DNA from: Burkholderia sp. Bp8992
GTDB lineage: Bacteria > Pseudomonadota > Gammaproteobacteria > Burkholderiales > Burkholderiaceae
DNA: 64,000 bases
Direction: 5' to 3'
Assembly (NCBI RefSeq): GCF_003853705.1
Contig: NZ_QTQI01000015.1
Coordinates: 124,001 to 188,000 of the forward strand
Shown here: positions 1 to 64,000 of the stretch, one piece after another
How positions within the stretch are numbered: the first letter of the stretch is position 1
Layout of the letters: each line of letters begins with the position of its first letter
Program-made: the position numbers and the translations under genes
Notes under the pieces: generated by a model
What the model was told of the DNA's origin: nothing
Seen by the model: the letters and a program-made list of their open reading frames with translations, nothing else
The model's database searches: none

Positions 1-720
1 GCGAGCGACATCTACTGCGGCATCTCGCGCCTCGAAACCGAAATCGACGACAGCACGGCCGACCTGACCGGCTCGATCCGGCTGCTGACGGTGAGCCGCA
101 TCGAATCGCCCGTCTACGACGAGTTCCTGGCGGAATTTCATCGCGCGTATCCGCGCATCGACCTGCAGATCGAAGTGATGCGCTCGTCGGACATCCTGTC
201 GTCGCTGCTGCAGAAGACGGCCACGGCCGGGCTCGGCCTGTGCCGCACGCCGCACGACAAGCTGGAGATGCGCTGTTTCCTGCGCCAGCGCTATGCGATC
301 TACTGCGGCCGCCATCACCGGCTGTTCGGGCAGACGCAGTTGCGGATGGACGACCTGCTCGCAGAGAACTTCGTGTCGTTCACGAGCGACCAGATCGGCG
401 ACAGCCTGTCGCCGCTCACCGTGTTCCGTGACCAGAAGGGCTTCACGGGCCGCATCGTCGCGTCGTCGCCGAGCCTCGAGGAAGTGCGGCGGCTGATCTT
501 CGCGGGCTACGGAATCGGGTGCCTGCCCGAGCACATCGTGCGCGACGACATCGCGCAGCAGCGGCTGTGGCGGCTGCCGCCCGACGACGGGCTCGTCGAC
601 GTCGACGTGTTCCTGCTGTGGCATCGCGACCGCAAGATGAATGCGGCCGAGCATGCGTTTCTCGACGCGATGGAGCGCTGCATGCAGCGCTATTCGCTCG
701 CGGAACGGCTCGGGAAATGA
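1..720 (+). CDS. LysR-family transcriptional regulator, 3' part
   Basis: Only the C-terminal 239 residues are in the window; the reading frame is open from base 1, so the winged-helix DNA-binding domain lies upstream. The visible part is the periplasmic-binding-protein-like effector domain of LysR regulators: 'GSIRLLTVSRIES' begins the first beta strand, and 'FHRAYPRIDLQIE' is the usual phrase before the second. The middle, around 'GYGIGCLPEHIV', matches the family's ligand-cleft signature. The effector and target genes cannot be told. The gene converges on the porin gene, 58 bases away, so the two do not form a divergent regulator-target pair. Confidence 0.88.
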   Translation, partial: ASDIYCGISRLETEIDDSTADLTGSIRLLTVSRIESPVYDEFLAEFHRAYPRIDLQIEVMRSSDILSSLLQKTATAGLGLCRTPHDKLEMRCFLRQRYAIYCGRHHRLFGQTQLRMDDLLAENFVSFTSDQIGDSLSPLTVFRDQKGFTGRIVASSPSLEEVRRLIFAGYGIGCLPEHIVRDDIAQQRLWRLPPDDGLVDVDVFLLWHRDRKMNAAEHAFLDAMERCMQRYSLAERLGK

Positions 721-778
721 CGGCGCGCATGCGCCGGCGGAAGGCGCCGGGCGCACGCGGTCCGGCCCGTCGGCAACG

Positions 779-1849
779 TCAGAAGCGATGCACGATGCCG
801 AGCTGCATGCCGCGCGCATTCGCGCCCGGATACGCGAGCGGCAAGCCGGGGTTCGCTGCGCCGGCGAGCGTGTAGCCGGCCTGGTTGCGGTTGCGCAGGT
901 ACGACAGCGCGCCGTAGAAGCTCGTGCGCTTCGACAGGTCGTACTCGTACATCAGCCCGAGCTGGTCCGCATTGTTGCCTTGCGACGACTGGTCGTGCAG
1001 GTACGCATAACCGAGCGCGACAGTGTTCGCCGGGTTGAGCTGGTATTTGACCGACAGCCCGTACACGCGCGAATCGATGCCGAGGTCGGCCCACTTCACT
1101 GCCGAAAAGCCGCCGTACACGGTGGCCTTGCCGATCTCGTACGATGCGCCGGCCATGATCGTGCGATCGGTCGTGGTCGCCGTCGCGTTCTTCAACCACT
1201 GCCCCGCGACGAACGCGCCGAACGGCCCGTGTTCGTAGGTCAGGTCGAACTGCTGGCTGGAGCCGGCCGAGCGCACGCCGCCCGCATCGCCGAACCCGAA
1301 GTACAACCCGCCCTGGAAACCGGCGATCTCCGGGCTCTGGTACGACAGCGTGTTGCTCGTGCGGAACGCGAACACGGTCAGGTTGTCCATGCCGGACGCC
1401 TGCGTGACGCCGCCGAACGCATCCTGCCCGCCCTGGTCGTTGAACAGCGGCGAATTCTGCCGGCCCGCGCGCACCTTGCCCCACTGCCCTGCGATGCCGA
1501 CCCACGCCTGCCGGTTGAACAGGCTGCCCGCACTCGCGAGCGAGCCGTTGTTCGGGTTGAAGCCGTTCTCCAGCGCGAACTCGATCTTCTGGCCACCGCC
1601 GATATCCTCGCCGCCCTTCAATCCGAACCGGCTGCCCCACTGGCCACCCGAGTTGAGCGCCGCCGTATAGCCGTTACCCGTATTCACGACCTGCGCGAAT
1701 TCGTCGATCACGCCGTACAGCGTGACGCCGTCCTGCGCGAGCGCGGTTCCCGATGCGGCGAGGCACGCGGCTGCGACCGTCGTGCGAAGACCGGCGTGCA
1801 CCGGCCGCGCTCGGCAATCGCTGCCGTGCGCTTCAATATATTTAGTCAT
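779..1849 (-). CDS. Gram-negative porin (OmpC/Omp32-like)
   Basis: A 356-residue outer-membrane general porin that would form a trimeric 16-stranded beta barrel for passive diffusion of small solutes. After a signal peptide ending near 'SGTALAQ' (about residue 39), the mature protein opens with 'DGVTLYGVIDEF', the usual first strand of betaproteobacterial porins. It contains 'GSRFGLKGGEDIGGGQKIEFALENGFN', which is typical of the family, and ends in 'IVHRF', whose terminal Phe is the BAM recognition residue. The N-terminal region before the hydrophobic core is unusually long and charged, and no good ribosome-binding site precedes this ATG, but no other start codon lies before the signal core. 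Monocistronic; its substrate preference cannot be read. Confidence 0.93.
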   Translation of the reverse strand: MTKYIEAHGSDCRARPVHAGLRTTVAAACLAASGTALAQDGVTLYGVIDEFAQVVNTGNGYTAALNSGGQWGSRFGLKGGEDIGGGQKIEFALENGFNPNNGSLASAGSLFNRQAWVGIAGQWGKVRAGRQNSPLFNDQGGQDAFGGVTQASGMDNLTVFAFRTSNTLSYQSPEIAGFQGGLYFGFGDAGGVRSAGSSQQFDLTYEHGPFGAFVAGQWLKNATATTTDRTIMAGASYEIGKATVYGGFSAVKWADLGIDSRVYGLSVKYQLNPANTVALGYAYLHDQSSQGNNADQLGLMYEYDLSKRTSFYGALSYLRNRNQAGYTLAGAANPGLPLAYPGANARGMQLGIVHRF

Positions 1850-2006
1850 ACTATTTAATAAACGAAGAATGAAACGATGCCGGGCGCGGCAATCACGCCG
1901 TACCGGTATCGCGGGAATGGGAATCGGTCGGGTCGGCCCGGCGCAGACGGCGCCGGGCTCGACGCTCAGGCCGGCAACGCGCCGGCCCGATGCGCGAGAT
2001 GCGCGG

Positions 2007-3437
2007 TCAGTGGTGAACTTCGCCGCGTTCGAGCGGCAGGATCAGGCGTTCGGGAATGCTGCGACGCGACGCGCGCGCGCCGATGTAATACAGCACGGCC
2101 GGCACGATCAGCCCGAGGATCCACGAGATGTCGGTACCGCCGAGCGCATCGACGAGCGGCCCCGTGTAGATGTGCGTCGACATGAACGGCAGCTGCACCA
2201 GGATGCCGATGACGTAGATCGTGATCGCCATCACGTTCCAGCGGCCGTAGCGGCCGTCCGGATCGGACAGCGCAGGCACGTCGTAGCGCGAGCGCGTGAA
2301 GCAGTAGTAGTCGACCAGGTTGATCGCGCTCCACGGCGTGAAGAACGCGAGCAGGAACAGGATGAACGCGGTGAATTCCTTCAGGAACGAATGACGGCCC
2401 GCGAGCGCGATCAGCGTCGACACGCAGATCATCCCGAAGATGTACACGAGGCGGCTCTTCGACGACACCGCGCCCTTGCCGCGGAAGCCGCTGACGATCG
2501 TCGCCATCGACATGAAGCTGCCGTACGCGTTGAGCGCCGTCACGGTCACCTTGCCGAACGCGATGCTGAAGTACAGCAGCGCGGCCACGGCGCCCGTCGA
2601 GCCGAGCCCGACGATATACGACACTTCATGGTGCGCGAACTGGCTGCCGGCCAGCGCGGCCGCGAACACGCCGAACACCATCGCCGCCTGCGCGCCGATC
2701 ACCGAGCCGAGGCCGACCGCGAGGAACGTCGCGACCGACGACGTCGAGCGCGGCAGGTAGCGCGAATAGTCGGCGACGTACGGGCCGAACGCGATCTGCC
2801 ACGACGCGGACAGCGACATCGACAGCAGGAAGCTCGCGAGCGAGAAATGACGGTTGGCGAGCAACGCGCCGACGTCGTGGTTCGCGAACAGCTGCGCGAA
2901 CATGTAGACGAACGCGACGATGCCGACCACGCTCGCGATCCGGCCGACGAGGTGGATCGCGCGGTAGCCGAACACGGTCAGCACGACGATCACGGCCGCG
3001 AACAGCAGGATGCCGGCTGCGTCGTCGACGTGCAGCAGCTGTGCGACGGCCTGCCCGGCCAGCACCGAGCCGCTCGCGGAAAAACCGATATACATCAGGC
3101 ACACCAGGACGATCGGGATCATCGCGCCGTATACGCCGAACTGCACGCGGCTCGAGATCATCTGCGGCAGCCCGAGCTGCGGCCCCTGCGCGCCGTGCAG
3201 CGCCATCACGGCGCCGCCGACGAGCTGGCCGAGCAGCAGCGCGACCAGCGACCAGAACACGTCGCCGCCGAGCACGACCGCGAGTGCGCCCGTGACGATG
3301 GCCGTGATCTGCATGTTCGCCGACAGCCACAGCGTGAACTGGCTCAGCAGGCCGCCATGGCGCTCGGCATCGGGAATGAAGTCGATCGAGCGTACCTCGA
3401 TCAGTCCGCCGGCTTTTCCACTGGAATTCGTTGACAC
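2007..3437 (-). CDS. NCS1-family permease (possibly urocanate or nucleobase)
   Basis: A 476-residue inner-membrane symporter with about 12 hydrophobic segments, close to CodB-type nucleobase:cation symporters. Family marks include 'GGVFWSLVALLLGQLVGG'-like helix 2 text, 'ISSRVQFGVYGAMIP' and 'WQIAFGPYVADYSRYLP', the last being a conserved substrate-site helix of the NCS1 family. A perfect palindrome fitting the HutC-subfamily operator lies 181 bases before the start codon. Pseudomonas hut loci encode an NCS1 urocanate permease (known from the literature), so a role in urocanate or histidine catabolism is inferred here. Cytosine, purine or another ring compound remains possible. No other hut genes are adjacent. 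Confidence 0.85.
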   Translation of the reverse strand: MSTNSSGKAGGLIEVRSIDFIPDAERHGGLLSQFTLWLSANMQITAIVTGALAVVLGGDVFWSLVALLLGQLVGGAVMALHGAQGPQLGLPQMISSRVQFGVYGAMIPIVLVCLMYIGFSASGSVLAGQAVAQLLHVDDAAGILLFAAVIVVLTVFGYRAIHLVGRIASVVGIVAFVYMFAQLFANHDVGALLANRHFSLASFLLSMSLSASWQIAFGPYVADYSRYLPRSTSSVATFLAVGLGSVIGAQAAMVFGVFAAALAGSQFAHHEVSYIVGLGSTGAVAALLYFSIAFGKVTVTALNAYGSFMSMATIVSGFRGKGAVSSKSRLVYIFGMICVSTLIALAGRHSFLKEFTAFILFLLAFFTPWSAINLVDYYCFTRSRYDVPALSDPDGRYGRWNVMAITIYVIGILVQLPFMSTHIYTGPLVDALGGTDISWILGLIVPAVLYYIGARASRRSIPERLILPLERGEVHH

Positions 3438-3740
3438 GGGTCAATCTCCAAAATACTCAGGACCACACATGGTTTGAACGGGACAGGATGCTGCGAGCCG
3501 CCCTTTCGGCTCTGCGGGTGCGGGGCGCCGTGGATCGCCGGCATGCGCCACGCACGCACGGTCAGCACGCTGGCGCGCAAGCGGCACGACGTGTGCCGAC
3601 ATTGCCAGCGGATGATCTTGTATATACAACTTGCGAGATATCGGTAATTACCCGGAATCGACCGATTTTCGAAATCGTCCGAGCAAGCGTCGTGCAGGCG
3701 GGCCATTTCGCCGCCAGTCGGGCATCGTGAAAACGAAAGG
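3438..3740. other. Intergenic region upstream of the NCS1 permease
   Basis: A 303-base stretch without a convincing gene. It holds the HutC-like palindrome described separately and presumably the promoter of the permease gene. The short open frames inside it lack ribosome-binding sites and family resemblance. The SRAP gene ends at its right edge. Confidence 0.6.
3618..3629. promoter_or_regulatory. HutC-subfamily (GntR) operator candidate
   Basis: TTGTATATACAA is a perfect 12-bp palindrome that fits the HutC-subfamily consensus GT-N-TA-N-AC. With its flank it shares TTGTATANACAACTTG with the site at 46701-46720, upstream of an amino-acid permease. It lies 181 bases upstream of the NCS1 permease start. 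Binding by HutC is inferred from the pattern only. Confidence 0.6.
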
Positions 3741-4418
3741 TCAGGTACCGGCCGGTGCTGCCTGGTCAGGCTCGGCCGTCATGTCGCCGGCGGGAAACAG
3801 GTTCAGCATGCGCCGTGCGGCTTCGACGTCGCGCGTGTGCAGCCATTCGTCGTAATCGTCGCTGCGCAGGATCACGACGCCGCGCTTCTCGTCGCCGGGC
3901 CGATGCATTCGCGCGAACAGCGGATGAGCGTCGGCGTTCACCGTGAGCATCGTCATGCCGATGCATGCGCGCCCGTCGCCGTCTTCGTAGCGGCGCCAGA
4001 TACCGGCGACGCAATACGGCTGCCAGCCGTCGATGCCGATCCGGTGCCACACGTTGCGGCCGGTCTCGTAGCACGGCTCGCAGATCCAGCGCACCGGGAT
4101 CAGGCAGCGCTGGCCGTTGCGCCAGGCATTCGCGTAGAGACGCGACGTGCCGACCGTTTCCGCGCGCGCATTCACCGTGTCGAGCTTCTTTTTCTTCCGG
4201 CCGTGCTCGTCGAACCGCTCGGGCTGCATGAATTTCGGCCAGAAGCCGAACACGGCCGCCACGACCGCGAGACCATCGCCGTCGGCGCAGGCGACGGGCG
4301 CCGCGTAATCGGGATACACGTCGGGTGCCCACGGGTCGCGACGATACAGATCGCCGATGCCGATCTTCAGTTCGCTGATGCCCGGGTCTTCACCGGGAGC
4401 GCGGTAGTGAGTGCACAC
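3741..4418 (-). CDS. SRAP-domain protein (YedK/HMCES family)
   Basis: A 225-residue SOS response-associated peptidase family protein. Members shield abasic sites in single-stranded DNA by a thiazolidine cross-link through Cys2, exposed after removal of Met1. The key residues can be placed: Cys2 (MCTHY), Asn83 in 'VNARAET', Glu114 in 'RCLIPVRWICEP', and His172 in 'ARMHRPGDEKRG'. The usual 'GFYEW' is replaced by 'RWICEP', and the segment after the histidine is longer than 'HxRMPV', so this is a divergent subgroup of the family. The basic run 'RKKKKLD' precedes the Asn motif. It is transcribed alone and no LexA box was noted. Confidence 0.9.
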   Translation of the reverse strand: MCTHYRAPGEDPGISELKIGIGDLYRRDPWAPDVYPDYAAPVACADGDGLAVVAAVFGFWPKFMQPERFDEHGRKKKKLDTVNARAETVGTSRLYANAWRNGQRCLIPVRWICEPCYETGRNVWHRIGIDGWQPYCVAGIWRRYEDGDGRACIGMTMLTVNADAHPLFARMHRPGDEKRGVVILRSDDYDEWLHTRDVEAARRMLNLFPAGDMTAEPDQAAPAGT

Positions 4419-4568
4419 GGTCGGGCGGACGATGGACGCAATGTCTCCATCGTAGATCAGCGCACGTGCAGGGACGGCACTATCGCTTTGTATGACGAAA
4501 CAGTTTTACAAACCGACGACGACCCGCGCGCCGGCCGCTCGATGCCGTCGCGCGCAGCCCGTTGCGCG

Positions 4569-5198
4569 TCAGACGAGCCGGTCCGATGCGACGACGTGAA
4601 CGCCCGGCCGCGCGTCGATCGCGGCATCGACCAGCGCACGCGCGATCCGCGACGCGGGGTTCACGCGCCACTTCGCCGGCAGCACCGGCCCGAGCGCGTT
4701 CAGCGCAAACACGAACAGCCGTTCGCCGAACCTGAATTCATCGCGGCTGCCGCCGATCAGGCCCGGCCGCACATAGGTGAGCGACGCAAACCCGACGCCG
4801 GCCAGTGCCTGCTCCACCTCGCCCTTCACGCGGTTGTAGAAGATACGCGATGCGGCATCCGCGCCGAGTGCGGAATTCAGCACATAGGTCGGCGTGCCGT
4901 GCCGGTGCGCGTGGCGCGCGACCGCCAGCGGATAGTCGCGATCGACGCGCCGGAAGGCCGCCCGCGAGCCGGCGGCCCGCATCGTCGTGCCGAGCGTGCA
5001 AACGACCGCATCGGCCTGCCACCAGTCGGCCGCGTCGGGCAACTGGTCGAAATCGACCTCCAGCGCGCGCATCTTCGGATGCGGCGACAGCGGCCGGCGC
5101 GCGAGGACGACCACCTGATCGACCCGCGAATCGGCAAGCGCGACTTCGAGGACGTGGCGCCCGACGAGTCCGGTCGCGCCGACAAGCAGCAGTTTCAT
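4569..5198 (-). CDS. NAD(P)-binding oxidoreductase (HTATIP2-like)
   Basis: A 209-residue single Rossmann-fold protein of the atypical short-chain dehydrogenase group related to HTATIP2/YbjT. The N-terminus 'MKLLLVGATGLVGRHVLE' carries the glycine-rich nucleotide-binding loop GATGLVG. 'VVCTLGTTMRAAGS' and 'YVLNSALGADA' are typical of this subgroup, and 'YNRVKGEVE' gives a YxxxK pair at the catalytic position. The C-terminal 'NPASRIARALVDAA' is also usual in these proteins. No substrate is known for the bacterial members and the neighbours do not suggest one. It is encoded alone, 150 bases from the SRAP gene. Confidence 0.85.
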   Translation of the reverse strand: MKLLLVGATGLVGRHVLEVALADSRVDQVVVLARRPLSPHPKMRALEVDFDQLPDAADWWQADAVVCTLGTTMRAAGSRAAFRRVDRDYPLAVARHAHRHGTPTYVLNSALGADAASRIFYNRVKGEVEQALAGVGFASLTYVRPGLIGGSRDEFRFGERLFVFALNALGPVLPAKWRVNPASRIARALVDAAIDARPGVHVVASDRLV

Positions 5199-5523
5199 GT
5201 CCGCTTCTTCCGTGTGAAGCCTGCGTTGGCGGGCCCGATGCGGCCCGGTTTCCGGCTATCGACATGATCGTCGGCTGGCGCAGCGCCGGCAACCCTCCCC
5301 TCGTCTCGAAAAATTACGGCGCTATCAGGTGGGGGCCGGCGCGATGGAATGCGGCTTGGCTGGCGTGACATGCGCACCGGTCCGCGTGTCGCGCGCATTC
5401 ACGCATTGCGCGGCGAGTGCATGGTCATCGAATGTGCCGCCGCCGCAGCACGAATCGGCATGGACGGCCCAAGCGCCGCCGATGCGTGCGTGACGCATCG
5501 GCAGCGCCTGTCAGGCTTGCCCG
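5199..5523. other. Intergenic region, no gene seen
   Basis: A 325-base gap between the start of the NAD(P)-binding protein gene and the end of the E3 gene. It must hold the promoter of the former. No conserved open frame, hairpin with T-tract or repeat was found. Confidence 0.5.
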
Positions 5524-6915
5524 TCAGATGTGCAACGCGTGGCCGAGCGCACGCAGTGCGGCTTCCTGCAGCGCCTCGCCGAGCGTCGGATGCGCATGGA
5601 TCGTGCCGCCGATGTCCTCCAGCCGCGCGCCCATCTCGAGCGACTGCGAGAACGCCGCGGCGAGTTCCGACACGCCGCGCCCAACGGCTTGCCAGCCGAC
5701 GATCAGGTGATTGTCGCGCCGCGCGACGACGCGCACGAACCCGTCGGTCGCCTGCAGCGTCATCGCGCGCCCGTTCGCCGCGAACGGGAACGACGCGCTC
5801 AGGCAATCGACGCCGGCTGCGTGCGCATCGTCCGGCGACCAGCCGGCCGTCACGATCTCGGGATCGGTGAAGCACACGGCCGGGATCGACGCCGGCACGA
5901 ACTGGCGGCGCCGGCCGGCAATCAGCTCGGCGACCATCTCGCCTTGCGCCATCGCGCGATGCGCGAGCATCGGCTCGCCGGCAACATCGCCGATCGCCCA
6001 CACGTTGCGCATCGACGTCCGGCATTCGTCGTCGATCCGCAGCGCGCGGCCGTTGCGATCGAGCTGCAGCGTCTCGAGCCCGAAACCGTCGACGCGCGGC
6101 CGGCGGCCGACGGCCACCAGCACGCGATCGGCCGGCAGCACCTGCTCGGCGCCGTCGGCAGCCTGCACGCGCACCGCGCCGTGCTCCGCCAGCCCGAGCA
6201 CCTTGTGGCCGAGCCACGGCCTGACCCCGAGCCGTGCGAGCGAATCGGCCACCGGCCGCCCGAGTTCCGCATCGTACGCAGGCAGCACGCGGTCGGCCGC
6301 TTCGACGATGCTGACGTCGACCCCGAGCTTGCGATAGACGGTCCCGAGTTCGAGCCCGATATACCCGGCCCCGACGACGACCAGCCGCTTCGGCAGCGTC
6401 GCGGGCGACAGTGCCTCGGTCGACGACACGACGTGCCCGCCGAACGGCATCGTCGGCAGCGCGACCGGCTCGGAACCGGTCGCGAGCAACAGGTGTTCGC
6501 AACTGACCCGCACCGAATGGCCGCCGGTGACGACATCGACGGTCTTGCCGTCGACCACGTGTGCATCGCCATGCAGCACGCGCACGCCGTTCTTCTTGAG
6601 CAGCGCGCCGACGCCGCGCGTCAGCCGGTCGACGATGCCGTCCTTCCACGCGACGCTTTTCGCAATGTCGATCTCGGGCGTGCGCACGCGGATCCCGAGC
6701 GCGCCCTCGCCCGCATGACCGCACGCCTGTTCGAACGCGTCGGCCACGTGGATCAGCGCCTTCGACGGAATGCAGCCGATATTCAGGCACGTGCCGCCGA
6801 GCCGTTCGCGCTCGACCAGCACGGTCGGGATGCCGAGCTGGCCGGCGCGGATCGCGGCGACGTAGCCGCCCGGGCCGCCGCCGATGACGAGCAAGGTGGT
6901 GTGTTCGTTCTTCAT
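5524..6915 (-). CDS. lpdV: Dihydrolipoyl dehydrogenase (E3) of the branched-chain keto-acid complex
   Basis: A 463-residue FAD-dependent disulfide oxidoreductase that reoxidises the dihydrolipoyl arm of E2 with NAD+. The N-terminal FAD loop is '[19 protein letters not shown]', the redox disulfide is '[15 protein letters not shown]' (CxxxxC, near residues 43-48), the NAD loop is '[12 protein letters not shown]', and the C-terminal His-Glu catalytic pair lies in '[10 protein letters not shown]'. It is the last gene of a four-gene operon, 5 bases after the E2 stop, which assigns it to this complex rather than to the pyruvate or 2-oxoglutarate complexes. The frame is open further upstream into the E2 gene; the ATG at 6915 is chosen because the family starts there. 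Confidence 0.95.
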
Positions 6916-6920
6916 CGCGC

Positions 6921-8240
6921 TCACTCCACGAACAGCAGGGCCGGGCGTTCGAGCACCGCGCGCACGGCCTGGATGAATTCGGCCGCGTCCGCGCCGTCGA
7001 CGACGCGATGATCGAACGACGACGACAGGTTCATCATCTTGCGCGCGACGACCGCGCCGTCGCGGATCATCGGCCGCTCGACGATCCGGTTCACGCCGAC
7101 GATGCCGACCTCCGGATGATTGATGACCGGCGTCGACACGATGCCGCCGAGCGCACCGAGGCTCGAGATGGTGATCGTCGAACCGCTCAGCTCGTCGCGC
7201 TGCGCGCGGTTCGCGCGCACTGCATCGGCGAGCCGTGCGATTTCCGCCGAGATCGACCACACGTCGCGCGCTTCCGCATGCCGCAGTACGGGTACCGTGA
7301 GGCCGCCGTCCGTCTGCGTCGCGACACCCATGTGCACGGCACCGTAGCGCGTGACGACGCCCGCTTCGTCGTCGAAGCGCGCGTTGATCTGCGGGAAGTC
7401 GCGCAGCGCGATCACCATCGCGCGGATCAGCAGCGGCAGCGGCGTGAGCTTGCCGCGCGCATCGCCATGGCGCCGGTTCAGTTCCGTGCGCAACGATTCG
7501 AGCTCGGTGACGTCGATTTCCTCGACGTAGCTGAAGTGCGGGATGCGGCGCTTGGCTTCCTGCATCTTGCGCGCGATCGCACGCCGCAAGCCGATCACCG
7601 GCACGTCCGTTTCGTCGTTGCGCTCCTCGTAGCCATGCGTGTGCGACGCACGCGCCGCGCCACCGCCGGAGCCCGCATATGCGTCGAGATCCGCATGCAG
7701 GATCCGCCCTGCTTCACCGGTGCCGCGCACATAGCGCAGCTCGATCCCCATGTCCCATGCGCGCTGACGCACGGCCGGCGACGCGAGCGGCCGTTCGCCC
7801 GGCGCGAGCGCCGCGCGCGGCTGCGTCGTAGATTGCGCCGCACGACGCGGCTCCGCGGGTGCGCGCTGCGGCGCGGGCCGGGCGGGCGGTTCGGCCGGCA
7901 CCTCGGCCGCCGGCTTCGACGGCGCTGCCGCGACCGCGACCGGTGCGGTTTCCACCTTTGTTTCTCGCACCGGTGCGCCGGCCTTCAGGTTGCCGCTGCC
8001 TTCGACCTCGAGGCGAATCAGCTCGCTGCCGACCGCCATCATCTCGCCGATCCGGCCGCCCAGTTCGAGCACCTTGCCCGTCACCGGCGACGGAATCTCG
8101 ACCGCCGCCTTGTCGGTCATCACGTCGGCGAGCGGCTGGTCTTCCTTGATCACCTGCCCGACTTCCACATGCCAGGCCACCAGCTCGACCTCGGCAATCC
8201 CTTCGCCGATATCCGGCATCTTGATGACATGAATCCCCAT
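6921..8240 (-). CDS. bkdB: Lipoamide acyltransferase (E2) of branched-chain keto-acid dehydrogenase
   Basis: A 439-residue E2 core enzyme that transfers the acyl group from E1 to CoA. The domains in order are: one lipoyl domain (residues 1-80) with the lipoylated Lys44 in 'MTDKAAVEI'; an Ala/Pro-rich linker (about 90-140); a peripheral subunit-binding domain near '[32 protein letters not shown]'; and the catalytic acyltransferase domain with '[17 protein letters not shown]', where His and Asp are catalytic. A single lipoyl domain is usual for branched-chain E2. The gene begins one base after the E1beta stop, consistent with translational coupling in the operon. Confidence 0.95.
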
Positions 8241-8241
8241 C

Positions 8242-10875
<2,634 letters not shown>

Positions 10876-11907
10876 TCAGTGTCCTTGTGCAGGTGTGAAT
10901 ACGCCGCGAAAGCGCATCTTCCCCGACGCGAGGCGGTCGTAGGCTTCGGTCGCGTCGTCCAGTGCGAATGTCTCGACGATCGGCTTGACCCGGCCTTTGG
11001 CGGCAAGCTCCAGCACTTCGCTCAGATAGCGCAAACCGCGATGCGTGGAGCCGATGACCTGCTGACGCATCATGTGGAACGGCTTGCGCGCCGACGCGAT
11101 CGAGAACGGCTTCGTGAAGTCGAGCCCGCAGAGGATCACGCGGCCGTCGACCCGCAACCCGGCCATCGCTTCCTCTGCAGTACTGAATTCGTTGGTCGTG
11201 ACGAGCAGCACGTCTGCGCCGCCTGCCTCGCGAAGTTCTTCGCCGTTCGCGACGACCTGGTCCGCGCCCAGCCGGATCGCCAGTTCGCGCTTGTCCTCGG
11301 AGTGCGTGATCGCGATGGTCTCGAAACCGCAGGCCCGCGACAGCTGCAGCGCCACGTGTCCCAATCCGCCGATTCCGAGCACGGCGACCTTCTCATGCGG
11401 TTGCGGCGCCGCGTCGCGCAAGCCGCTCCACGTCGTGTAGCCGGCGCACATCATCGGCGCGGCATCGACATAGGTCAGTCCGTCGGGCAGCAGCACCGTC
11501 CCCTCGGCCGCGACGGCGATGTACTCCGCATGTCCGCCCTGCGCAGCAAACCCGGTGGTCCGCGGCGCGTCGCAGTTCACGGCCGTCTGACCGGAAAGCG
11601 GACGATTCTCGCGACAGTACGCGCAGCGCCCGCATGCGGACTGCACCCACGTCGTGCCGATCCGGTCGCCCACCTTGCGCGCATGGACGCCGGCACCGAC
11701 TTCGACAATTTCGCCGACGACCTCGTGGCCGGGTGTCTGCGGGTAAATGTCGCCGCCGTAACCTTGCGTTGCCCAGACATCCGTGTAGCACATCCCCGAC
11801 GCATGAACCTTCACCAGCACCTGCCCCGGCCCGGCTACCGGCACCGGCACTTCCCACACTTCCCAGGGGCGATTGGCGCCGGTCATCACGACCGCCTTCA
11901 TCTTCAT
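10876..11907 (-). CDS. Zinc-dependent alcohol dehydrogenase
   Basis: A 343-residue medium-chain dehydrogenase/reductase that interconverts alcohols and aldehydes with NAD(P). The catalytic zinc ligands are the Cys in 'ASGMCYTDVW', the His in 'TPGHEVVGE' and the Cys in 'APMMCAGYTTW'. The structural zinc cysteines are in 'SACGRCAYCRENRPLSGQTAVNC', where the spacing before the fourth Cys is longer than in classic ADHs. The Rossmann loop is 'VLGIGGLGHVALQL'. The start at 11907 is chosen over an upstream ATG at 11925 because AAAGGAGC lies at ideal distance before it. A divergent LysR gene 159 bases away is the likely regulator. Confidence 0.9.
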   Translation of the reverse strand: MKMKAVVMTGANRPWEVWEVPVPVAGPGQVLVKVHASGMCYTDVWATQGYGGDIYPQTPGHEVVGEIVEVGAGVHARKVGDRIGTTWVQSACGRCAYCRENRPLSGQTAVNCDAPRTTGFAAQGGHAEYIAVAAEGTVLLPDGLTYVDAAPMMCAGYTTWSGLRDAAPQPHEKVAVLGIGGLGHVALQLSRACGFETIAITHSEDKRELAIRLGADQVVANGEELREAGGADVLLVTTNEFSTAEEAMAGLRVDGRVILCGLDFTKPFSIASARKPFHMMRQQVIGSTHRGLRYLSEVLELAAKGRVKPIVETFALDDATEAYDRLASGKMRFRGVFTPAQGH

Positions 11908-12066
11908 TGCTTGCTCCTTTTTCAACCGAACGTAGGGTGCATTGCGTGGTCCGCCTGCGCACGCAGCCGCCGCGGCGCTGGCGCCGCAACCGGCCGTTGC
12001 GTTGACGGACGCCCTAGTCTAAAAAAGGCGCATTATCATGACAATCTCGCCAATCTTTACGTCACG

Positions 12067-13017
12067 ATGAATTCCGCTCATCAATTGAAAAGCGGCGATC
12101 TCCTCTCGCTCAACGTGTTCCTTGCCGCGGCAACGCACCTCAGCTTTCGCGCGGCATCGATCGCGCTCGACGTCACGCCGTCTGCGATCAGCCATTCGAT
12201 CAAGAGCCTCGAGCAGCGCCTGGGCGTTCGCCTGTTCAACCGCACGACCCGCAGCGTGTCGCTGACGGATGCCGGCGAGCGCCTCCTCGAGAAACTCCGT
12301 CCGGCAATCTCGTCGGTGGCCGACGCGATGCTCGCGGTCGACGGGATGCGCGACACGCCCAGCGGCACCGTGCGCATCAACGCCAGCGAAGGCGCGATCC
12401 GCATGGTGCTGAAGCCGGTGCTCGCGCGCTTCCTGCGCGACTACCCGCAGGTTCATCTCGACATCGTGACGGACGGGAAACTCGGCGACATCGTCGCCGG
12501 CGGATTCGATGCGGGGATCCGGCTGGCCGAAGCCGTGCCGCAAGACATGATCGCGGTTCGCGTGTCCGAACCGGTGCGGTTCGCCGCCGTCGCTTCACCG
12601 GCCTATTTCGCCGCGCGCGGGCGCCCCGGCGTCCCGCAGGATCTGCACCGGCACGACTGCATTCGCTTTCGCTTCGACAGCGGCGCGATCTACCGCTGGG
12701 AGTTCGAGCGCCGTGGCGTCGTTGAAACGGTCAATGTCGGCGGCCCGCTCACGCTGACCGACCAGCCCTTGATGGTCGATGCCGCGATCGACGGCATCGG
12801 GATCGCGTTCGTGCCCGATCATCTCGTCCACGATGCACTGCGCGACGGGCTTCTCGAACGTGTGTTGACCGACTGGTGTCCGGTCATGCCGGGACTGTGC
12901 CTGTATTACCCCGGCCATCGCCATGTTTCCGGCGGGTTGCGCGCGCTGATCGACACGTTGAGGGTTCAGTCGGCAAGCGCCGGTCCGGAACGCCGCGCGG
13001 CCGGGCGCCCCGAGTAG
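12067..13017 (+). CDS. LysR-family transcriptional regulator
   Basis: A 316-residue LysR regulator. The N-terminal winged helix is complete: 'SLNVFLAAATHLSFRAASIALDVTPSAISHSIKSLEQRLGVRLFNRTTRSVSLT'. The effector domain starts near 'GTVRINASEGAIRM', and 'DGIGIAFVPDHLV' is the usual late signature. It resembles the subgroup that often controls a divergent dehydrogenase or transporter, and it is divergent to the zinc alcohol dehydrogenase gene, so control of that gene is inferred. The frame is open far upstream, but homology and the helix-turn-helix position fix the start at 12067. Confidence 0.92.
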   Translation: MNSAHQLKSGDLLSLNVFLAAATHLSFRAASIALDVTPSAISHSIKSLEQRLGVRLFNRTTRSVSLTDAGERLLEKLRPAISSVADAMLAVDGMRDTPSGTVRINASEGAIRMVLKPVLARFLRDYPQVHLDIVTDGKLGDIVAGGFDAGIRLAEAVPQDMIAVRVSEPVRFAAVASPAYFAARGRPGVPQDLHRHDCIRFRFDSGAIYRWEFERRGVVETVNVGGPLTLTDQPLMVDAAIDGIGIAFVPDHLVHDALRDGLLERVLTDWCPVMPGLCLYYPGHRHVSGGLRALIDTLRVQSASAGPERRAAGRPE

Positions 13018-13048
13018 CGAAACGATAGGGAGCCCGCTCGCCGCGCGT

Positions 13049-13540
13049 TCAGGTGCTGCGGCGCGACCGCAGCTGTACCCCCTGCAACGCGGCACCAAGC
13101 ACGAAGATGCCCAGCCACGCGACGAGCGACCCGCGCACGATGGGAGATTCGGGACCGTCCGCAAGCGGATGACCGATCGGCAACCGCGTCAGCGTCTCGT
13201 TGATCCCGGGAACCAGCAACAGAAAGAAACTGAACGAAAATGCGAACTGGGCCAGGTACGGCCGCGCGCGCCCCAGCATTTCGATGCGCGGAACGAGGAG
13301 TCCGCCCGCTGTCGCGATCAGCGCCAGGATGCCGAGGGCATGCCCGGCATTGAAGCCGCCCGTGCTGGACAAGCCAAACGACGTGAACACCGATATCACC
13401 ATTCCTGCGACGTAAAGCCTGGCTGACCGCGTCGTGCTGTCGATCTTCTGATATCGGGCGAAGCTGTAGAGGCCCGCGGCGAACGTCGCGAGGCTGACGA
13501 TGGTGTGACCGGCACCCAGAGTGGAAATGGGATGAGGCAT
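13049..13540 (-). CDS. Small integral membrane protein, function unknown
   Basis: A 163-residue protein with about four hydrophobic segments: near 'HTIVSLATFAAGLYSF', 'RLYVAGMVISVFTSFGL', 'ALGILALIATAGGLLVP' and 'QFAFSFSFFLLLVPG', plus a C-terminal segment 'SLVAWLGIFVLGAALQG'. It looks like the uncharacterised DUF-type membrane proteins common in Proteobacteria; no catalytic motif can be named. The start at 13540 is preferred to an ATG at 13630 because AGAAGGAG precedes it. It is convergent with the LysR gene, 31 bases apart. Confidence 0.7.
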   Translation of the reverse strand: MPHPISTLGAGHTIVSLATFAAGLYSFARYQKIDSTTRSARLYVAGMVISVFTSFGLSSTGGFNAGHALGILALIATAGGLLVPRIEMLGRARPYLAQFAFSFSFFLLLVPGINETLTRLPIGHPLADGPESPIVRGSLVAWLGIFVLGAALQGVQLRSRRST

Positions 13541-13785
13541 AAGACGACGACTCCTTCTGAAAAAATCGGCCCCGATCGCCGCGACACGGGTGCCCCCACG
13601 GCACACGGAAGCATTCGAGCGGCCTTGCATTTCACTTGCTCCGCATGCAGCCAGATTGTCCCGATCGTGCGGGCTCTCCGGGATCGGTCAAATGACCGAC
13701 CCCGGACAGCGTCACGCAACTGAGGGCCCCCGCGCTGTCGCGTATGATCGGTCACTCGTCCCCGCGATTTTCCAAGCCGAACCCG

Positions 13786-15258
13786 ATGTTCAACACCGAA
13801 GCCAGCCACGCCGCACTGCGCATATTCGATTCCGTGAAGGCCATCGCTTTCATCGGCGACCTGAGCATGGGACAACCGACCGACCACTCGCTTCGCACCG
13901 CGTGGCTGGGGGTACGCCTCGCGGACGCAGCAGGACTGGGCGCATCGGTTTGCAATACGGTTCGTGAGGCGTCGCTGCTTCGCTGGTCGGGTTGCACGGC
14001 GAATGCACCCGGTTTCGCGGAAGTGTTCGGCGACGACATCGCGATCCGCACGGCGATGCTCGAGAACAGGGCCGGCATGGCCGAGGCAATCGAAAGCGCC
14101 GGCGCGTCGATGATGAAACTCGCACGGATTCACTGCGAAGTATCCGGCGAGGTCGCGCAAATACTGGGGCTCTCGACAGCGACGGAAACGGCGCTGCGCC
14201 ATATTTTCGCGGCGTGGGACGGCAACGGCTTCCCGGCACAACTCGCACGCGAACAGGTACCCGTTGCCGTGCCGGTCGTTGCGCTTGCCGGCGATCTGGA
14301 GGTGTTGAGTCGCACATATGGCGTCGAGCCGGCCCTGGGGCTGATCAGGCAGCGTGCAGACTCGCGGTATCCGGCGCACCTCGTCGATACGACGGTTCGT
14401 CACGCGGAGGCCTGGCTGGCGGAACTGGCGCGCTCGTCGCCGGCCGAGTTCGATATCGCACTGGCAACGTCCGATATGCAGCGGATGACATCCGCGGAAC
14501 TGATCGCCGACATCGTCGACCTGAAATTGCCGTGGATGACGGGGTTTTCACGTGCCGTCGCGACGACGGCGGCCGACTGTCATGCGCGACTCAAACCGGA
14601 TGATGCGGGGCGTTCGCTCGTTTACCTGGCCGGACTGATTCACGGCATCGGCAGGGCCGCCGTGCCGAACGACGTATGGAACCTGCCTGCGACGCTGCCG
14701 GCAAGCGCGTGGGAGAAGGTGCGGCTGGTACCGTACTGGACCGAACGCGCCGGCAAGCAATCCGGCGCGCTGAGCCAGGCCGCCCTGCTTGCGTCGCTTG
14801 CGTACGAGCGGCTGGACGGTTCAGGATATTTCCGCGGCGCTCACGCCCCGGCGTTGACGCTGGAAGCGCGCGTACTGGCGGCGTCGGTCGCGTGGGTCGC
14901 GTTGCGATCGCCGCGCCCCTGGCGCGCCGCGCTGCCCGACGACGCGGCCACCCGCCTGCTGCGGGACGAAGCGGCCAATGGCCGGCTATGCGGCGAAGCG
15001 GTCGGCGTGCTGACGTCGGCATCGATCCCCGTCGCCCGACGCGTATCCAGAAACGCGCCGGCCGGTGCCGGCCTGTCCGAGCGAGAGATCGACGTGCTGC
15101 GTGTGATCTCGCGCGGAGCGAGCAACAAGGAGGCTGCGCGGGAACTGACCATCAGCCCGAGCACGGTACGCACGCATGTCGAAAGCGTGTTTCGCAAGCT
15201 TGGCTGTTCGACGCGCGCAGCAGCGACGCTCAAGGCATCGTCAATGGGCCTGATCTGA
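13786..15258 (+). CDS. HD-GYP-like domain protein with C-terminal LuxR-type HTH
   Basis: A 490-residue regulator. The C-terminal 65 residues form a clear LuxR/NarL helix-turn-helix: 'GLSEREIDVLRVISRGASNKEAARELTISPSTVRTHVESVFRKLG'. The rest looks like two HD-domain repeats. The first includes 'MGQPTDHSLRTAWLGVRLADAAGL' and 'HIFAAWDGNGFP'; the second 'AGLIHGIGRAAVPNDVWNLPATL' and 'YERLDGSGYFRG'. In the second, the metal-binding HD pair of HD-GYP phosphodiesterases ('HDIGK') reads 'HGIGR', so cyclic-di-GMP hydrolysis is doubtful and a sensing role is inferred. An in-frame ATG at 13744 is the alternative start, but it falls inside a TATGAT sequence that looks like a -10 element. Confidence 0.82.
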   Translation: MFNTEASHAALRIFDSVKAIAFIGDLSMGQPTDHSLRTAWLGVRLADAAGLGASVCNTVREASLLRWSGCTANAPGFAEVFGDDIAIRTAMLENRAGMAEAIESAGASMMKLARIHCEVSGEVAQILGLSTATETALRHIFAAWDGNGFPAQLAREQVPVAVPVVALAGDLEVLSRTYGVEPALGLIRQRADSRYPAHLVDTTVRHAEAWLAELARSSPAEFDIALATSDMQRMTSAELIADIVDLKLPWMTGFSRAVATTAADCHARLKPDDAGRSLVYLAGLIHGIGRAAVPNDVWNLPATLPASAWEKVRLVPYWTERAGKQSGALSQAALLASLAYERLDGSGYFRGAHAPALTLEARVLAASVAWVALRSPRPWRAALPDDAATRLLRDEAANGRLCGEAVGVLTSASIPVARRVSRNAPAGAGLSEREIDVLRVISRGASNKEAARELTISPSTVRTHVESVFRKLGCSTRAAATLKASSMGLI

Positions 15259-15398
15259 AGGCGTGGCGTGGCGCCGGTTTGCGTCGACGACGCTAGCCGC
15301 ACGGCCCGGTGTCCGGTACGCCGCCCGCCTGAATCGGGTCGTCACGCGTGCGAAAGAGGCATGCTCCTGCCGGCCCGCTTATTGCGGCGCGCGATCGA

Positions 15399-16025
15399 TC
15401 ATGCGTCGGGGCGCAAGAGGTCGAAGCGGCTGTCGGGCGTCACGTATGCATAGGCCGACGGGCCGCCCGCACGAAGAATGATGCCCGCGCCGAACGTGTC
15501 GAAGATGCCGTCCTTCAGCAGATCACGGCGGATATGGACGGCGACGACCTCGCCCAGCACCAGCGTGGCCGGCGTCTCGACACCGCGATGATCGCGCAGG
15601 CGGATCACGTCGGTCACCTTGCATTCGAAATTCACACCGCTTTCCGCGACGCGCGGCACGTCGACGAGGCGCGACGGCACCGCCGTCAAGCCACCGAGTT
15701 CGAATTCATTCACGTCGTACGGCACCGCCGCACAGGTCTGGTTCATCCGCTCGGCGAGATCGCGCGTCGCAAGGTTCCACACGAACTCGCCGGTTTCCTG
15801 CACGTTGCGCAGGCTGTCCTTCGCGGCGGTGCTCGAAAAACCGATGATCGGCGGGCGATAGTTGAACGCGTTGAAGAAACTGTACGGCGCGAGGTTCAGC
15901 GTGCCGTCGCTGCCGCGGGACGAGATCCAGCCGATCGGGCGCGGACCGACGATCGCGTTCAACGGATCGTGCGGCAGCCCGTGGCCTTGCGAGGGTTCGT
16001 AATAGTGATGGGTCGAGTCGGTCAT
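15399..16025 (-). CDS. Flavin reductase-like FMN-binding protein
   Basis: A 208-residue member of the flavin reductase-like family (split beta-barrel, FMN-binding). The flavin-binding core is near the N-terminus: 'NAIVGPRPIGWISSRGSDGTLNLAPYSFFNAFNYRPPIIGFSS', followed by 'KDSLRNVQETGEFVWNLATRDLAERMN'. Members are either reductases that feed two-component monooxygenases or flavoproteins of unknown role. No monooxygenase gene is adjacent, so the partner is unknown. The start at 16025 fits the family length of about 205 residues; the open frame upstream is not coding. Confidence 0.88.
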   Translation of the reverse strand: MTDSTHHYYEPSQGHGLPHDPLNAIVGPRPIGWISSRGSDGTLNLAPYSFFNAFNYRPPIIGFSSTAAKDSLRNVQETGEFVWNLATRDLAERMNQTCAAVPYDVNEFELGGLTAVPSRLVDVPRVAESGVNFECKVTDVIRLRDHRGVETPATLVLGEVVAVHIRRDLLKDGIFDTFGAGIILRAGGPSAYAYVTPDSRFDLLRPDA

Positions 16026-16200
16026 GACGGATCGGATGGCGAGAGGCGAACGACGGGGAAGCGGTCGGCGGAACGCGTTTGGCGGTGGCGACGCAGGCGC
16101 CGGTGCGACGTGCGTGCCAGTATCACATGGTGTCGCTTTCGGCGCAGTGAAGTGCATCATGAACCGCGCTGGCGTGCCGCGGCAGATGCCTGCGCCAAAT

Positions 16201-16238
16201 AAAAAACCCGCGAGCGCTGTATTTCTCGCGGGTTTTTT
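16201..16238 (-). terminator. Rho-independent terminator after tRNA-Leu
   Basis: The hairpin has a 14-bp perfect inverted repeat, AAAAAACCCGCGAG and CTCGCGGGTTTTTT, around a 10-base loop. It lies 36 bases beyond the CCA end of the minus-strand tRNA-Leu gene and ends in a T-run in either direction, so it could act bidirectionally. Confidence 0.85.
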
Positions 16239-16274
16239 CACCTACATCGAATCGATTCGCGTCAACGCAATCGA

Positions 16275-16609
16275 TGGTGCCGGGGACCGGACTTGAACCG
16301 GCAAGCCAGTTAAGGCGGCGGATTTTCGTCACACTGCTTCTTTCAAAGCCGGCGTCGCGTGAGCGATGCCGTTCGTGCGCTGGACTATGCCTTCACCGTC
16401 GCGCGCGGGCGTGACCGCTGCCCGTGCGCCTTAGGCGCCCCCCGTCTAGTCTCTACACCTTCCTCGCGAATACCGCGAGGCTTGGCTCGGCGTTGCCTCG
16501 ATGCGCACATCAGGGGTTTCGCCGAATTTGAAGGGTTCTGCACCGACCGTTTCCGACCGGGCACTCAATCGTTTAAGTCCGCTATGTTTACCAATTTCAT
16601 CACCCCGGC
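16275..16609 (-). tRNA. leuZ-like: tRNA-Leu(UAA), interrupted by a group I intron
   Basis: The 5' exon (16609-16575, 35 nt) and 3' exon (16326-16275, 52 nt) join into an 87-nt leucine tRNA. The acceptor stem is GCCGGGG paired with CCCCGGC, discriminator A and an encoded CCA. The D arm holds AATTGGTAAAC. The anticodon arm after joining is GCGGA-CTTAAAA-TCCGC with anticodon TAA, and the T arm is CCGGTTCAAGTCCGG. The intron sits between U34 and A35, the same place as in cyanobacterial and chloroplast tRNA-Leu(UAA). A TGGTAGAAT extended -10 element lies at about 16633-16625. The gene symbol is only a guess from the anticodon. Confidence 0.93.
16327..16574 (-). ncRNA. Group I self-splicing intron (subgroup IC3-like) in tRNA-Leu(UAA)
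   Basis: A 248-nt intron without an open frame for an endonuclease. The 5' splice site follows U34, and the intron ends in G (16327), as group I chemistry requires. The core elements are all visible. P (TTCGGCGAAACC, about 16526) pairs with Q (CGCCGAGCCAAG, about 16492) in P4. R reads GTGTAGAGACTAGACGG and S reads GGCATAGTCC, and their GACTA (16451-16447) and TAGTC (16387-16383) form P7. GAGT in the intron can pair with ACTT of the 5' exon as P1, with a G-U pair at the splice site. From memory, the core is very close to the Azoarcus tRNA-Ile intron. Confidence 0.93.
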
Positions 16610-16624
16610 AAGAGGGCGGACGCG

Positions 16625-16633
16625 ATTCTACCA
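16625..16633 (-). promoter_or_regulatory. Extended -10 promoter of tRNA-Leu
   Basis: TGGTAGAAT on the minus strand matches an extended -10 element (TG-N-TAGAAT). It lies 16 bases upstream of the mature 5' end of the tRNA. No convincing -35 hexamer was seen. Confidence 0.5.
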
Positions 16634-16839
16634 TTGCTTGCGCATGCGTTCCCTTATTCCGCCGCGCTCCTCGCGCCCGGCGCGTGTCATCACCACCGAT
16701 ACGACACATCCGCCGATTTTCTCCCGCGCCGCAACATCCCCGATACAATCGGGTCCGCGTCGTCCGACGGCCCCAACCGTCTGATGTTTGTATCGTGCTT
16801 CTTGCGAAACAAGCGTCTCTTGCGTCATCGCGAAGTCAC

Positions 16840-16850
16840 AAACGTTTTCG
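16840..16850. promoter_or_regulatory. LacI-type operator candidate 1
   Basis: AAACGTTTTCG contains the CG-centred palindrome AAACGTTT typical of LacI/GalR operators. It forms an inverted repeat with a second copy 13 bases downstream. Both precede the lacI-type gene, suggesting autoregulation. Confidence 0.55.
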
Positions 16851-16863
16851 ATAATTTCCCGGC

Positions 16864-16874
16864 CGAAAACGTTT
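16864..16874. promoter_or_regulatory. LacI-type operator candidate 2
   Basis: CGAAAACGTTT is the exact reverse complement of the copy at 16840-16850, with the same AAACGTTT core. It ends 15 bases before the regulator's start codon. Whether the ABC operon also carries such a site is not clear; none was seen at 17916-17999. Confidence 0.55.
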
Positions 16875-16889
16875 ACATCGCATGACTTC

Positions 16890-17915
16890 ATGACCTCGAC
16901 CATCAAGGACGTCGCTGCCCTCGCGGGCTTCTCGATCGCCACCGTTTCGCGTGCGATCAATGCCCCGCATACCGTCAGCCCCGCGACGCTGCAGACGATC
17001 CGCACCGCGATCGAAACGCTGCAGTTCCGCCCGAGCCCGCTCGGCCGCCAACTGCGCGGCGAGCGCACGCGGCTCGTCGGCGTCGTCGTGCCGACGCTGT
17101 CGAACCCCGTGTTCGCCGACTGCCTGCAAGGCATCGACGCGCTCGCGACCGCGGCCGGTTTCAAGCTGATCCTGATGACGACCGAATACGACGCGGCGCG
17201 CGAGCGTCACGCGATCGAGACGCTGCGCGAGCAGCGCGTCGAAGGGCTGATCCTCACCGTCGCCGATGCGGACACGCACCCGCTGCTCGACATGCTCGAT
17301 CGCGACGGCCCGCACTACGTGCTGATGCACAACGACACGCAACGCCGCCCGTCGGTATCGGTCGACAACCGCCGCGCCGCGTATGACGGCGTGCAACGGC
17401 TGACCGCGCACGGCCATCGCCGCGTGCTGATGCTGGCCGGCTCGCTCGCCGCGTCGGACCGCGCACGCCAGCGTCATCTCGGTTATGCGCAGGCGCTCGA
17501 GGAAGTCGGCGTGGCCGCGCTGCCGCCCGTCGAAGTCGACTTCAACGCGCCCGAGCTGCCCGATGCGGTGCTCGCGCATCTCACCGCGCACGCCACACGT
17601 CCGACCGCCCTCTTCTGCAGCAACGACCTGCTCGCGATGGTCGTGATGCGCGGCCTGCGCCGCGCGGGTTTCTCGATTCCCGACGACCTGTCGGTGCTCG
17701 GCTTCGACGGCATCGCGATCGGCGAGTTGCTCGCGCCGCCGCTCGCGAGCGTCGCGACGCCGAACCGCGACATCGGCCGCCACGCGTGGCAGCGCCTCGT
17801 CGAATGCATCGGCGGCGCGGCGATCGAGCGCACGTCGACGATCCTGCCGCACACGGTGCGCGACGGTGCGACGATTGCGCCGCCGGCCACCGACCTGCAA
17901 TTGCGCAACGCCTGA
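16890..17915 (+). CDS. LacI-family transcriptional regulator
   Basis: A 341-residue LacI/GalR regulator. The N-terminal DNA-binding domain reads 'STIKDVAALAGFSIATVSRAINAPHTVSPATL', including the hinge leading to 'RPSPLGRQLRGERTRLVGVVVPTLSNPVFADCLQGI'. The sugar-binding-protein-like effector domain follows, with 'VLGFDGIAIGELLAPPLASV' near the end. The start at 16890 is set by the family N-terminus; the frame is open 34 codons further upstream. The gene is followed 84 bases later by an ABC importer and a phosphodiesterase on the same strand, so it probably controls them in response to the imported compound. Paired operators lie just before it. Confidence 0.92.
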   Translation: MTSTIKDVAALAGFSIATVSRAINAPHTVSPATLQTIRTAIETLQFRPSPLGRQLRGERTRLVGVVVPTLSNPVFADCLQGIDALATAAGFKLILMTTEYDAARERHAIETLREQRVEGLILTVADADTHPLLDMLDRDGPHYVLMHNDTQRRPSVSVDNRRAAYDGVQRLTAHGHRRVLMLAGSLAASDRARQRHLGYAQALEEVGVAALPPVEVDFNAPELPDAVLAHLTAHATRPTALFCSNDLLAMVVMRGLRRAGFSIPDDLSVLGFDGIAIGELLAPPLASVATPNRDIGRHAWQRLVECIGGAAIERTSTILPHTVRDGATIAPPATDLQLRNA

Positions 17916-17999
17916 GCGCCGAACGCACGCGCCGCGCGGCTACACATACCCAATAACCACACCACCCCAGCGTCACACCCACTCGCCCGGAGATTCACC

Positions 18000-19028
18000 G
18001 TGTCCTTTCGCCTGACCTCGCTGCTGCGCGCGCTCGCCGCGCCGCTCGCCTGCGCCGCGCTCATCGCCGGCGCGCCTGCCGCCCACGCCGACGAAACGGC
18101 GATCTGCTACAACTGCCCGCCCGAATGGGCCGACTGGGCCGCGCAGATCGCGGCGATCAAGCAGAAGACCGGCATCCGCGTGCCGTTCGACAACAAGAAC
18201 TCGGGCCAGTCGATCGCGCAGCTGATCGCCGAGCAGAAGAGCCCGGTCGCCGACGTCGTCTACCTCGGCGTGTCGTCGGCGTTCCAGGCGAAGGACAAGG
18301 GCGTGATCGCGCCGTACAAGCCCGCGCACTGGAACGACATCCCCGCGAACCTGAAGGATCCGCAAGGCTACTGGTTCGCGATCCACTCGGGCACGCTCGG
18401 CTTCTTCGTGAACAAGGACGCGCTCGACGGCAAGCCGGTGCCGCGTTCGTGGGCCGATCTGCTGAAGCCCGAATACAAGGGCATGGTCGGCTATCTCGAT
18501 CCGTCGAGCGCGTTCGTCGGCTACGCCGGTGCGGTCGCCGTCAACCAGGCGCTCGGCGGCAGCCTCGACAACTTCAAGCCGGGCCTCGACTGGTTCCACA
18601 AGCTGAAGGCGAACGCGCCGATCGTGCCGAAGCAAACGGCCTATGCGCGCGTGCTGTCCGGCGAGATTCCGATCCTGCTCGACTACGACTTCGATGCGTA
18701 TCGCGCAAAGTACAAGGACAACGCGAACGTCGAGTTCGTGATTCCGAAGGAAGGCACGATCGCGGTGCCGTACGTGATGAGCCTCGTGAAGGGCGCGCCG
18801 CACGATGCGAACGGCAAGAAGGTGCTCGACTTCGTGCTGTCCGACGAAGGCCAGAAACTGTGGGCCAACGCTTACCTGCGCCCGGTGCGCGCGCAGACGC
18901 TCGGCGCCGACATCGCCGCGAAGTTCCTGCCGGCGAGCGAATACGCACGGGCGAAGCCGGTCGACTTCGGCAAGATGGCGGCCGGCCAGCAGGCGTTCGG
19001 CCAGCAGTACCTGCAGATCATGCAGTAA
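18000..19028 (+). CDS. ABC importer substrate-binding protein (family 1, AfuA-like)
   Basis: A 342-residue periplasmic binding protein. The signal peptide covers about residues 1-30 ('ALIAGAPAAHADE'). The mature part has the type II binding fold: 'QKTGIRVPFDNKNSGQSIAQLIAEQKSPVADVVYLG' at the first cleft region and 'VGYLDPSSAFVGYAGAVAVN' in the second lobe. It resembles the group that includes iron(III), polyamine and 2-aminoethylphosphonate binders; the ligand cannot be read from sequence. GTG is the start, with GGAG 7 bases before it. It is the first of five genes (binding protein, two permeases, ATPase, phosphodiesterase), which suggests a phosphorus-containing ligand. Confidence 0.88.
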   Translation: MSFRLTSLLRALAAPLACAALIAGAPAAHADETAICYNCPPEWADWAAQIAAIKQKTGIRVPFDNKNSGQSIAQLIAEQKSPVADVVYLGVSSAFQAKDKGVIAPYKPAHWNDIPANLKDPQGYWFAIHSGTLGFFVNKDALDGKPVPRSWADLLKPEYKGMVGYLDPSSAFVGYAGAVAVNQALGGSLDNFKPGLDWFHKLKANAPIVPKQTAYARVLSGEIPILLDYDFDAYRAKYKDNANVEFVIPKEGTIAVPYVMSLVKGAPHDANGKKVLDFVLSDEGQKLWANAYLRPVRAQTLGADIAAKFLPASEYARAKPVDFGKMAAGQQAFGQQYLQIMQ

Positions 19029-19045
19029 GCCGCGGGACGCAACCG

Positions 19046-19870
19046 ATGCTCGACCTGACTTTCCCGCTGCGCTGGCGCATCGCGCTCGTCGCGCCGGCGC
19101 TGGCGGTGTTCGCCGCGTTCTGGCTGCTGCCGATGGCGTCGCTCGTGCAGGTGTCCGCCGACGGCGCGTTCTTCTCGCACTACGCGGCGCTGCTCGGCAA
19201 TGCACGTTACATGAGGAGCCTCGGCGAGACGGTGGCGCTGTCCGCCGGCGTCACGCTCGCGACGCTCGCGCTGTCGACGATCTCGGGCCTCCTGCTCGCG
19301 CGCCGCGAATTCGCCGGCAAGCGCGTGCTGCTCGCGCTGCTGACGTTTCCGCTCGCGTTCCCGGGCGTCGTCGTCGGCTTCATGGTGATCATGCTCGCCG
19401 GCCGCCAGGGGCTGATCGGGATGCTGTCGGCGAAACTCACCGGCGACAAGTGGGTATTCGCGTACTCGGTTGCGGGCCTGTTCATCGGTTACCTGTATTT
19501 CTCGATTCCGCGCGTGATCGTCACCGTGATCGCGGCGGCGTCGAAGCTCGACGCGTCGCTCGAGGAAGCCGCCCGTTCGCTCGGCGCGTCGCCATGGCGC
19601 ATCTTCGTCGACATCGTGCTGCCCGCGCTCGCGCCGGGCCTGATCGCGGCCGGCGCGATCTGCTTCGCGACCGCGATGGGCGCATTCGGCACCGCGTTCA
19701 CGCTCGCCACCGACCTGAACGTGCTGCCGATGACGATCTATACCGAGTTCACGCTCAACGCGAACATCGCGACGGCGGCCGGCCTGTCGATCGTGCTCGG
19801 CATCGTCACCTGGGCCGTGCTTGCGCTCGCGCGCCGTTTCACCGGCCACACCGCCGCCGCCGCGGCCTGA
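19046..19870 (+). CDS. ABC importer permease 1
   Basis: A 274-residue inner-membrane permease with about six transmembrane segments. The cytoplasmic EAA loop that docks the ATPase reads 'EEAARSLGASPWRIFVDIVLPALAPG'. 'FPLAFPGVVVGFMVIML' precedes it. It starts 17 bases after the binding-protein stop, and pairs with the next gene to form the heterodimeric channel. Confidence 0.9.
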   Translation: MLDLTFPLRWRIALVAPALAVFAAFWLLPMASLVQVSADGAFFSHYAALLGNARYMRSLGETVALSAGVTLATLALSTISGLLLARREFAGKRVLLALLTFPLAFPGVVVGFMVIMLAGRQGLIGMLSAKLTGDKWVFAYSVAGLFIGYLYFSIPRVIVTVIAAASKLDASLEEAARSLGASPWRIFVDIVLPALAPGLIAAGAICFATAMGAFGTAFTLATDLNVLPMTIYTEFTLNANIATAAGLSIVLGIVTWAVLALARRFTGHTAAAAA

Positions 19871-19880
19871 GGATTTACGC

Positions 19881-20795
19881 ATGCAATCGCTTTCCGGCTC
19901 TTCCGCGCCGTCACCGTCACCGTCACCGTCACCGGCGCCCGCTCCCGCGCAGGCGAACGGCGTCGCGCGCCGCGCGCCGCGCGTCACGGGTGCACGCGCG
20001 ATCGCCGCGCTTCAATGGGGCGTCACGCTGCTGCTGTGCGCGTTCCTGATCGTGCCTGTCGTGATGTCCGTGCTCGCGGGCCTGACCGTCAACTATTTCC
20101 GCGGCCTGTCGAGCGGCCTCACGCTGCGCTGGCTCGAACAGGTGTGGCAGCAGTATCACGGCTCGGTCGCGCTGTCGTTCTACGTGGCATTCGCGACGCT
20201 CGCGATCGTGCTCGTCACCGGCGTACCGGCCGGCTATGCGCTCGCGCGCAGCAAGCACCGCGTCGCCCGTGCGATCGAGGAAGCGCTCGTGCTGCCGGTC
20301 GCGCTGCCGGGGCTGGCTTCGGCGCTCGCGCTGCTGGTGGTGTACGGCGGCTTCACCGCGTTCCGGATGAGCCTGTGGTTCATCGTCGTCGGCCATGTCG
20401 TGTTCACACTGCCGTTCATGGTGCGCGCGGTGGCCGCCGTCGCGGCCGGTGCCGACCTGCGCACGCTCGAGGAAGGCGCGGCGAGCCTCGGTGCGTCGTT
20501 TGTCACGCGCTTTATCACGATCGTGCTGCCGAACCTGCGCCCCGGCATCGTGGCAGGCGCGCTCGCGGTGCTCACGCTGTCGATCGGCGAATTCAACCTG
20601 ACGTGGATGCTGCATACGCCCGATACCAAGACGCTGCCGGTCGGGCTCGCCGATACCTATGCGTCGCTGCGCCTCGAAGTCGGCAGCGCGTACACGATCC
20701 TGTTCCTGCTGATGACGCTGCCGCTGCTCGTGGCGATGCAGTGGCTCGGCGTCGATCCGTCCGGCACGCGCGCGCTCAAGAAGCGCACGCGCTGA
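19881..20795 (+). CDS. ABC importer permease 2
   Basis: A 304-residue permease with about six transmembrane segments and the EAA loop 'EEGAASLGASFVTRFITIVLPNLRPG'. The N-terminus before the first helix is a cytoplasmic tail with Ser-Pro and Ala-Pro repeats, encoded by a CCGTCA hexanucleotide repeat (19908-19931). The ATG at 19881, eight bases after the previous stop, is chosen because the upstream frame overlaps the preceding gene. It forms the channel with permease 1. Confidence 0.9.
   Translation: MQSLSGSSAPSPSPSPSPAPAPAQANGVARRAPRVTGARAIAALQWGVTLLLCAFLIVPVVMSVLAGLTVNYFRGLSSGLTLRWLEQVWQQYHGSVALSFYVAFATLAIVLVTGVPAGYALARSKHRVARAIEEALVLPVALPGLASALALLVVYGGFTAFRMSLWFIVVGHVVFTLPFMVRAVAAVAAGADLRTLEEGAASLGASFVTRFITIVLPNLRPGIVAGALAVLTLSIGEFNLTWMLHTPDTKTLPVGLADTYASLRLEVGSAYTILFLLMTLPLLVAMQWLGVDPSGTRALKKRTR
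19908..19931 (+). repeat. CCGTCA hexanucleotide repeat, four copies
   Basis: Four perfect tandem copies of CCGTCA lie within the permease 2 gene and encode Pro-Ser dipeptides just after the start. Gain or loss of units would keep the frame and only change the length of the cytoplasmic tail. Confidence 0.85.
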
Positions 20796-20808
20796 ATTTT
20801 TCGCAGAC

Positions 20809-21840
20809 ATGAAACTCGATTCCACTCCCATCACGCTGACCCGCTGCGCAAAAACGTTCCGCGGCACCCGCGTGCTCGAACCGCTCGACCTGTCGATCGG
20901 CGCGGGCGAAACACTCGTGCTGCTCGGGCCGTCCGGCTGCGGCAAGACGACGACGCTGCGCCTGATCGCGGGCCTCGACACGCCGGACGCCGGCGGCACG
21001 ATCGCGTTCGGCAACGACGACGTCACCGCGCTGCCGATCGAGCGCCGGCAGGTCGGCATGGTGTTCCAGAACTACGCGCTGTTTCCGAACCTGACAGTGC
21101 GCGGCAACGTCGGCTACGGGCTGAAGATCCGCAAGACCGAGCCGCGCGCGCTGCGCGAACGCGTCGACGAGCTGCTCGCGATGATGCGGCTCGACGCACA
21201 TGCGGACAAACCGGTCGATCAATTGTCCGGCGGACAGCGTCAGCGCGTCGCGCTGGCCCGCGCGCTCGCGGTGCGGCCGCGCGTGCTGCTGCTCGACGAA
21301 CCGCTGACCGCGCTCGATGCGAAGCTGCGCGACGTGCTGCGCCGCGAGATGAACGCGCTGCTGCGCGAGCTTGGCGTGACGACCGTCTACGTGACGCACG
21401 ACCAGGCCGAGGCGATGGAACTCGGCGACCGGATCGTCGTGATGGGCGCGGGCCGCATCGAGCAGATCGGCACGCCGCGCGACATCTACTACCACCCGGC
21501 GAACCGCACGGTCGCGCAGTTCATCGGCACGCTGAACCGGCTGGCCGGACAATGGCGCGACGGCGCGCTGGTGACGACAGGTGGCGCGATCGCAACGCCG
21601 CATGCCGCCGACGAATGGTTCTTCCGCCCCGAGGACGCGCAGCTCGCCGATCCCGCGCATGCACCGCTACGCGGCGCGGTCGGCGCGTGTGCGTTCCTCG
21701 GCGAGCGCACGCGGCTCACGATCGAGCATGCGGCACCCGACGCGCTCGTGATCGACGTGCCCGGCCGCATCGCGCTCGCACGCGGCACGGCGGTCGGCCT
21801 CACGATCGCGCCGGAAGGCCTGATCGCGCTCGGCGCGTAA
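20809..21840 (+). CDS. ABC importer ATPase
   Basis: A 343-residue ATP-binding subunit. Walker A 'GPSGCGKTT' is at residues 40-48, the Q-loop at 'VFQNYALFPNLTV', signature 'LSGGQRQR', Walker B 'VLLLDEP', and switch His in 'VTHDQAEAM'. A C-terminal TOBE-type extension (after about residue 240) is present, as in the polyamine/iron/sugar (MalK-like) group. The gene follows permease 2 by 13 bases and precedes the phosphodiesterase gene, completing the importer. Confidence 0.93.
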   Translation: MKLDSTPITLTRCAKTFRGTRVLEPLDLSIGAGETLVLLGPSGCGKTTTLRLIAGLDTPDAGGTIAFGNDDVTALPIERRQVGMVFQNYALFPNLTVRGNVGYGLKIRKTEPRALRERVDELLAMMRLDAHADKPVDQLSGGQRQRVALARALAVRPRVLLLDEPLTALDAKLRDVLRREMNALLRELGVTTVYVTHDQAEAMELGDRIVVMGAGRIEQIGTPRDIYYHPANRTVAQFIGTLNRLAGQWRDGALVTTGGAIATPHAADEWFFRPEDAQLADPAHAPLRGAVGACAFLGERTRLTIEHAAPDALVIDVPGRIALARGTAVGLTIAPEGLIALGA

Positions 21841-21927
21841 TCCGTCGTTCGGGCATCATTCATGCAGCACCCCACGGCGGCGCACGACGCCGCCCCCACA
21901 ACAACCAGACGATTCCGAGAAACTTCG

Positions 21928-22752
21928 ATGCTGCTTGCTCAAATCAGCGATCTCCACATCAAGCGGCCGGGCCAGCTCGCGTACCGGCGCGTCGACACGG
22001 CGGCCGCGCTCGCGCGCTGCATCGCGAAGCTGAACGCACTCGAGCCGCGCCCCGACGCCGTGCTCGTCACCGGCGACCTCACCGACTTCGGCCACGATGA
22101 AGAGTACGGCAACCTGCGCGGGCTGCTCGCCGCGCTCGAGATTCCGTACTACCTGATGATCGGCAATCACGACGACCGCGCCGGGCTGCGCCGCGCGTTT
22201 GCCGAGCGCGCAGAACTGCACGACGGCGAATTCGTGCAGTACGCGCTCGACGTCGGCGCGGTGCGCGTGCTGGCACTCGACTCGCAGGTGCCCGGCGCAA
22301 GCCACGGCGACCTGTGCGACGCACGGCTCGCCTGGCTCGCCGCCCAGCTCGACGCCGCACGCGACCGGCCGGTGATCGTCGCGCTGCATCACCCGCCGTT
22401 CGTGGCAGGCATCGGCCACATGGACAAGCTGCGCCTCGCGCCCGCCGCTTCCGCGAAACTCGACGCGCTGCTGCGCGGTCATCCGAACGTCGAGCGCGTG
22501 CTGTGCGGTCACGTGCACCGCACGATGTTCACGCGCTTCGGCGGCACGCTTGCGTCGGCGGTGCCGTCGCCCGCGCACCAGGTCGCATTCGACCTGCGGA
22601 CCGACGCGCCATCGGCATTCCGGCTCGAACCGCCCGCGTTCGCGGTCCATCGTTACACGCCCGAAACGGGCATGACGTCGCACCACGTGTACGTCGACGA
22701 AGGCGCCGGCCCGTATCCGTTCTACGAACCGACGGGCGAGCTGGTCGACTGA
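21928..22752 (+). CDS. Calcineurin-like phosphodiesterase (GpdQ/CpdA type)
   Basis: A 274-residue binuclear metallophosphoesterase of the class III cyclic-nucleotide phosphodiesterase group. All metal ligands are visible: Asp8 and His10 ('ISDLHI'), Asp50 ('VTGDLTD'), Asn80 ('IGNHDD'), His154/155 ('ALHHPP'), and His195 and His197 ('CGHVHR'). Their numbering and the total length match, from memory, the Enterobacter glycerophosphodiesterase GpdQ. The start at 21928 gives this match; an ATG at 21862 is less likely. It lies 87 bases after the ABC ATPase, so hydrolysis of an imported phosphodiester is inferred. cAMP as a substrate is the alternative. Confidence 0.88.
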   Translation: MLLAQISDLHIKRPGQLAYRRVDTAAALARCIAKLNALEPRPDAVLVTGDLTDFGHDEEYGNLRGLLAALEIPYYLMIGNHDDRAGLRRAFAERAELHDGEFVQYALDVGAVRVLALDSQVPGASHGDLCDARLAWLAAQLDAARDRPVIVALHHPPFVAGIGHMDKLRLAPAASAKLDALLRGHPNVERVLCGHVHRTMFTRFGGTLASAVPSPAHQVAFDLRTDAPSAFRLEPPAFAVHRYTPETGMTSHHVYVDEGAGPYPFYEPTGELVD

Positions 22753-22754
22753 CG

Positions 22755-22806
22755 GCTGGCGGCTGATGGCCGGCGGCGGATAGCTGGTGGCTGATGGCTG
22801 GCGGCG
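22755..22806. repeat. Imperfect 28-bp-period direct repeat
   Basis: Two 24-bp copies (22755-22778 and 22783-22806) differ at two positions and are separated by GATA. They lie directly after the phosphodiesterase stop codon, in the intergenic region before the MFS gene. The role is unknown. Confidence 0.75.
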
Positions 22807-22956
22807 CGCACGATGACGGCCGCCGGCCGGTTCGCCGCGCGGCCGGCAGGATTCGCGACGCTCCGGTATGATCGGCAGCCTCGACCGGCGCCCGGCCCGC
22901 CTGCGCACCCGACGCGTGCGCCGCTTGCCACGCCGCCCAACTTCGTCCGCGCCGCC

Positions 22957-24156
22957 ATGTCCACCGCCTCCACCGACCGTCCGACCGACGCCGCCTCGCC
23001 CCATTACTCGCGCAGCCTGCTGTTGCTGCTCGCGACGATCGCGGGCGTGTCGGTCGCGAACATCTACTACAACCAGCCGCTGCTCGACAGCTTCCGCTCG
23101 GCCTTCCCGGACGGCGCGTCATGGATCGGCGTCGTGCCGACCGCGACGCAGCTCGGCTATGCCGCCGGCATGTTCCTGCTCGCGCCGCTCGGCGACCGGT
23201 TCGATCGCCGCAGGCTGATCCTGATGCAGATCGCCGGCCTGTCCGTCGCGCTGATCGTGGCGGCCACCGCTCCGTCGCTGGCCGTGCTTGCCGTCGCGAG
23301 CCTTGCAATCGGCATCCTCGCGACCATCGCGCAGCAGGCCGTGCCGTTCGCCGCCGAAATCGCACCGCCCGCCGAACGCGGGCAGGCGGTCGGCACCGTG
23401 ATGAGCGGCCTGCTGCTCGGCATCCTGCTGGCGCGCACGGCCGCCGGCTTCGTCGCCGAGTATTTCGGCTGGCGCGCAGTGTTCGCCGCGTCGGTCGCGG
23501 CGCTCGTCGCGCTCGCCGCCGTGATCGTGATGCGGCTGCCGCGCAGTTCGCCGACGTCGACGCTGTCGTACGGCAGGCTGCTCGGCTCGATGTGGCATCT
23601 GGCGGTCGAACTGCGCGGGCTGCGCGAGGCGTCGCTGACGGGCGCCGCGCTGTTCGCGGCGTTCAGCGCGTTCTGGCCCGTGCTGACGCTGCTGCTCGCC
23701 GGCGCACCGTTCCATCTCGGCCCGCAGGCCGCCGGCCTGTTCGGGATCGTCGGTGCAGCGGGCGCGCTCGCCGCACCGTACGCGGGCCGCTCCGCGGACA
23801 AGCGCGGCCCGCGCGCGACCATCTCGGTCGCGATCGCGCTGCTCGCACTGTCGTTCGTGATCTTCGCGCTGTCGGCGTCGAGCCTCGTCGGGCTCGTGAT
23901 CGGCGTGATCGTGCTGGATGTCGGCGTACAGGCCGCGCAGATCTCGAACCAGTCGCGCATCTACGCGCTGAAGCCCGACGCGCGCAGCCGCGTGAACACG
24001 GTGTACATGGTGTGTTACTTCATCGGCGGCGCGCTCGGCTCATCGGCCGGCGTTGCCGCATGGCATGCGTTCGGCTGGACCGGCATGTGCGCGACGGGGC
24101 TGCTGTTTGCCGCGCTCGCGGGCGGGTCCCACCTTCGCGGCGGCCGGCACGGCTGA
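22957..24156 (+). CDS. MFS transporter
   Basis: A 399-residue major facilitator with 12 predicted helices. It starts with 'SRSLLLLLATIAGVSVANIYYNQPLLDSF', a phrase common to the YgaY/DHA1-like efflux group. The loop 2-3 motif is 'PLGDRFDRRRLI', and its counterpart between helices 8 and 9 is 'PYAGRSADKRGPR'. Substrate is unknown; drug or metabolite efflux is likely. The ATG at 22957 is chosen because the upstream frame runs through a promoter-like TATGAT at about 22867. It converges with the EamA gene. Confidence 0.88.
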   Translation: MSTASTDRPTDAASPHYSRSLLLLLATIAGVSVANIYYNQPLLDSFRSAFPDGASWIGVVPTATQLGYAAGMFLLAPLGDRFDRRRLILMQIAGLSVALIVAATAPSLAVLAVASLAIGILATIAQQAVPFAAEIAPPAERGQAVGTVMSGLLLGILLARTAAGFVAEYFGWRAVFAASVAALVALAAVIVMRLPRSSPTSTLSYGRLLGSMWHLAVELRGLREASLTGAALFAAFSAFWPVLTLLLAGAPFHLGPQAAGLFGIVGAAGALAAPYAGRSADKRGPRATISVAIALLALSFVIFALSASSLVGLVIGVIVLDVGVQAAQISNQSRIYALKPDARSRVNTVYMVCYFIGGALGSSAGVAAWHAFGWTGMCATGLLFAALAGGSHLRGGRHG

Positions 24157-24177
24157 GCGCGGCCGGCCACGACGGCG

Positions 24178-25356
24178 TTACGCGTCGGCGCGTGGCGCGA
24201 CCGGTTCGTCGACGGGCGGCGGCGCGAACGCCGGTGCCGGATCCACCACCGCGGCGGGATCCATCACGGCCGCCGGCGTCGGCACCGCAAGCGGGACGGC
24301 GGACGGCGCGAGGATCGGCGCCGCTTCGGGAATCGCGATCTGCTCGGGGGCGGACGCAGGGTCCGCTGCCGAGACCTGCTCGGCCGTCGCGGCCGTCGGA
24401 CCGGCAGCAGCCGCGCGCGCCGCCGGCCGGCGGGCCGGATCGAACACGAACGACAGCCCCACACTGCCGAGGATCGCGACGGTCGCGACCACGGTCGCCA
24501 TCGTCACCGGTTCGCCGAGCAGCAGCGCACCGAGCGCGACCGCGACGATCGGGTTCACGTACATGCAGCTGCTCGCGATGATCGGGCTCGTGTGACGGAT
24601 CAGGTAGCCGTACGCGACATACGCGGCCATCGTGCAGAACACCATCAGGTAGAGGAACGCGAACACCGGCCCCGCCATCACGTGCTCGATGCGTTCGCCG
24701 ATCAGCCAGGCGACGAGTGTCGAGATCAGGCCGCCGAGGCCGATCTGCAGCGACGTCGACAGAAACAGGTCGGACGGCAGCTTGAGCCGCGTCGCGAGGT
24801 GCGCGCCGCCTGCCCAGAACAGCGCGCCGGCCAGCACGCAGATCGTGCCGAGCGCCGAATTCTGGGCGGCCGCGCCGCCCGAATTCAGCACGACGATACC
24901 GACCATCCCCAGCGCGACGGCCGCCCATTCGCCCTTCGTCACCGGCCGGCCGGCCACCGCCGCGATCACGGTCGCGAACAGCGGCACCGTGGCCACCATC
25001 ACCGCGGCCGAGCCGCTGCTGACCGAACTGATCCCGAGCGCGATCGTGCCCGACGACAGCGCGACGAGCATCGTGCCGACGATCCCCGCGTTGCGGATTT
25101 CCAGCAGCGTCGGCCATTCGGGCTTGCGCCGCAGCGCGAAGATGAACAGGCCGATCCCGCCGAGCAGGTTGCGCAGCCCCGACAGCAGCAGCGGCGGAAA
25201 CGACTGCAGCGCGAAATGCAGGCCGCTGTAGGTCGAGCCCCAGACGAAATAGATGAACACGAGCGCCAGCGCGACGCGGCCGCCGCGGCTTTGCGGCAGG
25301 CGGATCCGGAACGAAAAGCGCGCGAAGAAATCGAGGAGGCGGTCGAGCGGCGTCAT
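24178..25356 (-). CDS. EamA/DMT-family transporter with Ala/Pro-rich C-terminal tail
   Basis: A 392-residue drug/metabolite transporter with about ten helices in two EamA repeats: 'ALVFIYFVWGSTYSGLHFALQSFPPLLLSGLRN' begins the first and 'GTICVLAGALFWAGGAHLATRLKLP' the second. After the last helix ('VAILGSVGLSFVFDPARR') comes a tail of about 85 residues rich in Ala, Pro and Val, which most family members lack. The start at 25356 places the first helix normally; an upstream ATG (25533) would add 59 unrelated residues. The substrate is unknown. Confidence 0.87.
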   Translation of the reverse strand: MTPLDRLLDFFARFSFRIRLPQSRGGRVALALVFIYFVWGSTYSGLHFALQSFPPLLLSGLRNLLGGIGLFIFALRRKPEWPTLLEIRNAGIVGTMLVALSSGTIALGISSVSSGSAAVMVATVPLFATVIAAVAGRPVTKGEWAAVALGMVGIVVLNSGGAAAQNSALGTICVLAGALFWAGGAHLATRLKLPSDLFLSTSLQIGLGGLISTLVAWLIGERIEHVMAGPVFAFLYLMVFCTMAAYVAYGYLIRHTSPIIASSCMYVNPIVAVALGALLLGEPVTMATVVATVAILGSVGLSFVFDPARRPAARAAAAGPTAATAEQVSAADPASAPEQIAIPEAAPILAPSAVPLAVPTPAAVMDPAAVVDPAPAFAPPPVDEPVAPRADA

Positions 25357-25860
25357 CGTGCGGCCCGCCCGCACGTCACGCCGCGTGCTCCGCTGAAAGG
25401 CGCCGGCCATGCCGGCAAACGGTCCTGGCGGGACCGGGAAGGCAGAGCGAACGTGCGGGACGACATGGCAGTGCGAACGGCGACGAAAAAGAACCGGCAA
25501 GCGGCGGCAGAGGGACAAAAAAAACGTGCGCAACCACTTCGGCTGAACACGCTCGGCATTATGGCATCAAGGATTCGAAAGCATCGTCAGACCCGTCTGA
25601 AAGGATAACGACTGACGTTTCGGCGCGACATTATTCGGCCGGCGGGCGCGTGAAATCCGGGGCCGGATGCGCAGGATGCACGCGTTGCCGGCGCCGGTTT
25701 CGCACACACGCGATCGCCACCCGCAGGCGTCGGATCGAGCGTCGGCCGAACGGCCAGTCACGCACGCCGGTGCGTTCCGTCACGCCTATCGTGATGGGCG
25801 ACGTGCCCTCCTCTTGCCGTCCAGAGCCGCTTTTCGAAACCCGCACATCCATACAAAATT
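25357..25860. other. Intergenic region, no gene seen
   Basis: A 504-base stretch between the EamA start and the toxin gene. The open frames on both strands lack ribosome-binding sites and recognisable sequence, and no RNA structure or repeat stands out. It ends in the palindrome of the toxin-antitoxin operon. Confidence 0.55.
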
Positions 25861-25866
25861 TTGTAT
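25851..25866. promoter_or_regulatory. Perfect palindrome, likely antitoxin operator
   Basis: ATACAAAATTTTGTAT is a perfect 16-bp palindrome, strikingly AT-rich for this genome. It overlaps TATAAT (25864-25869), a consensus -10 hexamer, so bound antitoxin would block transcription of the pair downstream. Confidence 0.65.
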
Positions 25867-26214
25867 AATTCCACCATCCTTCCGCCGAAGCCCGTCGTGT
25901 TCGTCGGCAGCGCACTGGGCGATCTCCGCGGCTTTCCGCTGCCCGCGCGGCGCGAAGCCGGCCACCAGATCGACCAGGTACAGCGCGGCCTCGCGCCCGA
26001 CGACTGGAAACCGATGCGCACGATCGGTGCCGGCGTGCGGGAAATCCGCGTGCGCGATGCGAGCGGCGCGTTCCGGATCGTCTACGTCGCGACGTTCGCC
26101 GAAGCGATCTACGTGCTGCATTGCTTCCGGAAGCAATCGGCGCGCACGAACCAGGCCGATATCGACCTGGCCGCCCGGCGCTATCGCGCCCTGATGATGG
26201 AGTCGAAGAAGTGA
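25861..26214 (+). CDS. higB-like: RelE/HigB-type toxin (phage Gp49-like)
   Basis: A protein of up to 117 residues of the Gp49/HigB-like toxin group, predicted ribosome-dependent mRNA interferases. Typical text is 'ARREAGHQIDQVQRGLAPDDWKPMRTIGAGVREIRVRDASGAFRIVYVATFAEAIYVLHCF', followed by 'AADIDLAARRYR'-like residues at the end. The start is uncertain: the TTG at 25861 lies inside the -10 element and has no ribosome-binding site, while GTG at 25897 would give 105 residues and remove part of the usual N-terminus 'KPVVFVGS'. The stop overlaps the antitoxin start as GTGA, so the two are translated together, toxin first. Confidence 0.85.
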   Translation: MYNSTILPPKPVVFVGSALGDLRGFPLPARREAGHQIDQVQRGLAPDDWKPMRTIGAGVREIRVRDASGAFRIVYVATFAEAIYVLHCFRKQSARTNQADIDLAARRYRALMMESKK

Positions 26215-26495
26215 CGACCAACGAACGCTACACGAGCGTCTGGGACGCAATCGAGGGCCGGCCGGCCGAAGCCGAGAACATGAAGCTGCGCTCCGAACTG
26301 ATGATCGCGCTCAAGCAGCGCATCGCGCAGCTCGAACTCAGTCAGGCCCAGGCCGCGAGGCGGCTGGGCGTCACGCAGCCGCGCGTGTCCGATCTGCTGC
26401 GCGGCAAGATCAACCTGTTCGGGCTCGACGCGCTCGTGAACATGGCCGCGGCCGTCGGCCTGCGCGTCGACCTGCAGGTGCGCGAATCCGCGTGA
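26211..26495 (+). CDS. higA-like: XRE-family antitoxin (HigA-like)
   Basis: A 94-residue antitoxin. It has a helix-turn-helix of the Cro/C1 type, 'QLELSQAQAARRLGVTQPRVSDLLRGKINLFGLDALVNMAAAVG', and the N-terminus 'TNERYTSVWDAIEGRPAEAENMKLRSELM' that is usual in the HigA2/COG5606 group. GTG start overlapping the toxin stop. It should bind the toxin and repress the operon through the palindrome upstream. Confidence 0.9.
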   Translation: MTTNERYTSVWDAIEGRPAEAENMKLRSELMIALKQRIAQLELSQAQAARRLGVTQPRVSDLLRGKINLFGLDALVNMAAAVGLRVDLQVRESA

Positions 26496-26520
26496 CGGAC
26501 GAGCGCGCCTCGCGCGCCGC

Positions 26521-27309
26521 TCACGATCCGCCGAACCAGTTGTACCCCTGATCGACCCAGTAGCCGCCCGGGAACGTATCGGTCACGAAGATTTCCATGA
26601 TGTGCTTCGGGTTCTTGTAGCCGAGCTTGGTCGGCATCCGCAGCTTCATCGGGAAGCCGTACTCGGGCGGCAACTGGCGACCGTCGTACTCGAGCGCGAG
26701 CAGCGTCTGCGGATGCAGCGCGGTGGGCATGTCGATGCTTTCGTAGTAATCGTCCGCGCACTTGAAGCCGACGTATTTCGCCCGCGTGTCGGCGCCGGCA
26801 CGCGCGAGGAACGCGCCGAACGGCGTGCCGCCCCAACGGCCGATCGCACTCCACCCTTCCACGCAGATGTGTCGCGTGATCTGCTCCGCGTGCGGCAGCG
26901 CGCGAAGCTCGTCGAGCGTCCACACGCGCTTGCCCGTGACACGGCCGGACAGCACGAGGCGATAGGTCGACTCGTCGACGTGCCGCACTTCGTCGATCCC
27001 GTAGTACGCGTTGAACGGGAACGGGCGCGTGATGTCGGCTTCGGTGTAGGTCGGCGCGAGCCGGTCGGGGTTGAACAGCCACGCCTGCACGCGATCGTTC
27101 ATGCGCGACACTTTCTCGAGGAACGTGTTGACCGACGCGTCGTCCTGCAACGTGCAGCCGGTCAGCATCGCGAGGCCGCCGAGCGTCAGCACGCGCCGGT
27201 TGAAGAGCCGCCGCGACGGCATCTCGAGCTCGCGGCGCACGTCGAGTTCGAGCGACTTCCGGTCGAGCGTCCAGCGCGGCTCGCCGCGGCTTTTTTCGGA
27301 TTCCGACAT
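26521..27309 (-). CDS. Molybdopterin-dependent oxidoreductase (MsrP/YedY-like)
   Basis: A 262-residue protein with the sulfite-oxidase-type molybdopterin fold. The molybdenum-ligand Cys is in 'TRHICVEGWSAIGRWGG', and 'FGFPMKLRMPTKLGYKNPK'-like text near the C-terminus is a family signature. The N-terminus carries a twin-arginine motif 'SRRLFNRRVLTLGGLAML' directly followed by 'LTGC', so it may be a Tat-exported lipoprotein. Related MsrP reduces methionine sulfoxide in periplasmic proteins; whether this one does so is unclear. It is the last gene of a three-gene operon with a membrane cytochrome b that could supply electrons. Confidence 0.88.
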   Translation of the reverse strand: MSESEKSRGEPRWTLDRKSLELDVRRELEMPSRRLFNRRVLTLGGLAMLTGCTLQDDASVNTFLEKVSRMNDRVQAWLFNPDRLAPTYTEADITRPFPFNAYYGIDEVRHVDESTYRLVLSGRVTGKRVWTLDELRALPHAEQITRHICVEGWSAIGRWGGTPFGAFLARAGADTRAKYVGFKCADDYYESIDMPTALHPQTLLALEYDGRQLPPEYGFPMKLRMPTKLGYKNPKHIMEIFVTDTFPGGYWVDQGYNWFGGS

Positions 27310-27338
27310 GATGATTTCCTTCGCCCGCGATGGGGCGG

Positions 27339-27971
27339 TCAGCGACCGCGCAGCATCGCGAGCAGCGAGCGCGGCACCAGCAGCGCCATCGCGACGTGAA
27401 CGACAAAGAAGGCGACGAGCAGCGACATCGCCCAGAAATGCACGACGCGCGCATTGTCGTAGCCGCCGAACAGTTCGCGCAGCAGCGGGAACTGCACCGA
27501 CTTCCAGATCGTGAGCCCCGACAGCACCAGCACGACGAGATCGACGATCGCGGTCAGGTACGCGGCGCGCTGCACCGCGTTGTAGACGCTCAGGTCGTCG
27601 TGCGCCAGCCGCCCGCCGAGCGCGGCGCGCACGTCGCGCCACACCGATGCCGGCGTGACGGGCAACAGCTTGCGCGCGAAGCGCCCCGTCGTGATCGACA
27701 TCGCGAGGTAGAACAGCCCGTTGCCGACCAGCAGCCACATCGCCGCGAAATGCCATTGCAGCGCGCCGCCGAGCCAGCCGCCGAGCGTGATGCCGTGCGC
27801 GAACGTGAACGACGGATAGATCGGCGACGCGTCGTAGATGCGCCAGCCGGACAGCGCCATCAGGATCGCCGCGAGCGCGTTGAGCCAGTGGCTCACGCGC
27901 ACCCACGGCGGATGGATCGTGGGCGCGGGCGGCGTCGTACTCGCGCGATCCGTGACAGGAACCGTTTGCAT
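27339..27971 (-). CDS. Cytochrome b561-type membrane subunit
   Basis: A 210-residue di-haem cytochrome b of the b561/Ni-hydrogenase family with about four or five helices. Candidate haem-ligand histidines are in 'VRVSHWLNALAAILMALSGWRIY', 'FTFAHGITLGGWLGG', 'LQWHFAAMWLLVGNGLFYL' and 'ARVVHFWAMSLLVAFFVVHVAMAL'. It lies 29 bases upstream of the molybdopterin oxidoreductase gene and is the likely electron donor to it, taking the place of MsrQ. The frame is open further upstream, but the ATG at 27971 has a GGGAG sequence before it and gives the family N-terminus. Confidence 0.88.
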   Translation of the reverse strand: MQTVPVTDRASTTPPAPTIHPPWVRVSHWLNALAAILMALSGWRIYDASPIYPSFTFAHGITLGGWLGGALQWHFAAMWLLVGNGLFYLAMSITTGRFARKLLPVTPASVWRDVRAALGGRLAHDDLSVYNAVQRAAYLTAIVDLVVLVLSGLTIWKSVQFPLLRELFGGYDNARVVHFWAMSLLVAFFVVHVAMALLVPRSLLAMLRGR

Positions 27972-28045
27972 GATGAAGACTCCCGGAATGATGCGACGGG
28001 ACGCGATGCGCCCGCAGCCGGCCGGCCGCGCCCCGCGCGCATCGA

Positions 28046-28318
28046 TCAGTTCGACGGGCTCATGGTGTCCTTCTTCATCGCGTCGCCCTTCGACATCGCG
28101 TCGTGGCCCATCGCGTCCTTTTTCATGGCGTCCTTCTTCATCGCGTGCTTCTTCATGCCGTCCTTCTTCATCGCGCCGTCCTTGGCCATCTCGTCGTGGC
28201 CCATCGCGTCCTTCGACATCGACATGCCATCCTTCGACATCGCATCGTTCTGCGCATACGCGCCCGTTGCGATCGTGGCAAGTGCGGCGACACAGGCAAC
28301 CAGGAATACGTTTTTCAT
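28046..28318 (-). CDS. Pentapeptide MXKDX-repeat protein
   Basis: A 90-residue exported protein. After a signal peptide ('VFLVACVAALATIATGAYAQ', cut near residue 23) almost the whole mature part is a run of Met-Lys-Lys-Asp-X units such as 'MKKDAMKKDAM', mixed with 'MSKDG' and 'MGHDE'. This is the repeat family known from Burkholderia and related genera; the function is unknown. The abundance of Met, Lys, Asp and some His suggests metal binding or an oxidation-sensitive scavenger. It is the first gene of the operon with the cytochrome b and the MsrP-like enzyme, which fits a link to methionine oxidation. Confidence 0.9.
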   Translation of the reverse strand: MKNVFLVACVAALATIATGAYAQNDAMSKDGMSMSKDAMGHDEMAKDGAMKKDGMKKHAMKKDAMKKDAMGHDAMSKGDAMKKDTMSPSN

Positions 28319-28593
28319 GACATCTCTCCACTACATGGGTTTAGGAGCCGAATAGACGGAGCACATCGCCGGAAATGACAGCGATGTAGAAAAAATTTTA
28401 GACGCCTGAAATGAAAGGGCGGAATGCTGCACCGCTCGGCGCTTTCCGGCCCGGCCGGGACGCGGATCGGCGGCCGCGCTTGCTGCGCTGCACCCTGCCC
28501 GGCTCGCCGGCGGCGGCACGGCGATTGCGTGGCGGCATCCGATCCGCTCCCGGTTGAAACCGCCGCCAAGCCGGTGTATCGTGTGCCCTTGCT

Positions 28594-30761
<2,168 letters not shown>

Positions 30762-30804
30762 GCGCAGGCAGCGATCCGCCGCGGGTCGCTTCGCGATGCA
30801 CGAA

Positions 30805-30828
30805 GCCCGCTTTCGAGCGGGCTTTTTT
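30805..30828 (+). terminator. Rho-independent terminator of thiC
   Basis: A 7-bp perfect stem GCCCGCT/AGCGGGC around a TTCG tetraloop is followed by TTTTTT. It begins 44 bases after the thiC stop. Confidence 0.92.
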
Positions 30829-30993
30829 GCGCATGTCGCGTGCCTGCCGACGCACGGGAAACAATTGATTACGAAACCGCGCGAGCCTTAACAAGTCCTT
30901 ACAGCAGCACCGCGGAGCGGCGCGTAGATTGGGGACATGCGTGACCGCCAGCCGGTCGCGCGTCCTCCGTTCACTACCACAAGGACAACGATC

Positions 30994-31206
30994 ATGATTT
31001 CGATTCGGCGTATTGGGGTATGCGCGCTCCTCGTCACGACGGTGGCCAGCCTGTCGGCCTGCGATTCGATGACGAGGCGCCAGCGCGACACGGCAATCGG
31101 CGCGGGTGTCGGCGGCGTCGCCGGCGCGGCGATCGGCGGCAACGCGCTGTCGACGCTGGGCGGCGCGGCAGCCGGCGGCATCATCGGCAACCAGGTCGGC
31201 AAGTAA
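30994..31206 (+). CDS. osmB: OsmB-like glycine-zipper lipoprotein
   Basis: A 70-residue lipoprotein. The signal peptide ends in the lipobox 'SLSAC' (Cys about residue 23). The mature part reads 'DSMTRRQRDTAIGAGVGGVAGAAIGG' and ends 'GGAAAGGIIGNQVGK', the glycine-zipper pattern of E. coli OsmB, an osmotically inducible outer-membrane lipoprotein. The start at 30994 is chosen because AAGGA precedes it at 9 bases and it gives a proper signal peptide; an ATG at 30937 would add 19 residues. A terminator follows at 31241. Osmotic regulation is only inferred from the family. Confidence 0.85.
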   Translation: MISIRRIGVCALLVTTVASLSACDSMTRRQRDTAIGAGVGGVAGAAIGGNALSTLGGAAAGGIIGNQVGK

Positions 31207-31240
31207 GCGGCCGGCCGGACCCGGCGCAACCTTCGTCCAG

Positions 31241-31272
31241 ACGGCGTTTCCGCGATGCGGAAGCGCCGTTTT
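31241..31272 (+). terminator. Rho-independent terminator after the OsmB-like gene
   Basis: A 13-bp stem, ACGGCGTTTCCGC with GCGGAAGCGCCGT (one G-T pair), has a GAT loop and is followed by a short T-run. Confidence 0.75.
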
Positions 31273-31400
31273 CGCATGCGGCGCCGCAATATCTCCGGCA
31301 GCGGCCCGGAAATGATCGGTTACCGTTTTGCACACCGTGTCATCCGCGCGCGGCCTAAGCTTAAGCATCTGCCGATTGCCGGCTCCGCCGGAGAGACATC

Positions 31401-31652
31401 ATGAACAGGACCTTCGTCGCCGCGGCGCTCGCCTGCGCGACGCTCGCCGGCTGCTACTACCCGTACGGGTACTATCCTGGCGGCTATTACACGGCCGCAC
31501 CGGTGCAGCCGGCGCCCGTGTACGTCGATCCGGCCCCCGCCTACTACTACCCGGCGCCGGCCTATGCGCCCGCGTGGGGCGGCTATTGGGGACCGGCGCT
31601 GTCGCTCAATTTCGGCTTCGGCGGACGCGGCGGCTGGCACCACCATCACTGA
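31401..31652 (+). CDS. Tyr/Pro-rich small lipoprotein
   Basis: An 83-residue predicted lipoprotein: signal peptide with lipobox 'TLAGC' (Cys18), then a mature part made of Tyr, Pro, Gly and Ala: 'YYPYGYYPGGYY' and 'AYYYPAPAYAPAWGGYWG'. It ends with 'GFGGRGGWHHHH'. Similar Tyr-rich lipoproteins are common in Burkholderia; their function is unknown. Transcribed alone. The four C-terminal histidines could bind metal, which is a guess. Confidence 0.75.
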   Translation: MNRTFVAAALACATLAGCYYPYGYYPGGYYTAAPVQPAPVYVDPAPAYYYPAPAYAPAWGGYWGPALSLNFGFGGRGGWHHHH

Positions 31653-31793
31653 CCGGCACGGGCGCCGCCGGCCGGCCACCCTGCCCCCGCTGCCGGCGAC
31701 TTTCCCGCTTCTTGTCATTTCATCGGATCGTGAAACGACGGCACGGTAACGCGGTGTAAGATTCATCGCATCCCGTCCCCGCCCCCACGACCG

Positions 31794-32720
31794 ATGTCAC
31801 CCAAGAACGCCTTCCTGCTGACCGTGCTCGCTGCCCTGTGGGGCGCGTCATTCCTGTTCATCCGGATCGGCGTGGTCGATCTCGGCGTCGCGCCGCTGAT
31901 GGCGTTGCGCGTGGGCATCGGCGCGCTGTTTCTCACGGGCTTCGCGCTGACGCGCCTCAAACCCGCCGACCTCGGCGCGCGGCTGCGCCGCCATGCGTGG
32001 CCCTTGTTCGTCGTCGGCGCGCTGAACTCGGGCATCCCGTTCTGCCTGTTCGCGTTCGCCGAACTGACGCTGTCGGCCGGCCTGACGTCGGTGATCAATG
32101 CAACGACGCCGCTGTGGGGGGCGCTCGTCGCGTACCTGTGGCTGAAGGACAAGCTGTCGCTGCCGCGTGCGCTCGGCCTTGTGATCGGCTTTGCCGGCGT
32201 GCTCACGCTCGTATGGAACCAGATCGCGAACGCACACGGCGACACGGGCGCCAGCGCGACCGCGCTCGCTGCCGCCGCGGCGCTCGGCGCAACGCTGCTA
32301 TACGGCATCGCGGCCAATTACACGAAGCGCAAGCTCGGCGGCGTCGATCCGCTCGTCAACGCGGCCGGCAGCATGATCGGCTCGTCCATCCTGCTGCTGC
32401 CGTTCGCGATCGCCACCTGGCCGGCCGCGCCGGTCAGTGCACACGCATGGGGCGCGGTACTCGCCCTCGGCATCGCATGCACGGGCGTCGCGTACTTCAT
32501 CTTCTTCCACCTGATCGCGCATGTCGGCCCCGCCCGCGCGATTACCGTCACGTTCGTGATTCCCGTGTTCGGGCTGCTGTGGGGCGCACTGTTCCTCGGC
32601 GAACACGTGTCGGCCGTCATGATCGAAGGCTGCGCGATCGTGCTCGTCGGCACCGCGCTCGCGACCGGCGTGATCAAGCGGATTCCCGGCCTGCGGCCGC
32701 GCGGCGGAGAAGCGGCCTGA
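31794..32720 (+). CDS. EamA/DMT-family transporter
   Basis: A 308-residue transporter with ten predicted helices in two EamA repeats. Text such as 'AALWGASFLFIRIGVVDLGVAPLMALRVGIGALFL' and 'SVINATTPLWGALVAYLWLKDKLSLPRALGLVIGFAGVLTL' marks the first, and 'VTFVIPVFGLLWGALFLGEHVSAVMIEGCAIVLVG' the second. Members export amino acids or other metabolites; the substrate here is unknown. Transcribed alone. Confidence 0.9.
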   Translation: MSPKNAFLLTVLAALWGASFLFIRIGVVDLGVAPLMALRVGIGALFLTGFALTRLKPADLGARLRRHAWPLFVVGALNSGIPFCLFAFAELTLSAGLTSVINATTPLWGALVAYLWLKDKLSLPRALGLVIGFAGVLTLVWNQIANAHGDTGASATALAAAAALGATLLYGIAANYTKRKLGGVDPLVNAAGSMIGSSILLLPFAIATWPAAPVSAHAWGAVLALGIACTGVAYFIFFHLIAHVGPARAITVTFVIPVFGLLWGALFLGEHVSAVMIEGCAIVLVGTALATGVIKRIPGLRPRGGEAA

Positions 32721-32930
32721 GGCGCCGCGCGCAGGCCGCGGACGCGCGTATACCGTTTGCGTCTGGAGTTACCCTGATACGCGCGACGCTGCAATCCCGT
32801 TACACTCGAAACACTTATCCGCAGAAGGCGGCCTCGATGCTCCACGTTCTTTCGCGTCCGCCTGCGCATGCGACTGCATCGGCGTGGCGGCTCGCTCCCG
32901 CCCCGCCGCTCGCCCCCGGGCACCGTTGAC

Positions 32931-34211
32931 ATGAAGCCCGCCCGCGACCTGTCGCTCGACTCCCTGCTCGAACGCCTCACGCCGACACCCGGCGGCTGGC
33001 TCGCCACCTATCGCACCACGACGCTGCGCAGCGTGTTCCAGCCCGTGCTGTCGATCACGCACAAGCGCGTCGTCGGCTACGAGGCGCTGCTGCGCGTCGT
33101 CGACGCGAACGGCGCGCTGGTGTCGCCCACTGCGCTGTTCGACCGGACGCGCGGCGACGCCGACGCGCTGCTGCTCGACCGGCTCGCGCGCTGCCTGCAC
33201 ACGGCCAACTTCGTCGCGCAAGGCATCGGCGACGGCTGGCTGTTCCTGAACGTGACGCCGCGCGTGCTCGATACGGGCCTCGTGCAGCGCGAGTTCGTCG
33301 AGGCGCTGTGCCGGCATTTCTCGTTGCCGCCGAACCGCATCGTGCTGGAAGTCGTCGAGCAACCGGCGCGCGACGAAGCCGCGCTCGCCCGCACGATCGA
33401 CATGATTCAGCATCGCGATTTCCTGATCGCGATCGACGATTTCGGCACCGGATTCTCGAATTTCGACCGCGTATGGCGCGCGCGGCCCGATATCGTCAAG
33501 CTCGACCGTTCGCTCGTCGAGCGCTCGACCGGGTCGGCCGAAGATCGCCGCATCATGCATCACCTCGTGTCGATGCTGCACCAGGCCGGCGCGATGGTGC
33601 TGGCCGAAGGCGTCGAAAGCGACGACGCGCTGCAGGCGCTGATGGAAGCCGATATCGATTTCGTGCAGGGTTTCCGGTTCGGCCAGCCCGATGCGTCGAT
33701 CGCGCACGCGAGCGCGGCCGCGCCCGCGATGCTCGACGCCGCGTGGCGGCGCTTCATCGGCCAGCGACATACGCCGGTCGTCGCCGAACAGCCGGGCTTC
33801 GACGCGATCGAACGGCTCGTGCTCACCGGTGCGGCCGCGTTTTCCGCGAGCGGCGACCTGCAGGACGCCGCGCAACGCGTATTCGCGGTACCGACCGCGC
33901 GCCGCGTGTTCGTCACCGACGAGACCGGCGAGCAGTTCCTGCCGTCGATCGGCGCCCGCACCGACGACGGCCTGGCGGGCACCACCCGCCTCGCGCCGCT
34001 GTTCCCCGAAACCCACAGCAACTGGTCGCGGCGCCCGTATTTCCAGCGTGCGATCGCCGCGCCCGGGCGCGTCGCGCTGATGGGCCCGCACTTCTCGCTG
34101 ACGGAGGGCCGCGACTGCTATACGGCCGCCGTCGCGATCCGCGCGCAGAGCCGGCTCGTCGTGTTCTGCGTCGACTTCGTGCTCGACAGCGCGGGCACGG
34201 TGATGCGCTAG
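32931..34211 (+). CDS. EAL-domain phosphodiesterase with YkuI_C-like sensor domain
   Basis: A 426-residue protein without transmembrane segments. The EAL domain (about residues 35-270) has the residues needed for cyclic-di-GMP hydrolysis: the EAL Glu in 'VGYEALLRV', Asn in 'LFLNVTP', the Glu pair in 'LEVVEQ', 'DDFGTGFSNF', Lys in 'IVKLDRSLV', and 'AEGVES'. The rest (about 275-426), with 'SNWSRRPYFQRAIAAPGRVALMGPHFSLTEGRDCYTAAVAI', resembles the PAS-like YkuI C-terminal domain. An active cytoplasmic phosphodiesterase with a ligand-sensing tail is inferred. The ATG at 32931 avoids an Arg/Pro-rich upstream stretch. Confidence 0.87.
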   Translation: MKPARDLSLDSLLERLTPTPGGWLATYRTTTLRSVFQPVLSITHKRVVGYEALLRVVDANGALVSPTALFDRTRGDADALLLDRLARCLHTANFVAQGIGDGWLFLNVTPRVLDTGLVQREFVEALCRHFSLPPNRIVLEVVEQPARDEAALARTIDMIQHRDFLIAIDDFGTGFSNFDRVWRARPDIVKLDRSLVERSTGSAEDRRIMHHLVSMLHQAGAMVLAEGVESDDALQALMEADIDFVQGFRFGQPDASIAHASAAAPAMLDAAWRRFIGQRHTPVVAEQPGFDAIERLVLTGAAAFSASGDLQDAAQRVFAVPTARRVFVTDETGEQFLPSIGARTDDGLAGTTRLAPLFPETHSNWSRRPYFQRAIAAPGRVALMGPHFSLTEGRDCYTAAVAIRAQSRLVVFCVDFVLDSAGTVMR

Positions 34212-34262
34212 CGAGCGCGAGCCGCGGACGTCGGCCTGCGCGGGCCGCCGGCCGCTCCTGCG

Positions 34263-34667
34263 TCAGTCGGTCACCTTCCCTCTTCCGGACTTCACCACGC
34301 TGCGGCGCGACTTGTGCTCGAGCCGCCGCTCCTTCGACGCACGCGTCGGCCGCGTCGCCACGCGTGCGCGCGGCGTGAACGCGACGCTGCCGATCAGCGT
34401 GTCGAGCCGCGCCAGCGCGGCCTCGCGATTCTTCTCCTGCGTGCGGTATTCCTGCGACTTGATCACGACGATGCCGTCACGCGTGATGCGCTGGTCGGAC
34501 AGTGCGAGGAGCCGCTCCTTGATGACCGGCGGCAGCGACGACGCACGGATGTCGAAACGCAGGTGAATCGCGCTCGACACCTTGTTGACGTTCTGCCCGC
34601 CCGCGCCCTGCGCGCGCACGGCCGTCCATTCGACCTCGGCCGGATCGAGCGTATAGCGGATCATCAT
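34263..34667 (-). CDS. arfB: Alternative ribosome-rescue factor ArfB (YaeJ)
   Basis: A 134-residue peptidyl-tRNA hydrolase of the ICT1/YaeJ group that frees ribosomes stalled at the end of broken mRNAs. The catalytic GGQ is in '[23 protein letters not shown]', and the C-terminal tail '[26 protein letters not shown]' is the basic helix that enters the empty mRNA channel. Length agrees with YaeJ (about 140). Its ATG overlaps the recD stop (ATGA), so it belongs to the recCBD transcript; a second Met directly follows. Confidence 0.93.
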
Positions 34668-36958
34668 CGCGAAATCTCCGTGCGACGTCGTGCGAGCGCT
34701 TCGTCGACGCGCGCCGCGAGCCCCGAATCGCGCTGCGTGCGTGTCGCGACCGCCTGCGCCAGTACGCGCCTCGGCCCGATCACCTGGACCCGCGTGCGGG
34801 CACGCGTGACGGCCGTGTAGACCAGCTCGCGCGTGAGCACCCGGCTGAACGCGGCCGGCAGCACGAGCGCGGCTTCGTCGAATTCCGAGCCCTGCGATTT
34901 GTGGACGGTCAGCGCGAACGCCGTTTCGTGCGGCGGCAGCGCAGCCGGCGACACCGCACGTGCGGTGCCGTCCGCGCGCCTGAACCACACGCGCAGCACA
35001 CCGTGCGCATCGGGTAACGCGATGCCGATGTCGCCGTTGAACAGCCCGAGCGCATAGTCGTTGCGCGTCACCATGATCGGCCGCCCGGTGAACCAGTGCG
35101 CGCCGACCGCGAGCGGCACGCGCGCGGCGTGCCGCACATGGGCGGCCACGAGTGCATTGACGTGCTCCGCGCCGCGCGAGCCGTTGCGGGTCGCGCACAG
35201 GATCCGGAACCGGTTGAGCGCGTCGAACAACGGCAGCGGATCGGGCACCGGCGCGGCCAGCGCGTCGCGCAACGCGTCGAGGTACGCGCCGAAGCGACGC
35301 GCGAGCCGCTCGACCGTCGACGCGGCAAGCGTATCGCCCGAATCGTCGACGAACGACGCGGCGGCCGCGTCGTCGGCGGGCAGCGCATCGAGCGCGGCCT
35401 GCACGTCGCCGCGGCGGATCGCGAGCGACAGCCGCCCGATCGGCGAATCGAGACCGAAACGGTAATTGCGCTCGAGCCAGACGACACAGTCCGCGAGCGG
35501 GGCCGGCGCGGCGACGGCGGACGCGGCGGCGGACGCTCCGCTCGATATCGTTGCCGATGCAGCCGCCGTCACCGACGCAAGCGCCGCGTCGCCCGCGTCG
35601 AACGGCGGCAGTTCGACGGCATCGAGCCACGTGAGTTCGTCGGCTTCGATCCATGCGGGCGTGTCGCCCGCCGTGCCGGTATCGGCCGGCATCGGCGCAA
35701 CGGGTAGCGCCGACGCGATTCCGGCCGACGAAGCTTCGTCATCCTGCGGCTCGTCGTCGAAAAGCGACGCCTGTCGCGGATCGGCCTTCGATCGGAGCGC
35801 CGGTTTGCGTGAAACGGAAACCGATGCCGAGACCGGGGCTGAAGCAGAAGCCGGACTCGCAGCCGGAATCGCTGCGGCCGCCGCTTCGTCCGGCACCGGC
35901 AACGCCGCGACGAACGCCGCCTCGTCGATGCCGAGCGCCTGTGCGATCCGCGTGCGTGCCGCGGCCGTAAAGGCAGGCCGCGCGCTCAGCTCCGCGAACA
36001 CGGCGCCCGCTTCGACCGCGGCCAGTTGATCCTTGTCGCCGAGCAGCACGAGCCGCGCGCCCGGCGCAAGCGCGTCGAGCAGGTGCGCGGCGAGCGCGAC
36101 GTCGATCATCGACGCCTCGTCGACGACGATCAGGTCGTACGGCAGCGGATTGTCGCGATGATGGCGGAACCCGGCCGCTCCGCCGCCGCCCAGCAGCCGA
36201 TGCAGCGTATACGACGTGTCGGGCAGGCGTGCGGCCAGCTCGGGCGGCAGGTCGCCGGCCCGCGCATGCAACGCTTCCTGCATCCGCTGCGCGGCCTTGC
36301 CGGTCGGTGCGGCCAGCGCGATGCGCAGCCCCGGGTGCGCGTCGAGCAGACAGGCCAGCACGCCGACGACGGTCGTCGTCTTGCCCGTGCCGGGGCCGCC
36401 GCTGACGATCGTCACGCGGCCGGTCAGTGCGACGATCGCCGCCACGCGCTGCCAGTCGACTTCGCCGGTGGCCGGCCCGAAGTAGCGCGCAAGGTTGTCG
36501 CGCAGCCGCTCGGGCGACAGGCCTTCGTCCGGCACGGCCACACCGGCCTGCGCGACGAGCGCATCGGCGAGCCGTCGTTCGTAATCGAAATAGCGCGACA
36601 GATACAGGTGGTCGTGCCGGTCGACGATCAGCGGCCGCTCGTCGCCGCGCGCAAGCGTGCCGAACGCGACGACGCCGCTCGCGGCGAGCGCGGCGCGCAC
36701 CTCGTCGGGCGGTGCTTCGTAGCGCTGCGCGAGCGCGCCGAGCGCGACGCAGACGTGGCCGCCGGCCGTCGCACGGCTCGTCGCGAACGCGGCGCGTGCC
36801 GCCCAGCGCGCCGCTGCGGACGGTGCGCCGGCGCGCCGCGCGAGGTCGCCGATGCGACGTGCGAAGCCCTCCGCCAGCGCGATGCCGAAATCGGCCGGCT
36901 CGGGCAGCCGCGCGACGAGGCCGCCGGTAAATTCGAGCGTGTCGTCCGACGCTTTCAT
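34664..36958 (-). CDS. recD: Exodeoxyribonuclease V alpha subunit, with a large insertion
   Basis: A 764-residue RecD, the 5'-to-3' helicase of RecBCD. Walker A is '[11 protein letters not shown]' (residues 186-196), and later motifs include '[11 protein letters not shown]', '[15 protein letters not shown]' and '[20 protein letters not shown]'. Between about residues 345 and 488 there is an Ala/Ser/Pro-rich insertion with no counterpart in the 608-residue E. coli protein. It contains 'RQASLFDDE' (396-400 QASLF), a good match to the beta-clamp-binding consensus. ATG overlaps the recB stop as ATGA. The frame stays open upstream into recB, but the family start is at 36958. Confidence 0.95.
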
Positions 36959-39900
36959 GCGCGCCCCCCTTCCATCATCCGGTCGAGGGCATCGACGAGC
37001 GCACGTGTGGGCCGGCGCGCATGCACGCCGGACGGCTCGCCGCCGCTGCGCCAGTCGGGCCGCACGCCGCGCACGAACAGGTACAGGTAGCCCGCGATGT
37101 GCGTGTCGTAGTCGTAGTCGGGCAGCCGCGCGTGCAGGTAGCGATGCAGCGCGACCGTGTAGAGCAGCGCCTGCAGGTGATACGCGTGATCGGCCATTGC
37201 GACGTCGAGCGCGCGCGGGCCGTAGGCATCCGGCGTCGTGCCGAGATGGTTCGACTTCCAGTCGACGATCCAGAAGCGGCCGTCGTGTTCGACGATCATG
37301 TCGATGAAACCCTTGATGAAACCGGCGAGCATGCCCGCCTCCAGTGCAACGTCCGGATAGCCGTGTGCGACCAGCAAGCGGCGCAGCGCCATCAGGTCGA
37401 GCGACGCCGGGAACAGGAAGCCCATTTCGTCGAGCCGCTTCGCCGGATCGAGATCGGCGAGCCGCATGCCCGGCACGAGCTCGGTGTGCACGACGTCGTC
37501 GACCAGCTGCGCCATCATCGCCGGCAACCGCGCGGCGAGCTCGGGCACCGCCTCGACCGGCCGGTCGTGCAGCGCACCGAGCGCGGCCTTGTGCCACGAC
37601 TCGCGCTCGGTGAAGCGGCTGAGCTCGAACAGCCGGTGCAGGCATTCGCCGGCTGCCGCGCCGCGCGGGAACACGAGGATGTCGTCGTCCGGCGGTTCGG
37701 CCGCGGCCGGCTCGGCGAAGATCCATTCGCCGTCCGGCGTCACCTCGGCAAGCGCATCGTGATCGGGCCGCAGCTCGTCGTCGGGGACGGCCGCGACGCC
37801 CGCTTCCTCGCGCGCCATCGACGCGGTCAGCGAGCTGAAGCTCGCCATCCGCCACGCGTCGCGCAGCACGCGCGTCGCATGACGCGCCGCGAGCGTCTGC
37901 GACGCATCGTGCCCGGCCGCGAGACGCTCGCGGCGCGCAGGCGCCGGCAGCGGCGCGACGCTCACGGGGCCGCCCGCGAGCGCCTGCCACGCCGTTTCGA
38001 GCGCCGCTTCGTCGGGCGGTTCGTCGAGCCACGCATCGAACGACTGGCCGGCGCCGGCGACGAGCCAGTTGAGCACGCTGCGCCGCGCTTCACGCGTCGA
38101 GCGCGACGACAGGTACGGGCCGGCCACGACATAGCAACGGTAGACCGCGCGCGTGAGCGCCACGTAGACGAGACGCGCGCGTTCCGCGGCCTGCTCGCGC
38201 AACGCCTGCCGCGCCGCGTGCGCGGCCGCCTCGTCGTCGCATCCGTAATGCAGCACGGCGTCGCCCGCCTCGTCGTGATACTCGCGCGCATCGGGCAGCG
38301 CGGACGAAGGCGGTTCGCGCAGTCCGCCGTCGTTCAGGAACGGACAGAACACGATTGCGTATTCCAGCCCCTTCGACTTGTGCACGGTCACGATCTGCAC
38401 GAGGTTGCGATCGGATTCGAGCCGCAACTGCGCTTCCTCGCCGCCACCGTCGAGCCGTTGCGCGGCGAGCCAGCGCAGCGTGGGCGCGATGCCCGGCTGC
38501 GCGGACGCGCGCGCCTGCGTCAGCTCGGCCAGATGGTTGATGTCGGTCACGCGGCGCTCGCCGTCCGCACCGGCCATCAGCCGCTCGGCGATCCGCAGCT
38601 CGCGCGTGAACGTGCGCCACATCACCGCAAAACCGCGCTCGCGCCACAGCAGCCGATATCGCGAGAAGCGCTCGACCCAGCTCATCGCGTCGGTGCCGTC
38701 GGATGCTTCGCCGCGTGCCTCGCCGTCGCCCTGCTCCATCCGCCACAGCGCGCCGGCATCGAGGCCGAACCAGTCGGACGCGAGCGCCGCGCGCAGGCGC
38801 CGCAGGTCGCCCGGCGCATCGATCGCCGCCAGCACGCGCTCGAGCTGCTCGGCGTCGCCGGTCGAGAACACCGACGCCTGCGCCAGCTCGACGCTGCCGA
38901 TGCCCCACGTGGCGAGCACGCGCTTCACGAGACTGCCCTGCCGGTGCGTCTGCACGAGCACCGCGATGTCGCCCGGCGACAGCGGCGACTCGCCGAGCCG
39001 CACGTGCCCTTCGCGCGCGCCGCGCATCAGCCGCGCGATCTCGGCGGCGCAGGCCTGCGCGGCCTGTGCCTGTGCATCGCGCTTGAGCAACGTGCCTTCG
39101 CCGCCCGGCAACGCCCAGACCCGGAAGTCACCGGCCGGGCCCGGATCGGTTTCGTCGACGAACGGCACGCGCACGCGCGTGCCGGCGCGCACCGCGTAAT
39201 AGTCGAGCCCGTCGAGCACGAAGGCACGCGGATTCGACATGAAGAACCGGTTGCACGCCTCGACGATCGCGGGCGTCGAGCGCTGGTTGACCGCGAGCGT
39301 GTAGCACGCGCTCGCTCGCGCGCGCGCCGCGAGATAGGTATGCAGATCGGCCGCGCGGAAGCTGTAGATCGCCTGCTTCGGATCGCCGACGAGGAACAGC
39401 GGGCCGCCCGGCGCGAAGATCCGGTCGAAGATCGCGAACTGCAGCGGGTCGGTGTCCTGGAACTCGTCGATCAGTGCTGCCGGATAGCGCGCGCGCAGCG
39501 TCTCGGCGAGCCACGGATGCGCATGCAGCGCGTGATACAGGTTCGCGAGCAAGTCGTCGAACGACACGACCCGCCGCGTGCGCTTGCGCTCGGCCAGCTC
39601 GCCCGGCGCCACGTCGAGCCAGTCGGCGATCAGCGCGAGCCAGCGCGCGCGCTGCGCGGCCTCGGCGGCGGCCACCGCGGCTTCGAGCGCGTCGGCGACA
39701 TCGAAGAACGCGTGCTCGGGCGTCGCGCCGCCTTTTTTCGTCGCTTTCACCAGCGCGGATTGCGTGAGCTTCAAGGCCGCTTTCGGCAGCGCGGCCGTCG
39801 CATCGCCCTGTGCGAAATGCGCGGCCCATGTGGCCAGCGCATCGGCGAGCGCATCGGGCTTGTGCGAGCGCTGGTTGAGCGCGGGCTGCGCGGTGCGCAG

Positions 39901-40656
39901 CAACGCATCGATTGCATCGCGCTCGGCCGCCCACAGCCGCGCCGCCTCGGCGAAGCATTCGGCCGCGGCGGCCTCGGCCGACTCGTCCGGCTCGGTCACG
40001 CCGTCCCAGCGCAGCGCGGCGAGCGGCTTCTTCAGCCGGCGCGCGAGCTGCGCATCGAGCGCGGCCGGACCGGCGCCCGATTCGACGAGCCAGGTGGCGA
40101 AACCCGGCCAGCGTGCGGCCGCCGGCTCGACACGCGTGCGCCAGAAATCCGCCGCGAGCTCGAAGCGCAGCGACGCATCGTCGGCCTCCATGTCGAACGC
40201 GAACGGCATCGCGGCCGCGAACGGCGCTTCCTGCAGTGCACGCTGGCAGAACGCATGGATCGTATGGATCGCGGCCTGGTCGAACGCGCGCAGTGCGCGC
40301 CGGATCCGCTTCGCGGCCGTCTCGGGATCGAGCGCACCGGCAGCGCCGAGCGTGGTCTCGAGCAGGCGTGCGATGAACGGATCGCCGCCGTCGTCACCCG
40401 TGTCGAGCGCATGCGCAAGCTGCGCGAGCCGGCTGCGAATCCGCTCGTGCAGCTCGGCCGTCGCCGCCTTAGTGAAGGTCACGACGAGAATTTCGTCCGC
40501 GCCGAGATCCTTCTCGAGCAGCAGGCGCACATACAGCGCGCAGATGTTCCAGGTCTTGCCGGTGCCGGCCGATGCCTCGATCTGGTTGACGCCGTCGAGC
40601 GGGCACGCGAACACGTCGAGTTCGAGCGCCTGCTGCGGCTGCGACACGGCGCTCAT
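36955..40656 (-). CDS. recB: Exodeoxyribonuclease V beta subunit
   Basis: A 1233-residue RecB: SF1 helicase plus nuclease of the RecBCD double-strand-break repair machine. Walker A is 'IEASAGTGKTWNI' (about residues 26-38). Helicase motifs include 'LIDEFQDTDPLQF', 'LVGDPKQAIYSFRAADLHTY' and 'TVHKSKGLEYAIVFCP'. The C-terminal nuclease has 'GFIKGFIDMIVEHDGRFWIVDWKSNHLG', with metal-binding Asp and catalytic Lys, and 'YHLQALLYTVALHRYL'. ATG overlaps the recC stop as ATGA. The order recC-recB-recD is translationally coupled. Confidence 0.96.
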   Translation of the reverse strand: MSAVSQPQQALELDVFACPLDGVNQIEASAGTGKTWNICALYVRLLLEKDLGADEILVVTFTKAATAELHERIRSRLAQLAHALDTGDDGGDPFIARLLETTLGAAGALDPETAAKRIRRALRAFDQAAIHTIHAFCQRALQEAPFAAAMPFAFDMEADDASLRFELAADFWRTRVEPAAARWPGFATWLVESGAGPAALDAQLARRLKKPLAALRWDGVTEPDESAEAAAAECFAEAARLWAAERDAIDALLRTAQPALNQRSHKPDALADALATWAAHFAQGDATAALPKAALKLTQSALVKATKKGGATPEHAFFDVADALEAAVAAAEAAQRARWLALIADWLDVAPGELAERKRTRRVVSFDDLLANLYHALHAHPWLAETLRARYPAALIDEFQDTDPLQFAIFDRIFAPGGPLFLVGDPKQAIYSFRAADLHTYLAARARASACYTLAVNQRSTPAIVEACNRFFMSNPRAFVLDGLDYYAVRAGTRVRVPFVDETDPGPAGDFRVWALPGGEGTLLKRDAQAQAAQACAAEIARLMRGAREGHVRLGESPLSPGDIAVLVQTHRQGSLVKRVLATWGIGSVELAQASVFSTGDAEQLERVLAAIDAPGDLRRLRAALASDWFGLDAGALWRMEQGDGEARGEASDGTDAMSWVERFSRYRLLWRERGFAVMWRTFTRELRIAERLMAGADGERRVTDINHLAELTQARASAQPGIAPTLRWLAAQRLDGGGEEAQLRLESDRNLVQIVTVHKSKGLEYAIVFCPFLNDGGLREPPSSALPDAREYHDEAGDAVLHYGCDDEAAAHAARQALREQAAERARLVYVALTRAVYRCYVVAGPYLSSRSTREARRSVLNWLVAGAGQSFDAWLDEPPDEAALETAWQALAGGPVSVAPLPAPARRERLAAGHDASQTLAARHATRVLRDAWRMASFSSLTASMAREEAGVAAVPDDELRPDHDALAEVTPDGEWIFAEPAAAEPPDDDILVFPRGAAAGECLHRLFELSRFTERESWHKAALGALHDRPVEAVPELAARLPAMMAQLVDDVVHTELVPGMRLADLDPAKRLDEMGFLFPASLDLMALRRLLVAHGYPDVALEAGMLAGFIKGFIDMIVEHDGRFWIVDWKSNHLGTTPDAYGPRALDVAMADHAYHLQALLYTVALHRYLHARLPDYDYDTHIAGYLYLFVRGVRPDWRSGGEPSGVHARRPTRALVDALDRMMEGGRA

Positions 40657-43600
40657 GCGACCTCCTTCAGATGCTCGACGAGCGGCTCGAACACGAGCCG
40701 CGCGAGCGTGCCGAACGGCTCGTCGAGCGACGGGTGCGCACCGCGCCACGCGATCGCGATGGCCGGATCGTCGGCTTCGCTCACGACGCGCTCGTTGATC
40801 CAGACACTCGCGGCCTTGGCCTCGCCGTCGGATACCCTCGCCCACGCGCTGCGCGGAAAGAACCGCAGCGGCATGCGCCGCCCCGCACGAAACAGCGCGG
40901 CAAGCGGCGCGAGCCGCTCCAGCGGCGCCGCGACGGGCGTCAGTTCGAACGCACCGCCGCTGCCGAACCACAGCGTTCGGCGCGGGCCGTCGGGCTCGAC
41001 CGCGCAATAGACGAGATGCGCGAGCCACGCGGACAGATAGTCGCGCGCACTCGGCCGTGCATAGCGATAGATGATCTGGCCGGCCGGCGTCAACCGGTTC
41101 AGCGTGCCGTGCAGTTCGAGCGGTGCGCTTACCGCATCGGCCGACAGCATCGCGTCGTCAGTGCCGAACAACGCCTGCTCCGTATCGGGCCACACCGGTA
41201 CGACCGTGAGCGAGAACGGCCGCCGCTCGATGCCGTCGGCCAGCGCGCGGCGTACGCTCGACGCAAGCTGCGTCATCGAGCCCAGCGCCTGGTCGCGCCA
41301 CACCGCGCCCGTCGCACCGCCCGGCAGTTCGGGGCTCGCGTCGGCAATGCGCAACGCGTGATCGTGCACGCCGCCCTCGTCCGATTCGATCAACAGCGGC
41401 AACACGCGTTCGGCGAGCGCATCGCTGCCGGCGAAGTCGAGCGAGAACGGCTCGGTATCGAGCAGTTCGGCCTGTGCATCGGCAAGCACGATGCCGAGCC
41501 GGCCGCGCAGCAACGCGCGCGCCGGATGACGCCAGAAGCGCTCGAATTCGCTGAACGCGACGGGCTCGACCGGTTCGGCCGGCAGCGGTTGCGCGAAGAA
41601 CGGCAACTCGCGCGGGCCGTCACGCGACGCCTCGGCGGCGAGCAGCGACGCCTCGGCGGCGAGCAGCGACGCAAGCGTCGCCCGCTCGGCGTCATAGGAC
41701 ACGAGTGCGCTGCCCGGCTGGAAATACGCGGCCGCGAACGGTTGCAGCGGATGCTCGACGATGAACGCGCGCCGCGCGGCATCGACCTCGTCGGGGGCAG
41801 CGTCGGGGCCGGCCGTGACGATCGCCAGATGATCGAGCAATTCGTCGACGAGTGCGGCCGGCGGCAACGGCGCGTTGTCGCGAATGCTGCGCCCCGTATA
41901 GGCGATCAGCAGCCGGTCGCGTGCGGCGAGCAGCAGGTCGAGAAACAGGTTGCGCTCGTCGTCGCGGCGCTGCCGGTCGCCGAGCTTCGGCAACACGGCC
42001 ATCAGGTCGAACTCGTCCGCGCGCGCAAGGCTCGGCAGCACGCCGTCGTCCATCCCGAGCAGGCAGACGACGCGATACGGCAGCCCGCGCAGGCTCGTCA
42101 GCGACGAGAACGTGACACCGCCCCACGGCACGCCGCCGCGCGCCGGATCGTCGAGCGCCGCGGCCAGCCCCGCGCGGACGACGGCAGCCGGCAACGCTTC
42201 GTCGGGCGCCCCCTCCGTCATCGCGGCCAGCATCGCATCGAGCGCGTCGCGCACGCCGGCCAGCGCATCCGCATGCGCGGCGCCCGAATCGAAGAAGCGC
42301 GCGAGCGTGTCGGCGAACAGTTCGCTCCAGCCGCCCGGCGTGTGCGATTCGGCCAGGCGACGCGCAAAGCCGTCGAGATCGTCGGTAAAGCGTGCAAGCC
42401 GGCCGAGCAGTTCGGCCTCGCTGCCCGTGGCCGCCTCGATCGGCAGCCACGCGCCGATCGGCGCCGCGCCTTCCGGCATCGCATAGCCGAGAAAGAGCCG
42501 CGCGAGCGCATCGGAGAACGTGTGGCGCGGCGCGGGCACGGCCGCGTCGTCGCTTGCGAGCGGCGACAGTCCGCGCCGCGCGCCGGCGGCCGCGAGCCAG
42601 GTCTGCACCGTCTCGAGCGCGGCCGCGTCGATGTCGTAGCGCGCGGCCACCGCGTCGACGCGCAGCCACTCGACCAGCTCCGGCGCGCCGACCTGCCGTT
42701 CCGGCAATGCGAGCCAGTCGAGCAGCACGCGGGCGACCGGGTTTGCCTGCGACGGCGGCAGGCCGGTGACCCGGTAAGGCACGCGCGCGCCGCCGGCACC
42801 GGCCGTGCCGAACACGGCATCGATCAGCGGCCCGGCCGCCGCAAGGTCGGCCACCGCGACCAGCACGTCGGACGGCTGCAGGCTCGCGTCGGCGTCGAAC
42901 CACGCGAGCAGGCGGTCGTGCAGCACCTCCAGCTGGCGCGCGAGACTGTGGCACACGTGCACCTCGATGCCGCGCTCGGCCGGCGTGCCGCCGGTTTCGG
43001 CCTCCGGCTCCAGTTCGAGGATCGCGTTCTGCACGCGTGCAAGCCACGTGGACCCGGGATTCTCGACGAAGCGCGATGCATCGCCCGACGCGGCGCTTTC
43101 AGTCAGTTCGTGCAGCATGTGCAGTTGCGCCTGCGTCTGCCTGCCCCACTCGGCGAGCAGCGGATGCCCGACTTCCTGGTAGTCGAGCCGCCCGGCCGCG
43201 TCGAGCGCCTCGGCATGCGCGGCCGTGACGATGTCGAACCAGAATTCGCGGCACGGATTCAGCGCATAGACGCGCACGTCGATCCAGCGCGACAGCTCGC
43301 GCAGCAGCGCGACGTGCAGCGGCGGCATCGTCGGCAGCGCGAACACGCTGACCGATTCCGGCCAGTCCGCACGTGCGATCGTTTCAGCGTCGAGATGGCG
43401 CGCCTCGACGAGGAAGCGGTGCGCGGGCGGCGTACCGCTGTCGCTCAGCTCGGCGAGCAGCGCGCGCCACAGCGCGGCCTGCCAGCGCTCGTCGTCGCGC
43501 GCGGCGTCGCTGATCCCGCGCGGCGCGGCGTCGCCCGCGAGCACGGATTCGCCGGCCTGCCACGCGGCCAGCCATTCGGGACGATAGGTCAGGTAATGAT

Positions 43601-44012
43601 CGAGCACGGCCGCGACGCGGTGCGCGAGCTCGTAGCGCATCGCATCGTCGGATGCGGACAGATACGCGGCCAGCCGCGGCGACGCGAGCCACGGCGCGCC
43701 GCCGGCCACCTGCGCGAACAGCCGGTAGCAGCGCCACACGAGGCGGTCGGGCGCGAACGGCGAACGCTTGGGGACCTCCATCACGCGGCCGATCTGCGCC
43801 CACAGCCATTGCGCGAGATACGTGAACTCGACGTTCGCGCACACGCCGTTGCGCGCGGCGATGTCGAGCTCGAGGCGACGGCGCAGCGCCGCGCTCGGCA
43901 CGATGACCTGTTGCGGCGCCCACGGGCCGTTGCGGGCCGGGAACGCGGCCAGATCCTCGAGCAGCGCGTCGGCCAGCGTTTCGTGACGATTCGAATAGAA
44001 GAGATGGAGCAT
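40653..44012 (-). CDS. recC: Exodeoxyribonuclease V gamma subunit
   Basis: A 1119-residue RecC, the Chi-recognising scaffold of RecBCD. The N-terminus 'MLHLFYSNRHETLADALLEDLAAFP' and 'VIVPSAALRRRLELDIAARNGVCANVEF' are typical, as is 'SVFALPTMPPLHVALLRELSRWIDVRVYALNPCREFWFDI'. 'VVCLLGMDDGVLPS' belongs to the dead helicase domain. The start at 44012 removes an upstream extension of 57 unrelated residues. First gene of recC-recB-recD-arfB, divergent from the FUSC gene. A 21-bp tandem repeat (41625-41666) encodes two copies of 'LLAAEAS'. Confidence 0.94.
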   Translation of the reverse strand: MLHLFYSNRHETLADALLEDLAAFPARNGPWAPQQVIVPSAALRRRLELDIAARNGVCANVEFTYLAQWLWAQIGRVMEVPKRSPFAPDRLVWRCYRLFAQVAGGAPWLASPRLAAYLSASDDAMRYELAHRVAAVLDHYLTYRPEWLAAWQAGESVLAGDAAPRGISDAARDDERWQAALWRALLAELSDSGTPPAHRFLVEARHLDAETIARADWPESVSVFALPTMPPLHVALLRELSRWIDVRVYALNPCREFWFDIVTAAHAEALDAAGRLDYQEVGHPLLAEWGRQTQAQLHMLHELTESAASGDASRFVENPGSTWLARVQNAILELEPEAETGGTPAERGIEVHVCHSLARQLEVLHDRLLAWFDADASLQPSDVLVAVADLAAAGPLIDAVFGTAGAGGARVPYRVTGLPPSQANPVARVLLDWLALPERQVGAPELVEWLRVDAVAARYDIDAAALETVQTWLAAAGARRGLSPLASDDAAVPAPRHTFSDALARLFLGYAMPEGAAPIGAWLPIEAATGSEAELLGRLARFTDDLDGFARRLAESHTPGGWSELFADTLARFFDSGAAHADALAGVRDALDAMLAAMTEGAPDEALPAAVVRAGLAAALDDPARGGVPWGGVTFSSLTSLRGLPYRVVCLLGMDDGVLPSLARADEFDLMAVLPKLGDRQRRDDERNLFLDLLLAARDRLLIAYTGRSIRDNAPLPPAALVDELLDHLAIVTAGPDAAPDEVDAARRAFIVEHPLQPFAAAYFQPGSALVSYDAERATLASLLAAEASLLAAEASRDGPRELPFFAQPLPAEPVEPVAFSEFERFWRHPARALLRGRLGIVLADAQAELLDTEPFSLDFAGSDALAERVLPLLIESDEGGVHDHALRIADASPELPGGATGAVWRDQALGSMTQLASSVRRALADGIERRPFSLTVVPVWPDTEQALFGTDDAMLSADAVSAPLELHGTLNRLTPAGQIIYRYARPSARDYLSAWLAHLVYCAVEPDGPRRTLWFGSGGAFELTPVAAPLERLAPLAALFRAGRRMPLRFFPRSAWARVSDGEAKAASVWINERVVSEADDPAIAIAWRGAHPSLDEPFGTLARLVFEPLVEHLKEVA
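41625..41666 (-). repeat. 21-bp tandem duplication within recC
   Basis: Two perfect copies of a 21-bp unit give the peptide 'LLAAEAS' twice; part of a third copy follows. The duplication keeps the frame and lies in a linker-like region, so its copy number may vary between strains. Confidence 0.85.
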
Positions 44013-44194
44013 GAAGCAGGCGTCGGAACCTCGCACCGGCCGGACCGGGCGAACAGGATCACCAAGGATAGCAAATGGACCGCCGCCGCGAACCTCGGCC
44101 GGAAAGCCAGGTTTTGCGGACCGCGAAATACGATAGACTCGTCGCCAGTCAATACGCCGCCCCCGGGCCTCTTCGTCTGCCATTCAGCCCATCG

Positions 44195-46486
44195 ATGCGC
44201 TATTCGGTCGAAATCAGAAAGTTTTTCTACAGCCAGTACTTTTTCGGCGGCCTGCGGATCGCGGTCGGCGTCTCGCTGCCGGCCGTGCTGTGCCTGATCG
44301 TGTTTCACAACCGCGAACTGGGCTTCACGATCTCGACGGGCGCGCTCGGCGCCTGCGTCGTCGACATGCCGGGCCCGCTCAAGTACAAGCACAACGAAAT
44401 GCTCGCGTGCAGCGTGATCGGCTTCCTGGCCGCGCTCGCCACCGGCCTCGCCACCCCGAACATCTTCGCGCTGTGGCTCACGATCGTGCCGCTCACGTTC
44501 GTGTTGTCGCTGATCGTCGTCTACGGCAACCGCTGGCCGCAGATCAGCTTCGCGACGCTGTTCATGATGGTGATGACGCTCGAGGAGAAGTTCACGCCGC
44601 TGCAGGCGTTCGTCAACGCCGGCTGGATTCTCGCGGGCGGCCTCTGGTACACGTACTGGGCCACGCTCGTGTCGCAATGGCAGGCACGCCGGATCGAGCA
44701 GCAGGCGCTGGCCGAGAGCCTGTTCGCCTGTGCCGACTACCTGCTCGCACGCGCGCAGTTCTACGATCTCGACGCCGATCTCGACGAGTGCTACCGCAAT
44801 CTGGTCGCCCGGCAGATCACCGCGGTCGAAACGCAGGAGACCGCGCGCGACATCGTGCTGCGCAACCTGCCGAAACTGCGGCGCGGCAAGCTCGACCCCG
44901 GCCGCACGGCGATGTACAACCTTTTCATCAACAGCGTCGACCTGCACGAGCTGTTCGTCGGCGCGCACACCGACTACCCGCTGGTGCGCAACACGTTCGG
45001 CGGTTCGGACCTGATCATCTTCTACCGCGACCTGATCCGCAAGGCCGCGGCCGATCTCGAGGAGGTCGGCCTCGCGGTGCTCGAGAACCGCGCGCCGCAT
45101 TCGCACATCAGCGTGAAGGCCGAGCTGCGCGCGATCGAGTACGAGATCGAGCTGATGCGCAAGAAGAACTTCGCGGCCACCAACGCGGAAGCGTATGCGG
45201 CCGTGCTCGCGACGTTCCGGCGCATCTGGAGTGCGACGCGCCTGATCGACCGGATGCGGCGCAACCTGTCGGGCCACGCCGATCCGCAGCAAACCGAACT
45301 GAAGATCGACAAGGCGCTCACGCGCTTCCTGCAGCGCCGCCGGATGTCGCCGCTCCTGATCTTCTCGAACCTGAACATGCGCTCGCCGAGCTTTCGCCAC
45401 GCGCTGCGCGTGACGATCGCGGTGGCGGTCGGCTTCTGGATCGGCCGCCTGCTGCCGCTCACGAACGCGTACTGGATCGTGATGACGACCATCATCATCC
45501 TGAAGCCCGGCTATTCGCTGACCAAGCAGCGCAACGCGGCGCGTATCGTCGGCACGCTGATCGGCTGCGCGGCGAGCGTCGCGCTGATCTACACGGTCAA
45601 GGATACGCACCTGCTGATCGCGATCATGTTCGGGTCGATGGTGATGAGCTACAGCCTGCTGCTGTTCAACTACGCGGCGAGCGTGGTCTTCACGTCGTCG
45701 TACGTGCTGCTGATGTTCCACCTGCTCGCGCCGGGCAGCATGCGGATCATCGGCGAGCGTGCGATCGACACGGTGGTCGGCTGCATGATCGCGATCGCCG
45801 CGAGCCGGCTGTTCCCGTACTGGGAATACCGGCTGATGGGCAAGCTCGTGACCGACATGCTGACGTCCACTCGCAAGTATTTCGAAGCCGTGTGGCGCGC
45901 CGGGCGCGGCATGTCGCCGCCGCCGGTCCCGGCTGCCGACGGCGCGGCCGTCGTCCCGGGCGTGGCGGCCGTGGTCGAGTCGCCGGCCGCGAGCCTCGAC
46001 GACGACTATCGCTACCGCCTCGCCCGCAAGGACGTGCACATCGCGTTCGCGAACCTCGGGCAGGCGTTCCAGCGCATGATGATCGAGCCGAAGGCGCACC
46101 AGCACTTCGTGCCCGAACTGAACGACCTGCTCGTGCAGACGCACGTGCTCGGCGCGCAGATCACGGCCGCCGCACCGCTGATCCGCACCGCGTGCGCGGC
46201 CGACGGCGGCATCCTGCACGACGACGCGCTGCAGCGCGGCCTTGCCGCCGTACTCGACAATCTCGAGAAGGCCGAAGCCGGCGAGCCGCCGCCTGCCGAC
46301 CAGATCGACGCATCGAAGCAGATCACGCGCGATCTCGACGCCATGGTCGTGTCCGCGGAAAAATCCGATGCGGTCGGCGCCGAGCTCACGCACGACCTGA
46401 AGGTGCTCGCGCACCAGTGCAAGCAGATGCTTGCGTCGTCGCTGCTGATCCGCAAGGATGCGAGCGTGATCCGCCTGCCCGCCTGA
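44195..46486 (+). CDS. FUSC-family membrane protein (YccS/YhfK-like)
   Basis: A 763-residue inner-membrane protein with two hydrophobic blocks, about residues 10-165 and 405-550, each followed by a long cytoplasmic segment. The second block reads 'RHALRVTIAVAVGFWIGRLLPLTNAYWIVMTTIIILKPGYSLTKQRNAARIVGTLIGC', the FUSC signature shared with aromatic-acid exporters (AaeB) and fusaric-acid resistance proteins. The substrate is unknown; here it lacks neighbouring MFP or outer-membrane channel genes, so it looks like a stand-alone YccS type. The start at 44195 is set by 'MRYSVEIRKFFYSQYFFGGLRIA'. Divergent from recC. Confidence 0.88.
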   Translation: MRYSVEIRKFFYSQYFFGGLRIAVGVSLPAVLCLIVFHNRELGFTISTGALGACVVDMPGPLKYKHNEMLACSVIGFLAALATGLATPNIFALWLTIVPLTFVLSLIVVYGNRWPQISFATLFMMVMTLEEKFTPLQAFVNAGWILAGGLWYTYWATLVSQWQARRIEQQALAESLFACADYLLARAQFYDLDADLDECYRNLVARQITAVETQETARDIVLRNLPKLRRGKLDPGRTAMYNLFINSVDLHELFVGAHTDYPLVRNTFGGSDLIIFYRDLIRKAAADLEEVGLAVLENRAPHSHISVKAELRAIEYEIELMRKKNFAATNAEAYAAVLATFRRIWSATRLIDRMRRNLSGHADPQQTELKIDKALTRFLQRRRMSPLLIFSNLNMRSPSFRHALRVTIAVAVGFWIGRLLPLTNAYWIVMTTIIILKPGYSLTKQRNAARIVGTLIGCAASVALIYTVKDTHLLIAIMFGSMVMSYSLLLFNYAASVVFTSSYVLLMFHLLAPGSMRIIGERAIDTVVGCMIAIAASRLFPYWEYRLMGKLVTDMLTSTRKYFEAVWRAGRGMSPPPVPAADGAAVVPGVAAVVESPAASLDDDYRYRLARKDVHIAFANLGQAFQRMMIEPKAHQHFVPELNDLLVQTHVLGAQITAAAPLIRTACAADGGILHDDALQRGLAAVLDNLEKAEAGEPPPADQIDASKQITRDLDAMVVSAEKSDAVGAELTHDLKVLAHQCKQMLASSLLIRKDASVIRLPA

Positions 46487-46700
46487 ACCCGAATGTCCGC
46501 GCCGGTGGCCCGGCCCGCGCACGCCGCGGACCGGCCACCGGCGCACCGCGATTCAACGATCCCCGAAGCATGACCTGCCTGCTCCATGCGGCCCGCGCCA
46601 GTATCGCGCGACCGCCCCATGCCCCATTCCGCTCGCCGCGCCAGTCAGGGAATACCCGATTCCGGTCACCGCGCCCGGCTTGTTATCATTCGTTCACATT

Positions 46701-46720
46701 CAAGTTGTATAGACAACTTG
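46701..46720. promoter_or_regulatory. HutC-subfamily (GntR) operator candidate
   Basis: CAAGTTGTATAGACAACTTG is a 20-bp inverted repeat (8-bp arms, 4-base centre) with the HutC core GT-A-TA-G-AC. It ends 57 bases before the permease start and shares 15 of 16 bases, TTGTATANACAACTTG, with the site at 3618 before the NCS1 permease. Confidence 0.65.
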
Positions 46721-46777
46721 GCGCAATCGGGCCGGTTCCACTCGCCCGGTTCGTCGCATAACGATATCGGAGACTCG

Positions 46778-48145
46778 ATGAAAAACTTGCAGCGCCACCT
46801 GAGCGCGCGGCACATCCGCTTTCTCGCGCTCGGCTCGGCGATCGGCACGGGCCTGTTCTACGGTTCGGCGTCCGCGATCCAGCTCGCGGGCCCGGCCGTG
46901 ATCCTGGCGTACATCCTGGGCGGCGCGGCCGTCTACATGGTGATGCGCGCGCTCGGCGAGATGGCCGTGCGCGAACCCGTCGCCGGCTCGTTCGGCCACT
47001 ACGCGACCGAAAACCTCGGCCCGTTCGCGGGCTTCGTCACCGGCTGGACCTACACGCTCGAAATGGTGATCGTCGCGATCGCCGACATCACCGCGTTCGG
47101 CATCTACATGGGCTTCTGGTTTCCGGATGTCCCGCAATGGATCTGGGTGCTCGGCGTCGTCGCGGTCATCTGCGGGCTGAACCTGTGCCACGTCAAGGTG
47201 TTCGGCGAGCTCGAATTCTGGCTGTCGATCATCAAGGTCGGCGCGATCGTCGCGATGATCGGCGGCGGCGTCGCAATTCTGCTGGCCGGCATGCACTTCG
47301 GCCATTCGGCCGATGTCCCGACGTTCGCGAACCTGTGGAACCACGGCGGCTTCCTGCCGAACGGCATTGGCGGGCTGATCGCGTCGCTGTCGGTCGTGAT
47401 CTTCGCGTACGGCGGGATCGAGGTGATCGGAATGAGCGCCGGCGAGGCGAAGGACCCGGAACGCGTGATTCCGCGCGCGATCAACGCGGTGCCCGCGCGC
47501 ATCCTGCTGTTCTACGTGCTGACGATGGTCGTGCTGATGTCGATCAGCCCGTGGACGGGCGTCGGCAGCGACGGCAGCCCGTTCGTGCAGATCTTCTCGG
47601 CGCTCGGCGTGAAGTCGGCCGCGACGATCCTCAACCTGGTCGTGATCAGCGCGGCGATCTCGGCGATCAACAGCGATATCTTCGGCGCGGGCCGGATGAT
47701 GTTCGGGATGGCACGACAGGGCCAGGCACCGCGCGTGTTGACGACGACCTCGCGGCACGGCGTGCCGTGGGTCACGGTGCTCGTGATGGCCGGCGCGCTG
47801 CTCGTCGGCGTGGTGCTGAACTACCTGATGCCGAAGGACGTGTTCCTGGTGGTCGCCGCGATCGCGACGTTCGCGACCGTGTGGGTCTGGCTGATGATCC
47901 TGCTGTCGCAGGTCGCGATGCGTCGCCGCCTGTCGAGCGCCGAAGTCGCCGCACTGAAGTTCAAGGTGCCGCTGTGGCCGGTCGCGCCGGCGCTGACGAT
48001 CGCGTTCATGGGTTTCGTGATCGTGATGCTCGGCTGGTTCGAGGATACGCGCGTCGCGCTGTATGTCGGCGCGGCATGGCTCGCGCTGCTCGCGGCCGTG
48101 TTCTACGCACGGATCCGCCCGAAATTTGCACCTGCGTCACGTTGA
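46778..48145 (+). CDS. Amino-acid permease, APC family (ProY/HutT-like)
   Basis: A 455-residue amino acid:proton symporter with 12 helices. The N-terminus '[57 protein letters not shown]' is the classic AAT-family signature. The rest is closest, from memory, to ProY and to the histidine permease HutT. The HutC-like operator upstream favours histidine uptake under control of HutC. No other hut genes are in the window, so this rests on the operator and family alone. Transcribed alone. Confidence 0.88.
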
Positions 48146-48262
48146 CGCACGGCTGACCTGAGTACGCGGCGCGCCTTCATCGGCGCCCGCTGCTGCCCCG
48201 GCTCCGCGCGGCGTCAACCGCGCCGGAAGCCGCGGATGGCCTCCCTTCTCATGCCCCGCGCA

Positions 48263-48282
48263 CGCGGCCCGGCCGGGCCGCG
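48263..48282. repeat. Perfect 20-bp GC palindrome
   Basis: CGCGGCCCGGCCGGGCCGCG lies between the converging ends of the permease and the small membrane protein. There is no T-tract. It could form a strong hairpin at the 3' ends of both transcripts. Confidence 0.5.
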
Positions 48283-48292
48283 CACCGGCACG

Positions 48293-48454
48293 TCAGTGCG
48301 ATGCCGCGCTCGCGGCCTCGGCCGGATGGGCTTCGTCGTACGCGCGCTTCTGCGAAATCGCGTTGTACAGGATCGTCCCGATCACGAGCAGCACGGCGAC
48401 GACGATCAGGATGCTCACGTTGCGGACAGGGTTCTTCTTGCGCTGATCGTTCAT
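48293..48454 (-). CDS. Small single-pass membrane protein, 53 residues
   Basis: A 53-residue open frame below the usual length cut-off. It begins 'MNDQRKKNPVRNVSILIVVAVLL', with a basic N-terminus and one hydrophobic helix of about 20 residues ('VSILIVVAVLLVIGTILYNAI'), and has a polar, Ala-rich tail ending 'EAASAASH'. Codon usage is typical of the genome and the topology is that of small inner-membrane proteins conserved in Burkholderia. No ribosome-binding site of note and no known function. It is divergent from the iron-transport operon. Confidence 0.65.
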   Translation of the reverse strand: MNDQRKKNPVRNVSILIVVAVLLVIGTILYNAISQKRAYDEAHPAEAASAASH

Positions 48455-48573
48455 GGTCGGTGCGTCTCGTCAAATTCATCGAAGCGGGCATTCTACGCGC
48501 TTGCGCCGCCGCTGCGACGCGCCGTTTCCGATCCCCGCCTTCATCGATCCCGCCGCTTTCCGCGAGCTTTCAG

Positions 48574-48592
48574 TTGGTAATCATTCCCATTT
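48574..48592 (+). promoter_or_regulatory. Fur-box-like sequence
   Basis: TTGGTAATCATTCCCATTT, 67 bases before the start of the iron-binding-protein gene, contains AATCATT, the right half of the classic Fur box; the left half is poor. Iron regulation of the FbpABC operon is expected, which supports the assignment. Confidence 0.4.
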
Positions 48593-48659
48593 CGATCTAG
48601 AATCCGGAGTCTTTCATTTTGTAATATTTTCTTCGTCCACCTGTCCCACCGGAGTCTCC

Positions 48660-49703
48660 ATGTCGAATCCGCGCACCCGCCTGCTGCCGCTCGCCGGCGC
48701 CCTCGCCCTGGCTGCGGCCGCTTTCGCGCCGCTTGCCCAGGCAGCCGAGGAAGTGAGCCTGTACACCACCCGCGAACCCAAGCTGATCCAGCCGCTCATC
48801 GATGCATTCACGAAGCAGAGCGGCGTCAAGGTCAACACGGTGTTCGTGAAGGACGGCCTGCTCGAACGCGTGAAGGCGGAAGGCGCGCAGTCGCCGGCCG
48901 ACGTGCTGATGACGGTCGACGTCGGCAACCTGCTCGATCTCGTCGACGGCGGGCTCACGCAGCCGGTGCGCTCGAAGGCGCTCGACGACGCGATTCCCGC
49001 GAACCTGCGCGGCGCGAACGGCGACTGGTATGCGCTGTCGCTGCGCGACCGCGTGCTGTACGTCGAAAAGGACCTGAAGGTCGACTCGTTCCGCTATGAA
49101 GATCTCGCCGATCCGAAATGGAAGGGCAAGGTCTGCATCCGCTCGGGCCAGCATCCGTACAACACGGCGCTGGTCGCGGCGATGATCGCGCACGACGGCG
49201 AAGCCGCGACCGAAAAGTGGCTGCGCGGCGTGAAGGCGAACCTCGCGCGCAAGGCGACGGGCGGCGACCGCGATGTCGCACGCGACATCCTCGGCGGCAT
49301 CTGCGACGTCGGCCTCGCGAACGCGTACTACGTCGGTCACATGAAGAACGCGGAAGCCGGCAGCGACGCGCGCAAGTGGGGCGACGCGATCAAGGTCGTG
49401 CGCCCGACGTTCGCGAACGCGAAGAGCGGCGGCACGCACGTGAACATCAGCGGCGCGACGGTCGCGAAGCACGCGCCGCACAAGGCCAACGCAGTGAAGC
49501 TGCTCGAATACCTCGTGTCGCCGGAAGCGCAGGCTCTGTATGCGCAGGCGAACTACGAATACCCGGTGCGCGCGAACGTCAAGCTCGATCCGGTGATCGC
49601 GAGCTTCGGTACGCTGAAGGTCGATCCGCTGCCGCTGGCCGACATCGCGAAGCATCGCCAGCAGGCCAGCCAGCTCGTCGACAAGGTCGGCTTTGACAAC
49701 TGA
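48660..49703 (+). CDS. fbpA: Iron(III) ABC importer substrate-binding protein
   Basis: A 347-residue periplasmic ferric-ion binding protein. The signal peptide ends near 'FAPLAQA' (residue 28). The mature part starts 'AEEVSLYTTREPKLIQPLIDAFTKQSGVKVNTVF'. The iron-ligand tyrosine region 'ANAYYVGHMK' gives the adjacent pair of tyrosines typical of FbpA/FutA proteins. It is the first gene of an FbpABC-type operon. Confidence 0.93.
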   Translation: MSNPRTRLLPLAGALALAAAAFAPLAQAAEEVSLYTTREPKLIQPLIDAFTKQSGVKVNTVFVKDGLLERVKAEGAQSPADVLMTVDVGNLLDLVDGGLTQPVRSKALDDAIPANLRGANGDWYALSLRDRVLYVEKDLKVDSFRYEDLADPKWKGKVCIRSGQHPYNTALVAAMIAHDGEAATEKWLRGVKANLARKATGGDRDVARDILGGICDVGLANAYYVGHMKNAEAGSDARKWGDAIKVVRPTFANAKSGGTHVNISGATVAKHAPHKANAVKLLEYLVSPEAQALYAQANYEYPVRANVKLDPVIASFGTLKVDPLPLADIAKHRQQASQLVDKVGFDN

Positions 49704-51381
49704 CGCTTCGCCGGCCGGCGCATGCCGCGAGCCATCCCGGCCGCGCCTGCGGCCGCGCGCGGGCAGCCTGTGGCTGCTCGCGGCGCTGGTGATCGCCGCG
49801 GCGGTCGCGGCGCCGCTCGCGGTGCTCGTGGCCGCCGCGCTCGATGCCGATCTCGCGCACTGGCGCCATCTCGCCGCATTCGTGCTGCCGCAGGCGCTCG
49901 TCAATACGCTGCTGCTGCTCGCGGGGGTCGGCGCGATCGTGTCGATCGTCGGCACCGGCTGCGCGTGGCTCGTCACCGCGTACGATTTCCCCGGCCGCCG
50001 GATGCTGACGTGGGCACTGCTGCTGCCGCTCGCGGTGCCCACCTACATCGTCGCATTCGCGTATCTCGACCTGCTGCACCCGATCGGCCCCGTCCAGGGC
50101 ACGATCCGCTGGTTGCTCGGCTTCGACAGCCCGCGCCAGTTCCGCCTGCCCGACCTGCGCTCGCTGCCCGGCGCGATCTTCGTGCTCGGCTTCGTGCTGT
50201 ATCCGTACGTGTACCTCAGCACGCGCGCGATGTTCGTCACGCAGTCCGCGAGCCTGCTCGAAGCCGCGCGCACGCTCGGCGCGGGACGCATCGCGACGTT
50301 CTGGCGCGTCGTCGTGCCGCTCGCGCGGCCCGCGATCGCGGTCGGCGTGAGCCTCGCGCTGCTCGAAACGCTGAACGACATCGGCGCGTCGGAATTCCTC
50401 GGCGTGCAGACGCTGACCGTGTCCGTCTACACGACGTGGATCACGCGCTCCGACCTCGCCGGCGCCGCGCAGATCGCGCTGGCGATGCTCGCGATCGTCG
50501 TCGGCATGATCGCACTCGAACGCTACGGGCGCCGCCGCCAGCGCTACGCGCACGGCCGGCGCATGCGGCCGGTCTCGCCGCGTCGTCTCACCGGCGCGGC
50601 CGCGCTCGGCGCCGCCGTGCTCGGCTGGCTGCCCGTGCTGCTCGGCTTCGGCGCACCGGCCGCGTACCTCGCGGTCGAGACCGGCAAGCGGCTGCATCTG
50701 GTCGGCGGCGTATCCGACCCGTTGATGACGGGGCTCGCGAACACGCTGACGATCGCTACCGCCGCCACCGCCGCGACGCTCGCGTGCGGGCTCGTCGTCG
50801 CGTGGGCCGCTCGCGCGCAACGCGACAGCGCCCGTGCAGGCCCTGCCCGCCTGTGTGCGCGGATCGCGAGCCTCGGCTATGCGGTGCCGGGCACCGTGCT
50901 CGCGATCGGCCTGCTGATCCCGTTCGCGGCGGCCGACCGGCTGTTCGGCGCGGCGCTCGGCCGCGACGGGCTGCTGCTGATGGGCTCGGTCGCCGCGCTC
51001 GTGATCGCGTACACCGTGCGCTTTCTCGCGATCCCGGCCGGCAGCATCGAGGCCGGCCTCGCGCGCATCCCGCCGTCGCTCGAACACGCGGCGCGCTCGC
51101 TCGGCGAGACGGCCGGCGGCACGCTGCGCCGCGTCCACCTGCCGCTGCTGCGGCCCGCGCTCACGACGAGCGCGCTGCTGGTGTTCGTCGACGCGATGAA
51201 GGAATTGCCGGCCACGCTGCTGCTGCGCCCGCTGAATTTCGACACGCTCGCGACCTGGCTGTATGCGGAAGCTGCACGCGGCACCTACGAAGAAGGCGCG
51301 GTCGCCGCGCTCGCGATCGTGCTGGCCGGGCTCGTGCCCGTGATCCTGCTCGCCCGCACCCGTCACAAGATCGGAGCCTGA
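49693..51381 (+). CDS. fbpB: Iron(III) ABC importer permease, fused two-domain
   Basis: A 562-residue permease with two homologous halves of about six helices each, so it acts as both channel halves. Each half has an EAA loop: 'LEAARTLGAGRIATFWRVVVPLARPA' and 'LEHAARSLGETAGGTLRRVHLPLLRPA'. The most likely start is a TTG at 49693 that overlaps the fbpA end by 11 bases and has AAGG before it; the next candidates would shorten the N-terminal tail but not touch helix 1. Length fits FbpB-type permeases. Confidence 0.9.
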   Translation: MTTDASPAGACREPSRPRLRPRAGSLWLLAALVIAAAVAAPLAVLVAAALDADLAHWRHLAAFVLPQALVNTLLLLAGVGAIVSIVGTGCAWLVTAYDFPGRRMLTWALLLPLAVPTYIVAFAYLDLLHPIGPVQGTIRWLLGFDSPRQFRLPDLRSLPGAIFVLGFVLYPYVYLSTRAMFVTQSASLLEAARTLGAGRIATFWRVVVPLARPAIAVGVSLALLETLNDIGASEFLGVQTLTVSVYTTWITRSDLAGAAQIALAMLAIVVGMIALERYGRRRQRYAHGRRMRPVSPRRLTGAAALGAAVLGWLPVLLGFGAPAAYLAVETGKRLHLVGGVSDPLMTGLANTLTIATAATAATLACGLVVAWAARAQRDSARAGPARLCARIASLGYAVPGTVLAIGLLIPFAAADRLFGAALGRDGLLLMGSVAALVIAYTVRFLAIPAGSIEAGLARIPPSLEHAARSLGETAGGTLRRVHLPLLRPALTTSALLVFVDAMKELPATLLLRPLNFDTLATWLYAEAARGTYEEGAVAALAIVLAGLVPVILLARTRHKIGA

Positions 51382-51385
51382 ACCC

Positions 51386-52159
51386 GTGAACCTGCTTGAA
51401 CTCGATGATCTCTGCGTCGCCTACGACACGCCGCACGGCCGCCGCATGGTGGTCGACGGGCTGAGCCTCGCGCTGCCGCGGGGCGACATCGGCTGCCTGC
51501 TCGGTGCGTCGGGCTGCGGCAAGACGACCGTCCTGCGTGCGATCGCGGGCTTCGAACCCGTGCGCATGGGGCGCATCGTGCTGGACGGCGCGCCCGTCGC
51601 GGCGCCGTCGCTCGACGTGCCGCCGGAGCGGCGGCGCATCGGCATGATGTTCCAGGACTACGCGCTGTTCCCGCACCTCAGCGCGGCCGACAACGTCGCG
51701 TTCGGCTTGCGGCGCATGCCGAAGGCCGAACGGCGCATGCGGGTCGCCGAAATGCTCGACCTCGTCGGCCTCGCCGATGCCGGCGGCGCCTATCCGCACG
51801 AGTTGTCGGGCGGCCAGCAGCAACGCGTCGCGCTCGCCCGTGCGCTCGCGCCGTCGCCGGAGCTGCTGCTGCTCGACGAGCCGTTCTCGAATCTCGACGT
51901 CGATACGCGCGAGCGGCTCGCGTTCGAGCTGCGCGACATCCTGAAACATACGGGCCACACGGCGATCCTCGTCACGCACAACCAGGCCGAAGCGTTCGCG
52001 ATCGCCGACCGGATCGGCGTGATGAAGGACGGCCGGCTCGCGCAATGGGACACGCCGTACGCGCTGCACCATCATCCGGCGAGCGCATTCGTCGCGGATT
52101 TCGTGCGCCGCGACGCGCTGGCCGACGAACGCGCGCGCGCCCTGGCGCGCGGCCGCTGA
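51386..52159 (+). CDS. fbpC: Iron(III) ABC importer ATPase
   Basis: A 257-residue ATPase. Walker A is 'LGASGCGKTTVL', Q-loop 'MFQDYALFPHLSAADNV', signature 'LSGGQQQR', Walker B 'LLLLDEPFSNLDV', and H-loop 'VTHNQAEAF'. It lacks the long C-terminal regulatory domain of some FbpC proteins, ending about 15 residues after 'VADFVRRDALAD'. GTG start 4 bases after the fbpB stop. Converges with the Lrp/AsnC gene, 6 bases apart. Confidence 0.93.
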   Translation: MNLLELDDLCVAYDTPHGRRMVVDGLSLALPRGDIGCLLGASGCGKTTVLRAIAGFEPVRMGRIVLDGAPVAAPSLDVPPERRRIGMMFQDYALFPHLSAADNVAFGLRRMPKAERRMRVAEMLDLVGLADAGGAYPHELSGGQQQRVALARALAPSPELLLLDEPFSNLDVDTRERLAFELRDILKHTGHTAILVTHNQAEAFAIADRIGVMKDGRLAQWDTPYALHHHPASAFVADFVRRDALADERARALARGR

Positions 52160-52165
52160 AGCAGG

Positions 52166-52636
52166 CTACACCGGCTCGGCAAGATCGCGCACGGGCAGCG
52201 CGGTCGAATACTTGATCTGCTCCATCGCGAACGACGAACTGACGTCGAACAGCGGCACCGTGCGAATCAGCTGCTTGTAGACGCGGTCGTAGTCGTCGAT
52301 GCCGGCCACCACGACGCGCAGCAGGTAATCGGTCTCGCCGCTCATCCGGTAGACCTCGACCACTTCCGGCATGTCGCGCACGGCCTGCGTGAAGCGCTGC
52401 GCCCATTCCTCGGTGTGCTGGTTCGTGCGAATCGCGACGAACACGGTCGTGCCGACGCCGAGCTTGCGCGGATCGCACAGCGCAACCTGCGCGCGAATCG
52501 CGCCGGTTTCCTTGAGCCGCTGCACGCGCTTCCAGCATGGCGTCTGCGACAGGTTCACGCGCTGCGCCAGTTCCGCGATCGGCAGTGTGGCATCCGCCTG
52601 CAGCAGTTCCAGCAGCTTGCGATCGATGGCGTCCAT
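52166..52636 (-). CDS. Lrp/AsnC-family transcriptional regulator
   Basis: A 156-residue feast/famine regulator. The N-terminal helix-turn-helix reads 'MDAIDRKLLELLQADATLPIAELAQRVNLSQTPCWKRVQRLKETGAI', and the C-terminal RAM ligand-binding domain includes 'AQRFTQAVRDMPEVVEVYRMSGETDYLLRVVV'. Most members bind an amino acid and control its metabolism or transport. Its target is unknown: the neighbours are an iron importer and an unrelated oxidoreductase. The ATG at 52636 is the family start. Confidence 0.92.
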   Translation of the reverse strand: MDAIDRKLLELLQADATLPIAELAQRVNLSQTPCWKRVQRLKETGAIRAQVALCDPRKLGVGTTVFVAIRTNQHTEEWAQRFTQAVRDMPEVVEVYRMSGETDYLLRVVVAGIDDYDRVYKQLIRTVPLFDVSSSFAMEQIKYSTALPVRDLAEPV

Positions 52637-52777
52637 TTCTCCAGTCCCTCGTAGATAGAAATTTATTCTATTCATCTTGCACAACGGGGAACAATATGAA
52701 AACGGCTTCCGTGCGTCGACCGGTATAAATACCAATCCTGAACGATTCCGCCGCCAACCTTTCGTCGCCAAACGAAA

Positions 52778-52811
52778 CAGGCGACTCCACCCGTCAAGGT
52801 GGAATCGCCTG
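52778..52811. terminator. Long hairpin between two minus-strand genes
   Basis: CAGGCGACTCCACC and GGTGGAATCGCCTG form a 14-bp stem with one mismatch and a 6-base loop. There is no T-run, so it is only a possible terminator. It lies about 80 bases downstream of the YwnB-like gene in the region upstream of the Lrp/AsnC gene. Confidence 0.45.
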
Positions 52812-52889
52812 AAGTCGCTGCGCGCTGCAGCCTGCCGGCAGCGTTCCGGCCGGGCCGGCGCGCATGCGCCGCCGGCCGTCGCGCCGCTC

Positions 52890-53531
52890 TCAATACGCGA
52901 CCGTCGCGATCTCGCGCACGAAGCTGTCCTGCTCGAGCGCGTCGACGAACGCGACTGCATAGTCTTCTGCCGAGATCTTGCTGTTGCCCTGCTCGTCCAC
53001 GATCAGCTTGCCCACGCCCGTGCGGAACGTGCCCGTGCGCTCGCCCGGCGCGATCAGCGCGGCCGGCGCGAAGAAGGTCCAGTCGAGATCGGCGACCGTC
53101 TCCAGGTAGTCGAACGCGTCGCGGTGCGCGAGCGCGACCGCCTTGTACGCGTCCGGGAAACCTTCGGTGTCGACGAGCTGCTTGCCCGGCGCGACTTCGA
53201 GCGAGCCGGCGCCGCCGACCACCACGAGACGCTTCAGGCCGGCCTGGCGCGTGCCGGCGACCAGCGCCTTCGCAGCCGCGACGACCTTCGCCGCGTCGTC
53301 CTGCTTCGGGCCGTACGCGCTTGCGACGACGTCGTGGCCCGGTAGCGCGGCCGCGATGCTGGCCGCGTCGAACAGGTCGGCCGCCTTCGCGGTGATGCCG
53401 TCGCCCGATGCGCCCGGATGGCGCGACAGCGCGGTCACGCGATGGCCGCGTCGCACGGCTTCCGCCGCGATGCGCGAGCCGATCATGCCGGTGGCGCCGA
53501 ACAGCGCGATATTCAAGGAACGTTGCGTCAT
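52890..53531 (-). CDS. NAD(P)H-binding protein (YwnB-like)
   Basis: A 213-residue Rossmann-fold protein of the NmrA/YwnB group. The nucleotide loop is '[30 protein letters not shown]'. The middle '[49 protein letters not shown]' and the later '[24 protein letters not shown]' are typical of the group. Its upstream region carries an operator that also stands before the adjacent Rrf2 gene, as with B. subtilis ywnA-ywnB. The role is unknown, possibly response to oxidative or electrophile stress. Confidence 0.9.
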
Positions 53532-53555
53532 GACGATTCTCCAGTAAGAAAAATA

Positions 53556-53574
53556 TGTAACACAATTAATTACA
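53556..53574. promoter_or_regulatory. Rrf2 (YwnA-like) operator candidate before the YwnB-like gene
   Basis: TGTAACACAATTAATTACA, TGTAA-N9-TTACA, lies 24 bases before the start codon. It matches the site at 54169-54187 at 15 of 19 positions. Repression by the neighbouring Rrf2 protein is inferred. Confidence 0.65.
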
Positions 53575-53584
53575 CATAAGACCG

Positions 53585-53609
53585 AAAAAAACGGGGCGAA
53601 GCCCCCGTT
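53585..53609 (-). terminator. Rho-independent terminator of the Rrf2 gene
   Basis: On the minus strand, AACGGGGG-CTTCG-CCCCGT is followed by TTTTTTT. It lies 54 bases after the stop of the Rrf2-family gene and separates it from the YwnB-like gene. Confidence 0.8.
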
Positions 53610-53662
53610 GCACCGGACACCGCGCCGCGCGCCGTCCGGCTTCCTGCCTTGCCTGCTGCCGG

Positions 53663-54121
53663 CTATCTGCCGGCGGCGCGTGCTGCCTGTTGCGTGCGCT
53701 GCTCGAGATCCAGCATGTCGGCCGTCACGTCGACGAGCGTGCGCGTGGCGAGCGATGCCTCCATCGCGCGCTGCGCATCGCCGATATAACCGGTCAGCAC
53801 GCCCTGGATGTGCCGGCCGACGAGGCACGCGGGATTCGGTGCCTCGCGATGCAGCGCGAACAGTTGCGCATCGTCGACCGCGCGATACACGTCGAGCAGC
53901 GTGATCTCGCCGGGCTCGCGCGCCAGCAGCGCGCCGCCGCCGGCGCCGAGCTGCGACGTGGTCAGCCCCGCGGCTGCCAGCATCGACAGCAACCGGCGAA
54001 TCAGCGCCGGATTCGTATTCACGCTGCCCGCGATGATGTCGGACGACAACGGCACGCCTTCCTGCATCGACAGCAAGGCGAGCACGTGGACGGCAAACGC
54101 GAACCGGCTGCTGGTATTCAT
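53663..54121 (-). CDS. Rrf2-family transcriptional regulator (YwnA-like)
   Basis: A 152-residue winged-helix regulator: 'MNTSSRFAFAVHVLALLSMQEGVPLSSDIIAGSVNTNPALIRRLLSMLAAAGLTTSQLGAGGGALLAREPGEITLLDVYRAV' matches the Rrf2 fold. Unlike IscR and NsrR it has just one Cys, in 'NPACLVGRHIQ', so it cannot bind an iron-sulfur cluster with three Cys ligands; a thiol switch or other signal is more likely. The neighbouring NAD(P)H-binding gene shares its operator sequence. Encoded alone with its own terminator. Confidence 0.92.
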   Translation of the reverse strand: MNTSSRFAFAVHVLALLSMQEGVPLSSDIIAGSVNTNPALIRRLLSMLAAAGLTTSQLGAGGGALLAREPGEITLLDVYRAVDDAQLFALHREAPNPACLVGRHIQGVLTGYIGDAQRAMEASLATRTLVDVTADMLDLEQRTQQAARAAGR

Positions 54122-54168
54122 TGCTCACTCACTCGGCGACGCCGGTCCGACCCGCAACCGGCGACATG

Positions 54169-54187
54169 TGTAACTATGATAATTACA
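54169..54187. promoter_or_regulatory. Rrf2 (YwnA-like) operator candidate before its own gene
   Basis: TGTAACTATGATAATTACA, TGTAA-N9-TTACA, lies 47 bases upstream of the Rrf2 start. Together with the copy at 53556 it suggests autoregulation and control of the neighbour. Confidence 0.65.
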
Positions 54188-54211
54188 TTTTGCGGATCGT
54201 GCAAGCCCGCG

Positions 54212-54640
54212 TCATTCGCCGCTGGCGGGCTTGGCACCCGACGCGTTCTGCTGGCTCCACTGCTGGAGCTTCTTGCCGGCTTCCGCGATCTTCGCGCCCG
54301 CTTCGGAAGCCGCATGCGCGACGACCGCGGAGGCAGCCGCGTCGATCTGCGCCTGCGCGGCCGACGCGATGCCGCTCGCGGACAGCGGCGGCACGGCCGA
54401 CGCCGCGGATGCAATGCCGGCCTTTGCGGCATTGATCTGCTGGTTGACGGTGCTCGCGACCTGATCGAGCGCCTTGGCCGCATTGTTCGCGGCATCCGCG
54501 GCCGCGCTCGCGGCCGTATCGGGTTGGGCGACCGGCGTGCCGGCCTTCTCGCAGCCCGCGAGCAACAGCAGCGCGCCGGCGGCCACGGCCGCCAGCACGG
54601 ACCCGGGCACGCGACGCGCCCGCGATGTCTTCATGTTCAT
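54212..54640 (-). CDS. Ala-rich lipoprotein, function unknown
   Basis: A 142-residue predicted lipoprotein. The signal peptide ends in 'LLLLAGC' (lipobox, Cys about residue 30). The mature part is Ala-rich with long helical stretches such as 'AADAANNAAKALDQVASTVNQQINAAKAG', which could form a coiled coil. The start at 54640 has GGAGATTGCTG before it. No domain could be recognised and the neighbours do not suggest a role. Confidence 0.7.
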   Translation of the reverse strand: MNMKTSRARRVPGSVLAAVAAGALLLLAGCEKAGTPVAQPDTAASAAADAANNAAKALDQVASTVNQQINAAKAGIASAASAVPPLSASGIASAAQAQIDAAASAVVAHAASEAGAKIAEAGKKLQQWSQQNASGAKPASGE

Positions 54641-54837
54641 CAGCAATCTCCGGCCGCGCATCGCACAGCCTTATGGTGGGTTGGACCGGTGTCGATGATA
54701 CCGCCTGTGGAACAGGCCAAATAACGACCCGTTATTAAAAATGCCTTTCAATTTCGGACTCGTCTGATTCAATCGCAGGCGCTACGTCACTAAAGTGGGC
54801 ACGCTCCAATCCGTTTCGTACGTGTCCCCTTTTTCTT

Positions 54838-55173
54838 ATGGCTTTCCTCGTCGACTGGTTCATCGTCCTGGCCGCGCTGCTGGCCGCCACCCTGTTCCTG
54901 TGCCTGCGCGCGCCGTCGGCGCGCCGCCTGGCCGAATCCGGACGCCCGCGCCGCGTCGCGTCCGCGCGCCTGCTCGTGCAGGCCGTGATCGGTTTCTGGA
55001 CGGCCGCGCTGATCGTCGCGGAAGGCATCCTCGGCTCCGACGGCGACGGCCAGTCGCTTGTGGGCTTCGCGGCCCTCGCGTTCGCCGCGCTCGGGCTGTC
55101 GACCGTCGCCACCTACTGGTCGGCATGCGCGCTGCGGCTGCGCCGGCCGCCCGCGCTGTTCGCCCGCCACTGA
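54838..55173 (+). CDS. Small membrane protein, function unknown
   Basis: A 111-residue protein with three hydrophobic segments: 'FIVLAALLAATLFLCL', 'ARLLVQAVIGFWTAALIVAEGIL' and 'LVGFAALAFAALGLSTVATYW'. The loops are Arg-rich, fitting positive-inside topology. No family could be recognised. The ATG has no clear ribosome-binding site. It precedes amt by 254 bases, but the sigma-54 promoter between them suggests separate transcription. Confidence 0.6.
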   Translation: MAFLVDWFIVLAALLAATLFLCLRAPSARRLAESGRPRRVASARLLVQAVIGFWTAALIVAEGILGSDGDGQSLVGFAALAFAALGLSTVATYWSACALRLRRPPALFARH

Positions 55174-55375
55174 CGCGCCAGGTCGGTGCGCATCGGCGCA
55201 CCACACCGCATCACCTCGCCCGCACGACGCACCAGTTCAGCACGCGCCGCACCATGCGCGTGCACCGCGTGTGGTCGCCGATTGCCTCCGGCCACGCCCC
55301 CATCCCGTGCATGATTCACCGAAATACCGCACCGCACGGCACCCAAGCACCAACTCCACGCAGCCGATCACCAAG

Positions 55376-55391
55376 TTGGCTCGATACTTGC
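55376..55391 (+). promoter_or_regulatory. Sigma-54 (RpoN) promoter of amt
   Basis: TTGGCTCGATACTTGC has the -24 GG and -12 GC separated by exactly 10 bases and matches the consensus TTGGCACG-N4-TTGC well. It lies 36 bases before the amt start. Control by nitrogen limitation through NtrC is expected; clear NtrC sites were not identified. Confidence 0.75.
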
Positions 55392-55427
55392 GTTCCTTGC
55401 CCGTTTTTTGCGCAAGGAAGCCACGGC

Positions 55428-56621
55428 ATGGATGGTCTGAAATCCGGCGTCGATACACTGTTCCTGTTGATCGGCGCCGTCATGGTGCTCGCGATGCACG
55501 CGGGCTTCGCATTTCTCGAACTCGGCACGGTCCGCAAGAAGAACCAGGTCAACGCGCTCGTGAAGATCCTGGTCGACTTCTCGGTGTCGACGCTCGCGTA
55601 TTTCTTCATCGGCTACACGATCGCGTACGGTGTCGAGTTCTTCGACGACATCGGCACGCTGTCGCAGCACAGCGGCTACGCGCTCGTGCGCTTCTTCTTC
55701 CTGCTGACCTTCGCGGCGGCGATTCCCGCGATCGTGTCCGGCGGCATCGCCGAGCGCGCGAAGTTCAACCCGCAGCTCGTCGCGACGCTGATCATCGTCG
55801 GTTTCATCTATCCGTTCTTCGAAGGCATCGCGTGGAACGAGCGCTTCGGCGTACAGGCCTGGCTCACGCACGCGTTCGGTGCGCCGTTCCACGATTTCGC
55901 CGGCTCGGTCGTCGTGCACGCGTTCGGCGGCTGGGTCGCGCTGCCGGCCGTGCTGCTGCTCGGCGCGCGCCACGGCCGCTATGCGAAGGACGGCCGGATC
56001 GCCGCGCATCCGCCGTCGAACATCCCGTTCCTCGCGCTCGGTGCATGGGTGCTCGCGGTCGGCTGGTTCGGCTTCAACGTGATGAGCGCGCAGACGCTCG
56101 ACAAGATCAGCGGCCTCGTCGCCGTGAACTCGCTGATGGCGATGGTCGGCGGCACGCTCGCCGCATGGATGGCCGGCCGCAACGACCCGGGCTTCACGTA
56201 CAACGGGCCGCTCGCCGGCCTCGTCGCGGTTTGCGCCGGCTCCGACGTGATGCATCCGATCGGCGCGCTCGTCACGGGCGCGGCCGCCGGCGCGCTGTTC
56301 GTCGCGATGTTCACCTGCGTGCAGAACCGGTGGCGCATCGACGACGTGCTCGGCGTGTGGCCGCTGCACGGCATGTGCGGCGCGCTCGGCGGCCTCGCGG
56401 CCGGCGTGTTCGGCCTGCCTGCGCTCGGCGGTCTCGGCGGCGTGTCGTTCCTGTCGCAGCTCGTCGGCACGCTCGGCGGCATCGTGATCGCCACCGCGGG
56501 CGGCACGCTCGTCTACGGCGCGCTGAAAGCGACCGTCGGACTGCGCCTCGACCGCGAAGCCGAGTTCGACGGTGCCGACCTGTCGCTCCATCGCATCTCG
56601 GCGACGCCCGAGCGCGATTGA
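55428..56621 (+). CDS. amt: Ammonium transporter
   Basis: A 397-residue Amt/MEP/Rh-family channel with 11 predicted helices. Signatures: 'AGFAFLELGTVRKKNQVNALVKILVDFSVSTLAYFFIGY' (helix 1-2), 'IAERAKFNPQLVATLIIVGFIYPFFEGIAWNE', the pore His in 'GSVVVHAFGGWVALPAVLLLGAR', and the second pore His in 'SDVMHPIGALVTGAAAGALF'. There is no clear signal peptide. The ATG has AAGGAAG before it; upstream frame is not coding. The usual glnK partner is not adjacent. Confidence 0.95.
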   Translation: MDGLKSGVDTLFLLIGAVMVLAMHAGFAFLELGTVRKKNQVNALVKILVDFSVSTLAYFFIGYTIAYGVEFFDDIGTLSQHSGYALVRFFFLLTFAAAIPAIVSGGIAERAKFNPQLVATLIIVGFIYPFFEGIAWNERFGVQAWLTHAFGAPFHDFAGSVVVHAFGGWVALPAVLLLGARHGRYAKDGRIAAHPPSNIPFLALGAWVLAVGWFGFNVMSAQTLDKISGLVAVNSLMAMVGGTLAAWMAGRNDPGFTYNGPLAGLVAVCAGSDVMHPIGALVTGAAAGALFVAMFTCVQNRWRIDDVLGVWPLHGMCGALGGLAAGVFGLPALGGLGGVSFLSQLVGTLGGIVIATAGGTLVYGALKATVGLRLDREAEFDGADLSLHRISATPERD

Positions 56622-56787
56622 TCCGCGATCCGCCGACGAACACCCGGCGCATCATTACGTTTTCAATTCAAAAAACTTTCATCTAGCGTCCTTACACTTC
56701 GGTCCAGTTTTCAATTTGCCTTCGCGAAGCTTGCCGACCGCCTGCTTCGCGTCGGCCATTCCTCCAACAACTGAAACTGGACTCCAC

Positions 56788-58752
56788 ATGCCCGCGTTGC
56801 CCAATGCCGCCCGTCGTCAGGCCCTGAAGATCCTTGCCGGCGCGCCGATGCTTCCCCTTTCCGGTCTCGCGCTGCCGGCCCTGCTGACGGGTTGCGGCGG
56901 CGACGACAATCCCGCATCGACGCCGGCCCCGGTGGCCGCCGCCTATACGTCGGCCGCCTTCTCGGCGATGGCCGCGCCGACGCTCGACAATGCAGCCGCG
57001 ATGGCCACGACGACGGTCGGCTCGACGCTGTCGGTGTCGTTCTCGGACGGCTCGTCGCGCAACTTCAAGCTCGCGTACCGGCCGTTCTTCGTGACGGGCG
57101 ACATGGTGCCGGACGGCAAGGGCGGCACGACGCTCGCGGGCGGCTACTACGACATCAACAACCAGCCGATCATCGATCGCTCGGTCGCCGGCAAGGAACG
57201 CCAGTTCTATTCCGACTGCCCGGACGGCAGCTCGCTGCTGACGCTGAAGAACGCGAACGTGCCCGGCGTGAAGGGCAACACGGTGTTCGCGGTCGTGCAG
57301 TTCGAATACACGACGCGCGACCAGGCGAGCGCGTCGCAGTACGGCCAGCTGCCGTCGCCGATCGCGGTGCTCTCGCTCGACCAGGATCCGGCCACCGGCG
57401 CGCTGAAGGTCGTGAAGTACCACAACGTCGACACGTCGAAGGCGCACGGCCTGTGGATCACCTGCGGCGCGAGCCTGTCGCCGTGGGGCACCCACCTGTC
57501 GAGCGAGGAATACGAGCCGGACGCGACAAAGGCTGCCACCGACGCGCAGTTCAAGGCGTTCAGCAAGAACACGTTCGGCGACGAGACGAAGGCGAACCCC
57601 TACCACTACGGCCACCTGCCCGAGATCACCGTGAACCCGGACGGCACGGGCACCGTGAAGAAGCACTACTGCCTCGGCCGCATCTCGCACGAGCTGATCC
57701 AGGTGATGCCGGACCAGCGCACGGTGATGATGGGCGACGATGCGACCAACGGCGGCCTGTTCATGTTCGTCGCCGACAAGGCGGCCGACCTGTCGGCCGG
57801 CACGCTGTACGTCGCGAAGTGGACGCAGACGTCGTCGGCCGGCGCCGGCACCGCGACGCTCACGTGGATCAGGATCGGCCACGCGACCAGCAGCGAGATC
57901 GAAGCGCTCGCGAACACGCTGAAGGCGTCGGACATCATGGACCTGGTGACCGCCGACCCGAACGACGCGAGCTACACGAAGATCCACTTCGGCGGCAAGT
58001 TCAACTGGATGCGCGTGAAGCCGGGGATGGAAAAGGCGGCCGCATTCCTCGAGACGCACCGCTACGCGGCGCTGCTCGGCGGCAGCATGGCCTTCACGAA
58101 GCTCGAGGGCACGACGGTGAACGCGAAGGACAAGATCGTCTACACGGCGATGTCGCGGATCGAGACGTCGATGGTCAAGGGCAACGCGGTGTCGCGCGAC
58201 GTCGCGGTCGACAAGAAGATCGCTGCCGGCGCCGTCTACGCGCTGAACCTGAAGGCTGGCCAGCGCGACACGACGGGAGGCACGATCGACAGCGAATGGG
58301 TGCCGGTCGACATGGGCGCGCCGGCCGCGCTCGTCGGCGAGGATCTCGCCGCGGCCGACGGCCTCGGCAACCTCGCGAACCCGGACAGGATCGCCAACCC
58401 GGACAACCTGAAGTTCTCCGAAAAGCTGCGCACGCTGTTCATCGGCGAAGACTCGGGCATGCACGTGAACAACTTCCTGTGGGCGTACAACATCGACACG
58501 AAGACGCTCGCGCGCGTGCTGTCGTGCCCGGCCGGCGCGGAATCGACGGGCCTGCACGCGGTCGACGAGATCAACGGCTGGACGTACATCATGAGCAACT
58601 TCCAGCACGCCGGCGACTGGGAGTCGCCGCTGCACGACAAGGTCAAGCCGACGCTCGATCCGCTCGTGCGCGCGAACTTCAAGGACCGCTTCGGCGCCAG
58701 CGTCGGCTACCTGACGGCCGAGCAGACCGGCATCAAGCTCGCGAAGGCCTGA
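56788..58752 (+). CDS. PhoX-family phosphatase (DUF839)
   Basis: A 654-residue exported protein of the PhoX/DUF839 group, calcium- and iron-dependent alkaline phosphatases. The N-terminus has a twin-arginine motif 'ARRQALKILAG' and then 'LPALLTGCGG', so it may be a Tat-exported lipoprotein. Typical phrases are 'SLSPWGTHLSSEEYEPD', 'YHYGHLPEITVN', 'LGRISHELIQVMPDQRTVMMGDDATNGGLFMFVAD' and 'LRTLFIGEDSGMHVNNFLWAYNIDTKTLARVLS'. The role in scavenging organic phosphate is known for the family. A Pho box could not be confirmed upstream. A strong terminator follows. Confidence 0.9.
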   Translation: MPALPNAARRQALKILAGAPMLPLSGLALPALLTGCGGDDNPASTPAPVAAAYTSAAFSAMAAPTLDNAAAMATTTVGSTLSVSFSDGSSRNFKLAYRPFFVTGDMVPDGKGGTTLAGGYYDINNQPIIDRSVAGKERQFYSDCPDGSSLLTLKNANVPGVKGNTVFAVVQFEYTTRDQASASQYGQLPSPIAVLSLDQDPATGALKVVKYHNVDTSKAHGLWITCGASLSPWGTHLSSEEYEPDATKAATDAQFKAFSKNTFGDETKANPYHYGHLPEITVNPDGTGTVKKHYCLGRISHELIQVMPDQRTVMMGDDATNGGLFMFVADKAADLSAGTLYVAKWTQTSSAGAGTATLTWIRIGHATSSEIEALANTLKASDIMDLVTADPNDASYTKIHFGGKFNWMRVKPGMEKAAAFLETHRYAALLGGSMAFTKLEGTTVNAKDKIVYTAMSRIETSMVKGNAVSRDVAVDKKIAAGAVYALNLKAGQRDTTGGTIDSEWVPVDMGAPAALVGEDLAAADGLGNLANPDRIANPDNLKFSEKLRTLFIGEDSGMHVNNFLWAYNIDTKTLARVLSCPAGAESTGLHAVDEINGWTYIMSNFQHAGDWESPLHDKVKPTLDPLVRANFKDRFGASVGYLTAEQTGIKLAKA

Positions 58753-58832
58753 CCCGCGGCACCGTGGGGCCGCGCGCCCCCGGCGCGCTTTCTTCATCAC
58801 GTTTCATTCGTCGGCGCTCCACGCCGTTTGAT

Positions 58833-58865
58833 GCGCGATGCCCGTGACGGGCGTCGCGCTTTTTT
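58833..58865 (+). terminator. Rho-independent terminator of the phoX-like gene
   Basis: A 12-bp stem, GCGCGATGCCCG with CGGGCGTCGCGC (one G-T pair), has a TGA loop and ends in TTTTTT. It lies 80 bases after the stop codon and just before the 3' end of the converging prepilin operon. Confidence 0.88.
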
Positions 58866-58881
58866 GCGTGCGGCCAGCGCG

Positions 58882-59490
58882 TCAATGCAGGCCGGCCGGG
58901 CTCCGCCCCGGCAGCGCACCGCCCGGGAAACCGGACAGGCTCGGCGCACTGGCCGGCATCGCCGGGGCCCCCGCCGGTGCGTCGGCGACCGGCGCGGACA
59001 GCCCGGGGGCGAGGTACAGGAACTTCCATTGCCGATAGGTCTCGGCCCCTTCGAAATCCATGTATCGATCGGGAAATCCCGCGCGCTTGATCGTCGCGTC
59101 GTCCGAGCTGCTGAACACGCCGTAGAAGCGGTCGGCGCGCCACAGGAAGGACCAGTCGTTCTTGCCGCTGACCGGATCCGGATACGCACGGCGCAGGTGG
59201 TGCATGGGCTTCGCGAAGCGGGTGTCTTCCAGCAGATCGTCGACCGTTTGCGGGTATGCGCGCGCGAGCCGGTAATACCCGATGATGGCCTTCCGGTACT
59301 GGTCGCCGACGAACAGCAGTTGCCGCTCCTGCTCGCGGCGCCGCTGCAGCGACCAGACGTCCAGCGCGCCGGCCAGTGCGATCGACATCAGCATCAGCGC
59401 GATCAGCAGTGCGAGCAGCACGAGCCCGCGCTGCCGCCCGCGGCGGCGGGCATGCGGTGCGCGCGCGACGCGGCGCCCGGCCCGCTTCAT
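58882..59490 (-). CDS. Prepilin-like minor subunit
   Basis: A 202-residue protein with a short basic leader ('MKRAGRRVARAPHARRRGRQRG') followed by a hydrophobic helix 'LVLLALLIALMLMSIALAGALD', the layout of a type IV prepilin. The residue at mature position 5 is Ala, not the usual Glu, so it resembles tip or minor pseudopilins such as GspK rather than the major subunit. The C-terminal half has 'DDLLEDTRFAKPMHHLRRAYPDPVSGKNDWSF', like the fold of GspG-type pilins. ATG overlaps the previous stop (ATGA). Last gene of the operon. Confidence 0.82.
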   Translation of the reverse strand: MKRAGRRVARAPHARRRGRQRGLVLLALLIALMLMSIALAGALDVWSLQRRREQERQLLFVGDQYRKAIIGYYRLARAYPQTVDDLLEDTRFAKPMHHLRRAYPDPVSGKNDWSFLWRADRFYGVFSSSDDATIKRAGFPDRYMDFEGAETYRQWKFLYLAPGLSAPVADAPAGAPAMPASAPSLSGFPGGALPGRSPAGLH

Positions 59491-59897
59491 TTCGCCGCCC
59501 CGGCCGCAACCGTTGCCGTTGCAGCGACGCCCGGCGGCACGCCCTGCGCGTCGCTCGCGGGCCCGACGTCGTATACGCCGGGCTTGGTCTCGTCCGGCGA
59601 TGCAAGCGTCGCCCATTTGTCGTCGCCGTTGACCGGATCGACCGGCACCGCACGCAGATAGTGTTTCGCGACCAGTTCGTCGAGCGTCTCGGGATACTGC
59701 CCGTTGTCGCCGTAATACTGGTCGATCGCATTGCGCATGACCGCGAGGTTCTGCAGCCTCACCTGCTCCTTGCCGCGCTCGATGCTGTGCATGTAGCGCG
59801 GCACGGCCAACGTCAGAAGCAGTCCGATGATGGCCATCACGACCACGATTTCGATCAGCGTAAAGCCGCGGATCCGGCGGATGCGAGCGAGTTTCAT
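59487..59897 (-). CDS. Type II secretion/type IV pilus prepilin (GspG-like)
   Basis: A 136-residue prepilin. The leader ends 'RRIRG', and the mature part starts 'FTLIEIVVVMAIIGLLLTLAVPRYMHSIERGKEQ', the prepilin-peptidase site with Glu5 present. The C-terminal part 'NGQYPETLDELVAKHYLRAVPVDPVNGDDKW' is the GspG-type calcium-binding fold. Of the three pilins this is the best candidate for the major subunit. The ATG at 59897 fits the leader; an upstream ATG (59915) adds six residues. It begins 11 bases after the previous gene's stop. Confidence 0.88.
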   Translation of the reverse strand: MKLARIRRIRGFTLIEIVVVMAIIGLLLTLAVPRYMHSIERGKEQVRLQNLAVMRNAIDQYYGDNGQYPETLDELVAKHYLRAVPVDPVNGDDKWATLASPDETKPGVYDVGPASDAQGVPPGVAATATVAAGAAK

Positions 59898-59908
59898 GAT
59901 GAACCCCG

Positions 59909-60451
59909 TCACCACTGTTTGTACGGAATGCCGTTGATGCCGATACGCGCCGATTTCGACGTCACGTCGAACACGTCCTTGCCAGGCTCGATGCCGCCGG
60001 GCGGCCCGTCGGCCGCCGGCTCAGGCGGCGTGCCGTACGCACGCACGTCCCAGGTGTCCTCGTCCGGCGTATCGGCGTCGCCGGTGAAGAACGGATCGCG
60101 TGGCACGCGGCGCAGGAACATCAGCATGCCGCCCTTCGGGTCGCGGGCGTTTTTCACGCCCGTCACGAGCACGGTGAGCGACGGCGGATAGCCGGACGCT
60201 TCGGCTTCCTTTTCGATCTTCCCCGCGTCGCTCGCCTCCTTGTACGCATCGAGCGCCGTGCGGATCTCGCGCAACGCGGCACCCAACGCCTGCTCCTTCT
60301 GCCGCTGCACGAGCAGTTCGGAGAACGGCATGACCGCGAGCGCGAGGATCGCCACGAGCGCGAGCGTGACGACCATCTCGATCAGCGTGAAGCCGCGCTG
60401 GCCGATGCGGCTGGCGCGGCCCACGCAAGTCGCTGCATTGCGCGCGGCCAC
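59909..60451 (-). CDS. Type IV prepilin-like protein
   Basis: A 180-residue prepilin with leader 'RASRIGQRG' and mature start 'FTLIEMVVTLALVAILALAVMPFSELLVQRQKEQAL', including Glu5. The second half, with 'YPPSLTVLVTGVKNARDPKGGMLMFLRRVPRDPFFTGDADTPDEDTWDVRAYGTPPEPAADGPP', is typical for GspG-related pilins of this kind of cluster. It has a GTG start 3 bases after the secretin stop, so it is translationally coupled to it. Confidence 0.86.
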   Translation of the reverse strand: MAARNAATCVGRASRIGQRGFTLIEMVVTLALVAILALAVMPFSELLVQRQKEQALGAALREIRTALDAYKEASDAGKIEKEAEASGYPPSLTVLVTGVKNARDPKGGMLMFLRRVPRDPFFTGDADTPDEDTWDVRAYGTPPEPAADGPPGGIEPGKDVFDVTSKSARIGINGIPYKQW

Positions 60452-60454
60452 GGC

Positions 60455-62716
60455 TCACTTCCCGACCGGGCGAAGCGGGTTTTCGCTCGGAATGTCGCCC
60501 GCCGGCATCTGCAGCGTCGGGGGCGGGGCCGCCGCGGCAGCCTGCTCGGCCGGCGCAGGCGACGCAACCGGCGTCACGGTGGTGCCCGGCGCGGGCGCGA
60601 CTTCGTTGCCCGCCGATGCGGCCGGCTGCTCCGCCGCGGCTGCCCCGCCGGTCCCGGCGGCCGGCGCGGGGAGCGCCGGCTGAGGACGCGAGAACCGCCC
60701 GCCGTACGGTTCAGGCGGCGGCGTCGTGCGCGGGGCGGCCGGCAGCTGCCCGAACGCGCCGGTCCCCGGCGACGCTTGCGTGCGGTTCGCCGCGGCCTCC
60801 AGCGGCGACGGCGCCGCACGACCCGAGGTCCCGCCGCCCACGCTGCCCGGAACGACCTTGGCCTCCGGCGCCGCGGGCGCCGCCTCCGCGCTCAGCATCA
60901 CCGGATCGAGTCGAAGCTGGTCGGCGTGCACGTTGACGTCGGTGCCCGACCACACTTCCTGCGTGTCCGCATCCGCCGCAACCTGCGGCCGGACGATATG
61001 CGGCGTGATCTGCAGCACGATCTCGGTCTTCTTGTGATCGCCGCCGTGATCCGAGAACAGTCGGCCGAGCACCGGCAACTGCCCGAGACCCGGCACCTTG
61101 TTCGCGTTGCGGCGGTCCTCGTCGGAAATCAGGCCGCCCATGATCTGCGTTTCGCCGTCCCGAAGCCGCAGGCTGGTCGACGCACTGCGCGTACCGATCT
61201 GATAGGCGAGCGAGCTCAGTCCCTGCGAGTTGCCGCTCGAGATCGTGTTGGTGATGTTGCTGACTTCGAGATTCAGCTTGATGCCGACGTCGCCGTCGCG
61301 ATAGACCTGCGGCTCGACCTCGAGCTTGATGCCCACGTCGAGGTACTGGATCATCTGCGTAAACGACGGGCCGCTGGTGCTCGGCGTGCTCGAGCTCGAG
61401 ATCACCGGCACCTTGTCGCCGATCATGATGCGCGCCTTTTCCTTGTTGCGCGCTCGGATGCGCGGACTCGCGAGCAGATTCGCGTCGGTATCGGTCAGCT
61501 TGAAGTCCGCGGTGGCCGACAGGCTGCTGACGTTCAGCGCATTGATCGGCAGATGGTGCAGCACACCCCAGGTATCGGCCGAGCTCGGCGTCGACACCGT
61601 AAACGAGCTGGGCCAGTTGATGCCCAGTTGCGACATCCGGTCATGCGAGACCTCCAGCACCTCGACCTCGAGCATCACTTCCGGCTCCGGCAAGTCCTGG
61701 GCGGCAATCATCTCCTCGGCGACCTTGATCATGTCCGGCGTGCCGCGGATCGTCACCGTGTTCGCGCGCTCGTCGATCACGGCCTCCTTCACCTTCAACA
61801 GGCTCTTCAGGAGCGACTGGACCTGCTTCGCGTCGACGTTCGACAGCTGGAACGTACGCACCTTGAGCTCCTGGTATTCGAGCTCCTTGGCCGGCGTCGC
61901 CGGGTAGATGAACAGCGTGTTCGCGTTCATCTGCTTCTTGTCGAGCTGGTTCTGCAACAGGATCATGTCGACCGTGTCCTGCAGCGATGCGTTCTGCACG
62001 AAGATCGTCGTCTTCAGATCGGCGCGCACGTCGCGATCGAAAATGACGTTCAGCCCGGACGTCCGCGACAAGGCCTCGAACACCATCCGCACGTTCGCGT
62101 CGCGAAACTGCAGCGACACCGGCGTGCGCATGATCGACGACGCCGCGAGCTTGTCGTCGCGATCCGCATGTTGCTGGCGGCGCTTTTCGTCGAGCTCCGC
62201 CTGCATCTGCGCCGCCATCGTGTTGGCCGGATCCTCGACCAGCACGCGATGCACGCGTTCGGCCGCCTGCGCGTACGAACCGCGCTTCATCATGCGGTCG
62301 GCTTCCTGCAGGATCGCAAGATGCTTGCGGTCCTGGTCGATCATCGTGCCGATCCGGCGCGCGCGCTCGCTGGCGGGATCGAGTTGCTTCGCCATGTAGA
62401 CGGAGCGCGCCGCGTCGTCGAACTCGTTCTTCTGGCGAAACGCGTCCGCATTGTCGAGCAGCTCGTCGACGGCTTCCTTGCGGTCGTGCAATGCGTCGAT
62501 CTTCACCTGCGCATTGGTCGGATCGTCGTGAAGATTCGGCACATGCGCACAGCCGCCGCAGGCGAGCAGCGCCGCGGCGATCGCCAGCGCGCGTTTCGTC
62601 GCGCACCGGTTGACCGGCGGCACCGATCGCGCGTCGGCCGCGGGGGCGGAGCAAAGGCATGTCGACCGGCCGTCGTCCCCGTCGCGGCGCGCATCCCGTG
62701 TGCGTATGGTTTTCAT
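60455..62716 (-). CDS. Secretin (GspD/PilQ family)
   Basis: A 753-residue outer-membrane secretin. The signal peptide carries lipobox-like 'LACGGC' (about residues 51-56). N-domains follow, with 'PVSLQFRDANVRMVFEALSRTSGLNVIFDRDV' (STN-like N0) and 'VRTFQLSNVDAKQVQSLLKSLLKVKEAVIDERANTVTIRGTPDMIKVAEEMIAAQD' (N1). The secretin core has 'ASPRIRARNKEKARIMIGDKVPVIS' and 'MGGLISDEDRRNANKVPGLGQLPVLGRLFS'. After about residue 590 comes a Pro/Ala-rich tail of some 160 residues. It forms the exit pore for the pilus or pseudopilus made by the neighbouring genes. Confidence 0.92.
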   Translation of the reverse strand: MKTIRTRDARRDGDDGRSTCLCSAPAADARSVPPVNRCATKRALAIAAALLACGGCAHVPNLHDDPTNAQVKIDALHDRKEAVDELLDNADAFRQKNEFDDAARSVYMAKQLDPASERARRIGTMIDQDRKHLAILQEADRMMKRGSYAQAAERVHRVLVEDPANTMAAQMQAELDEKRRQQHADRDDKLAASSIMRTPVSLQFRDANVRMVFEALSRTSGLNVIFDRDVRADLKTTIFVQNASLQDTVDMILLQNQLDKKQMNANTLFIYPATPAKELEYQELKVRTFQLSNVDAKQVQSLLKSLLKVKEAVIDERANTVTIRGTPDMIKVAEEMIAAQDLPEPEVMLEVEVLEVSHDRMSQLGINWPSSFTVSTPSSADTWGVLHHLPINALNVSSLSATADFKLTDTDANLLASPRIRARNKEKARIMIGDKVPVISSSSTPSTSGPSFTQMIQYLDVGIKLEVEPQVYRDGDVGIKLNLEVSNITNTISSGNSQGLSSLAYQIGTRSASTSLRLRDGETQIMGGLISDEDRRNANKVPGLGQLPVLGRLFSDHGGDHKKTEIVLQITPHIVRPQVAADADTQEVWSGTDVNVHADQLRLDPVMLSAEAAPAAPEAKVVPGSVGGGTSGRAAPSPLEAAANRTQASPGTGAFGQLPAAPRTTPPPEPYGGRFSRPQPALPAPAAGTGGAAAAEQPAASAGNEVAPAPGTTVTPVASPAPAEQAAAAAPPPTLQMPAGDIPSENPLRPVGK

Positions 62717-63322
62717 TTACTTTCCTTCCACTGGAATGAGCACCATCTGGACCTGGTTCAGCGGCAGATAGGTGAGCACCACGTTCGATTCGGATACCGA
62801 ATCGACCCGATACTGGCCGCCGATCACGTCACCCGGCGAAACGATCAGCAACTGGTCTCCGTTGCCGAGAAACACCTGCGGCTTCGCCGCCTTGGCATCC
62901 TGCTGGCCGAGATAGACGAACGGCACCGGTGGCGCGGTAGGCGGCGCCGGACGCGTTTCGGGCGGCGGCGGCACGACGGGCGGCGGCGGCAGCCACGACG
63001 ACGCCGTGAACGGATCGTGTGCGGCTTCGACCGACACAGGCGCACGCAACGCGGCGAGCCTGTCGCGCGGCGTCGCCGCCGCTGCGTGCGACGCGGGCGC
63101 AGGCGCCGCGGCATGAGAGGCTGGCGCGACGCGCGCGCGGGTCGGCGCGGACGCCACGTGCGCACCGTCGTGATGGACCACGATGCTTGCAGCAGCCGGT
63201 GCCGGTTGCTGCATCGCCGCCACCAGCACGCGATATCCGGCGCCGGCGACGACGAGGCAACCCAGCGCGAGCGCGAGTGCGAGCCGATGGCGCGAAGCAG
63301 GCTTCATGACGGCGGAGATCAT
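62717..63322 (-). CDS. PilP/GspC-like periplasmic protein
   Basis: A 201-residue protein with one N-terminal membrane helix ('LALALALGCLVVAGAGYRVLVAAM'), an Ala/Pro-rich linker, and a C-terminal domain 'VPFVYLGQQDAKAAKPQVFLGNGDQLLIVSPGDVIGGQYRVDSVSESNVVLTYLPLNQVQMVLIPVE'. This is the layout of PilP or GspC homology-region proteins that link the inner-membrane platform to the secretin. ATG at 63322 overlaps the previous stop (ATGA); an ATG at 63307 is possible. The stop adjoins the secretin start directly (TAAATG). Confidence 0.8.
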   Translation of the reverse strand: MISAVMKPASRHRLALALALGCLVVAGAGYRVLVAAMQQPAPAAASIVVHHDGAHVASAPTRARVAPASHAAAPAPASHAAAATPRDRLAALRAPVSVEAAHDPFTASSWLPPPPVVPPPPETRPAPPTAPPVPFVYLGQQDAKAAKPQVFLGNGDQLLIVSPGDVIGGQYRVDSVSESNVVLTYLPLNQVQMVLIPVEGK

Positions 63323-63885
63323 GGCTGGGCGCTCCGATAGACGAGTTCGAAACGCACCCGCGCGTCGAGAATGCTGCTGCCCACCGCGGGACGCTCGACG
63401 TGGATTTCCTGCAGCGCCGCGTTCGGCACGTTGTTCAGCACCGATGCGAGAAAATGCCGGATCGCGCCGTACTGATCCTTCACGGGCAGCAGCACCTGGT
63501 AGCGCGCGAAGCGTCCGCCCGACTCCGTCGTCATCTGGTACTCGGCGGACCCGAGCGTCAGATGGCTGTCGCGTGCCTGTTCGAAGATCGATGCGATGTC
63601 GTCCGCGCTTTGCGACGAAGCCGGAAAGAGCGTCGGCAGCGCGTCAAGCGTGGTCGCATCCGCGGCCGTGTCGCGCACCTCGGCGGGACGATGGCCGTGG
63701 GCCGCGCGCACCACCCCGGCCGGCGCCAGCATCGCGTGCGTGTCGGACTCGACGCCCGCGATCGCCGCACACGTGATGCCGGCGGCGCCGAGCATCAGCA
63801 GCCCGGCGAGGCCCGGCAGGCCGAATGCGCGCCGCCACTCGAAGCGAAGCGTGAGCAGGCGGTCCGCGAAACGATCGGCTTTCAT
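63319..63885 (-). CDS. PilO/GspM-like inner-membrane protein
   Basis: A 188-residue bitopic protein: a cytoplasmic N-terminus, one helix 'GLPGLAGLLMLGAAGITCAAIAG', and a periplasmic ferredoxin-like domain with 'IASIFEQARDSHLTLGSAEYQMTTESGGRFARYQVLLPVKDQYGAIRHFLASVLNNVPNAALQEIHVERPA'. This fits the PilO/GspM type. ATG overlaps the stop of the preceding (PilN-like) gene as ATGA. Confidence 0.8.
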   Translation of the reverse strand: MKADRFADRLLTLRFEWRRAFGLPGLAGLLMLGAAGITCAAIAGVESDTHAMLAPAGVVRAAHGHRPAEVRDTAADATTLDALPTLFPASSQSADDIASIFEQARDSHLTLGSAEYQMTTESGGRFARYQVLLPVKDQYGAIRHFLASVLNNVPNAALQEIHVERPAVGSSILDARVRFELVYRSAQP

Positions 63886-64000
63886 GATTTCCTCCAGACG
63901 GCCGTGATCTGGAAACGCACCGGCTTGCCCGCCACGTTCTCCTCGACGAGATGGCCGTTGAGCGTCGCCTCGCGCAGCACGACACTCGTCTGCAAATACT
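63882..64000 (-). CDS. PilN/GspL-like protein, 3' part
   Basis: Only the last 39 codons are in the window; the gene runs off the right edge. The visible end 'LQTSVVLREATLNGHLVEEN' and 'VAGKPVRFQITAVWRKS' looks like the C-terminal strand of PilN-type fimbrial assembly proteins, and its position directly before the PilO-like gene, with an ATGA overlap, fits. Too short for firm assignment. Confidence 0.65.
   Translation of the reverse strand, partial: YLQTSVVLREATLNGHLVEENVAGKPVRFQITAVWRKS

Follow-up and report, generated by a model that had tools for sequence, protein, structure and literature searches.

The group I intron of tRNA-Leu(UAA) is a textbook example in the argument over whether introns are ancient or mobile. 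A 2014 review presents it as the classic case of inheritance from cyanobacteria to plastids within this debate, and lists tRNA introns in cyanobacteria as well as in a few members of the alpha- and betaproteobacteria (PMC4033280). A 2007 paper counts four bacterial tRNA genes with group I introns (PMC1995217), and the 2021 tRNAscan-SE 2.0 paper mentions Acidovorax and Burkholderia as carrying such introns in tRNA-Ile2 (PMC8450103). Our literature search, with few subscription journals within reach and some sources available only in part, found no tRNA-Leu(UAA) intron in Proteobacteria.

Here we describe an interrupted tRNA-Leu(UAA) gene in Burkholderia, located in a 64-kb stretch of DNA (the window). 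Very probably, its intron is removed by group I splicing to give a normal tRNA-Leu(UAA) and has been inherited mainly vertically in the genus and in many related genera. A preliminary description, made from the sequence alone, had placed the gene correctly at 16275..16609; it lies on the minus strand. The same description proposed two exons that rebuild a full tRNA-Leu(UAA) around a 248-nt intron. This was confirmed, as the spliced exons formed a complete cloverleaf identified by ARAGORN as tRNA-Leu(taa), and the program reported tRNA-Leu(taa) i(36,248) when introns were allowed. Joining the exons with one base less broke the anticodon. The intron occupies the site U34|A35; the preceding base is U (U34) and the last intron base is G, both read in the sequence as had been described. 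The coordinates of the gene and its elements are given in Table 1.

Table 1. Coordinates of the interrupted tRNA-Leu(UAA) gene and its elements in the window.
Feature	Position	Strand	Evidence
5' exon of tRNA-Leu(UAA), 35 nt, last base U34	16575..16609	-	ARAGORN tRNA-Leu(taa) on spliced sequence
Group I intron, 248 nt, final base G	16327..16574	-	RF00028, ARAGORN with introns, own covariance model R1, covariation in relatives
Intron 5' end with internal guide AUUGAG; GAG opposite exon CUU (predicted pairing)	16560..16574	-	sequence
P3 5' strand CCCUUC; partner 16438-16443	16530..16535	-	99.8% of cells paired, 4 of 6 pairs changed on both sides
R element GAAGGTGTAGAGACTAGACGG; P7 5' strand GACUA = 16451-16447	16442..16462	-	sequence, alignment, covariation
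P3 3' strand GGGGGG	16438..16443	-	alignment, covariation
S element; P7 3' strand UAGUC = 16387-16383	16380..16397	-	99.5% of P7 cells paired, compensatory change in one lineage
3' exon, 49 nt: variable arm, T arm, discriminator A	16278..16326	-	ARAGORN on spliced sequence
Encoded CCA end	16275..16277	-	sequence
Inverted repeat, then T run, 3' of gene; terminator-like	16201..16238	-	sequence and fold of 16196-16275, z -3.94

The terminator-like stem and T run were not among the results of a terminator scan of the region, and a sigma-70 scan found no promoter for the interrupted gene. Open reading frames overlapping the intron were short and mechanical. With a length of only 248 nt, the intron would not accommodate a homing endonuclease.

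The gene is easily overlooked. Default ARAGORN found no tRNA anywhere in the window, in line with the expectation that standard tRNA finders may miss it. The covariance-model search that had been suggested as a check gave a divided answer: RF00028 matched the minus strand at 16584-16359 and covered model positions 1-253 (E 8e-9 when 501 bases were searched), with a score of 40.0 bits that lies below the gathering score of 50. Because of this 10-bit shortfall against the curated cut-off, a gathering-level Rfam scan shows no intron here, and its sole listing for the window was a TPP riboswitch. This riboswitch (28589-28705, plus strand, 64.7 bits) is situated just upstream of a region matching thiC of Mycetohabitans. 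In a first survey of 61 related genomes, a match was present in 39 and exceeded the cut-off in none. Since default ARAGORN and thresholded Rfam both miss the gene, tRNA counts obtained in this way omit the only UUA-reading gene found.

Secondary structure was assessed using 37 named pairs of P3, P4, P5, P6, P7 and P8, with P3 and P7 crossing. The covariance model R1 comprised 176 positions and was built from 13 cores, that of the window included, while the covariation alignment drew on 87 loci from several groups, which gave 88 matches, and did not have the window as a row. Standard pairs were observed in 95.7% of 3155 cells. Changes on both sides affected 26 of the 37 pairs (23.0 in shuffles) and 619 cells, compared with 185 in shuffles. 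The covariation score was 0.529 versus 0.160 for shuffled alignments, with 0 of 500 shuffles as high, and amounted to only 0.045-0.081 once the partners were slid. Compensatory changes were seen in both P3 and P7. Since R1, to which the alignment was fitted, has P3 but no P7 in its structure, P7 offers the cleaner test; in one lineage, P7 GACUA/UAGUC was replaced by GAGCA/UGCUC with pairing kept. These comparisons establish the anatomy of the intron and its conservation.

The covarying P3/P7 core in 88 relatives, together with the E-value of the RF00028 match, bears out the original assignment to group I. The interrupted gene carries a genuine group I intron, probably of IC3-like type, for which splicing is predicted. 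The IC3 label follows general usage, and the title of one study reportedly classes the Azoarcus and Synechococcus pre-tRNA introns as IC3. A single alignment and model (A2, R1) accommodated both Azoarcus-type and cyanobacterial tRNA introns. Of the 172 instances of Leu(UAA) interrupted at U34|A35, 154 had the motif TGAG among their first 45 intron bases. In the window, the sequence suggests that exon CUU pairs with guide GAG, placing a U-1.G pair at the 5' splice site.

By the known chemistry of group I introns, the precursor would adopt the P3-P8 core fold, and exogenous guanosine bound in P7 would attack after U34, which would be held by the U.G pair of P1. The freed U34 would then attack after the terminal G, and exon joining would yield a normal tRNA-Leu(UAA). 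The same chemistry leads us to expect that the intron is catalytic, that it is spliced in the cell and that splicing is essential. To our knowledge, UUA is readable by tRNA-Leu(UAA) alone; as no intact gene for this tRNA was found, growth of Burkholderia should depend on its splicing. The load on tRNA-Leu(UAA) is presumably light, since UUA is rare in the window, with 2 occurrences among the 14,294 codons of 34 ORFs chosen heuristically.

Decayed copies of such genes do exist. On plasmid pBB1 of Cupriavidus necator N-1 (locus L002), the front of a Leu(UAA) intron is kept and similarity is then lost, and ARAGORN found no tRNA at this remnant. The window gene might likewise be a silent gene with a non-splicing remnant, UUA being read by another tRNA, but we regard this as highly improbable, given that the core helices are intact in the window and covary in relatives, that the exons are also intact, and that every one of 65 genus genomes has the intron and none was found to have a second UAA gene.

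The gene and intron counts were drawn from related genomes, the window's own assembly not being among them. The genus is taken to be Burkholderia because a 24-kb part of the window matched 14 Burkholderia records of a plasmid collection, B. ambifaria, the one listed, at 91.9%; Mycetohabitans matched at 79-85%. Counting any host gene, R1 matched 65 of 65 genomes of the window's genus, 105 of 220 genomes of the family (18 of 25 genera) and 63 of 399 genomes of the order (46 of 158 genera). Further afield, and again in any host gene, R1 matched 71 of 244 genomes from the Planktothrix phylum, 40 of 289 from the Hoeflea class, 52 of 274 from the Carnimonas class, which includes Burkholderiales in GTDB, and 9 of 198 from the Tsukamurella phylum; outside the genus, the weakest of these matches may be other group I introns.

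For 34 genomes of the genus, ARAGORN gave a reading of the host, which was Leu(UAA) in every case; in the remaining 31, the R1 match lay within ~45 bases of a match to exon 2. The spliced-tRNA query matched all 65 genomes, the best match being exon 2 alone (E never <1.6e-20), and exon 1 was matched separately. Judged by the best E per genome for this query, none of the 65 contained an uninterrupted full-length tRNA-Leu(UAA). Near full-length 79% copies among the matches listed were tRNA-Leu(CAA) in the two that were read (L028 and L031). The supposition that this is the only tRNA-Leu(UAA) gene thus holds as a gene count, the interrupted gene being the sole UAA-reading gene found in 65 of 65 genus genomes. 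A second R1 match was present in five of these genomes (G011, G025, G082, G031 and G034). ARAGORN assigned second introns to Arg(CCU), Thr(UGU) and a CAU tRNA (L025 in G011, L026 in G025 and L410 in G082).

The history of the intron within the family was followed in a tree built from 238 columns of 51 introns, including four introns from outside the family. On this tree, in which many groups were single rows, 22 genus-by-host groups required 21 changes, the least possible number, compared with a shuffled mean of 37.4. By genus alone, 20 changes were needed for 19 labels, where 18 would be the least possible, so inheritance was not strictly vertical. The 12 rows of the window's genus formed one clade (97/90). 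Since the intron tree largely tracks genera and the genus rows are one clade, the intron is old in the family and has very probably been passed on mainly by vertical inheritance, both in the genus and in many genera related to it, although it was repeatedly lost or gained. The DNA flanking the gene was common to the window and many, not all, genus genomes.

Empty sites are also found in the family. Among 17 family genomes without an R1 match, ARAGORN identified an uninterrupted tRNA-Leu(UAA) in 15, and six of these 15 genes were 90-97% identical to the window's spliced tRNA. Four genera with empty sites (g94, g109, g122 and g168) also have members with an intron in tRNA-Leu(UAA). The presence of empty sites in kin, even within intron-bearing genera, indicates that the intron is dispensable in evolution.

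A sister set of introns resides in another leucine tRNA. The 12 family introns with P7 GAGCA formed a starred group with six Leu(UAA) and six Leu(CAA) hosts, within which the tree shows two host changes. All ten Leu(CAA) genes read (L058, L073, L075, L305, L385, L391, L397, L398, L401 and L404) carry the intron at 34|35, after C34, and keep TTGAG in the guide; six further ARAGORN 'caa' readings look misassigned and are not counted among them. With C34 opposite the guide G, a C-G pair would stand at the 5' splice site, where U.G is nearly universal. According to one paper, the base preceding the intron is as a rule U, and tmRNA introns are the exception, with C paired with A (PMC11915505).

To survey hosts beyond the family, an R-element pattern scan was applied to named genomes and returned at least 118 stretches. 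ARAGORN anticodons proved unreliable at many intron loci, with misreadings such as 'Stop(tta)' for L001 and 'Ser(aga)', 'Phe(aaa)' and 'Phe(gaa)' for some alphaproteobacterial loci, and a second host solver was therefore written for 327 R-element instances, of which 40 were left unsolved. As this solver was doubtful for several non-Leu hosts (His ATG versus Arg CCT by ARAGORN), it was used only for Leu(UAA) interrupted at U34|A35. It placed 172 of the 327 instances in this class, although the two programs disagree at some of these loci and the instances are no census, containing repeats of single genomes and an excess of Burkholderia.

The 172 instances included 44 from Alphaproteobacteria, 35 from the window's genus, 33 from Cyanobacteria, 30 from other Burkholderiales, four from unplaced Pseudomonadota, four from Bacteroidota and two from plasmids. 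Another 15 carried the 'Gamma' label of the class of Carnimonas and may be partly betaproteobacterial, since this GTDB class includes Burkholderiales. Three from Acidobacteriota and two from Eremiobacterota (Vulcanimicrobiota) came from metagenome bins, which could be misbinned. The isolates on which ARAGORN and the solver agreed include Falsigemmobacter faecalis, Reyranella soli and the true gammaproteobacterium Carnimonas nigrificans, and two Phaeodactylibacter isolates (Bacteroidota) were assigned Leu(UAA) U34|A35 by the solver. The preliminary description was right to equate the insertion point with the cyanobacterial site, U34/A35 of tRNA-Leu(UAA), as the same site was read in Cyanobacteria. 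Its list of known tRNA hosts, namely tRNA-Leu(UAA) of cyanobacteria and plastids, tRNA-Ile(CAU) of Azoarcus and tRNA-Arg(CCU) of Agrobacterium, was too short: further bacterial groups were found, and the other hosts called by ARAGORN include Arg(CCU), Met/Ile(CAU), Ser(UGA), Thr(UGU) and Asn(GUU).

Two further arrangements of tRNA-Leu(UAA) were encountered. In loci L091, L092, L097, L104, L105 and L109, ARAGORN placed the interruption a few bases further on, at i(40); the tRNA may have a second intron site here, and those of the six that entered the tree belong to another clade. In an Azoarcus-like genome (G452, C1 about 1895089-1909533, L426), the first and later parts of a tRNA-Leu(UAA)-like sequence lie 14 kb apart on one strand, perhaps reflecting an element integrated in the tRNA gene.

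The preliminary description had further combined an Azoarcus core with the cyanobacterial site. The position U34|A35 is as stated, but the claim that the core nearly equals that of Azoarcus was not borne out. Over 143 core columns, the window shared 68.5% identity with L072, an Azoarcus-type tRNA-Ile intron, compared with up to 87.1% with other Burkholderiales tRNA-Leu(UAA) introns. L072 is presumably the tRNA-Ile intron of Azoarcus BH72 itself, judging from two stretches of that intron that both occur exactly in it. Identity reached 78.4% with alphaproteobacterial Leu introns and 64.0% with cyanobacterial ones (median 57.6%). Introns of other hosts nearer than L072 reached up to 77.7%, for example 75.7% for one in Thr(UGU). 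The string GAAGGTGYAGAGACTNGACGG is common to tRNA introns of many groups and is thus not an Azoarcus signature. The apparent near-copy of Azoarcus represents the general conserved part of the intron class, so the supposed mixed character of the gene provides no evidence of a recent mosaic.

Deeper relationships were examined in trees of intron cores. From the 327 instances, 278 rows were kept after near-copies and short pieces were dropped, and subsampling of those with a called host left 186. In a quick tree of these 186 cores, the window fell in a starred group of 28 rows (95*), 25 of them from Burkholderiales and all tRNA-Leu (UAA or CAA) by label. Another group (94) held 17 of the 18 cyanobacterial Leu rows, and L072 was on the far side of a deep fork from the window. 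For a careful tree, 24 long or odd rows were removed, leaving 162; its bootstrap had not settled, and its smallest starred set joining the window to rows beyond its genus mates was a mixed one of 56 rows, which is weaker than the 95* group.

AU tests were then considered for several unions of rows. The main Burkholderiales Leu set comprised 21 of 24 rows (L066, L067 and L071 left out), the cyanobacterial Leu set 17 of 18 (L247 left out) and the Azoarcus-type set 10. Apart from the set of all 82 Leu(UAA) U34|A35 rows, the sets were defined with the tree already known, which weakens their p-values, and the core offers few informative columns (148). All 24 Burkholderiales Leu rows as one clade were not rejected (p 0.346), and one clade of the main 21 was slightly better than the free tree.

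It is unlikely that the intron entered Burkholderia by recent transfer from an Azoarcus-type tRNA-Ile or a cyanobacterial tRNA-Leu(UAA) intron. Unions of the main Burkholderiales Leu set with the Azoarcus-type rows (dlnL 31.5, p-AU 0.167) and with the cyanobacterial rows (dlnL 40.5, p-AU 0.12) were not rejected, which leaves room for such a transfer as far as these post hoc sets and the 148 columns can tell. However, the family intron tree largely tracks genera, the core identities to L072 and to cyanobacterial Leu introns given above are low, and the quick tree places the window among Burkholderiales tRNA-Leu introns, with L072 across the deep fork. Mainly vertical inheritance within the family fits these results better.

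Descent of every bacterial intron at the Leu(UAA) site from a single ancient one would agree with the sharing of tRNA, site and a similar guide by several phyla, yet such a common origin is quite improbable. One clade of all 82 Leu(UAA) U34|A35 rows was rejected (dlnL 154.7, p-AU 0.000275). The union of the main Burkholderiales set with 20 alphaproteobacterial Leu rows was rejected as well (dlnL 190.3, p-AU 2.2e-6). Both results share the limits of the model, and introns leaving the site for other tRNAs would likewise split the clade. We lean, with some reserve, towards regarding U34|A35 as a general bacterial hot spot that was entered repeatedly, the cyanobacterial/plastid and Burkholderiales lineages being among several there and the Leu(CAA) introns a sister set with C-G.

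Interrupted tRNA-Leu(UAA) genes were also detected on plasmids and second replicons. Of 72,556 plasmid records, 1280 contained matching DNA, which in 1257 extended over >=80% of the query; among 5,426 complete E. coli genomes, the corresponding figures were 635 and 624. The enteric plasmid matches were considered as possible noise, and this was rejected, since they are tRNA-Leu(UAA) genes with a group I intron, unannotated in L001:2990-3287, L003, L369 and L370 (CP042600.1, NZ_OR492670.1, NZ_CP102870.1 and NZ_CP032204.1). An aac(3)-II gene was located near the plasmid-type gene in all four records opened, with IS elements around, and in three of the four an annotated AAA ATPase, which we take to be tmrB, lies between the interrupted tRNA gene and aac(3)-II. 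A literature search for 'tmrB' together with 'group I intron' found nothing. In the quick tree, the enteric-plasmid intron grouped with the introns of a Bradyrhizobiaceae bin and a Novosphingobium bin (95*), a placement that points tentatively to an origin in Alphaproteobacteria.

In records of Mycetohabitans and Candidatus Vallotia (see also L392 and L405), the interrupted tRNA-Leu(UAA) is on a second replicon or, in Vallotia of adelgid insects, on a plasmid of 61-72 kb. Genomes under the same genus code as these loci are as small as 1.1-1.2 Mb. An essential tRNA might help to maintain such plasmids.

What is of interest here beyond a known kind of intron is the spread of the U34|A35 site. 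A genus-wide betaproteobacterial interruption at the same base, with further lineages elsewhere, makes the ancient-versus-mobile argument testable on many cases. If the site is indeed a repeatedly entered hot spot, the cyanobacterial/plastid intron, long held to be special and ancient, would be one of several lineages there.

Among the described systems, the intron of Azoarcus sp. BH72 pre-tRNA-Ile(CAU) resembles that of the window in its intron class, conserved core strings, position in the tRNA anticodon loop and small size (205 nt in L072); it differs in its tRNA, and in L072 ARAGORN places it directly after the CAU anticodon. The tRNA-Ile2 introns of Acidovorax and Burkholderia are likewise proteobacterial tRNA introns that escape tRNA finders, but they interrupt another tRNA, and the passage that notes them does not mention tRNA-Leu(UAA) (PMC8450103). 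The CAU tRNA with a second intron in the window's genus (L410 of G082) may be compared with them. The Agrobacterium-type tRNA-Arg(CCU) intron belongs to the same intron class and also occurs in the window's genus (L025 of G011), whereas its tRNA is different and its site follows the anticodon, at i(37). The cyanobacterial tRNA-Leu(UAA) intron shares with that of Burkholderia the tRNA, the site U34|A35, a similar guide and similar first bases; in the quick tree, by contrast, 17 of its 18 rows group by themselves, far from the window.
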